Shown one piece after another: positions 1-39,799 of a DNA stretch of 39,799 bases (within the stretch, counting starts at the first letter, position 1; each line of letters begins with the position of its first letter). The translations under genes and the position numbers were made by a program. This DNA is from Comamonadaceae bacterium (GTDB lineage: Bacteria > Pseudomonadota > Gammaproteobacteria > Burkholderiales > Burkholderiaceae_C): the NCBI GenBank assembly GCA_021298995.1, contig JAJTGB010000007.1, positions 1-39,799 on the forward strand, written 5' to 3'. The notes beneath the pieces were generated by a model, which saw nothing but the letters and a program-made list of their open reading frames with translations, searched no databases and was not told the origin of the DNA.

Positions 1-10
1 ATTCTCGGGC

Positions 11-16
11 TATAAT
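11..16 (+). promoter_or_regulatory. Candidate -10 box (TATAAT) for the tRNA-Pro gene
   Basis: Exact TATAAT 12 bp upstream of the tRNA 5' end; the -35 region lies outside the window. Confidence 0.5.
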
Positions 17-27
17 TTAAAGCTTGT

Positions 28-104
28 CGGCGTGTAGCGCAGCCTGGTAGCGCACTTGCATGGGGTGCAAGGGGTCGCGAGTTCGAATCCCGCCACGCCG
101 ACCA
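28..104 (+). tRNA. tRNA-Pro (anticodon GGG)
   Basis: Acceptor stem CGGCGTG/CACGCCG, anticodon stem CTTGC/GCAAG with loop ATGGGGT (anticodon GGG), GTTCGAATC T-loop, encoded CCA at 102-104; 77 nt. Confidence 0.96.
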
Positions 105-117
105 TTCAATTTGAAGC

Positions 118-152
118 AAGCTCTTGAGAATTTATTCTCAGGAGCTTTTTTC
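118..152 (+). terminator. Rho-independent terminator after tRNA-Pro
   Basis: AAGCTCTTGAGAA-ttt-ATTCTCAGGAGCTT hairpin followed by a T run. Confidence 0.8.
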
Positions 153-179
153 TGAGATTTTCAAAGCCTTCAGGGGCTT

Positions 180-404
180 TCAAGAACTTGGTTCGGTACT
201 TTGTTCGGCCTGAATGTTGATGGCCATTGGGCCTTTGGGGCCCTCAGCCAATTCAAAACTCACCCTCGAACCTTCCTTGAGACTCTTAAAGCCTTCCATG
301 GTGATGGCTGAAAAGTGCGCAAAAGCGTCTGGCCCGCCACCATCGGGTTGAATAAACCCAAATCCCTTGGCGTCATTGAACCATTTGACTGTTCCACTGG
401 GCAT
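180..404 (-). CDS. Cold-shock domain protein (CspA family)
   Basis: [34 protein letters not shown]: canonical CSD with RNP1/RNP2-like motifs; ORF extends to 416 but [10 protein letters not shown] is the likely start. Confidence 0.93.
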
Positions 405-566
405 GCCTGTCTCCATCAGTTTTGTTCTGTATAGAACATTTAATTCACTGATATGTGAGTTGTCAATTCAAGGTTTACCCGACTGATGATAAATTGCTGC
501 ATTGCGTCATAAGGACTTTTGGGGCGCGGCAAGCAGAAGAGGGCCTAGCCTCTATAGAATGAAAAC

Positions 567-944
567 ATGGCAACCGAGAAACCTCCAAAACCAAATTTAC
601 CCAAACCACCAGGATCTGTTGGTGAACCCGGACGTTCACCAGGAAATAGTGATTCTGTGGTTTTAGAAAGACGCCCTGCAAAAGTTGGGCCGCCACAGAT
701 GTACCAAGTGGTGATGTTGAACGACGACTACACTCCCATGGAATTCGTTGTCTTGGTTCTTCAAGAGTTTTTCAACAAGGACCGAGAAGCCGCCACTCAA
801 ATCATGCTGAAAATTCATTTGGACGGCAAAGGTGTTTGCGGCGTCTTTACCCGTGACGTGGCAGCCACCAAGGTGGACCAGGTGCTCGATGCAGCCAACC
901 AAGCGGGCCATCCACTTCAGTGTGTGAGTGAGCCTGTGGCATGA
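567..944 (+). CDS. clpS: ATP-dependent Clp protease adaptor ClpS
   Basis: [28 protein letters not shown] ... [15 protein letters not shown] is the ClpS core; directly upstream of clpA. Confidence 0.95.
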
Positions 945-1047
945 ATCGCACAATGAACAAGCAAGAATGTGGCATAAAGCAGTTGAAATTCAACAAATTT
1001 GCCCAACCTATTATTTTTTACCTCCGCAAGGCATTTAAGGAAATCAC

Positions 1048-3387
1048 ATGATTGCCCAAGAATTGGAAGTCAGTTTGCACATGGCCTTCGTTGAGGCGCG
1101 TCAACAGCGCCACGAGTTCATTACCGTGGAACATTTGTTGTTGGCATTGCTGGACAACCCTAGCGCAGCAGAAGTGTTGCGTGCGTGTTCAGCGCAAGTC
1201 GACGATTTGCGTCAATCGCTGTCGTCGTTTATCAAGGACAACACACCTCAAGTAGCAGGCACGGAAGAAGTTGATACACAGCCGACCTTGGGTTTTCAGC
1301 GGGTCATTCAGCGCGCCATCATGCACGTCCAATCGACTGGCAGTGGCAAGAAAGAAGTGACCGGTGCCAATGTGCTGGTGGCCATTTTTGGCGAAAAAGA
1401 TTCTCATGCTGTTTACTATTTGCACCAACAGGGCATCACCCGTTTGGATGTGGTGAACTTCATTGCACATGGCATTCGCAAGAGCGATCCACCCGAGGCC
1501 TCCAAAGGCAACGACGCAGCGCCAGCACCCGAAAGCGAAGAAAGCAGTGGTGGTGGCGAGCGCAATGAAAAAGCCTCTCCTTTGGAGCAGTTCACACAGA
1601 ACCTGAACCAGATGGCCAAAGAAGGCAAAATCGATCCACTCATCGGTCGTGAATATGAAGTTGAGCGCACCATTCAGATTTTGTGCCGTCGCCGTAAAAA
1701 CAATCCTTTGCTGGTGGGCGAAGCCGGCGTGGGTAAAACCGCCATTGCAGAGGGTTTGGCATGGCGCATTACTCAAGGCAGCGTGCCAGAAATTTTGGCT
1801 GAGGCCGTGGTCTATTCACTCGACATGGGCGCACTGTTGGCAGGTACCAAATACCGCGGTGACTTCGAGCAACGCTTGAAGGGCGTCTTGAAAGCCTTGA
1901 AGGACAAACCCCATGCTGTCTTGTTCATCGACGAAATTCACACCTTGATTGGTGCAGGGGCTGCTTCTGGCGGCACGCTGGATGCTTCCAACTTGCTCAA
2001 GCCTGCACTGTCTAGTGGCCAATTGAAGTGCATTGGTGCAACCACTTTCACGGAATACCGTGGCATCTTTGAAAAAGACGCTGCCTTGTCACGCCGCTTC
2101 CAAAAGGTCGATGTGGTTGAACCCACTGTGGCTGAGACGGTGGATATTTTGAAGGGCCTGAAATCGCGCTTCGAAGAACACCACAGTGTGAAGTACGCCA
2201 ATGCGGCGCTGCAAGCCGCTGCCGAGTTGTCTGCCAAGTTCATCAATGATCGTCAATTGCCCGACAAGGCCATTGACGTGATTGACGAAGCCGGCGCTGC
2301 CCAGCGCATCTTGCCGCCTTCCAAGCGCAAGAAAACCATTGGCAAAGCCGAGATTGAAGACATCGTGGCCAAGATTGCACGCATTCCGCCTGCCAATGTG
2401 TCTAACGACGACCGCAGCAAATTGCAAACTATTGAGCGCGATTTGAAGAGTGTGGTGTTTGGTCAAGACAAAGCACTTGAAGTGCTTGCTTCCGCTGTCA
2501 AAATGGCGCGCTCTGGTTTGGGTAAAACCGACAAGCCCATTGGCTCATTCTTGTTCAGTGGTCCTACAGGCGTTGGCAAAACCGAAGCCGCCAAACAGTT
2601 GGCCTACATCATGGGCATCGATCTCATCCGCTTTGACATGTCTGAGTACATGGAGCGTCATGCGGTGAGTCGCCTCATTGGCGCGCCTCCAGGCTACGTG
2701 GGCTTTGACCAAGGTGGTTTGCTCACTGAAGCTGTGACCAAGAAGCCCCATTGCGTGTTGCTCCTCGATGAAATTGAAAAAGCGCACCCCGACATTTTCA
2801 ATGTGCTGTTGCAGGTCATGGACCACGGTACTTTGACGGACAACAACGGCCGCAAAGCCGATTTCCGCAACGTGATCATTATCATGACCACCAATGCGGG
2901 TGCCGAGACCATGAACAAGGCCACCATTGGCTTTACCAATCCGCGTCAAGCCGGCGATGAAATGGGCGATATCAAGCGCTTGTTCACCCCTGAGTTCCGC
3001 AACCGTTTGGATGCCATGGTCAGCTTCAAGGCCTTGGACGAGCAAATCATCATGCGCGTGGTCGACAAGTTCTTGCTGCAACTGGAAACACAGTTGTCAG
3101 AAAAGAAAGTGGATGTCACGTTCAGCGACAAGTTGCGCAAATTCTTGGCCAAAAAAGGTTTCGACCCGCTCATGGGCGCTCGCCCTATGCAGCGTTTGAT
3201 CCAAGACACCATTCGCAAGGCTTTGGCCGACGAGTTGCTGTTTGGTCGATTGATCGATGGCGGTCGCTTGAGCGTTGATTTAGACGACAAAGACGAGGTG
3301 TTGCTCGACATTCAGCCTTTGCCCAAGAAGGAAGGCCGTAACTCCAAGTCTGAACCGCACGAGCCCGAAGAGGCCACAGCCAATTAA
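1048..3387 (+). CDS. clpA: ATP-dependent Clp protease ATP-binding subunit ClpA
   Basis: 779 aa, two AAA modules with Walker A GEAGVGKTA and GPTGVGKTE, N-domain MIAQELEVSLHMAFVEARQQRHEFITVEHLLLALL. Confidence 0.97.
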   Translation: MIAQELEVSLHMAFVEARQQRHEFITVEHLLLALLDNPSAAEVLRACSAQVDDLRQSLSSFIKDNTPQVAGTEEVDTQPTLGFQRVIQRAIMHVQSTGSGKKEVTGANVLVAIFGEKDSHAVYYLHQQGITRLDVVNFIAHGIRKSDPPEASKGNDAAPAPESEESSGGGERNEKASPLEQFTQNLNQMAKEGKIDPLIGREYEVERTIQILCRRRKNNPLLVGEAGVGKTAIAEGLAWRITQGSVPEILAEAVVYSLDMGALLAGTKYRGDFEQRLKGVLKALKDKPHAVLFIDEIHTLIGAGAASGGTLDASNLLKPALSSGQLKCIGATTFTEYRGIFEKDAALSRRFQKVDVVEPTVAETVDILKGLKSRFEEHHSVKYANAALQAAAELSAKFINDRQLPDKAIDVIDEAGAAQRILPPSKRKKTIGKAEIEDIVAKIARIPPANVSNDDRSKLQTIERDLKSVVFGQDKALEVLASAVKMARSGLGKTDKPIGSFLFSGPTGVGKTEAAKQLAYIMGIDLIRFDMSEYMERHAVSRLIGAPPGYVGFDQGGLLTEAVTKKPHCVLLLDEIEKAHPDIFNVLLQVMDHGTLTDNNGRKADFRNVIIIMTTNAGAETMNKATIGFTNPRQAGDEMGDIKRLFTPEFRNRLDAMVSFKALDEQIIMRVVDKFLLQLETQLSEKKVDVTFSDKLRKFLAKKGFDPLMGARPMQRLIQDTIRKALADELLFGRLIDGGRLSVDLDDKDEVLLDIQPLPKKEGRNSKSEPHEPEEATAN

Positions 3388-3398
3388 GGCAACTCAAC

Positions 3399-3427
3399 AA
3401 AAAAGCCGGATTGATCCGGCTTTTTTT
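3399..3427 (+). terminator. Bidirectional terminator between clpA and the convergent DUF853 gene
   Basis: AAAAAGCCGGA-ttga-TCCGGCTTTTTTT, perfect stem with A/T tracts on both sides. Confidence 0.85.
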
Positions 3428-4970
3428 ATCGCCGCCGGCCGCCCAAAATGCCGCCCAAGACCCCTCGAACAATTTCTCGCCCCACACTGGAGCCTATGGT
3501 GCGAACTGCTGACTTGACCATGGCTTGTGCCAAGCCGTCTTGTTTGGCCCCCCTTGGGCCTGTGCGGCCAAATAAAACGTCGCCAAGGCCGCTTAAAAGG
3601 GCGTTATCGCCTGTTTCATTGGAAGAGGGCGCGGCACTGGTGTTGGCAGACGGTGTGCCATTTGGGTTTGCGTTTGGGTTTGCGGCTGAATTTGGCTGCG
3701 CACCCTTGAGGCTCTCGTAAGCAGACTCACGGTCAATGGCTTTTTCATAAACACCTGCCACCAAGGAGTTGTCGAGCAAGGCTTTTCGCTGCTCGGGCGT
3801 GATGGGGCCCAGTTGGCTTCCGGGCAACATGACAAAGGCCTGCTGGGTGATACCAGGCCGGCCTTTCTCATCAAGGAAGCTGACCAAGGCTTCGCCCACG
3901 GCCAATTCTGTGATGGCTTTTTCAATGTCCAAAGACGGATTGGCACGCATGGTTTGAGCGCTGGCTTTGACGGCTTTTTGGTCGCGTGGTGTGAAGGCTC
4001 TCAGCGCATGCTGAACCCGATTGCCCAATTGGCCCAAGACCGTTTCAGGCACATCCAGCGGATTTTGCGTGACAAAATAAACCCCCACACCCTTGGAGCG
4101 AATGAGGCGGACCAACAGCTCCATCCGTTCAATCAGGACCTTGGGCGCTTCATTGAAAAGCAAGTGCGCTTCATCAAAGAAAAAGACAAGTTTGGGTTTA
4201 TCGGGGTCGCCAATTTCTGGCAACTGTTCAAAAAGTTCAGACAAGAGCCAAAGCAAAAAAGTGCCATAAAGCCGAGGGGCGTTCATGAGCTCGCTGGCAG
4301 ACAGCAAGTTGATCACGCCTTTGCCCTTGGCATCCGTTTGTAAAAAGTCTTGGATGTTGAGCATGGGCTCGCCAAAAAACTTGTCAGCGCCTTGGCTTTC
4401 AATTTCAAGCAAACCCCGCTGAATGGCGCCCACGCTGGCGGCACTCACATTGCCGTACTCGGTGGTGAATTGCCTAGCGTTTTCGCCCACATGCTGAAGC
4501 ATGGCGCGCAGGTCTTTGAGGTCTAACAGCAGCAATCCCTGGTCATCCGCAATTTTGAAGACCAAATTCAAGACACCGGCTTGGGTTTCATTGAGGTTCA
4601 GCATGCGGCCCAAAAGCAAGGGTCCCATGTCTGAAATGGTGGCTCTGACAGGGTGCCCTTGCTTGCCAAACACGTCCCACAGGGTAGTGGGGCAGCTTTG
4701 GGCACTGGGTTCATCGAGCCTGCGCTCTTTCAAAATGCCCTTGATTTTCTCGCTCAGGTGGCCAGTTTGGCTAATGCCGACCAAATCACCTTTGACGTCG
4801 GCCATAAAGACGGGAACCCCTTGATTGGAGAAATTCTCGGCCAAAGTTTGCAAACTGACCGTTTTTCCAGTGCCAGTGGCACCTGTGATCAGGCCGTGGC
4901 GGTTGGCCATCCCCATCAAAATTTGGCAATCTGTGGTTTGATTGCGGGCAATCAAGAGTTGATTTGGCAT
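3426..4970 (-). CDS. HerA/DUF853 (YjgR-like) helicase-like ATPase
   Basis: [67 protein letters not shown]: Walker A GATGTGKT and the characteristic DVKGDL; Walker [14 protein letters not shown] extends to 4988. Confidence 0.92.
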
Positions 4971-5041
4971 GAAAAAGGGTCCCCCCAACTAGAAAAGTAA
5001 AATCTCACCCAGTAGATTAAATCAACAACAAGGATTTTCAG

Positions 5042-5767
5042 ATGGCTGGCCACAGTAAATGGGCAAATATTCAGCACCGCAAGGGCAGGCAAGACGAAAA
5101 GCGCCAGCGCATTTGGACCCGCGTGGTCCGAGAAATCATGGTGGCAGCCAGAACGGGCGGGGGCGATCCTACGGCCAATCCTCGTTTGCGCTTGGCCATC
5201 GAAAAAGCCAAAGCGGCCAACATGCCGGCTGACACCGTCAAACGCAACATCGACAAGGCCACGGGTAACTTGGAAGGCGTGACCTACGAAGAAATTCGAT
5301 ACGAAGGCTATGGCATTGGCGGCGCCGCCATCATTGTCGATACCATGACCGACAATCGTGTGCGCACAGTGGCCGAAGTGCGCCATGCCTTCAGCAAACA
5401 TGGCGGCAACATGGGCACCGAAGGCTCTGTGGCTTTTCAGTTCAAGCATTGCGGTCAATTGATCTTTGCACCGGGCACTTCGGAAGACAAAGTGATGGAG
5501 GTGGCGCTGGAAGCTGGTGCTGAAGATGTGGTCACTGATGACGATGGCGCCATTGAGGTACTGACCACCCCTGCAGACTTTGAAGCTGTTAAAAATGCCC
5601 TTGAAGCGGCTGGTTTGACAGCGGACATGGCTGAAGTAACCATGCGTGCAGAAAACAGCATTGACTTGACGGCTGAGGATGCTGCCAGAATGCAAAAACT
5701 CATAGATGTTTTGGAAGATTTAGACGATGTGCAAAACGTTTTCCACAACGCAAGCATTTCTGAATAA
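5042..5767 (+). CDS. yebC: YebC/PmpR family DNA-binding/translation-associated protein
   Basis: [32 protein letters not shown] is the YebC signature; 241 aa. Confidence 0.96.
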
Positions 5768-5777
5768 GGTTTGATCG

Positions 5778-7073
5778 ATGAAAGTATTGGTTGTAGGTGG
5801 GGGTGGACGCGAACATGCGTTGGCCTGGAAGTTGTCGCAATCTGAACGCATTCAGAAAGTGTTTGTGGCCCCAGGCAATGGCGGCACAGCACGTGATCCC
5901 AACTTGATCGATGTGCCCATCACGGATGTGAATGCGCTGCTTCAGTGGGCGCAACAAGAAAAAATTGATCTCACAGTGGTGGGGCCTGAAGCGCCATTGG
6001 CCGCAGGTGTGGTCGATGTGTTCAGAGCGCATGGCATGCGAATTTTTGGACCCACCCAAGCCGCTGCGCAATTGGAAAGTTCCAAAGCATTTTCAAAAGC
6101 TTTTATGAAGCGGCATGGCATTCCCACGGCCATCTATGAAACCTTCACTGACCCTGCTTCGGCGCATGCCTACATTGACAAAATGGGAGCGCCCATTGTG
6201 GTCAAGGCAGATGGTTTGGCTGCTGGCAAAGGTGTGGTGGTGGCCATGAACGCTGAAGAGGCGCATGCGGCCATCGAGTTTATGTTGTTAGACAACACAT
6301 TGGGCGTGGTTCACAACGCAGGCGCAGACGGTGCTGCGTTGCCACGCGTGGTCATTGAAGAATTTTTGCAGGGCGAAGAGGCCAGCTTCATTGTGATGTG
6401 CGATGGTAAAAATGTGGTGGCCTTGGCCACCAGTCAAGACCACAAACGATTGCTGGACAAAGACGAAGGCCCCAACACGGGCGGTATGGGCGCCTACTCG
6501 CCAGCACCGGTGGTCAGCGCCCAAGTACACGCCCGAGCGATGCGCGAAGTGATCATGCCCACCATCAAGGGCATGGAAAAAGATGGCATTCCCTACACCG
6601 GATTTCTGTACGCTGGCTTGATGATTGACGACAAGGGTTATCCCAAAACATTGGAGTTCAACTGCCGAATGGGAGACCCCGAAACACAACCGATCATGAT
6701 GCGCTTGAAGAGCGATTTGTTAGAAGTGATGCTGGCTGCAACCAGTGAAAAGTTGGGCACCATTGAGCTGGAGTGGGACCGCCGCACAGCGCTGGGTGTC
6801 GTGATGGCTGCGGCGGGCTATCCCATGAGTCCGCGCAAAGGTGATGTTGTTTCCGGTTTACCCAAAGATGAACTGGATGCCATGGTCTTTCATGCAGGCA
6901 CCGAAGCCAAGGACGGACAAACACTGACATCGGGTGGGCGAGTGCTTTGCGTCACGGTGTTGGCCGATTCTGTGAAGCAAGCTCAGCAAAAGGCTTATGA
7001 AGTGGCCAAAGGCATTCATTTTGATGGACAGCAGTATCGAAGGGATATTGGTTTTAGGGCAATCAAATCGTGA
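5778..7073 (+). CDS. purD: Phosphoribosylamine--glycine ligase
   Basis: MKVLVVGGGGREHALAWKLSQS..., PIVVKADGLAAGKGVVVA, FNCRMGDPETQ motifs; 431 aa. Confidence 0.97.
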   Translation: MKVLVVGGGGREHALAWKLSQSERIQKVFVAPGNGGTARDPNLIDVPITDVNALLQWAQQEKIDLTVVGPEAPLAAGVVDVFRAHGMRIFGPTQAAAQLESSKAFSKAFMKRHGIPTAIYETFTDPASAHAYIDKMGAPIVVKADGLAAGKGVVVAMNAEEAHAAIEFMLLDNTLGVVHNAGADGAALPRVVIEEFLQGEEASFIVMCDGKNVVALATSQDHKRLLDKDEGPNTGGMGAYSPAPVVSAQVHARAMREVIMPTIKGMEKDGIPYTGFLYAGLMIDDKGYPKTLEFNCRMGDPETQPIMMRLKSDLLEVMLAATSEKLGTIELEWDRRTALGVVMAAAGYPMSPRKGDVVSGLPKDELDAMVFHAGTEAKDGQTLTSGGRVLCVTVLADSVKQAQQKAYEVAKGIHFDGQQYRRDIGFRAIKS

Positions 7074-7741
7074 ACCCCGTTGTCGATCAAAAACTCTCCG
7101 AACCTGTCTTAATTCCAGGGCCCTTTCCGGTTCAGTTCAAAGGACAGGCTTGGGCCTCTTGGGTGCTCAAACTCATTGGGTGGCGCGTTGATTTTCAGGG
7201 TCTTCCGACGCTGCAAGGCGTGGCCATTGTGTACCCCCACACCAGCAATTGGGATTTCATGACGGCCATGTTGTGCAAGTGGACCATGGGACTGCCTGTG
7301 CACTTCTGGGGCAAAGATTCTTTGTTCAAAATTCCACTTTTTGGCCGCTGGGTCAGCTGGATCGGTGGCGTGCCCATCGATCGCTCCTCTGCTCGGGGTG
7401 TGGTGGGCGAGATGCTTGAGGTTTTTGCAGAGCATCAACGCGCCAACAAATTCATGTGGTTGGGTTTGTCCCCTGAAGGGACGCGAAAACGCACCGAGGG
7501 TTGGAAGAGTGGTTTTTACCAACTTGCGCTCAAATCCAAATTGCCCTTGGGGGTGGTTAGGTTAGATTACAAAAAGAAAGAGCTCAAATTTGAAGGTTTT
7601 ATTCAGCTCACCGGTGATGTCGAAACCGATTACGCCTATTTGCGCAAAATGTATGAAGGCGTTGAGGGTTTTCACATCGACAAAGCTGCACCGATCAGAC
7701 CTTTGCCCGCCAAAGAGTCCAACACCAAAGCGGCTCAATGA
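7070..7741 (+). CDS. 1-acyl-sn-glycerol-3-phosphate acyltransferase-like (PlsC/LPLAT superfamily)
   Basis: YPHTSNWDFMTAM (HX4D-like), FGRWVSWIGGVPIDRSS, LSPEGTRKR (EGTR); GTG start overlapping the purD stop (GTGA). Confidence 0.88.
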   Translation: MNPVVDQKLSEPVLIPGPFPVQFKGQAWASWVLKLIGWRVDFQGLPTLQGVAIVYPHTSNWDFMTAMLCKWTMGLPVHFWGKDSLFKIPLFGRWVSWIGGVPIDRSSARGVVGEMLEVFAEHQRANKFMWLGLSPEGTRKRTEGWKSGFYQLALKSKLPLGVVRLDYKKKELKFEGFIQLTGDVETDYAYLRKMYEGVEGFHIDKAAPIRPLPAKESNTKAAQ

Positions 7742-7786
7742 TGGTTTCAATGACAGGTAACAAGGCGACAGACAGAAAGAAGCAGC

Positions 7787-8704
7787 ATGCAAGTTAGTCA
7801 AGCACACACTGTTCGAGAGTACTTAATCCAGCTCCAATCCCGAATCACCCAGGCATTGCATGACCTGGACGGCACGGCGTTTGTGGTGGATGCATGGCGC
7901 AAGCCTGAAGGTGAGATGTTGCAGGGCGACGGCATCACTCAAATTTTGGAGGGTGGCCCCGTGTTTGAAAGGGCAGGGTGTGGTTTTTCGCATGTCACTG
8001 GCCCCAAGCTTCCTCCTTCAGCCACGCAACATCGCCCCGAATTGTCGGGCGCTCCCTTTGAGGCCATGGGCTTGTCGCTGGTTTTTCACCCGCGCAATCC
8101 TTACGTGCCCACGGTTCACATGAATGTGCGAATGATTGTGGCCAAGCCTGAGGGGCAAGCTCCAGTGGCTTGGTTTGGCGGGGGCATGGACTTGACGCCT
8201 TACTATGGTTTTGAAGAGGATGCAGTGCATTTTCACCAAGTCTGCAAAGAAGCTGTTGAGCCTTACGGCGCTGACTTGCACCCCAAGTTCAAAAAATGGT
8301 GTGATGAGTATTTCTATTTAAAACACCGCAATGAAGCGCGCGGTGTGGGCGGCATTTTTTACGATGACTTTTCAGAACTCGGATTTGAAAAAGGCTTTGC
8401 CATGATGCAAGACGTGGGCAATGGTTTGCTCAAAGCCTATCTGCCACTGGTGATGCGACGCAAAGACACCCCCTATGGGGAGCGTGAAAGAGATTTCCAG
8501 TTGTACCGCAGAGGCCGCTATGTGGAGTTCAATTTGGTCTGGGACAGGGGCACCCATTTTGGTTTGCAGTCGGGTGGCCGCACCGAATCGATTTTGTTGT
8601 CGATGCCCTCGCTGGTGAGCTGGTCCTACAACCGAGTGGATGCGCCCGATTCTGCTGAAGCGCAGTTGGCCAGTCGCTTTTTAAAGCCCAGGGATTGGGT
8701 TTGA
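7787..8704 (+). CDS. hemF: Oxygen-dependent coproporphyrinogen III oxidase
   Basis: [66 protein letters not shown]. Confidence 0.97.
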
Positions 8705-9297
8705 TGTCTCAGCGCATTGGCATCTTGGGAGGGGCTTTTGACCCCCCTCACAATGCCCATGTGGCCATGGCTGAAGCAGCTATTGCACAATTTAACTTGG
8801 ATACCTTGCGTGTCATTCCTACGGGGGATGCATGGCACAAACCCAGAGACTTGAGCAGTGGGGTTCACAGGGCTGAAATGGCGAGACTGGCTTTTGGTCA
8901 TCTGAGCCAAGTCAGCATTGATGAAATTGAATTGCTGCGCCAGGGCCCCAGCTACACCATCGACACCCTCAGAGCGCTGAGCCAGCAAACACCCGAGGCG
9001 CAATTCTTCTTATTCATTGGTGAAGATCAGGGCAAAGCACTCGGAACGTGGCGTGAAATCGAAGAAATTGCTCAGAGAGCTATAATTTGCGTCGCTGAAC
9101 GCGAGTTGCCAGGTTTGCCTGGGCTTGAGGTTCCAAGCCACCATATTCCCACCCAAGTCCTGAAACTGCCCCATTTGCCTCACAGTGCAACGCAAGTTCG
9201 AGAACGGGTGGCCCAAGGGCAAGCCATTGACCACTTGGTCCCTAAGCCCGTTGCGCTGTATATTCAACGCCATCACCTTTACCTGCCTGACCGATGA
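8704..9297 (+). CDS. nadD: Nicotinate-nucleotide adenylyltransferase
   Basis: RIGILGGAFDPPHNAHVAMAEAAI (GGxFDPxHxGH-type motif); ATG overlaps the hemF stop (TGATG). ORF track start 8695 is an upstream TTG. Confidence 0.94.
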   Translation: MSQRIGILGGAFDPPHNAHVAMAEAAIAQFNLDTLRVIPTGDAWHKPRDLSSGVHRAEMARLAFGHLSQVSIDEIELLRQGPSYTIDTLRALSQQTPEAQFFLFIGEDQGKALGTWREIEEIAQRAIICVAERELPGLPGLEVPSHHIPTQVLKLPHLPHSATQVRERVAQGQAIDHLVPKPVALYIQRHHLYLPDR

Positions 9298-9965
9298 ACG
9301 AAACCTCTGCCAAAAAAGACACCCAAAAACTTCAACGCGCCATTGTGGACGCGCTGGAAGATGTGAAAGCACAAGAAATTGTGGTGTTCGATACGGAAGA
9401 GATGTCAGCTCTTTTTGAGCGTGTCATCATTGCCTCCGGCACATCCAACCGTCAAACCAAGGCCTTGGCTGCCAGTGTGCGCGACAAGGTGCGTGAAGCG
9501 GGTTATCCCAAGCCCCGCATTGAAGGCGAAGACAATGGCGAGTGGATCATTGTCGATTGCGGCAGTGCCGTGGCGCACATCATGCAGCCCACCATTCGGT
9601 CCTACTACAACCTTGAAGAAATTTGGGGCGACAAGCCGGTTCGACTCAAGTTGGGTGCCCCCAAGCCAGCCGAGCCCGTGCGCAAGCCTGTGGCAAAAAA
9701 GAAAGCCAACGTCAGCGCTGGCCGCACGCCAACACGCCGCGACTCAGTACCCGTGGGTCCCATGGGTTCTGAAGCTTTGAAGCCAACGCGCAAAGCACCC
9801 GCGAAGTCTGCAGGCAAGCCCGCCGCCAAAGTGGCCAGTAAAACAGCCAGCAAGGCCGCGCCATCTTCTGGAAAATCGGTGGCCAAACCTGCAGCCAAAC
9901 CTGCTGGTAAAACAGCTTCTAAACCTGCTGCCAAATCTAGCGCCAAGGCCAAGCCCAAGGCCTGA
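9294..9965 (+). CDS. rsfS: Ribosomal silencing factor RsfS with long Ala/Lys/Pro-rich C-terminal tail
   Basis: [38 protein letters not shown]...[30 protein letters not shown] is the RsfS core, followed by a roughly 100-aa low-complexity tail. Confidence 0.94.
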
Positions 9966-9970
9966 GTTCC

Positions 9971-10438
9971 ATGAAACTGCTAATTGTGGCAGTGGGACAG
10001 CGAGTCCCCGATTGGGCGCAAACGGCTTGGGATGATTACGCCAAGCGTTTTCCCCCTGAACTTAAAGTGGAGCTGAAGGCGGTCAAGACCGAGCCCCGCG
10101 GCTCCAAAACATACGACACCTTGGTGGCTGCTGAGCGTCAACGCATCGAGGCTGTCATTCCGCGCGGCACCCGCGTGGTGGTGTTGGATGAGCGCGGGAC
10201 CTCATTGCGCACCACCGCATTGGCTCAGCGTCTCAAGGATTGGCAACTGGGCGGTGATGATGTGGCGCTGATCATTGGCGGGCCAGATGGGCTAGAGCCA
10301 GCCTTTCGCGATGCCGCCCATGAACGTATTCGATTGTCTGATCTCACCTTGCCGCATGCCATGGCGCGCGTGTTGCTTATTGAGCAGTTGTACCGCGCTT
10401 GGTCGATCAATGCCAATCACCCTTATCACCGAGAATAA
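9971..10438 (+). CDS. rlmH: 23S rRNA (pseudouridine1915-N3)-methyltransferase RlmH
   Basis: [28 protein letters not shown] ... [56 protein letters not shown]. Confidence 0.97.
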
Positions 10439-10445
10439 AGTGCTC

Positions 10446-11036
10446 ATGAAAGACTTTGTTTACTTGGCATCGCAAAGCCCTAGACGCAGACAATTGCTCG
10501 AACAGATGGGTGTCCGCTATGAGCTGCTGCTGGCAGCGCCAGATGAGGATGCCGAATTGTTGGAGCGAGTCATACCCGGTGAAGCGCCCCTCACTTACGT
10601 GAAGAGGGTGACGCAATTGAAACTGGAAGCGGCCGTTTTGCGCATGCAAAAACGTCAACTGTCGCCTGCGCCTGTGTTGTGCGCAGATACCACTGTGGCC
10701 ATAGGCCGAGACATTTTGGGCAAGCCTGAAAATGAGCAGGATGCCTTGCGCATTCTCAAAACCTTGTCGGGTCAAACCCATCGCGTTTTAACGGCTGTGG
10801 CGGTGGCTTCAGGTCGCCTTCGACTTTTGAGTGTTTCCGTTTCTAGAGTGACTTTTGCACCCATGAAGCTGTCAGAAATAAAAGCCTATGTGGCGACAGG
10901 TGAGCCCTTTGGCAAAGCCGGCGCATATGGCATTCAAGGCTCGGCAGCTCGCCATATCTCAGCCATTCAGGGTTCTTATACCGGCATCATGGGGCTGCCG
11001 ATTTTTGAAACGGCTGAGTTGTTGAAAAAACTTTAA
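10446..11036 (+). CDS. maf: Maf-like nucleotide pyrophosphatase
   Basis: FVYLASQSPRRRQLLEQMGVRYELL ... ADTTVAIGRDILGKPEN ... YGIQGSAARHISAIQGSYTGIMGLPIFET; ORF track start (10311) extends into rlmH. Confidence 0.93.
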   Translation: MKDFVYLASQSPRRRQLLEQMGVRYELLLAAPDEDAELLERVIPGEAPLTYVKRVTQLKLEAAVLRMQKRQLSPAPVLCADTTVAIGRDILGKPENEQDALRILKTLSGQTHRVLTAVAVASGRLRLLSVSVSRVTFAPMKLSEIKAYVATGEPFGKAGAYGIQGSAARHISAIQGSYTGIMGLPIFETAELLKKL

Positions 11037-11047
11037 CACCCACGCGC

Positions 11048-12670
11048 ATGACTTCGATTGAGACTGAAACCAAGTACCTCACGGCTGCTTTTTACAAGTT
11101 TGTTGACGTACCAGACTTTGCAGACCGGCGTGCACCCTTGTTGGCCTTTTGCGAAGCTCACAACGTCAAGGGTTTGATTTTGTTGGCGCGTGAGGGCATT
11201 AACAGCACCATTGCAGGCATGCCAGAAGACGTGCATGCGGTGTTGGCCTATTTGCGACAAGATCCCAAGTTGGCTAATCTTGAACACAAAGAATCTTGGA
11301 CATCCAAAGCGCCGTTTCACCGCATGAAAGTACGGCTGAAAAAAGAAATTGTGACCTTGGGAGTGGAAGGCATCAGCCCAACCAAGCGGGTGGGGCAGTA
11401 TGTCAAACCGGAAGACTGGAACGACTTGATTTCATCACCCGATGTGGTGCTGATTGATACTCGCAACGATTACGAAGTTGAAATTGGGACATTCAAGGGT
11501 GCCATCGATCCACAGATTCAAAGCTTTTCGCAATTGCCAAGTTGGGTTGAAAAAGCCAAATCACTCGAAGCTCAGAATGGTCGCAAGCCCCGCGTTGCCA
11601 TGTTTTGTACGGGTGGTATTCGATGTGAAAAATCCACCTCATTGATGTTGGAACATGGCTTTGAAGATGTCTACCATTTGCAGGGCGGTATTCTCAAATA
11701 CTTAGAGCTGGTTCCGCCAGAGAAAAGCTTGTGGGAGGGTGAGTGTTTTGTTTTTGACGAACGTGTCAGTGTGGGGCATGGTCTGCTGCCAGGCCAGCAC
11801 GAGCTGTGCCGTTGCTGTCGCGAACCCTTGCCTCCTGGCGCCAAAGAAACGCCCATGTTTGAGTTGGGTGTGAGTTGTCCAAGGTGCCATGGCCATACCA
11901 GCGAAGAGCAAAAGCAAAGTGCTCGCGAGAGACAAAAACAATGGGAAATAGCCAAGGCCCGCCAAATCAATCACATTGGTACGCCTCAAAGACAAGAAAG
12001 GGTGGCCGCTTTGTTACCTGTTGATGCACCTGTTTTGTATTCATTCCGTCGCTGCCCCTATGCCATGCGCGCTCGATTGGTGCTTTTGTCCTGCGGCATT
12101 CGCTGTGAAATTCGCGAAATTGCCCTGTCGCAAAAACCGGAAAGCATGTTGGCCGTATCCCCCAAAGGTACAGTGCCTGTGTTGGTGCTCAAAGATCAAG
12201 TGCTTGAGCAGAGCCTGGACATTGTTCATTGGGCTTTGCAGCAAAATGACCCAGCTTCGTGGTCAACAGCAAGCTCCCCTCAACATGCAGATGCCATGGC
12301 CTTGGTGCAACAATGTGACGGTGAATTCAAGCAGCATTTAGACCGTTACAAATACCCCAACCGATACGATCTACCAGATGGCTTGGCTCACCGGCAAGGG
12401 GGTTCAGAATTTCTTGAACTTCTCAATGACAGGTTGAGCAGGGCGGCAGGTTTGATGGGTGCCCAATGGTGCTGGGTGGATGCGGCCATCGCACCCTTTG
12501 TGCGGCAATTTGCCAGAACAGACCGTGCGTGGTTTGATGCGCAATCATGGGTGCCTCTGCAAAACTGGCTAACCCAATTTGAAAACTCAGAAGCCTATGC
12601 GGTGGTGATGCACAAATACAAAGTGTGGCACCAAGGCGCCAAACCGGTGTCTTATCCAGCCACACCTTGA
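11048..12670 (+). CDS. trhO: tRNA uridine hydroxylase TrhO/YceA (rhodanese) fused to a C-terminal GST-like module
   Basis: N-terminal part has the YceA/UPF0176 core with rhodanese active site MFCTGGIRCEKS and Cys-rich C-region CRCCREPLPPG...CPRCHG; from about 12019 on VLYSFRRCPYAMRARLVLLSCGIRCEIREI...SPKGTVPVLVLKDQVLEQSLDIVHWAL is a GST N-domain plus helical C-domain. Confidence 0.88.
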   Translation: MTSIETETKYLTAAFYKFVDVPDFADRRAPLLAFCEAHNVKGLILLAREGINSTIAGMPEDVHAVLAYLRQDPKLANLEHKESWTSKAPFHRMKVRLKKEIVTLGVEGISPTKRVGQYVKPEDWNDLISSPDVVLIDTRNDYEVEIGTFKGAIDPQIQSFSQLPSWVEKAKSLEAQNGRKPRVAMFCTGGIRCEKSTSLMLEHGFEDVYHLQGGILKYLELVPPEKSLWEGECFVFDERVSVGHGLLPGQHELCRCCREPLPPGAKETPMFELGVSCPRCHGHTSEEQKQSARERQKQWEIAKARQINHIGTPQRQERVAALLPVDAPVLYSFRRCPYAMRARLVLLSCGIRCEIREIALSQKPESMLAVSPKGTVPVLVLKDQVLEQSLDIVHWALQQNDPASWSTASSPQHADAMALVQQCDGEFKQHLDRYKYPNRYDLPDGLAHRQGGSEFLELLNDRLSRAAGLMGAQWCWVDAAIAPFVRQFARTDRAWFDAQSWVPLQNWLTQFENSEAYAVVMHKYKVWHQGAKPVSYPATP

Positions 12671-13581
12671 ATGAATTGAACGCAAGTTTCTATTTGAGTC
12701 ACCGGCAGCATATGACCTCCGCTGACCACCGTGACCTGTGTGCCAGCAATGCGAGACCTTAAATCTTCACCATTGAGCTTGCAATCTAGGATGCGATCTT
12801 CCTTGGCAAACAGCACGTGAACGGGTGTTGTCATGCTGGCGTAGGCCGCTTCAATTTGCGGCATGCTCCACTCTGCATTTTGCAAGTCGCGTGATGCGCT
12901 GATAAAGGTTTGAGGTTTGAGTGACAAGATACCCCCACCTCGAATTGCAAAGTCTGAAGGAAATTTTTCAGGTCCAAAAATGACTTTCAAACTCACTGAC
13001 ATCCTGAAAATCGTGGCAGGAATGGCCAGTGTCCAACCGAGAATGCTTCTCATGGTGGACGATTCGATTTTGAGAGGTTTGAACACAGGGGAGGGTTCGT
13101 CGGGCAGGCGCGTGAGGGGTGCGATGAGTGCCAGTGCCTTGATCCTGTCAGGATGTCGTTGCGCCGCGGCCAATGAAATAGCGCCACCTAAGGAGTGGCC
13201 TACAAAAACGGCAGATTCAATTTGCAAATGGTCTAGCAAACTCACAATGGTGTCGGCTTGCGCTTCAAGGCTGGCATCGGCATGGGATGCGCGTTTGGAG
13301 TAACCGCAAGCAGGACGGTCTACACAAATCACTCGGTGGGTTTGGGCCAAGGGCGTTGCCAAGCCATAAGTGAAATTTTGTAAATTGCCGGCCAAGCCGT
13401 GAATCATCATAAGGGCGGGGCCTTGGCCTTGATCGACGTAATGCAAACGCGTATCGCCCAGCTGAACGAAAGTACCAGCAGGGGGCAAAAGATCTTCCGC
13501 TTTTTTGTTTGAAAAAGCAGCAAAACCAATCAAGCCAATCACACTGGTGGCCAGCAAAAACAAGATCCAGAGAACCAACAT
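12652..13581 (-). CDS. Alpha/beta hydrolase (membrane-anchored N-terminus)
   Basis: N-terminal TM helix; MMIHGLAGNLQNFTYGL, FVGHSLGGAISLAAAQRHPDRI nucleophile elbow; ORF can start from TTG at 13608. Confidence 0.9.
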   Translation of the reverse strand: MLVLWILFLLATSVIGLIGFAAFSNKKAEDLLPPAGTFVQLGDTRLHYVDQGQGPALMMIHGLAGNLQNFTYGLATPLAQTHRVICVDRPACGYSKRASHADASLEAQADTIVSLLDHLQIESAVFVGHSLGGAISLAAAQRHPDRIKALALIAPLTRLPDEPSPVFKPLKIESSTMRSILGWTLAIPATIFRMSVSLKVIFGPEKFPSDFAIRGGGILSLKPQTFISASRDLQNAEWSMPQIEAAYASMTTPVHVLFAKEDRILDCKLNGEDLRSRIAGTQVTVVSGGHMLPVTQIETCVQFIQGVAG

Positions 13582-13608
13582 GGTGAAACCTCGAGGTGAA
13601 TGTGCCAA

Positions 13609-15093
13609 TTAACTGAACTGCATAACGCCATCATTCAGACGGGCATATTTGATCAGAAAAATATCTTTGATGTAGTTTTGATTCACCTGCCAGGGTGCGC
13701 GCGAGCCTTGCTTGGGCAAGATGCTGCTGGCACGTTGAACATAACCAGACGTGAATGACAAATAGTCTTGTTCTGAGACAGAAGCATCGCGCACAGGCAC
13801 CACTTTTTGATGGCCATGTTGACGCATGTAATTCAATAGCCGGCAGGCATAGACGGCCGTGAGATCGGCCTTCAAGGTCCAAGATGCGTTGGTATAGCCA
13901 AAGGTCATGATGGCATTGGGCAAGCCAGACAAGCACATGCCGCGGTAGGCCATAGCTTGCGAGGGTTTGAACGCCTGCCCATCGACCGTCACTTGAATAT
14001 CCCCCAGCATGTTCAAAGACAGACCTGTGGCCGACACAATGATGTCGGCTTCCAGAAACTGACCGCTGCTCAGTTGAAGACCATTTTCGGTAACCGTTTG
14101 AATGGTGTCTGTGACCACGCTGGCGTGACCGCGTCTGATTTGCTTGAACAAGTCGCCGTCTGGAATGAGGCACAACCTTTGATCCCATGGCTTGTAGTCT
14201 GGCGAGAAATGCTGCGCTTGTTCGTCAGAGCGCAATTGCTTGGCAGCGATTTTGACCAAATAACGTTTGACAAATTCGGGTTGGCTGCGGGCCAGCTGAT
14301 ACGAAAGCATGCCCAAGATCACATTTTTGACACGAGTGATTTGATAAGCCAACTTGATGGGCAAGAACTTTTGCAGAGTGAGTGAGAAGCCATCTTCAGC
14401 GGGACGAGAAATGACATAGGTGGGAGAGCGCTGCAGCATGGTGACGTGTGCAGCCTTTTTGGCCATTTCTGGTACCAGCGTGACTGCCGTAGCACCGCTT
14501 CCAATGACCACCACTTTTTTCTGTTCGTAGTTGAGTTTCTCTGGCCAAAACTGAGGGTGAACCCATTCACCCTTGAAATTGGCTTGACCTGGGAAATTGG
14601 GTTGGTAGCCATTTTTGTAGCTGTAATAGCCGCAACACAGATAAAGAAATCGGGCTTTCAAGACGACTGGCTGGTCATTGTTTTTTTGATTGACTGTCAG
14701 GGTCCAGCATGCTTCATGGCTTGACCATGAGGCGTGGGTGACCGAGTGACCATGGCGAATATGCGGCGTGATGCCATTTTCGTCGGCCGTCTTTTGAATG
14801 TATTGCCGAATGGTGCTGCCATCTGCAATAGATTTGTGATCGATCCAAGGTCTGAAAGAGTAGCCCAAGGTGTACATGTCCGAATCTGAGCGAATGCCCG
14901 GATATCGAAACAAGTCCCATGTGCCACCAATGGCATCCCTTGATTCCAAAATGCACCAGGTGCTTTGCGGACTGTGCATTTGCAAATGTTTGGCAGCACC
15001 AATGCCAGACAAGCCAGCTCCCACAATCAAGACATCGATGATGGGGTGGTCAGCAGCGCCATGGGCCATGGCGGTTTGAGGCAAAGCGCTCAT
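13609..15093 (-). CDS. Flavin-dependent monooxygenase, EthA-like Baeyer-Villiger type
   Basis: Two Rossmann motifs (VLIVGAGLSGIGAAKHL; VVVIGSGATAVTLVPEM) and an exact BVMO fingerprint FxGxxxHxxxWP = FKGEWVHPQFWP. Confidence 0.92.
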   Translation of the reverse strand: MSALPQTAMAHGAADHPIIDVLIVGAGLSGIGAAKHLQMHSPQSTWCILESRDAIGGTWDLFRYPGIRSDSDMYTLGYSFRPWIDHKSIADGSTIRQYIQKTADENGITPHIRHGHSVTHASWSSHEACWTLTVNQKNNDQPVVLKARFLYLCCGYYSYKNGYQPNFPGQANFKGEWVHPQFWPEKLNYEQKKVVVIGSGATAVTLVPEMAKKAAHVTMLQRSPTYVISRPAEDGFSLTLQKFLPIKLAYQITRVKNVILGMLSYQLARSQPEFVKRYLVKIAAKQLRSDEQAQHFSPDYKPWDQRLCLIPDGDLFKQIRRGHASVVTDTIQTVTENGLQLSSGQFLEADIIVSATGLSLNMLGDIQVTVDGQAFKPSQAMAYRGMCLSGLPNAIMTFGYTNASWTLKADLTAVYACRLLNYMRQHGHQKVVPVRDASVSEQDYLSFTSGYVQRASSILPKQGSRAPWQVNQNYIKDIFLIKYARLNDGVMQFS

Positions 15094-15095
15094 GG

Positions 15096-15803
15096 TCAAA
15101 TGCCCAAACTTTCAAGAGTGACCAGACCTTTGGGTGTTTGCAGGGTGGCGACGATGTTGGCGGGACCCTCCGTCACATCGATGTTGCCTAGCATGATGGC
15201 GTCATAAGCCGCTTTGATCTTGCTTGCACTTGGGTGTGAAACCGACAAAGATTTCAAGGACACACCGGAGCGCGGTAAGTGATTGCGCGGATGCAATTGC
15301 ATCGGGTCTGCCGCTTCTGGCTTGCCCCATTGAATGAGGGTTGGCAGAGTGCCATTGAACAGCCTGTCGCCGTCTGGCCGCACCGTAATTTGCCATTGCA
15401 GCAAGCCCTTGGGGGTTTTGCGGCTGGCGTGAATAATGGGGCCGCGGTCAATGCCCTGGTCTTTCCAGGCATGTCGCGCGTCTTGAATGCTGCCTGTATT
15501 GGCCACAAAGTGAATCAGACGAGGTGACTTGGCCAAATCAGCCTGGAGTTGTTTGTTGTCTAAATCAAACCAACGCATAGGCGGTGGTTTTTTCTCGATC
15601 ACGGCATCCGGGTTGATGGCGATGATTTCAAAATAGGCCACTGGAAATGCTGGTGTGGCTATTTTGAAAAGCCGATTGTGGGTGCCGTATTTTTCATGCT
15701 CACCACCTGCAGCAGGTGTGATCCCCAGTGTGGCTTCGCACCATTCAACACCTTGTTGCAAGCTGTGCGCTGCCACCACCAAATGGTCAATTTGGCTTTT
15801 CAT
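15096..15803 (-). CDS. VOC-superfamily (glyoxalase-like domain) protein
   Basis: MKSQIDHLVVAAHSLQQGVEWCEATLGITPAAGGEHEKYGTHNRLFKI: VOC/glyoxalase_3-like; ATGA overlap with the upstream dehydrogenase. Confidence 0.82.
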   Translation of the reverse strand: MKSQIDHLVVAAHSLQQGVEWCEATLGITPAAGGEHEKYGTHNRLFKIATPAFPVAYFEIIAINPDAVIEKKPPPMRWFDLDNKQLQADLAKSPRLIHFVANTGSIQDARHAWKDQGIDRGPIIHASRKTPKGLLQWQITVRPDGDRLFNGTLPTLIQWGKPEAADPMQLHPRNHLPRSGVSLKSLSVSHPSASKIKAAYDAIMLGNIDVTEGPANIVATLQTPKGLVTLESLGI

Positions 15804-16840
15804 CAGGCGGCTTCAAATTCGATTTGAACTTTAAGCGACTGCGATTTGTCGCAAGCCAACTCAAAGGCCTCCACCGCTTTGTCCATGGGCAGAATGCCGG
15901 TGATCACCGGCTTGCCATTGATCAAACCTTCATTCAAAAACTGAACAGCTGTGGCAAATTCTGCATGAAAGCGGAAGGTGCCGCGCATATCAACTTCTTT
16001 GGCAACCAATTGGGTCATGGGCAAGCTCATGTCGCCCCCCATACCCACGCTGACCAACACACCGCGCGGCATGATGACATCGAGGCCTGCCCGCAATGCA
16101 GGCTCGCTGCCGGAGGCTTCAAACACCGCTTCAAACTGGCCTTTGTCGAGTTTGTACTTGTCGAGCAACTCTGGCTGTGTTTTGAGGTTGATGGTTTCGT
16201 CTGCGCCCATCTCTTTGGCGCACTTCAAGGGCAGGTCTGCAATGTCGGCGGCCACAATGCGGGCAGCACCGGCGCGGCGCAATGCGCCTATGAGGAGCGA
16301 ACCAATGGGGCCGCAACCAGTCACAAATACCTGCTTACCCAGTACACCACCAGCGCGTTGAATGGCATGCAAGCCAACAGACAAAGGCTCGGCCAATGCA
16401 GCTTCTGAAAGGCTTAAGTGCTTGCCGATGGCATGGGCTTGATAGGCCTCAATGATGAGCTGTTCAGCAAACGCGCCTTGGATATGAGGGAAGGGCATGG
16501 CGCTGCCGAAAAATCGCATGTTCAGGCAATGGTTGTGCTGCCCCAGTTGGCAGTATCGGCAGGTGCCGCAAGGACGGGATGGCGAGATGGCAATGCGTTG
16601 GCCCACTTCAAGGTGCTTGACGTTAGCGCCCAAGGCACTGACCACACCAGATATTTCATGCCCCAATGCCATGGGTTGTTTGATTCGCACAGTGCCAAAG
16701 CCACCGTGTTGGTAGTAATGCAAATCCGAACCGCAAATGCCACCAAAGGCAACATTCACCCGAACCTGATCGGGGCCCATGGGGGGGAGCTCGGTGGTTT
16801 CGATTCTCAGATCTTTGGCAGAGTGGCAAATGAGCGCGCG
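15803..16840 (-). CDS. Zinc-dependent alcohol dehydrogenase, L-idonate 5-dehydrogenase-like
   Basis: MRALICHSAKDLRIE..., GGICGSDLHYYQHGGFG, LGHEISGVV, CRYCQLGQHNHCLNMRFFGSAMPFPHIQGAFAEQ; medium-chain Zn-ADH resembling IdnD. ORF extends to 16864. Confidence 0.83.
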   Translation of the reverse strand, partial: RALICHSAKDLRIETTELPPMGPDQVRVNVAFGGICGSDLHYYQHGGFGTVRIKQPMALGHEISGVVSALGANVKHLEVGQRIAISPSRPCGTCRYCQLGQHNHCLNMRFFGSAMPFPHIQGAFAEQLIIEAYQAHAIGKHLSLSEAALAEPLSVGLHAIQRAGGVLGKQVFVTGCGPIGSLLIGALRRAGAARIVAADIADLPLKCAKEMGADETINLKTQPELLDKYKLDKGQFEAVFEASGSEPALRAGLDVIMPRGVLVSVGMGGDMSLPMTQLVAKEVDMRGTFRFHAEFATAVQFLNEGLINGKPVITGILPMDKAVEAFELACDKSQSLKVQIEFEAA

Positions 16841-16867
16841 CATGAAATGAATTTGGAGTTGCAATCC

Positions 16868-17638
16868 TTAGAGTGTAGCGGTGACGCCGCCATCGACATA
16901 GAGAATATGGCCATTGACGAATTTGGAGGCATCGCTGGCCAAAAAGACGGCAGCGCCCCCTAAATCCTCCACATCGCCCCAGCGGCGGCTTGGGGTGCGG
17001 CCCACCAGCCAAGAAGAAAACTGGGGATCGTCCACCAATTTTTGGTTCAGCTCGGTTTTGAAATAGCCTGGGCCAATGCCATTGACGTTGATGCCAAACT
17101 GTCCCCAATCGATGGCCATGCCCTTGGTGAGCATTTTGACAGCGCCTTTGCTGGCCGTGTAGGGGGCAATGCCGGGTCGTCCGAGTTCGCTTTGCACGGA
17201 GCAGATATTGATGATCTTGCCGCGGCCGCGAGGAATCATTTTCTGTGCAACCGTTTTGCCAACAAAGTAGATGCTGTCAAGATTGGTTCGCATGAGGGTG
17301 TGCCAATCTTCGTCTTTGTACTCATGCAACGGGCCGCGAATTTGCATTCCTGCATTGTTGATCAAAATTTCAAGATGACCCAAATCAGATTCAATTTGGT
17401 GAATAGCCGTAGCCACATCTTGCGCTTGGGTCACATCAAAAACAGATTGACTCACCTTCAAGCCTTCAGCTTGAAGTGTGGCAGCCGCCGTTTCAACTTT
17501 GTCAGCACGGCGCCCATTGAGAATCACATGGGCGCCTGCTTGACCCAATGCTCGGGCCAGTGCGAATCCGATGCCCGCTGATGAGCCAGTGATCAAGGCC
17601 AGCTTGCCCTGTAATTGAAATGATTGAAGTACGGTCAT
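16868..17638 (-). CDS. SDR family oxidoreductase, gluconate 5-dehydrogenase (IdnO)-like
   Basis: FQLQGKLALITGSSAGIGFALARALGQAGAHVILNGR, NNAG, YTASKGAV; the GR..K following beta2 resembles gluconate 5-DH/IdnO. Confidence 0.83.
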   Translation of the reverse strand: MTVLQSFQLQGKLALITGSSAGIGFALARALGQAGAHVILNGRRADKVETAAATLQAEGLKVSQSVFDVTQAQDVATAIHQIESDLGHLEILINNAGMQIRGPLHEYKDEDWHTLMRTNLDSIYFVGKTVAQKMIPRGRGKIINICSVQSELGRPGIAPYTASKGAVKMLTKGMAIDWGQFGINVNGIGPGYFKTELNQKLVDDPQFSSWLVGRTPSRRWGDVEDLGGAAVFLASDASKFVNGHILYVDGGVTATL

Positions 17639-17650
17639 GATGGATCGAAT

Positions 17651-18931
17651 TTAACTGGTAAGCCATTTAAGGGGGCCTAAAACCAAGATGGGGAATGCAA
17701 TGAGCAAGCCCATCACCACCACTTGGGAGAACAAAAAGGGCATGACGCCTCGAATCACGTCGTGCATGGGAATGCGGCCCACACCACACACCACGTTGAG
17801 CACAGTGCCGACAGGGGGGGTGAGCAAACCAATGGCATTGTTGATGATGAACAAGACACCAAAGTAAACGGGGTTGATGCCTGCTTCCCGAACCAAGGGC
17901 ATGAGCACGGGTGTCAAGATGAGAACCGTGGGCGCAAAGTCTAGTGCGGTGCCCACCACCAATACCAAGAGCATCAACATGACCATCAAAAGCATAGGGT
18001 TGTCGATGAAGGGGCGCATCATCTCAACCACTTGGGCTGGGATGTTGGCAATGGTAATGAGCCAAGCTGAGACCAGGGCGGCAGCCACCAAGAACATGAC
18101 CACGGAAGAGATTTTGGCCGCTGCCAAAATGATGCGGTACAGGTCTGTGAATTTAATTTCTCTGTAGATGAACAAGCCAACCAACAAGGCATAGACCACG
18201 GCCACCACAGCGGCTTCTGTGGGCGTGAAAATGCCCATCTTCATGCCGCCAATGATGGTGATGGCCAACAGATAGCACCAAAATGCATCGGCTGTCACCC
18301 TTAATTTTTCTTTCATGGGAACGCGGGGTGAAACTTTCACATTGTCATTGCGCGCCACAATCCACCAAGTGATCAGCAATGCAAGCCCCATCAGAATCCC
18401 GGGAAAAATACCTGCCAAGAACAGTTTGGAAATAGAGACGCCGCCAATCACACCAAACAATATAAAGCCAATGGAAGGCGGGATCACGGGCGCAATGATG
18501 CCACCCGCAGCAATCAGACCCGCAGACCTGTCCATGCGATAGCCAGCATCCCGCATCATGGGCATGAGTACGGCGGCCAATGCAGCGGTGTCGGCCACAG
18601 CGGAGCCAGACAGGCTGGCCATGATCAGTGCTGCAAAAACGGCCACATAACCTAGGCCACCTCGAAAGTGACCGACCCAAACAAGCGCCGAATTGACGAT
18701 GCGGCGACTCATGCCGCCTGCATTCATGAGTTCACCAGCCAGCATGAAGAATGGCACCGCCATCAATGGGAAATTGTCGGCGCCATTGATTAAATTTTGA
18801 GACACGATTTGCGTGTCGAAGTTGTCTAGATGCAGCATGAGCGCTACACCCGAGACAATGAGTGAAAAAGCCAAGGGCATGCCCAAAGCCATGGCAGCCA
18901 ACAATGAGCCAATGAAAACAAGGACGGTCAT
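17651..18931 (-). CDS. TRAP transporter large permease (DctM)
   Basis: 426 aa polytopic; MPLAFSLIVSGVALMLHL...NFPLMAVPFFMLAGELMNAGGMSRRIVN...SGSAVADTAALAAVLMPMM...GGIIAPVIPPSIGFILFG. Confidence 0.95.
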   Translation of the reverse strand: MTVLVFIGSLLAAMALGMPLAFSLIVSGVALMLHLDNFDTQIVSQNLINGADNFPLMAVPFFMLAGELMNAGGMSRRIVNSALVWVGHFRGGLGYVAVFAALIMASLSGSAVADTAALAAVLMPMMRDAGYRMDRSAGLIAAGGIIAPVIPPSIGFILFGVIGGVSISKLFLAGIFPGILMGLALLITWWIVARNDNVKVSPRVPMKEKLRVTADAFWCYLLAITIIGGMKMGIFTPTEAAVVAVVYALLVGLFIYREIKFTDLYRIILAAAKISSVVMFLVAAALVSAWLITIANIPAQVVEMMRPFIDNPMLLMVMLMLLVLVVGTALDFAPTVLILTPVLMPLVREAGINPVYFGVLFIINNAIGLLTPPVGTVLNVVCGVGRIPMHDVIRGVMPFLFSQVVVMGLLIAFPILVLGPLKWLTS

Positions 18932-19479
18932 TTGGACGCCTCTTGCATGTGTGGCTTGGCGTCTTCTTCAGAATCTGTTACCTGAATGAGGTCGGCTTCA
19001 TTGAATTCACTTTTAACCAAGCGCACCAATTTGCCTAAGATCATGAGCCCCATGGCAATGCTGGTGATGTAGCCTACGCCATAGACCCAACTCATAGGCA
19101 ACTCAGTGACGGCAGATCTTGTGGTGGCATTGATGCCGTGTTGTTTGAAAGTGCCATAAAACATGAGCAAACAGCACATCAGCATCAGCAAATTTGAAAT
19201 ACCAAAGGCAATTTTTTTGCCGTTCAAGCTGAGCTTGCGAACCACCGAGTCAAGCCCTAAGTGAGCGTTGTCGCGCATGGTCACAATAGCGCCCAAAAAT
19301 GTGATCCAAATGAACAAAAAACGCGACAACTCTTCCGAACTGATGATGCCATCGTTAAACCCGTATCGCAAAACCACGTTGCCAAACACCATGATGACCA
19401 TGGCGGACAACATGATGACCAAGGTCAATTCGGCGAGTCGAAAGAAAAGATCATTGATTTTTTTCATAGAGACACACAT
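18928..19479 (-). CDS. TRAP transporter small permease (DctQ)
   Basis: Four TM helices, LSRFLFIWITFLGAIVTMRDNAHLGLDSVV is typical DctQ. Start set downstream of the intercistronic hairpin (MCVSMKKIND); the ORF-track start at 19518 would run through the hairpin. Confidence 0.9.
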   Translation of the reverse strand: MCVSMKKINDLFFRLAELTLVIMLSAMVIMVFGNVVLRYGFNDGIISSEELSRFLFIWITFLGAIVTMRDNAHLGLDSVVRKLSLNGKKIAFGISNLLMLMCCLLMFYGTFKQHGINATTRSAVTELPMSWVYGVGYITSIAMGLMILGKLVRLVKSEFNEADLIQVTDSEEDAKPHMQEASK

Positions 19480-19480
19480 T

Positions 19481-19510
19481 AAAAAGCCCTCCGCCAATGA
19501 GGAGGGCTTT
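19481..19510 (-). terminator. Terminator-like hairpin between dctP and dctQ
   Basis: Minus strand AAAGCCCTCC-tcattggc-GGAGGGCTTT followed by TT: 10-bp perfect stem then short T run, within the 40-nt dctP-dctQ gap. Confidence 0.7.
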
Positions 19511-19521
19511 GGATGCACAAG

Positions 19522-20496
19522 TTACTTGGTGTTTTCGATGGCTTGCAGCAAAGCGGGGCCGTTCTTTTCACCAAAGGTTTTGGCAATTTCTGCTGAAACA
19601 ATTTTTTGGAAGGGCGCCATGTCGACGTTTTCAATGACTTGCATGCCTGATTTTTTCAAGTCTGCAACCACTTTGCCTGCATTGGATGCATTCAAGGCTC
19701 GCTGAAACTTGGCAGCTTCGCGGGCTGCTTCCACCACAATGCTTTGGTAGTTGGCTGGCAACGAATCAAACTTGCCTTTGTTCATGGCCACAACCAAGGG
19801 TGAATAAACGTGGTTGCTCACAGTCAAGTGCTTTTGAACTTCGTAAAACTTAGAAGACCAAGTGACATTGATGGGATGTTCTTGCGCATCAAAGGTGCCT
19901 GTTTCTAAAGCGGTGTATAACTCGGCGATGGGCATCGGTGAGGGGTTCATGCCCAACAATCGGAATGCTTGAATATGATAAGGGTTTGGAGTAGAGCGAA
20001 TTTTCAAACCTCTCAAGTCTTCTGGCTTGTTCACTGGGCGCTTGTTGTTGGTGAATGCGCGCCAGCCGTTTTCCCAATAGGCCAAACCTTTCATGCCGTG
20101 TGGTGACAGCTCATTCAAACCGCCTGTGCCAATAGAGCCATCCAAAACGGTGTAAGCGTGCTGAGCGCTGCGAAAAACAAAAGGCAACTCCATGGCAGCC
20201 GTATTGGGCACAATGCCGTTGAAGTTTGAGGCGCCACTAGAAACGATGTCGATGGTGCCGCCCCGCACACCATTGATCATGGCCGCGTCATTGCCCAATT
20301 GGTTGGCGGGAAAAATGGTAATTTCAACATCACCATTGGTGCGTTGTTTGACCAGCTCTGCCAGTTTCATGGCGGCTGCGTGCTGGCCGTCAGAGGTATT
20401 GACCGCGTGGCCCATTCTGAGATTGAACTTGGCAGCAAAGGCTGCGGAGCCCATGCTGGCGATGAGGCAAGCAACGAGAATGCGAGAAATTTTCAT
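19522..20496 (-). CDS. TRAP transporter substrate-binding protein (DctP)
   Basis: Signal peptide; FNLRMGHAVNTSDGQHAAAMKLAELVKQRTNGDVEITIFPANQLGND...; LRGLKIRSTPNPYHIQAFRLLGMNPSPMPIAELYTALETGTFDAQEHP. Confidence 0.95.
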   Translation of the reverse strand: MKISRILVACLIASMGSAAFAAKFNLRMGHAVNTSDGQHAAAMKLAELVKQRTNGDVEITIFPANQLGNDAAMINGVRGGTIDIVSSGASNFNGIVPNTAAMELPFVFRSAQHAYTVLDGSIGTGGLNELSPHGMKGLAYWENGWRAFTNNKRPVNKPEDLRGLKIRSTPNPYHIQAFRLLGMNPSPMPIAELYTALETGTFDAQEHPINVTWSSKFYEVQKHLTVSNHVYSPLVVAMNKGKFDSLPANYQSIVVEAAREAAKFQRALNASNAGKVVADLKKSGMQVIENVDMAPFQKIVSAEIAKTFGEKNGPALLQAIENTK

Positions 20497-20532
20497 GATG
20501 GAGTCTCCTGTGGTTTTAACGTGGTTGAAAAA

Positions 20533-20871
20533 TTAATCGGTTGGAAGCGCATACTCATCGGCACTGAACACAGTGTGAAACACAGTGCCGTCAAACATGG
20601 CAATCAGATCCTTGGATACTTCGCGACTTTTGAGACGCACTTCTGAGGCCAAAGCAATCTCAATTGATTCGCGCGTAGGGTAGCGCACTGAAAGCACCAT
20701 GCCGAAGTGGGGGTCGGCCACATCACTTTCGACTTGCCTTAAAACACGCACTTCTTGTGCACCAGGAAAGCGCGTCCACAAAGGGACAAGCTCTTTGCGA
20801 ATGTAGTTGTTGAAGGCTTGTTCCATGCCGGGTTTGACTTTGCCTTGAAAAAATGCACATCGAATGAACAT
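20533..20871 (-). CDS. Small conserved protein, possibly dimeric alpha+beta barrel (Dabb/EthD-like) fold
   Basis: 112 aa, MFIRCAFFQGKVKPGMEQAFNNYIRKELVPLWTRFPGAQEVRVLRQVESD; ferredoxin-like alpha/beta pattern; embedded in the operon. Confidence 0.6.
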   Translation of the reverse strand: MFIRCAFFQGKVKPGMEQAFNNYIRKELVPLWTRFPGAQEVRVLRQVESDVADPHFGMVLSVRYPTRESIEIALASEVRLKSREVSKDLIAMFDGTVFHTVFSADEYALPTD

Positions 20872-20907
20872 GTAAATCCCAAAGTTTGTGGAGGGTGGTG
20901 GTTGGCA

Positions 20908-21585
20908 CTAAGACTCAGGATGGCTTCGCACATGGTTGAGGTAAGCATCTAACTTGACCATGGAGTTTGCTAAAAGTGTTGAGACTGATTGATCGATGTT
21001 GAGTGCGATGACATCGCTTTCATCAGCATCAGGCTTTTCCAAAGTTTTCAGTTGGCTATCCAACAAACCGGCCTGCATGTAATGGCCCTTGCGTTCTTGC
21101 ATGCGCTGTCTGATCAGCTCTGGGCTACCATCTAAAAAAAGAAACACAACAGGGCCTGCTTGCTGTCTGATTCGGTCTCGGTAAATTCTCTTGAGCGCAG
21201 AACAAGACACGATAGCGCCTGCATTGCCCTGCGGGCAGTATTCCTTTGCACCGCCCTGCGGGCCTGGTTGATTGTCAGCAAGATAGCTGGCAATGCGGTC
21301 CAGCCAAGGCCAGCGATCGGTATCTTGAAGGGCAATGCCTGCGCTCATTTTGGCGATACTCTCGGGCAGGTGAAATTCGTCGCCATCTTTCATGGGCAAG
21401 CTCAGAGCCTTTGAAAGTCCCTCTGCCAGCGTAGATTTGCCAGAGCCGGAAACACCCATCACGATGATTCGCAGCAGAAACTCGCTGCGTTCTTGCTTTA
21501 AAGAACTTTTCAAAACAAAGCCTGTGGGCTGCAAGAACGCGCGGATTTGAGAGTCAGTCAGCCTTGGCGCCAGAGGCTTTGACAA
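20908..21585 (-). CDS. gntK: Gluconokinase (GntK family), with a repeat-derived internal insertion
   Basis: IIVMGVSGSGKSTLAEGLSKALSLPMKDGDEFHLPESIAKMSAGIALQDTDRWPWL ... SCSALKRIYRDRIR ... GHYMQAGLLDSQLKTLEKPDADESDVIALNIDQ. Start uncertain (ORF begins at a TTG overlapping the upstream gene). Confidence 0.88.
   Translation of the reverse strand: MSKPLAPRLTDSQIRAFLQPTGFVLKSSLKQERSEFLLRIIVMGVSGSGKSTLAEGLSKALSLPMKDGDEFHLPESIAKMSAGIALQDTDRWPWLDRIASYLADNQPGPQGGAKEYCPQGNAGAIVSCSALKRIYRDRIRQQAGPVVFLFLDGSPELIRQRMQERKGHYMQAGLLDSQLKTLEKPDADESDVIALNIDQSVSTLLANSMVKLDAYLNHVRSHPES
21226..21263 (-). repeat. Paired palindromic repeat GCCCKGCAGGGC-type (GCCCGCAGGGC x2) inside gntK
   Basis: GCCCTGCGGGC at 21226-21236 and again at 21253-21263 (+ strand), 27 bp start to start, each with a GCCC/GGGC dyad; encodes PQGGAKEYCPQG in frame. 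Confidence 0.75.
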
Positions 21586-22558
21586 TGGGGCCCCAACGTT
21601 GCACTTCTGCTCGGTTCATCTCGGCCATGATCTCGGGGCTGGTGCCCATGATGATGTAGCCCAACTCTGTCATGCGTTTGACAAACTCGGGTGACTTGGT
21701 GCCTTTGATGGCCTCTGCATTGAGTCGCATCACCACGTCACGAGGTGTGTTGGCTGGCACTGCCAAGCCAAACCAGACGCCAGATTCATAGCCGGCAACG
21801 CCAGCCTCAGCCATGGTGGGCAAATCGGGTAGCAAAGGATCTCTTTTGGCTCCGGTAGTTGCCAAAGCTTTGAGCTTGCCAGATTTGATGTGAGGAATTG
21901 CAGATGGAATATTGTCAAACATCATCATGACTTGACCCCCAAGCAGGTCGGTGACGGCAGGTGCACTGCCTTTGTAGGGAATGTGTGTGATGTTGACATT
22001 TGTCAAAGATTTGAACATCTCGCCAGACATGTGAATGCTGGTGCCACTGCCACTGGAAGCGTAATTCATAGCGCCTGGTTGAGATTTGGCCAGAGCAATC
22101 ACTTCGGCAACTGAGTTGGCTTTCACCGATGGGTGCAGCACCAACACATTGTTCAGAGAAACCAAGGCTGAAACAGGTGCCAAGTCTTTGTTGGGGTCAA
22201 AGGGCATCTTGGCATATAGTGCAGGGTTAATGGCTTGGATGCCGCTGGTGGTCATGAAGATGGTGTAGCCATCGGGCGTTGCACGGGCCACATCGGCGCC
22301 GCCAATGTTGCCACCTGCGCCGGGCTTGTTGTCAACCGTGACGGGTTGACCCAAGTTTTTGGACAATTCTTGCGCAATGGCGCGGGACGCGATGTCAACA
22401 GCACCACCTGGTGGGAAGGGACAAACCAAGCGAATGGCTTTGTTTGGAAAAGCTTGTGCCAAAGCGGCGGGCGCAGAAAGCAATGCACCTGCCATGCCCA
22501 CTGAAAGTGCCAAAGTAGAGACCCAAGAGAAGGATGGGCGTAACTTGAAAGATGCCAT
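21554..22558 (-). CDS. Tripartite tricarboxylate transporter-type (Bug/TctC) substrate-binding protein
   Basis: Signal peptide then FPNKAIRLVCPFPPGGAVDIASRAIAQELSKNLGQPVTVDNKPGAGGNIGGADVARATPDGYT. Confidence 0.95.
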   Translation of the reverse strand: MASFKLRPSFSWVSTLALSVGMAGALLSAPAALAQAFPNKAIRLVCPFPPGGAVDIASRAIAQELSKNLGQPVTVDNKPGAGGNIGGADVARATPDGYTIFMTTSGIQAINPALYAKMPFDPNKDLAPVSALVSLNNVLVLHPSVKANSVAEVIALAKSQPGAMNYASSGSGTSIHMSGEMFKSLTNVNITHIPYKGSAPAVTDLLGGQVMMMFDNIPSAIPHIKSGKLKALATTGAKRDPLLPDLPTMAEAGVAGYESGVWFGLAVPANTPRDVVMRLNAEAIKGTKSPEFVKRMTELGYIIMGTSPEIMAEMNRAEVQRWGPIVKASGAKAD

Positions 22559-22735
22559 GTAAAGCTCCTAATGATCGAAATTGAGCCCCGAGCCTATTTG
22601 ACTTTTGGATTTTTGAGCACAGGATATTCCCTTGATTCTGTGAACTGTCCTCACAACAAATCTTTGTAAATCCGAGGTTTAATATGGGCATTCAAAAATC
22701 CCTTTGGGCTTTTTTTACAGCTCCACCCAGTTTGC

Positions 22736-23908
22736 ATGCCAGCCATACCATCACTTCTTTTGAATTTGGGCCACGCGCTCGATCATTTGTTTTTATTGAT
22801 TTTTGCCACAGCGGTCAGTGCCATCGCTTTGGATTTTGGCGTCGGCAGGTGGGAAGACATGATGCCCTACACCGTGGGCGCCTTCTTGATGTTTGGTTTG
22901 GGCTCCATTCCTGCTGGCCGATTGGGTGATTTGTGGGGCCGCAGGCAGATGATGCTGGTGTTCTTTTTTGGCATGGGTTTCTCTGCCATTGCGGTTGCAT
23001 TCACTCAAACGCCTTTGCAAATGGGCATGGCCCTTACGGTTTTGGGTATTTTTTCAGCCATCTACCACCCCGTGGGCATTCCCATGTTGGTTCAAAAATC
23101 AGTGCGTCCAGGCCTGACCATTGGCGTCAATGGCTTGGCTGGCAATTTGGGCATTGCGCTGGCGGCGCTTTCAACTGGCTTCCTGGTGGCTTGGCAGGGT
23201 TGGCGCGTGGCTTTTGTGGTGCCCGGATTGGTCTCCATTGTCTGTGGTGTTGCGTTTGCCATGACGGCCCCGCATGAATCTGGCGCGCCGGCCAAAAAGA
23301 AAGCCAGTTCAGTTCATTTGCCCAAGCACTTGGCTTGGCGCACTTTTGTGGTCATGGTGGGCACAGCTACCACCACCAGCTTGTTGTTCAACATCACAAC
23401 CAATGGCAATGCACAGCTGCTGGCGGAACGCCTTGATGGCTTGGTCAACGACCCCTCGCGCTTGGGCATGTTGCTTGCCGCTGTTTATGCGGTGGCCTCA
23501 TTGGCTCAATTGGTGGTGGGGCGTTTGCTGGATATGTGGCCTGTGAAGCCTTTGTTTTTTTCAATCTTGTTTCTGCAAATTCTGGCCTTTGGCGCGGCCT
23601 CGCAATCGACCGGTTGGGTTTGGTACGCAGCCGCCATCTTCTACATGGTGATGGTCTTTGCCTCCATTCCATTTAGCGACACCATGGTGGTTCGTTATAT
23701 TGACGATGCCATGCGATCGCGGGTGAGTGGCACGCGGATTGCCATCTCGTTTGGCATCAGTTCCATGGCTGTGTACATGCTTGGCCCTGTGGTGAAGGCT
23801 GCTGGCTTTACGCAGTTGATGGTGGCCTTGTCCGTGGTGGCGGCCTTGGGTGCGTTGATTGTGCTTTTTCTGCCCAATGAAGCCCAAATGAATGCCCACT
23901 TGAAATAG
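22736..23908 (+). CDS. MFS transporter
   Basis: 12-TM-like hydrophobic pattern; GLGSIPAGRLGDLWGRRQMMLV (MFS loop 2-3 motif). Confidence 0.9.
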   Translation: MPAIPSLLLNLGHALDHLFLLIFATAVSAIALDFGVGRWEDMMPYTVGAFLMFGLGSIPAGRLGDLWGRRQMMLVFFFGMGFSAIAVAFTQTPLQMGMALTVLGIFSAIYHPVGIPMLVQKSVRPGLTIGVNGLAGNLGIALAALSTGFLVAWQGWRVAFVVPGLVSIVCGVAFAMTAPHESGAPAKKKASSVHLPKHLAWRTFVVMVGTATTTSLLFNITTNGNAQLLAERLDGLVNDPSRLGMLLAAVYAVASLAQLVVGRLLDMWPVKPLFFSILFLQILAFGAASQSTGWVWYAAAIFYMVMVFASIPFSDTMVVRYIDDAMRSRVSGTRIAISFGISSMAVYMLGPVVKAAGFTQLMVALSVVAALGALIVLFLPNEAQMNAHLK

Positions 23909-23930
23909 GTCTGCAGGCCATCGCCTACAA

Positions 23931-24275
23931 CTACACCGCCGCGGTGGCAACCACCTCGATGCGCCATTTTGGTGAAGCCAAATTGGCTTGAACGGTGGCT
24001 CTGGGCGGTGTATGGCCCGGCACCACCCAAGCATCCCAAACCCGGTTCATGCCCTCAAAATCGGCCAAGTCGACCATGAAGATTTGAACCATCAAGAGTT
24101 TGCTTTTGTCTGTGCCAGCGCGAGCGAGCAATCTGTCAATGGCCTGCAAGACCTCACGCGTTTGACCTTCAATGCCCAATTTTGGATCTTCGGGGATCTG
24201 ACCTGCCAGATACACCACGCCGTTGTGAATGGCCATTTCAGAGAGCCTGGCGCCCACATCAAACCGTTGAACCAT
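23931..24275 (-). CDS. RidA/YjgF family protein
   Basis: MVQRFDVGARLSEMAIHNGVVYLAGQIPEDPKLGIEGQTREVLQAIDRLLARAGTDKSKLL...VQIFMVDL...RATVQANLASPKWRIEVVATAAV; ORF extends to 24389 but this ATG is likelier. Confidence 0.9.
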   Translation of the reverse strand: MVQRFDVGARLSEMAIHNGVVYLAGQIPEDPKLGIEGQTREVLQAIDRLLARAGTDKSKLLMVQIFMVDLADFEGMNRVWDAWVVPGHTPPRATVQANLASPKWRIEVVATAAV

Positions 24276-24387
24276 GTTGACATCCTTGTCTTGTGAGAAT
24301 TTGGAGATTGCCAAGTCTATTTTGCCATTGCGACAGACACTAGAATGAGGTTTAAGTTTTGCCAGCCGTTTGATCAGGAATTTAGAC

Positions 24388-25511
24388 ATGAAACTACCGA
24401 ACAGTCTGCGTGCGCTTCAGCACCGGAATTTTCGGTTGTTCATCATGGGGCAGGGCACCTCTCAAATTGGCAACTGGGTGCAGTTGATTGCCACCAGTTG
24501 GTTGGTTTACAGCCTGTCTGGCTCAACCTTGATGTTGGGTTTGTCTGCCTTCAGTTTGCAGATTCCCATGTTGTTGATCACGCCCTTTTCAGGTGTCTTG
24601 CTAGACCGCTTAGATGTGCGCCGTGTTTCAGACAGGCTCTCATTTCCAAACTCTTGCCCAACCGGCAAGAGCTGACCAATGCCATTGCGCTCAATTCAAC
24701 TGTGATGAATGGCGCCCGATTCATTGGTCCGATGTTGGGTGGTTTGATCACGGCTGCCTTTGGTGAGGTTTGGAGTTTTGCCACCAATTGCGTGATGCGC
24801 GTAGCCGTCATTTCCGCTTTGCGGGCCAGTCAAATTGCACCTCATGTCAACCGACCAGCCTCTACGGGACTGTTCAAGCAACTGATGGCGGGCATTGAAT
24901 ACGCCTACGGATTTTTCCCAAGCCGATGTGCATTGCTTTTGTTGGCCGTGAGCAGTTTTTGTTTACAGTCTTACGCCTCTCTCATGCCATGGTTTGCCAG
25001 CGAGCGATTTCATGGCGACTCTAGAACTTTGGGGCTGCTGTACAGCTCCGCCGGGCTTGGTGCAGTTTGCGGCATGCTCTACCTAGCCTCGAGAACCAAC
25101 ATCCGTGGTTTGTTCAAAGTGATTGGATGGAATGCCGGCGTCGCAGGGCTGATGCTGGTTGCCTTTTCTTTTGCTGAGAGTTTGTGGCTGGCGCTTCCCA
25201 TGTTGTTTGTGTCAGCCCTTTGCATGATGCTCACTGCGGCCTCTACCAACACCGTGCTTCAAAGCATCGTGCCAGATGAATTGCGGGGGCGCGTGGCTGC
25301 TTTGTATGTCATGTCTTTTCTAGGCATGTCGCCCGTGGGATCACTTTGTTCTGGCTGGTTGGCAGACCACATTGGCAGTCCGTCTGCTTTGGCGCTGTTT
25401 GGCAGCATTGGCCTGATTGCGGCGCTTGTTTATGCCTTTTACTTCCAACGCATTCGTGCAGACATCTTGCCTTTGTATCAGGCATTGGAAATTCCCCCTC
25501 ACGACGAATGA
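24388..25511 (+). pseudogene. MFS transporter gene disrupted by internal frameshifting deletion
   Basis: Frame 1 encodes MKLPNSLRALQHRNFRLFIMGQGTSQIGNWVQ...GVLLDRLDVRRV then shifts to a stop at 24675; the continuing homologous sequence RQALISKLLPNRQELTNAIALNSTVMNGARFIGPMLGG... is in another frame from about 24630. Confidence 0.82.
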
Positions 25512-25540
25512 GTGAGGGCGGATAGTTCAGGGCGAGCGTT

Positions 25541-26743
25541 TCAGGGGGTGTGTTCTGCCAGATAAGCAATGGCGGCTGCCATGCCGTTGGGACCGTACGG
25601 GATTTTTTGAACCGTCATGGCCGCTTCAATGCCAGCCAGGGCACCCAAAATCATGGGTTCATTCATGTCGCCCAAGTGGCCAATGCGAAAGACACGACCT
25701 GCCAAAGGTCCTAAGCCACCAGCCATGGCAACCTGGAATTTTTCACGGGCCACCACGCGCAAGGCCTCAGGGTCAATGCCAGCGGCAACCTCGATGGCCG
25801 TGACTGACGAGGAAAACCCATTGGGGTCTTGGCAGTGAAGCTTGATGCTACCAGCCGTGGCCCAGCAATTGACTGCCGCTCTCACGGCACCGCCTAAGCG
25901 CTGGTGCCTTGCATACACCGCAGGCAAGCCCTCTGCCTTGAGCAGGCCCAAAGAAACCTCCAAACCTGCCAGATGCGCCAGAGGGGGAGTGCCACAAAAC
26001 TTGGCGGATTGGTTATCGGTTTTTCGCTCTAACCAACTCCAATAGAAACGGGGTTTGGCATGCGCCTTAGACCATGCAAATGCTTTGGCATTGGCCGCCA
26101 CAAAGCCAAGTCCGGGCGGCATCATCAAACCTTTTTGGGAGCTGCCCAGACACACATCAACACCCAAAGCATCCATGTCAAAGGGCGCTGCCCCAAGGGA
26201 GGCCACCACATCCACCACAAAAAGCGCTGGGTGACCTGTGCTGTTGATGGCTTCGCGAATGGTTTGCAGATTGCTTGTGATGCCGCTTGCCGTATCGGTG
26301 TGAACCACCATGACGGCCGCAATGTGGTGTCGGGTGTCCGCGCGCAGTGCGGCTTCTATAGCCGCAACATCCATTGGCTGACCTTCGGTGTGCGGTGTTC
26401 TGATGACGGATAGACCTAAGGCGGTGGTCTGAATGGCCCACTGGTCAGAGAAATGGCCAGATCCAGCAATCAACAAGCTGTGCTGGTCTGATCCCAAATT
26501 GGCGGATGCAGCTTCCCAAACACCATGGCCATTGCTGGCATAAAAGAACACGTCAGAGGCCGGTGAGTTCAGCAAGTCCTTCATGCCCACTTCGCAGGCT
26601 GCAATGAGCGCGGCAACACGAGGATCGGATAAATCCGTCATGGGCCTTTGCATGGCATGCATGACTTCATCGGGCACATGCGTGGGTCCCGGCGAGTGAA
26701 CAAATCGGATGCCAGGGAGCCTTGGGGTAATGGGGGAACTCAT
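25541..26743 (-). CDS. Pyridoxal-phosphate aminotransferase class V (serine/alanine-glyoxylate aminotransferase-like)
   Basis: FVHSPGPTHVPDEVMHAMQRPMTDLSDPR...; VDVVASLGAAPFDMDALGVDVCLGSSQKGLMMPPGLGFV (PLP lysine context SSQKGLM). Confidence 0.92.
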   Translation of the reverse strand: MSSPITPRLPGIRFVHSPGPTHVPDEVMHAMQRPMTDLSDPRVAALIAACEVGMKDLLNSPASDVFFYASNGHGVWEAASANLGSDQHSLLIAGSGHFSDQWAIQTTALGLSVIRTPHTEGQPMDVAAIEAALRADTRHHIAAVMVVHTDTASGITSNLQTIREAINSTGHPALFVVDVVASLGAAPFDMDALGVDVCLGSSQKGLMMPPGLGFVAANAKAFAWSKAHAKPRFYWSWLERKTDNQSAKFCGTPPLAHLAGLEVSLGLLKAEGLPAVYARHQRLGGAVRAAVNCWATAGSIKLHCQDPNGFSSSVTAIEVAAGIDPEALRVVAREKFQVAMAGGLGPLAGRVFRIGHLGDMNEPMILGALAGIEAAMTVQKIPYGPNGMAAAIAYLAEHTP

Positions 26744-26952
26744 GCGTTGTGCTTTCTAAATCGGATACATGAAGATTGTAGGTAGAGCATAAATTGACTT
26801 GATGGCCTTCGTGGCAGATCGCAGAGAAAAATTCAGACACTTTTGAAAAAATACTAAACTAGTCCTTAAGCTGTTTGAACTCAGAAAGACATTTCATGCC
26901 ATCCACTTCCCTGACCCGCTCTGTTGCTATCTTTTGCCGAGGTTAATGGCGT

Positions 26953-28131
26953 ATGGAATCCCGTAAAGCTTGGGTGGTTGTCTGGGCAACCTTTGTGTGT
27001 TTGGCGGTCATCTTTGGCGTGTCTTATTCTTTTGCAGCATTTTTTGAAAGTTTTGCCGAGGAATTCTCTGCGCAAAGAGCGGATGTGTCCTGGATCTTCG
27101 GGCTTTGTGGGTTGGTGTACTTTGTATTGGGTGCCCTTGGCGGCATGTTGGCCGATCGATGGGGGCCACGACTTGTTTGCATGGTCGGCATGGGCTTCAT
27201 GGCACTTGGCCTGTTTTTAACCAGCCTGGCCCAAAATTTAAGCACCGTGTATTTGAGCTACGGCCTGCTGGTAGGTCTTGGTATTGCCTTTGTTTACACG
27301 CCTTCCATTGCTTCGGTTCAGCCGTGGTTCACCAAGCGACGTGGCTTGGCCTCTGGCATTGCCAGTTCGGGTGTGGGTGCCGGCACGCTGATATTGCCAG
27401 TGCTTGTCAGCTACTTGCTTGGCTCTGTAGATTGGCGAAGTGCGCTGCAAATGATGGCTTTGGGTGTGCTCATGCTGGGTTTGACGGCCTCATTTTTGTT
27501 AGAAAGAGCGCCGTCTATCCCAGGTCAGCAAGGCGGCCAACTCTCCGGTTTAACCTTGCCCGAGGCTTTGAAAACAGCTTCTTTTCGTTGGCTTTATGTT
27601 GGCACCTTGTTGGGAGCGCCAGTCATGTTCATCCCATTCGCACACATCTCGGCAGCCGCCAGAGATGCAGGTGTGGCTGACGCACAGGCTGTGGGTTTGG
27701 TGGGTTTGATTGGGATCGGCAGTTTGGTGGGCCGATTTGCCATCGGCTGGCTAGCCGATCGCTTGGGCAGGGTTAAAACACTCATGCTCATGCAGTGCCT
27801 CATGGGCATGTCTTATTTGGTATGGGCTGGCGCTCAAGAGTGGTGGATTTTTGCCCTTTTTGCGCTTTGGTTCGGGCTTAGTTACGGCAGCATCGTTTCA
27901 CTGCTTCCTGCTATCTGCATGGATTTGTTTGGGGGTCGAGCTGTCTCGGCCGTCATTGGCACGCTTTACACCGGTGCCGCCTTGGGCAATTTGCTGGGTC
28001 CAGTTTTGGCCGGTCAAGTATTTGATGTCACTCAAAGTTACGTTCTTGTGATTTGGATCACGCTGGGTATTTCGGCTCTGGCCACTTACAGTTGCTGGCG
28101 CATTTTGAAGTACCCCAAACTTTTTGAATAA
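26953..28131 (+). CDS. MFS transporter (monocarboxylate/OFA-like)
   Basis: 12-TM pattern; GVSYSFAAFFESFAEEFSAQRADVSWIFGLCGLVYFVLGALGGMLADRWGPR; SVQPWFTKRRGLASGIASSGVGAG. Confidence 0.92.
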   Translation: MESRKAWVVVWATFVCLAVIFGVSYSFAAFFESFAEEFSAQRADVSWIFGLCGLVYFVLGALGGMLADRWGPRLVCMVGMGFMALGLFLTSLAQNLSTVYLSYGLLVGLGIAFVYTPSIASVQPWFTKRRGLASGIASSGVGAGTLILPVLVSYLLGSVDWRSALQMMALGVLMLGLTASFLLERAPSIPGQQGGQLSGLTLPEALKTASFRWLYVGTLLGAPVMFIPFAHISAAARDAGVADAQAVGLVGLIGIGSLVGRFAIGWLADRLGRVKTLMLMQCLMGMSYLVWAGAQEWWIFALFALWFGLSYGSIVSLLPAICMDLFGGRAVSAVIGTLYTGAALGNLLGPVLAGQVFDVTQSYVLVIWITLGISALATYSCWRILKYPKLFE

Positions 28132-28164
28132 GTTCAAAAGCCTGCTCAAGGCCTAGAATGATAT

Positions 28165-28239
28165 TTGTTTATAAACCTATTGTTAAAAAACTAAGGGTTG
28201 CTAAACTAATTGTTTATTAACTTAATGTTATTCAACTAG
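28165..28239. repeat. Five tandem 15-bp iteron-like units, each containing GTT-N4-AAC
   Basis: Units at 28165 TTGTTTATAAACCTA, 28180 TTGTTAAAAAACTAA, 28195 GGGTTGCTAAACTAA, 28210 TTGTTTATTAACTTA, 28225 ATGTTATTCAACTAG; GTT at 28167, 28182, 28197, 28212, 28227. Confidence 0.85.
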
Positions 28240-28246
28240 ACTAAAA

Positions 28247-28630
28247 ATGAACAAGATCATCTTGCGAGCCATTACGGCCTTTTCCAGAACAGATCTCAAA
28301 AGCAGCGAAGGTCAGTTGTCGATCCAAGGCAGGGAGATTCATTACCTTGGCAAAGACTATGTGGCACTGGAGACTGAGTCTGCTCAAGAGTTATTGGCGC
28401 TTTACCGTTGCATGAACCGAGGCGAGCTGAAGCGCTTGAAGAGGTGGCCAGCAGAATTAACCAGCAAGATGCCAGATCCCTCAACTAAAAATTTGGCAAA
28501 AAATATTCAAAAGACACCTGCGATATTGGAGTTGTCGCCAGTTAAAAAAGACGGAAAAGTAGAGAAAGCCAAAAAGTCATCTAGCCGAGCTTCTACAACA
28601 CCTGCCAATCAAACAGACCTGTTTGAGTAG
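28247..28630 (+). CDS. Conserved-looking hypothetical protein, folded N-terminus plus basic disordered tail
   Basis: 127 aa ORF MNKIILRAITAFSRTDLKSSEGQLSIQGREIHYLGKDYVALETESAQELLALYRCMNRGELKRLKRWPAEL..., followed by a terminator. No obvious Shine-Dalgarno at this ATG. Confidence 0.72.
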   Translation: MNKIILRAITAFSRTDLKSSEGQLSIQGREIHYLGKDYVALETESAQELLALYRCMNRGELKRLKRWPAELTSKMPDPSTKNLAKNIQKTPAILELSPVKKDGKVEKAKKSSSRASTTPANQTDLFE

Positions 28631-28639
28631 CCAAAAAGA

Positions 28640-28669
28640 AAAAGCCGCATCGTGAAGGATGCGGCTTTT
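28640..28669 (+). terminator. Bidirectional terminator between the 127-aa gene and convergent icd
   Basis: AAAAGCCGCATC-gtgaag-GATGCGGCTTTT. Confidence 0.88.
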
Positions 28670-28690
28670 GTCATCAGGTATCAGGTCGAC

Positions 28691-30928
28691 TTATGCCTGT
28701 GCCGCTTTCAAAATGGCATTGAAAGTGGCACTTGGGCGCATAACCTTTTGCACCAATTCGTCTGAAGGCTTGTAGTAGCCACCAATGTCAACTGGTTTTC
28801 CTTGTACCGCTTTCAACTCATCCACAATTTTCTTTTCATTCTCAGTCAATGATTTGGCCAAACCTGCAAACTTAGCCTGCAGTTCTTTGTCTTCGGTTTG
28901 TGCTGCCAATTCCTGGGCCCAGTACATCGCCAAATAGAACTGACTGCCACGGTTGTCCAGTTCGCCAGTTTTGGAAGAGGGGTTTTTGTTGTTGGCCAAC
29001 AGACTGCCAGTGGCGGCGTCCAGCGTTTTGGCCAAAACTTTGGATTTGCTGTTGCCAGTTTTGATGCCCAAATCTTCGAGGGACACTGCCAAAGCCAAAA
29101 ATTCACCCAGTGAGTCCCAACGCAAGTGATTTTCTTCAACCAATTGTTTGACGTGCTTGGGTGCTGAGCCGCCTGCGCCTGTTTCATACATGCCGCCACC
29201 AGCCATGAGTGGCACGATAGAGAGCATTTTGGCGCTGGTACCCAGCTCCATGATGGGGAATAAGTCGGTCAGATAGTCGCGCAGAATGTTGCCGGTGACG
29301 GAGATGGTGTCCAAACCGCGAACCACGCGCTCCAGCGTGTAACGCATCGCGCGCACTTGCGACATGATTTGAATGTCCAAACCTTTGGTGTCGTGTTCTT
29401 TTAAATACTTCTCGACCTTTTTGATCATCTCCGCTTCGTGCGGGCGGTAGGGATCAAGCCAGAACAGGGTGGTCATGCCAGAGTTGCGTGCACGGGTCAC
29501 AGCCAACTTGACCCAGTCGCGAATAGGCGCATCTTTGACCTGGCACATGCGCCAGATATCGCCGGTTTCGACGTTTTGCGACAACAAAACTTCGCCAGTG
29601 GCGTTGTCCACAATGTTGGCCACGCCATCTTCAGAAATTTCAAATGTTTTGTCGTGTGAACCGTACTCTTCTGCTTGTTGCGCCATCAAACCGACGTTGG
29701 GCACGGTGCCCATGGTGCGTGGATCGAAGTTGCCGTTGGTCTTGCAGAAATTGATAACTTCTTGGTAGATGCGGGCAAAGGTTGATTCAGGAATAACCGC
29801 TTTGGTGTCTTTGGGTTTGCCATCTGCGCCCCACATTTTGCCGCCAATGCGAATCATGGCGGGCATGGAGGCATCCACAATCACATCATTGGGGGCATGC
29901 AAGTTGGTAATGCCCTTGGCGGAGTCGACCATGGCCAAATCGGGGCGGTGCTCGTGGCAAGCATGCAAATCACGGATGATTTCGTCGTGCAAAGAGTGTG
30001 GCAAGGATTCAATCTTTTCATACAAATTGACCATGCCGTTGTTGACATTGACCCCCAGCTCGTCAAACAATTTCCCGTGCTTTTTGAAGGCATCTTTGTA
30101 GAAAATGCGAACAGCATGTCCAAACACAATGGGGTGTGACACTTTCATCATGGTTGCTTTGACGTGCAAAGAGAACATCACGCCAGATTTGCGTGCATCT
30201 TCCATCTGCTCTTCGTAAAACTCGCAAAGCGCTTTCTTGCTCATGAACATACTGTCGACAATCTCGCCAGCCTGCAAGGAAACTTTGGGTTTCAAAACTG
30301 TCTTTTGGCCCGACTTGGTGGTGAGTTCCATGCGAACTTCGCGCGGCTTGTCAAGGGTCATGGATTTTTCGCCATGGTAGAAATCGCCGTGTTTCATGTG
30401 TGCCACGTGAGTGCGTGAAGCCATGCTCCATTCGCCCATGCTGTGCGGATTTTTCCGGGCATAGTTCTTCACAGCCAAGGGTGCACGGCGGTCGGAGTTG
30501 CCTTCACGCAAAACGGGATTGACGGCGCTGCCTAAGCATTTGGAGTAGCGAGCGCGGATGGCCTTATCAGCATCGGTTTTGGGGTCTTCTGGGTAATCAG
30601 GAATGTGGTATCCCTTTGACTGCAATTCTTTGATGGCACTGACCAGCTGGTACACCGGTGCGCTGATGTTGGGCAGCTTGATGATGTTGGTTTCTGGCAG
30701 AAGAGTGCGCTTGCCCAAATCAGACAGGTTGTCGGGTACTTTTTGCTGGGGGGTTAGGTAGTCTGGAAATTCACCCAAAATACGACCAGCTACGGAGATG
30801 TCACTGGTTTCAACTTCGATGTCAGCGGGCTGAGTGAAGGTTTGAATGACTGGCAAAAAGGCCGCGGTTGCCAAGTATGGCGCTTCGTCGGTCAGGGTAT
30901 AAATGATTTTGGATTTTTGGTTAGCCAT
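28691..30928 (-). CDS. icd: NADP-dependent isocitrate dehydrogenase, monomeric type
   Basis: 745 aa; [72 protein letters not shown]: monomeric IDH signature. Confidence 0.97.
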
Positions 30929-31088
30929 TTGCGTCCTCTTTTTTTATAACTGCATGAGAAATTGGTGCAACCCGTATTAGATCTTAAAAGTTGACCCTGA
31001 CACCCTGCTGAAAGTCCTGATCTCATAAAAAATGGGATGAAATTTTGCATCGTGAAAATGAAGTTGGCTGTTGGTGTCACTTAAGATG

Positions 31089-31123
31089 GCATCAATGAGT
31101 CAAGAGACTTGATGCGAATCAAG
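31089..31123 (+). promoter_or_regulatory. Overlapping dyads upstream of the Rieske oxygenase operon (candidate operator)
   Basis: GCATCAA-N13-TTGATGC (31089-31115) and CTTGAT-gcga-ATCAAG (31108-31123), both perfect, sharing the middle half-site. Confidence 0.5.
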
Positions 31124-31146
31124 CCAACAAGCGGAGACATGCACCC

Positions 31147-32403
31147 ATGAGCGAGCACCCCATTCAATGGGAAACCAGTGGAACCAGCCGCATTCCTTTT
31201 GCGGTTTACACGCAAGAAGAAAACCATGCCAAAGAGCTTGAGCGCTTTTTTTACAAAGCGCATTGGAGTTACGTTGGGCTAGAAGCAGAAATTCCCAATT
31301 CAGGAGACTTCAAACGAACGTCTATTGGCGAGCGATCCGTCATCATGACGCGCGGCCAAGACAGTCAGATTCATGTGGTGGAGAATGTGTGTGCGCACCG
31401 CGGTATGGCTTTTTGCCGTGAACGCCATGGCAACAAAAAAGAACTGGTTTGCCCTTATCACCAATGGAGTTATGCATTGGATGGCAAATTGCAGGGTGTG
31501 CCTTTTAGGCGTGGTGTACGTCAAGACGGCAAGATCAATGGCGGCATGCCGGCAGATTTTGATCCCAAAGACCACGGGCTCAAAGCCCTGAGAGTGGCTT
31601 CACGGGGCGGGGTGGTTTTTGCTTCTTTTGACCCTGAAGTTGAGTCCTTAGAAGATTTTATGGGACCCGCCATCCTTGAGTACTTTGATCGCATGTTCAA
31701 TGGGCGACAACTCAAAATTTTGGGCTACAACAGGCAGCGTATTCCAGGTAACTGGAAGCTGATGCAAGAAAATATCAAAGACCCATATCACCCCGGTTTG
31801 TTGCACACTTGGTTTGTGACCTTTGGTCTTTGGCGCGCAGACAACAAAAGCGAGTTGCGCATGGACAAGCATCATCGGCATGCGGCCATGATTTCCACAC
31901 GCGGCTCGGCGGGTCAAGCCACCGGCCAGGCCTCGGACGTGACACAAGTGAGTAGCTTCAAAGCCAGCATGCAATTGCATGACCCTAGTTTTCTCGACAT
32001 CGTGCCAGAGGCATGGTGGGGTGGGCCCACCGCGGTCATGATGACGCTTTTTCCGAGTGTCATTTTCCAGCAGCAAGTGAACAGCGTTTCGACGCGCCAC
32101 ATTCAGCCGGATGGTCACGGTGCATTCGATTTTGTTTGGACCCACTTTGGCTATGAGGACGATACCCAAGAGATGACCGAGCGCCGATTGCGGCAAGCCA
32201 ACTTGTTTGGGCCGGCAGGCTTTGTATCGGCCGATGATGGTGAGGTGATTGAGTTTTCTCAAACAGCTTTCGAGAGCAAACCGCAGCATCGCACCTTGGC
32301 TGAGTTGGGTGGCCGCGATGTGGGTGATACAGATCACATGGTCACAGAAACGCTCATTCGCGGCATGTATGAATATTGGCGCACAGTAATGGAGAAATCG
32401 TGA
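31147..32403 (+). CDS. Aromatic ring-hydroxylating oxygenase alpha subunit (Rieske; salicylate/anthranilate-type)
   Basis: Rieske motif [28 protein letters not shown]; mononuclear iron region [18 protein letters not shown]. Confidence 0.93.
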
Positions 32404-32876
32404 TGGTGGATATGCAAACTTGGTTTGCCATACAGCAGCTCTACGCCGATTACGCCAGTGCAGTGGACAGTGGTAAATGGGACTTGTGGCCCGAATTTTT
32501 CACTGAAAAATGTGTCTACAAATTGCAGCCGCGTGAGAATCACGAGCGAGGCTTTCCTTTGGCCACCTTGTCTCTCACCAGCAAGGGCATGCTCAAAGAC
32601 AGGGTGTACGGCATCACAGAAACTTTGTACCACGACCCCTATTACCAACGTCATGTGGTGGGGGCACCCATTGTGCGGCAAGTAGAAAATGGCCGCATTC
32701 ACAGTGAAGCCAACTACGCCGTGTTTCGAACCAAATATGACAAAGAGTCAACCGTGTTCAATGTGGGTCGCTACCTCGACGTCCTGGTGCAAACACCAGA
32801 GGGCTTAAAATTTGAAGAGCGACTGTGCATTTACGACAGTGAGATGATTCCCAATTCCATCATTTACCCCATCTAA
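32403..32876 (+). CDS. Aromatic ring-hydroxylating oxygenase beta subunit
   Basis: [62 protein letters not shown]: SnoaL-like beta subunit; ATG at 32403 overlaps the alpha stop (TGATG region); ORF track start at 32376 is inside the alpha gene. Confidence 0.9.
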
Positions 32877-32878
32877 TC

Positions 32879-33199
32879 ATGAGCAACTGGATTGACGTAG
32901 CGGCTGAGGCCGATTTGTTTGAAGGGGCGGGCATTGCGGTGACGCCACTCGATCACGACATTGCAATTTTCAAAGTCGATGATGGCGTTTTTGCCATCAA
33001 CAATGAATGCAGCCATGGCAATGCCAAACTGTGTGATGGTTTTGTCGAAGGCAATTTTGTAGAGTGCCCATTTCACCAGGCTCTCTTTGATGTGCGAGAC
33101 GGTTCGGTGGCATGCGGTCCCGCCACAGAGCCCGCCAAAGCGTGGCCCGTCAAAATTGAAAACGGGCGCGTATTTTTAGACTTGGCAGCCCAAATTTAA
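32879..33199 (+). CDS. Rieske-type ferredoxin (oxygenase component)
   Basis: FAINNECSHGNAKLCDGFVEGNFVECPFHQALFDVRDG: CxH...CxxH Rieske ligands; 106 aa. Confidence 0.94.
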   Translation: MSNWIDVAAEADLFEGAGIAVTPLDHDIAIFKVDDGVFAINNECSHGNAKLCDGFVEGNFVECPFHQALFDVRDGSVACGPATEPAKAWPVKIENGRVFLDLAAQI

Positions 33200-33210
33200 A
33201 GTGTGACTTC

Positions 33211-34008
33211 TTAATTTGCAGACCAATTGGGTTTGCGTTTTTCGATGAAGGCCTGTACGCCCTCTAAAGCCGTGTTGTCCATCATGTTGCATGCCATGGT
33301 TTGAGAAGCATATTCATAGGCTTTCTCAATGCCAGTTTCAAGCTGCATGTAAAACAATTCTTTGCCCATGGCCAATGCCACTTGAGGTTTTGAAAGAATT
33401 TTGGCAACCAAGGTCTCCACGCAGGCGTCGAGTTTCTCGGGCTCGGCAATTTGGTTAATCAAGCCTTGCTTCAACGCATCTTCAGCACTTAAGAAGTCGC
33501 CAGTGACCAACATCTCGAAGGCCGCTTTGCGCGACACATTGCGCGACAAAGCAACGCTGGGTGTGGCGCAAAACAGGCCCAGATTGACACCGCTGACGGC
33601 AAACTTGGCTTCCGAAGATGCCACCGCCAAATCACACTGCGCAACCAGTTGGCAACCCGCGGCAGTGGCAATCCCTTGCACTTTGGCAATGACTGGCACT
33701 TGTAATTTTTGAATGCTGAGCATCATTTTTCCGCATTGAGAAAAAAGCTTTTGGTAGTAATCCATAGACGGCTCAGCGCGCATTTGACGCAAATCATGGC
33801 CTGCACAAAAAGCCTTGCCAGTAGCTGCAATGATCAGTACTCGAAGTTTTTGGCTGGTGGCCAAATTGTCGAGTTCTGTTTGCAAGGCGGTGAGCAATTC
33901 TTCGCTCAATGCATTGAAAGCGGCAGGGCGATTCAGGGTGAGGGTGCATACGCCGCGGTCGTCATCTTGGCGAATGATCAAGGGTTCGTCTGTTTGTGTC
34001 ATATTCAT
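33211..34008 (-). CDS. Enoyl-CoA hydratase/isomerase family protein
   Basis: VCTLTLNRPAAFNALSEELLTAL, IIAATGKAFCAGHDL, PVIAKVQGIATAAGCQLVAQCDLAVAS. Confidence 0.93.
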   Translation of the reverse strand: MNMTQTDEPLIIRQDDDRGVCTLTLNRPAAFNALSEELLTALQTELDNLATSQKLRVLIIAATGKAFCAGHDLRQMRAEPSMDYYQKLFSQCGKMMLSIQKLQVPVIAKVQGIATAAGCQLVAQCDLAVASSEAKFAVSGVNLGLFCATPSVALSRNVSRKAAFEMLVTGDFLSAEDALKQGLINQIAEPEKLDACVETLVAKILSKPQVALAMGKELFYMQLETGIEKAYEYASQTMACNMMDNTALEGVQAFIEKRKPNWSAN

Positions 34009-34020
34009 GTGCGTCTCAAT

Positions 34021-35661
34021 TCAGTGGGTCATTTTGGCGCGTTCGCGCAATTGGAATTTTTGAATTTTGCCTGTCGAGGTCTTTGGAATTTCTTCAAAGC
34101 GAATTTCTTTGGGCACTTTGTAACCGGCCAATAAGTTTTTGCAGTGTGCAATCAACTCTGCTTGCGACACACTGGTGCCTGACTTGAGCTCCACAAATGC
34201 CAAGGGTGTTTCGCCCCATTTGAGGTCTGGTTTGGCAACCACGGCGCATGCCAGCACAGACGGATGGCGATAGAGCGCGTCTTCTACTTCCAGAGAGCTG
34301 ATGTTCTCACCGCCTGAGATGATGATGTCTTTGCTTCGGTCTTTGATTTTCACATAGCGGTCGGGCTCCATGACGGCCAGATCGCCCGTGTGAAACCAAC
34401 CGCCTGCAAAAGCTTCTTGGGTGGCACGTGGATTTTTCAAATAGCCCTTCATCACAATGTTGCCCTTGAACATGATCTCACCCATGGTGCTGCCATCGGC
34501 AGGGCATTCGGTCATGTTTTCAGGATCCATCACAGTCATGCCTTCTTGCAGGACATAGCGAACACCTTGCCTACCGTTCAAGCGTGTTTGTTCCGAGAGG
34601 CTTTCGTCTGACCAAGACTCTCTTTTAACAGCCACGCTGGCGGGGCCATAAACTTCAGTCAGACCATAAACATGGGTGATGTCAAAACCTATTTTGGCCA
34701 TGCCCTCAATCATGGCCGCGGGTGGCGCGGCACCTGCCACCATGCCTCGCACTTGTTGATCAATGCCAGCGCGCATACTTTCGGGTGCGTTGTAAATGAG
34801 GCTGTGAACGATGGGTGCTGCGCAGTAATGGTTCACGCGGTGCTCTCGCATGGCGTCAAGGATAGGACCTGCTTCAACACGCCGCAAGCACACATGCGTG
34901 CCGGCCAGCATGGCCACCGTCCAGGGAAAGCACCAACCATTGCAATGGAACATGGGCAGGGTCCACAAATAAGTGGGAAAGTGCGGCATGGTCCAAGTGG
35001 CCACGTTGCTCACGGCATTGAGGTAGGCGCCGCGGTGATGCGTGACCACGCCTTTGGGGTCGCCCGTGGTACCGCTGGTATAGCTCACAGCAATGGCATC
35101 CCACTCGTTTTGTGGGCCTTCTAGTGTTGTCAGTGGCTGATGAGAAGTTAGCCATGCTTCGTATTCAAATTGACCCAGCTGTTCGCCAGGGCCAGTGTAT
35201 TCAGAGTCGCAAACATCGACCACCACAACAGACCTGCCGAATTGGTTTTTCAAAATGTCCAAGGCTTTGGCCATGACAGGTGAAAACTCTCGATCTGTAA
35301 TCAGTACAGTGCACTCGCAGTGGTTGAGCTGCCAAGCAATGAGGGCGGCATCTAGCCGAGTGTTGAGTGGGTTCAGCACAGCGTTCAAGGCAGGCACTGC
35401 ATAGTGAACTTCAACCATTTCGGGGGTGTTGGGCAGCATGGCGCTGACGGTGCTGCCGCGGCCCACGCCCAGTGACCGAAGCGCCGCTGCAAGGCGTGCC
35501 GATCTGTCTCGCGTTTGAGCCCATGTGTAGCGTCGGCTGCCATGAACAACAGCGTTTAAATCGCCAAAAATTTCGGCACTTCGTTCTACAAAACTAACTG
35601 GCGAAAGCGCCGTGAAATTGGCTGGATTGGGATCTAGATCTTGATCAAAAATGTTGGTCAT
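34021..35661 (-). CDS. Acyl-CoA synthetase (AMP-dependent ligase)
   Basis: SYTSGTTGDPKGVVTHH AMP-binding motif; HTGDLAVMEPDRYVKIKDRSKDIIISGGENISSLEVED; PKTSTGKIQKFQLR. Confidence 0.95.
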   Translation of the reverse strand: MTNIFDQDLDPNPANFTALSPVSFVERSAEIFGDLNAVVHGSRRYTWAQTRDRSARLAAALRSLGVGRGSTVSAMLPNTPEMVEVHYAVPALNAVLNPLNTRLDAALIAWQLNHCECTVLITDREFSPVMAKALDILKNQFGRSVVVVDVCDSEYTGPGEQLGQFEYEAWLTSHQPLTTLEGPQNEWDAIAVSYTSGTTGDPKGVVTHHRGAYLNAVSNVATWTMPHFPTYLWTLPMFHCNGWCFPWTVAMLAGTHVCLRRVEAGPILDAMREHRVNHYCAAPIVHSLIYNAPESMRAGIDQQVRGMVAGAAPPAAMIEGMAKIGFDITHVYGLTEVYGPASVAVKRESWSDESLSEQTRLNGRQGVRYVLQEGMTVMDPENMTECPADGSTMGEIMFKGNIVMKGYLKNPRATQEAFAGGWFHTGDLAVMEPDRYVKIKDRSKDIIISGGENISSLEVEDALYRHPSVLACAVVAKPDLKWGETPLAFVELKSGTSVSQAELIAHCKNLLAGYKVPKEIRFEEIPKTSTGKIQKFQLRERAKMTH

Positions 35662-36965
35662 TTTGAAATTCCATGAACAGATATTGGACTGGCCGCATTC
35701 AGTGCTTGATCGATGTCCCACAAAATATCATCAATGTGTTCCAAGCCCACCGAAATTCGAATCATGTCGGGGCCTACACCTGCGGCCAATTGCTGTTCGT
35801 CATTGAGCTGACGGTGAGTCGTGCTGGCCGGATGGCTAATGAGTGTTCGGGTATCGCCAATATTCACCAGATGGCTCATAAAGCGTGCCGCTTCAATGAA
35901 CTTGACGCCTTGCTCTAGGCCGCCTTTCACACCAAAAGCCAGCAAGCCAGAGGCGCCGCGCATTTGTTTTTGAAGGAGTGCATGTTGCGGATGGTTTGGC
36001 AAACCTGGGTAGTTGACCCATGCAACACGCGGATCATTTTGTAAAAATTGAGCCACGGCCAAGGCGTTGCTGCAGTGCCTTTCCATGCGCAAGGGCAGGG
36101 TTTCAACCCCCTGCAAAATTTGCCAAGCACTCATGGGGCTAAGAGATGCGCCATAGACCCGCAAGCACTCCATGCGACAGCGCATGGTGAAGCCAAAGTC
36201 GCCAAAAGTTTCGTAGAACTTCACGCCGTGATAGCCGTGTGAGGGCTCGGTCATGCCTGGGTATTTGCCATTGTCCCAAGGGAACTTGCCACTTTCAACA
36301 ATGACGCCGCCCAAAGTAGTGCCATGACCTGCCAAATATTTGGTGGCTGAGTGCACGACCACATCGGCACCAAAGGCAATTGGATTGCACAAAAAGGGGC
36401 TGGGTACGGTGTTGTCAATGATCAAAGGCAAGCCATGCGCATGCGCGACATCGGCAATGGCGGCAATGTCTAAAACCAACATGCTGGGATTGCCCAAACT
36501 TTCGGCGTAGATGGCGCGGGTGTTGGGTTGAATGGCAGCGGCAAAAGCTTCGGGCTTGCTGGCATCAACAAAGGTGGTTTGGATGCCAAACTTGGCCAAG
36601 TTGACGGCCAGCAAAGTCACAGAGCCGCCATACAAAGCGCTGGCGGCAACCACATGATCGCCCGATTGCAAAATGGTCATGAGGGCCATGGACTCTGCGG
36701 CCATGCCCGATGCAGAGGCAACACCTGCTCTGCCGCCTTCTAGGGCTGCAACACGCTCTTCCAGAACGGCCACCGTGGGGTTGCTCAGCCTAGAGTAGAT
36801 GTTGCCGAAGGTTTGGAGATTGAACAATGAGGCAGCATGGTCAGCGCTGTCAAACACAAAGCTGGTGGTTTGATAAATGGGCAGGGCGCGTGCCCCAGTG
36901 GCAGCATCTGGAATTTGACCTGCATGAATAGCCAATGTTTCGGGGCGATAGTGATGGTCACTCAT
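35658..36965 (-). CDS. metY: O-acetylhomoserine (thiol)-lyase / sulfhydrylase
   Basis: PETLAIHAGQIPDAATGARALPIYQTTSFVFDSADHAASLFNLQTFGNIYSRLSNPTVAVLEERVAALEGG; HSATKYLAGHGTTLGGVIV PLP lysine. Confidence 0.94.
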   Translation of the reverse strand: MSDHHYRPETLAIHAGQIPDAATGARALPIYQTTSFVFDSADHAASLFNLQTFGNIYSRLSNPTVAVLEERVAALEGGRAGVASASGMAAESMALMTILQSGDHVVAASALYGGSVTLLAVNLAKFGIQTTFVDASKPEAFAAAIQPNTRAIYAESLGNPSMLVLDIAAIADVAHAHGLPLIIDNTVPSPFLCNPIAFGADVVVHSATKYLAGHGTTLGGVIVESGKFPWDNGKYPGMTEPSHGYHGVKFYETFGDFGFTMRCRMECLRVYGASLSPMSAWQILQGVETLPLRMERHCSNALAVAQFLQNDPRVAWVNYPGLPNHPQHALLQKQMRGASGLLAFGVKGGLEQGVKFIEAARFMSHLVNIGDTRTLISHPASTTHRQLNDEQQLAAGVGPDMIRISVGLEHIDDILWDIDQALNAASPISVHGISK

Positions 36966-36973
36966 GGTGTGGC

Positions 36974-37522
36974 TCAATCAATCAGACGTTTTGCAGAGAT
37001 CATGCCGGTGTTGACCCCGACCCAGTTCAGCCCACCAAAAATTCGGGCATGCTCAATTTTGACGCAACGATTGAACACAGACTGTCTGCCTTGTTTTAAA
37101 AACAATTCACTGGCTTCTTGGTTTTCAACACCCAGTTGTTGCCACAAACAGGCAGCGCCAATTTGAAGAGCCTCTTGGGCAATGGGCAACACGTCTTCGG
37201 TTTTGCGAAAGACATCCACCATGTCGATGGGTTCTGGAATGTCAAGAAGGCTTGCGTAACACTTTTCTCCCAATACGCTTTCAGCTGGAAACTGCCCCTG
37301 ACCTGCATAGCGCGGGTTGACAGGGATGATTTTGTAACCATGCTCTTGCATGTACTTGGCGGCAAAGTAGCTAGGGCGATTCCATTGAGCCGATAAGCCT
37401 ACCACCGCAATGGTTTTGGCAGATTTCAATATCTGCCTTAACTGAGGGATGTCGTTGTGCATTGTTGAAAGACCTTGCGAGAATGATGAGCGTTTTCCCT
37501 TGGGTTGTGGCGTGTCAACCAT
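36974..37522 (-). CDS. CoA-binding domain protein (YccU-like)
   Basis: LKSAKTIAVVGLSAQWNRPSYFAAKYMQEHGYKIIPVNPRYAG...CLWQQLGVENQEASELFLKQGRQSVFNRCVKIEHAR; likely start at the internal Met MHNDIPQL. Confidence 0.9.
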   Translation of the reverse strand: MVDTPQPKGKRSSFSQGLSTMHNDIPQLRQILKSAKTIAVVGLSAQWNRPSYFAAKYMQEHGYKIIPVNPRYAGQGQFPAESVLGEKCYASLLDIPEPIDMVDVFRKTEDVLPIAQEALQIGAACLWQQLGVENQEASELFLKQGRQSVFNRCVKIEHARIFGGLNWVGVNTGMISAKRLID

Positions 37523-37632
37523 TTAAGTCAATTTGTTGATTTCCGCTCGCTTATCTTACCCTTATCGTTTCTAAATGCACACACACAAGTCTCAGTTCTC
37601 TCTAAGGCCTGGTCTCGTTGGATAATGTGAGG

Positions 37633-39243
37633 ATGTCCCAAACTGAGGCCCCGCCAACCATCATTCTTTGCACACTGAATGCAAAGTTTATTCATGCTTC
37701 TTTGGGCTTGCGCTATCTCATGGCCAACATGGCTCGACACGGTAGCCCTCAATTGGCGCAGCGCACTGCCTTGCTTGAGTTTACGCTGGCTCGGCAAACG
37801 GAGGACATGGTGCATGAGCTGCTTCAGCAGCTGGGTCCTTTGAGGGCAGGCCAAGCGCAAATCATTGGATTTGGTGTTTACATTTGGAATGTGATTCAAA
37901 CCACAGAATTGGTGCGAGCACTCAAAAGTCAAAGACCCGAGCTGACAATTGTTTTGGGTGGGCCTGAGGTGAGTCATGAAACAGAGACGCAAGAAATTGT
38001 GCGTTTATCCGACTTCGTCATTTCTGGCTGGGGCGACGTTAGCTTTCCCAAGTTGTGTCTTGCGTTGATCCAAGGCCCCAAACCTTTGATGAAGATGATT
38101 CAGGGCGAGCAACCGCCGCTCAGTGACATTGAATTGCCGTATCGCGAATTCAGCGACACAGATTTGGCCAACAGGGTGCTGTATGTCGAGGCATCAAGAG
38201 GTTGCCCCTTCAAATGTGAATTCTGTTTGAGTGCCCTAGACAAAACAGCATGGGCTTTTGACTTGTCACCTTTTTTGCAAGAACTTGATACGCTGTATCA
38301 GCGTGGGGCTCGAAATTTCAAGTTTGTCGATCGCACCTTCAATTTGAAGATTGAAGCTTCTGCACAAATTTTGCAATTTTTTCTGGATCGACTGCAGCAT
38401 GACTCGACACCGGCATTGCTAGTGCACTTTGAAGTGGTGCCAGACCACCTGCCAGATCGCCTGAAAGAGCTGATTGTTCAGTTTCCACCTGGCGTTTTGC
38501 AATTTGAAGTGGGCATTCAGTCCTTCAATGAAGAGGTTCAGCAGCGCATTTCAAGGCGACAAGACAATGTCAAAACAGAAGCCAATTTGAGATGGCTTCT
38601 CACCGAGTCCAATGCCCATTTGCACACAGATTTGATTTTTGGCTTGCCAGGCGAGACACTTCAAAGTTTTGCAGAAGGTTTTGACCGACTCCTGCGAATT
38701 GGCCCCCAAGAAATTCAATTGGGCATCTTGAAACGCTTGAGAGGAACCCCGATTGCAAGGCACACGCAAGCATTTGGCATGGTTTACGACGAACTGCCCC
38801 CTTACGTCATTCAGCAAAACAATGACATTGACAGAGAGACGCTGAAGCGTTTTACCAGACTGGCCAAGTACTGGGATTTGATCGCCAATTCGGGACGATT
38901 CAAACAAACGCTGCCCTTGATTTTGCAAGCTCATGCGCCGCATCATTCACCGTTTTGGGCGTTCATGTCATTTGCCGATCATCTTTGGCAGCAAACTCAA
39001 AAGACCTACGGCCTGACCCCTGAGGCACTAGTCGATGCGGTGTTTGCTTATTTAACTGATTCGCGCTTGCTTGATGAGTCCTTGGTTCGCAAGACTTTGT
39101 TGAAAGATTATTTGGCCAGTGGCGCTAGAGGCCGTCCTCTGTGCCTTGCGCACGAAAACTTGCCATTGGGTGGCGATAGGCTGGGTTCAGGCCAACATAC
39201 TCTGCGTGAACGGCAAGACAGGCATGCCGATCTTCAGAAGTAA
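37633..39243 (+). CDS. B12-binding-domain radical SAM protein (DUF4080-like)
   Basis: N-terminal cobalamin-binding-like region (IIGFGVYIWNVIQTTELVRALKSQRPELTIVLGGPEVS) plus RGCPFKCEFCL (CxxxCxxC). ORF track start at 37618 is an upstream TTG. Confidence 0.9.
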   Translation: MSQTEAPPTIILCTLNAKFIHASLGLRYLMANMARHGSPQLAQRTALLEFTLARQTEDMVHELLQQLGPLRAGQAQIIGFGVYIWNVIQTTELVRALKSQRPELTIVLGGPEVSHETETQEIVRLSDFVISGWGDVSFPKLCLALIQGPKPLMKMIQGEQPPLSDIELPYREFSDTDLANRVLYVEASRGCPFKCEFCLSALDKTAWAFDLSPFLQELDTLYQRGARNFKFVDRTFNLKIEASAQILQFFLDRLQHDSTPALLVHFEVVPDHLPDRLKELIVQFPPGVLQFEVGIQSFNEEVQQRISRRQDNVKTEANLRWLLTESNAHLHTDLIFGLPGETLQSFAEGFDRLLRIGPQEIQLGILKRLRGTPIARHTQAFGMVYDELPPYVIQQNNDIDRETLKRFTRLAKYWDLIANSGRFKQTLPLILQAHAPHHSPFWAFMSFADHLWQQTQKTYGLTPEALVDAVFAYLTDSRLLDESLVRKTLLKDYLASGARGRPLCLAHENLPLGGDRLGSGQHTLRERQDRHADLQK

Positions 39244-39253
39244 GGGCCAATCT

Positions 39254-39799
39254 ATGCGCCGAAATCTTGTATTTGTCTTTCTTCAAATTGCACTGCTAAT
39301 TTCCATCCAAGCAGCTGAAGTCACTGTGGCTGTAGCTTCCAACTTCAGCTTACCTATGCGAAAAATTGTGGCGCAATTTGAAGCTGAGTCTGGCCACAAA
39401 GTACGACTTTCATTGGGTTCAACGGGAGCCTTTTATGCGCAGATCAAAAATGGTGCGCCTTTTCACCTATTGCTTGCGGCGGATCAGGAAACGCCCGCTC
39501 GATTAGAAAAAGAAGGTCTGGGGCTTGCAGGTACTCGATTTACTTATGCTCAAGGCAGACTGGTTCTTTGGAGTCGACAAGCTGGACGGGTCGATCCAGA
39601 AGGGGAGATCCTAAAAACAGGTCGTTTTCAAAAACTAGCTTTGGCCAATCCCAAACTAGCGCCTTATGGCGTTGCGGCCATGGACACACTTCAAAGTTTG
39701 AGCTTAACTGAACAGCTCAAGTCAAAGTTTGTGCAAGGTGAAAACATCAGCCAAGCCTATCAATTTGTGGAAACTGAAAATGCCCAAATTGGCTTTGTC
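39254..39799 (+). CDS. modA: Molybdate ABC transporter substrate-binding protein ModA (3' truncated by window end)
   Basis: My translation from ATG 39254: MRRNLVFVFLQIALLISIQAAEVTVAVASNFSLPMRKIVAQFEAESGHKVRLSLGSTGAFYAQIKNGAPFHLLLAADQETPARLEKEGL...; open to the window edge, hence absent from the ORF track. Confidence 0.9.
   Translation, partial: MRRNLVFVFLQIALLISIQAAEVTVAVASNFSLPMRKIVAQFEAESGHKVRLSLGSTGAFYAQIKNGAPFHLLLAADQETPARLEKEGLGLAGTRFTYAQGRLVLWSRQAGRVDPEGEILKTGRFQKLALANPKLAPYGVAAMDTLQSLSLTEQLKSKFVQGENISQAYQFVETENAQIGFV

Follow-up and report, generated by a model that had tools for sequence, protein, structure and literature searches.

MetJ and other ribbon-helix-helix repressors bind as cooperative dimers to short tandem palindromic boxes at the promoters of their regulons, the Met boxes being 8 bp long and contiguous. 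KfrA of plasmid RA3 acts at an operator of five 9-bp repeats that overlaps its own promoter, with repression depending on how many repeats are present as well as on oligomerization of the protein (PMC7783346). For Apl of phage 186, cooperative binding needs at least three sites, and the protein represses nearby promoters (PMC7498355).

Here we describe a regular array of five GTT-N4-AAC dyads in a 39,799-nucleotide stretch of DNA from a Comamonadaceae bacterium (hereafter the window, meaning the whole stretch that was analyzed), situated upstream of an uncharacterized gene for a 127-aa protein. Our preferred explanation, to which we assign a probability of roughly 0.6, is a cooperative multi-site operator that lies over a probably leaderless promoter and is bound by the 127-aa protein. 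Such an operator would share with that of KfrA iterated sites that overlap the promoter from which the regulator itself is expressed. KfrA, however, recognizes 9-bp repeats in mixed orientation, whereas here 10-bp dyads recur every 15 bp, and it is a long alpha-helical helix-turn-helix protein, whereas the protein considered here is small, predicted to be helix-plus-sheet, and unrelated in sequence. As for Apl and other recombination directionality factors, the likeness lies in a small basic phage-type protein family and in arrays of sites; in contrast with the symmetric dyads 15 bp apart that we see, Apl uses direct repeats 10 to 11 bp apart, each taken by one monomer. The ribbon-helix-helix of MetJ likewise differs from the predicted fold at this locus, which is one helix followed by four strands. 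We found no literature on this genus together with such a motif.

A phased dyad array in front of an uncharacterized gene

The array occupies the gap between an MFS transporter gene and the 127-aa gene. The next gene after the latter, on the opposite strand, encodes a monomeric isocitrate dehydrogenase (icd). The features of the region are as follows.

26953-28131, + strand: MFS transporter gene, upstream of the array
28167..28176, no strand assigned: dyad unit 1, GTTTATAAAC, a perfect 10-bp palindrome
28182..28191, no strand assigned: dyad unit 2, GTTAAAAAAC, its bases identical in genome G001
28197..28206, no strand assigned: dyad unit 3, GTTGCTAAAC
28212..28221, no strand assigned: dyad unit 4, GTTTATTAAC, which would lie over the -35 region if the promoter sits as proposed
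28227..28236, no strand assigned: dyad unit 5, GTTATTCAAC, directly 5′ of the -10-like hexamer
28237..28242, + strand: TAGACT, a -10-like hexamer conserved in position, part of the proposed leaderless promoter
28247..28630, + strand: 127-aa gene, its frame conserved in 23 genomes, encoding the proposed array-binding protein
28640..28669, reported on the - strand: hairpin with a T run, between the convergent 127-aa gene and icd

The five dyads start at 28167, 28182, 28197, 28212, and 28227, a period of exactly 15 bp. The original prediction had recognized this period and placed each unit 2 bp too early, because its 15-mers open with the two bases that precede each G; the N4 tetramers that it listed and the palindrome in unit 1 were correct. 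Similarly, its distance of 7 bp between array and ATG is true for that 15-mer frame, while the last AAC itself ends 10 bp upstream of the ATG at 28247.

The array is genuine and not a chance arrangement. A two-unit pattern with at most one mismatch gives four matches in the window against 0.18 expected, and under a broad definition of phased dyads (any 3-base arm, gap of 0 to 8, period of 8 to 25) the GTT-N4-AAC array is the only one that the window holds. Chance or simple repeat slippage could draw some support from the base composition, with an AT content of 72% in the intergenic stretch versus 48% in the window. Yet runs of three or more units were absent from 60 dinucleotide shuffles of the whole window. 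When the AT-rich intergenic stretch by itself was shuffled 20,000 times, two units arose twice and three or more never. The shuffle check that had been suggested for this array thus never reproduced equal phasing, and as the orthologues retain the dyads while the spacers change, we attach next to no probability to chance or slippage.

Dyads and phase are conserved while spacers diverge

The 127-aa gene is present in 23 of the 91 genomes of the genus and in none of the other genomes of the order or class that were sampled. In the icd-flanking regions of four non-carriers, the gene is not found downstream of icd, and synteny there differs. All 23 carriers have a 15-bp-phased array of three to seven units upstream of the start codon. 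Some of the units in orthologues are degenerate, the register nonetheless being maintained, and the distance from the last AAC to the ATG is 10 to 11 bp in 22 of the 23 genomes (28 bp in genome G014).

A comparison of orthologues had been set beforehand, asking whether the phase and the GTT and AAC positions are lost while flanking sequence is kept. Dyads and phase turned out to be kept, with the changes falling in the spacers. Between genomes G000 and G001, none of 30 dyad bases but 18 of 40 spacer bases differ (p = 5e-6); between G095 and G101, the changes amount to 6/36 in dyads versus 31/49 in spacers (p = 2e-5). Dyads changed less than spacers in 11/11 pairs, significantly in seven of them and not significantly in four, the pairs being non-independent; the preferential conservation of dyads is strongest in the more divergent pairs.

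Across 125 units, G1 and C10 are retained at 95 to 96% and the remaining dyad bases at 81 to 90%, while no spacer position exceeds 0.53 bits. Of 71 exact units, 36 have complementary bases at dyad positions 4 and 7 (23.7 expected), with the inner position 4 avoiding C and position 7 avoiding G. It is because of this avoidance and this tendency to complementarity that the alignments support a symmetric site, about GTT-D-N-N-H-AAC. The view of the array as a set of protein-binding sites of operator type, already advanced in the original prediction, agrees with conserved dyad bases and 15-bp phase next to diverging spacers; an assignment as a multi-site operator is well supported.

A putative leaderless promoter

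It had been noted earlier that the array leaves no space for a leader with a Shine-Dalgarno sequence. This fits with what we see in the orthologues: in 22 of 23, a hexamer reading TAGACT, TAGAGT, TATAGT, or similar follows the array 4 to 5 bp before the ATG, which would suit a leaderless promoter. In Burkholderia cenocepacia, a TA-rich motif directly precedes leaderless transcripts, and transcriptional regulators are enriched among them (PMC4603805). While a simple sigma-70 promoter scan called no + strand promoter here, we infer one, probably leaderless, from the conserved position of the hexamer together with the pattern in B. cenocepacia (PMC4603805).

In the scheme that we infer for the binder, its cooperativity, the leaderless start, and the sign of regulation, the 127-aa protein would bind the near-palindromic 10-bp sites every 15 bp as a dimer or a higher oligomer. 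Binding would be cooperative, such that three to seven weak sites behave as one switch; a cooperative filament on the array, as had been suggested, is plausible. The array would abut the promoter and probably cover its -35 and spacer region, with the -10-like hexamer right behind the last site and the transcript starting at or beside the ATG. Occupancy of the array would then set expression of the 127-aa gene and, in most carriers, the protein would also control a cupin gene via an identically placed second array. Autoregulation is probably negative, because occupied sites would block RNA polymerase. Positive autoregulation seems less likely to us, though conceivable because a good -35 element is absent.

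The location of arrays directly upstream of two start codons would also suit an action in RNA, as a repeated hairpin or a translation-control leader. However, the RNA folds no better than its shuffles (z = -1.15) and matched no Rfam family, the three-base stems are too weak, and stop codons as well as the -10-like hexamer point to DNA, leaving an RNA function highly improbable.

A second array at a cupin gene

The original prediction had asked whether the array co-occurs with the 127-aa gene or is found at many loci. A three-unit pattern with at most two mismatches, searched in the 91 genus genomes, recovers it together with the 127-aa gene and at one other locus. That is, among the matches listed, carriers show two loci per genome, the 127-aa gene and a small cupin gene, and non-carriers have either no match or a few that are GC-rich and unrelated. 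The cupin gene and an M20-type peptidase gene are divergently oriented, with a TctC gene near. Arrays at the cupin gene comprise three to five units and in most cases stop 11 bp short of its ATG, a placement like that at the 127-aa gene. The cupin array could in addition control the M20 peptidase gene, which lies 120 bp from it on the opposite side. In genome G000, this second array in the cupin-M20 peptidase divergent region is found at L020:1363-1552 (G000:C78).

A pan-bacterial scan with three units was, among the matches listed, dominated by chance and coding-repeat matches. Its matches in Burkholderiales include L069, L100, and L132, which are 127-aa or cupin loci in members of the genus, and L053, L058, and L116, which we set aside as unrelated repeats.

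The cupin array occurs in 20 of 21 scorable carriers versus 2 of 29 scorable non-carriers, an association with the 127-aa gene of Fisher p about 1e-10 when relatedness, which inflates such co-occurrence statistics, is ignored. The two non-carriers that have it, G093 and G111, are incomplete assemblies whose cupins are the same in sequence as the cupins of carriers G083 and G102; apart from these two, the sites are confined to genomes bearing the putative regulator. The most informative genome is G014, the sole scorable carrier without a cupin array, which the cupin tree places among non-carriers (97/99 support) and which encodes a homologue 39% identical to the 127-aa protein, with its own six-unit array upstream. 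Genomes G035 (99% complete) and G107 lie near carriers on the cupin tree and have neither the gene nor the arrays. Because G014 keeps gene and array together and G035 and G107 are without both, the simplest reading is that the 127-aa gene and its array form one module, with the cupin array probably added in one lineage.

In G014, the homologue and its array lie about 100 bp from a tRNA-Gly gene with tRNA-Cys near (L256:6805-7470, G014:C10), surroundings that are typical for mobile-element insertion.

This co-occurrence lends indirect support to the earlier suggestion that the 127-aa product regulates its own gene, and we lean toward the 127-aa protein as the predicted binder of the array. As co-occurrence among relatives is phylogenetically dependent, another co-inherited protein could be the binder, namely, a transcription factor inherited with the 127-aa gene whose two targets would be the 127-aa and cupin genes. 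Such a factor would account for there being two targets while the 127-aa protein is without a recognized DNA-binding domain and has a beta-clamp-like tail, a feature suggesting that it is not a transcription factor itself. We nevertheless consider a separate factor unlikely: we saw no genome in which a different gene carried the array instead of the 127-aa gene, the array of G014 lies only at the 127-aa homologue and at a different chromosomal place, and the pair G035 and G107 is devoid of gene and arrays alike.

Comparison with partition sites, iterons, and directionality factors

Several roles proposed at the outset do not agree with these distributions. Since the arrays are confined to a pair of ordinary promoters in each genome, and to genomes that have the 127-aa gene, neither a partition or centromere-like site nor a landing site for a general nucleoid protein is a good description, and an iteron is disfavored by a replication gene being near neither locus.

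Looking at known classes one at a time, a parS- or centromere-like partition site was rejected as no parA/parB-type genes adjoin the array, its neighbors being the MFS transporter and isocitrate dehydrogenase genes. Plasmid iterons were rejected with no rep gene near and no plasmid record encoding a relative of the 127-aa protein. A recombination directionality factor of the Xis/Apl type was rejected as well: the model consists of a helix and four strands without a helix-turn-helix or winged-helix match, no attachment site was identified, and no integrase is near at the window locus. Because membership fails in all three of these classes, we file the locus as a putative autoregulated multi-site operator, with at least three regular sites at the gene's own start, sites conserved over spacers, and sites restricted to carriers.

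An orphan domain and a candidate clamp-binding tail

The 127-aa protein is basic (pI 9.7), a point in favor of its being the binder, and has two parts of interest.

28247..28462, + strand: orphan domain of 70 to 72 aa (residues 1 to 72), also in short prophage and viral-contig proteins
28610..28624, + strand: Q122-T-D-L-F126, C-terminal, resembling the beta-clamp-binding motif QLxLF

Searches of the protein against Pfam, NCBIfam, PHROGs, PADLOC, and PDB sequences returned nothing significant, plasmid and phage records gave no relative (weak matches with E > 1), and Foldseek with two models against PDB and viral structures gave no match at E < 0.05. The AlphaFold model of the orphan domain shows one helix and four strands (pLDDT 82.7). 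The domain recurs in short proteins, encoded in prophages or islands within the same family and in 14 viral contigs. The short prophage homologues have no such array upstream, which, like the lack of a recognized DNA-binding fold, counts against the 127-aa protein as binder. Some prophage relatives are near integrases, and one has a separate AlpA-like gene. Terminase and portal genes, or again integrases, sometimes adjoin the domain relatives at L235-L240 and L241-L254.

After the domain come a basic linker of low conservation, the conserved stretch PAILELSP, and the C-terminal NQTDLFE, which is more conserved than the linker, with Q122 kept in 22/22 and F126 in 21/21 aligned rows. The homologue in genome G021 (L013:1501-1779) has lost about 35 linker residues, including PAILELSP, and kept both the domain and the C-terminal motif. 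Sliding-clamp-binding proteins have the consensus QLxLF (PMC4549789), from which the pattern across orthologues, Q-[TSA]-[DG]-[LM]-F, departs at the second position. The resemblance to clamp binders such as some transposases (PMC4549789) lies in a C-terminal Q-x-x-L-F after a poorly conserved linker; clamp binders have L at the second position, whereas T, S, or A is found here, and a catalytic domain is absent here. We treat NQTDLFE as a lead, a candidate beta-clamp-binding tail that would suit a role in replication or repair at least as well as one in transcription control.

Taken further, this lead would make the array a DNA-maintenance site, for partition, recombination, or replication control, with the 127-aa protein recruiting the sliding clamp or some other replication protein to it. 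Both arrays, however, sit 10 to 11 bp upstream of start codons, where a promoter operator would be expected, and the second locus, that of the cupin gene, is metabolic. On balance we find DNA maintenance very unlikely, even considering that the C-terminal Q-x-D-L-F outlasts the internal deletion in G021 and surpasses the preceding linker in conservation, and that domain relatives occur in prophages and islands, some of them adjoining integrases.

With the multi-site operator as the preferred reading, an orphan domain common to prophages and to the chromosomes of one genus becomes tied to a specific DNA target that can be tested. Should the array prove to be bound by the 127-aa protein, a family without annotation would gain a function, 15 bp (about 1.4 turns) would join the spacings known for cooperative operators, and freshwater Burkholderiales would have a two-gene regulon. 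With the clamp-like tail comes the question of whether a transcription switch might be tied to the replication machinery. In its boldest and, to us, improbable form, the 127-aa protein would found a new DNA-binding family, in which a phage-derived helix-plus-sheet domain acts cooperatively on 15-bp-phased 10-bp dyads and a clamp-docking tail couples the expression of both the 127-aa and the cupin genes to replication-fork passage.

For a comparison of clamp motifs within the same genome, DnaE was not found in the incomplete assembly that holds the window (163 contigs, about 79% complete). Hda is present in this genome and has the N-terminal sequence MKQMALDI.
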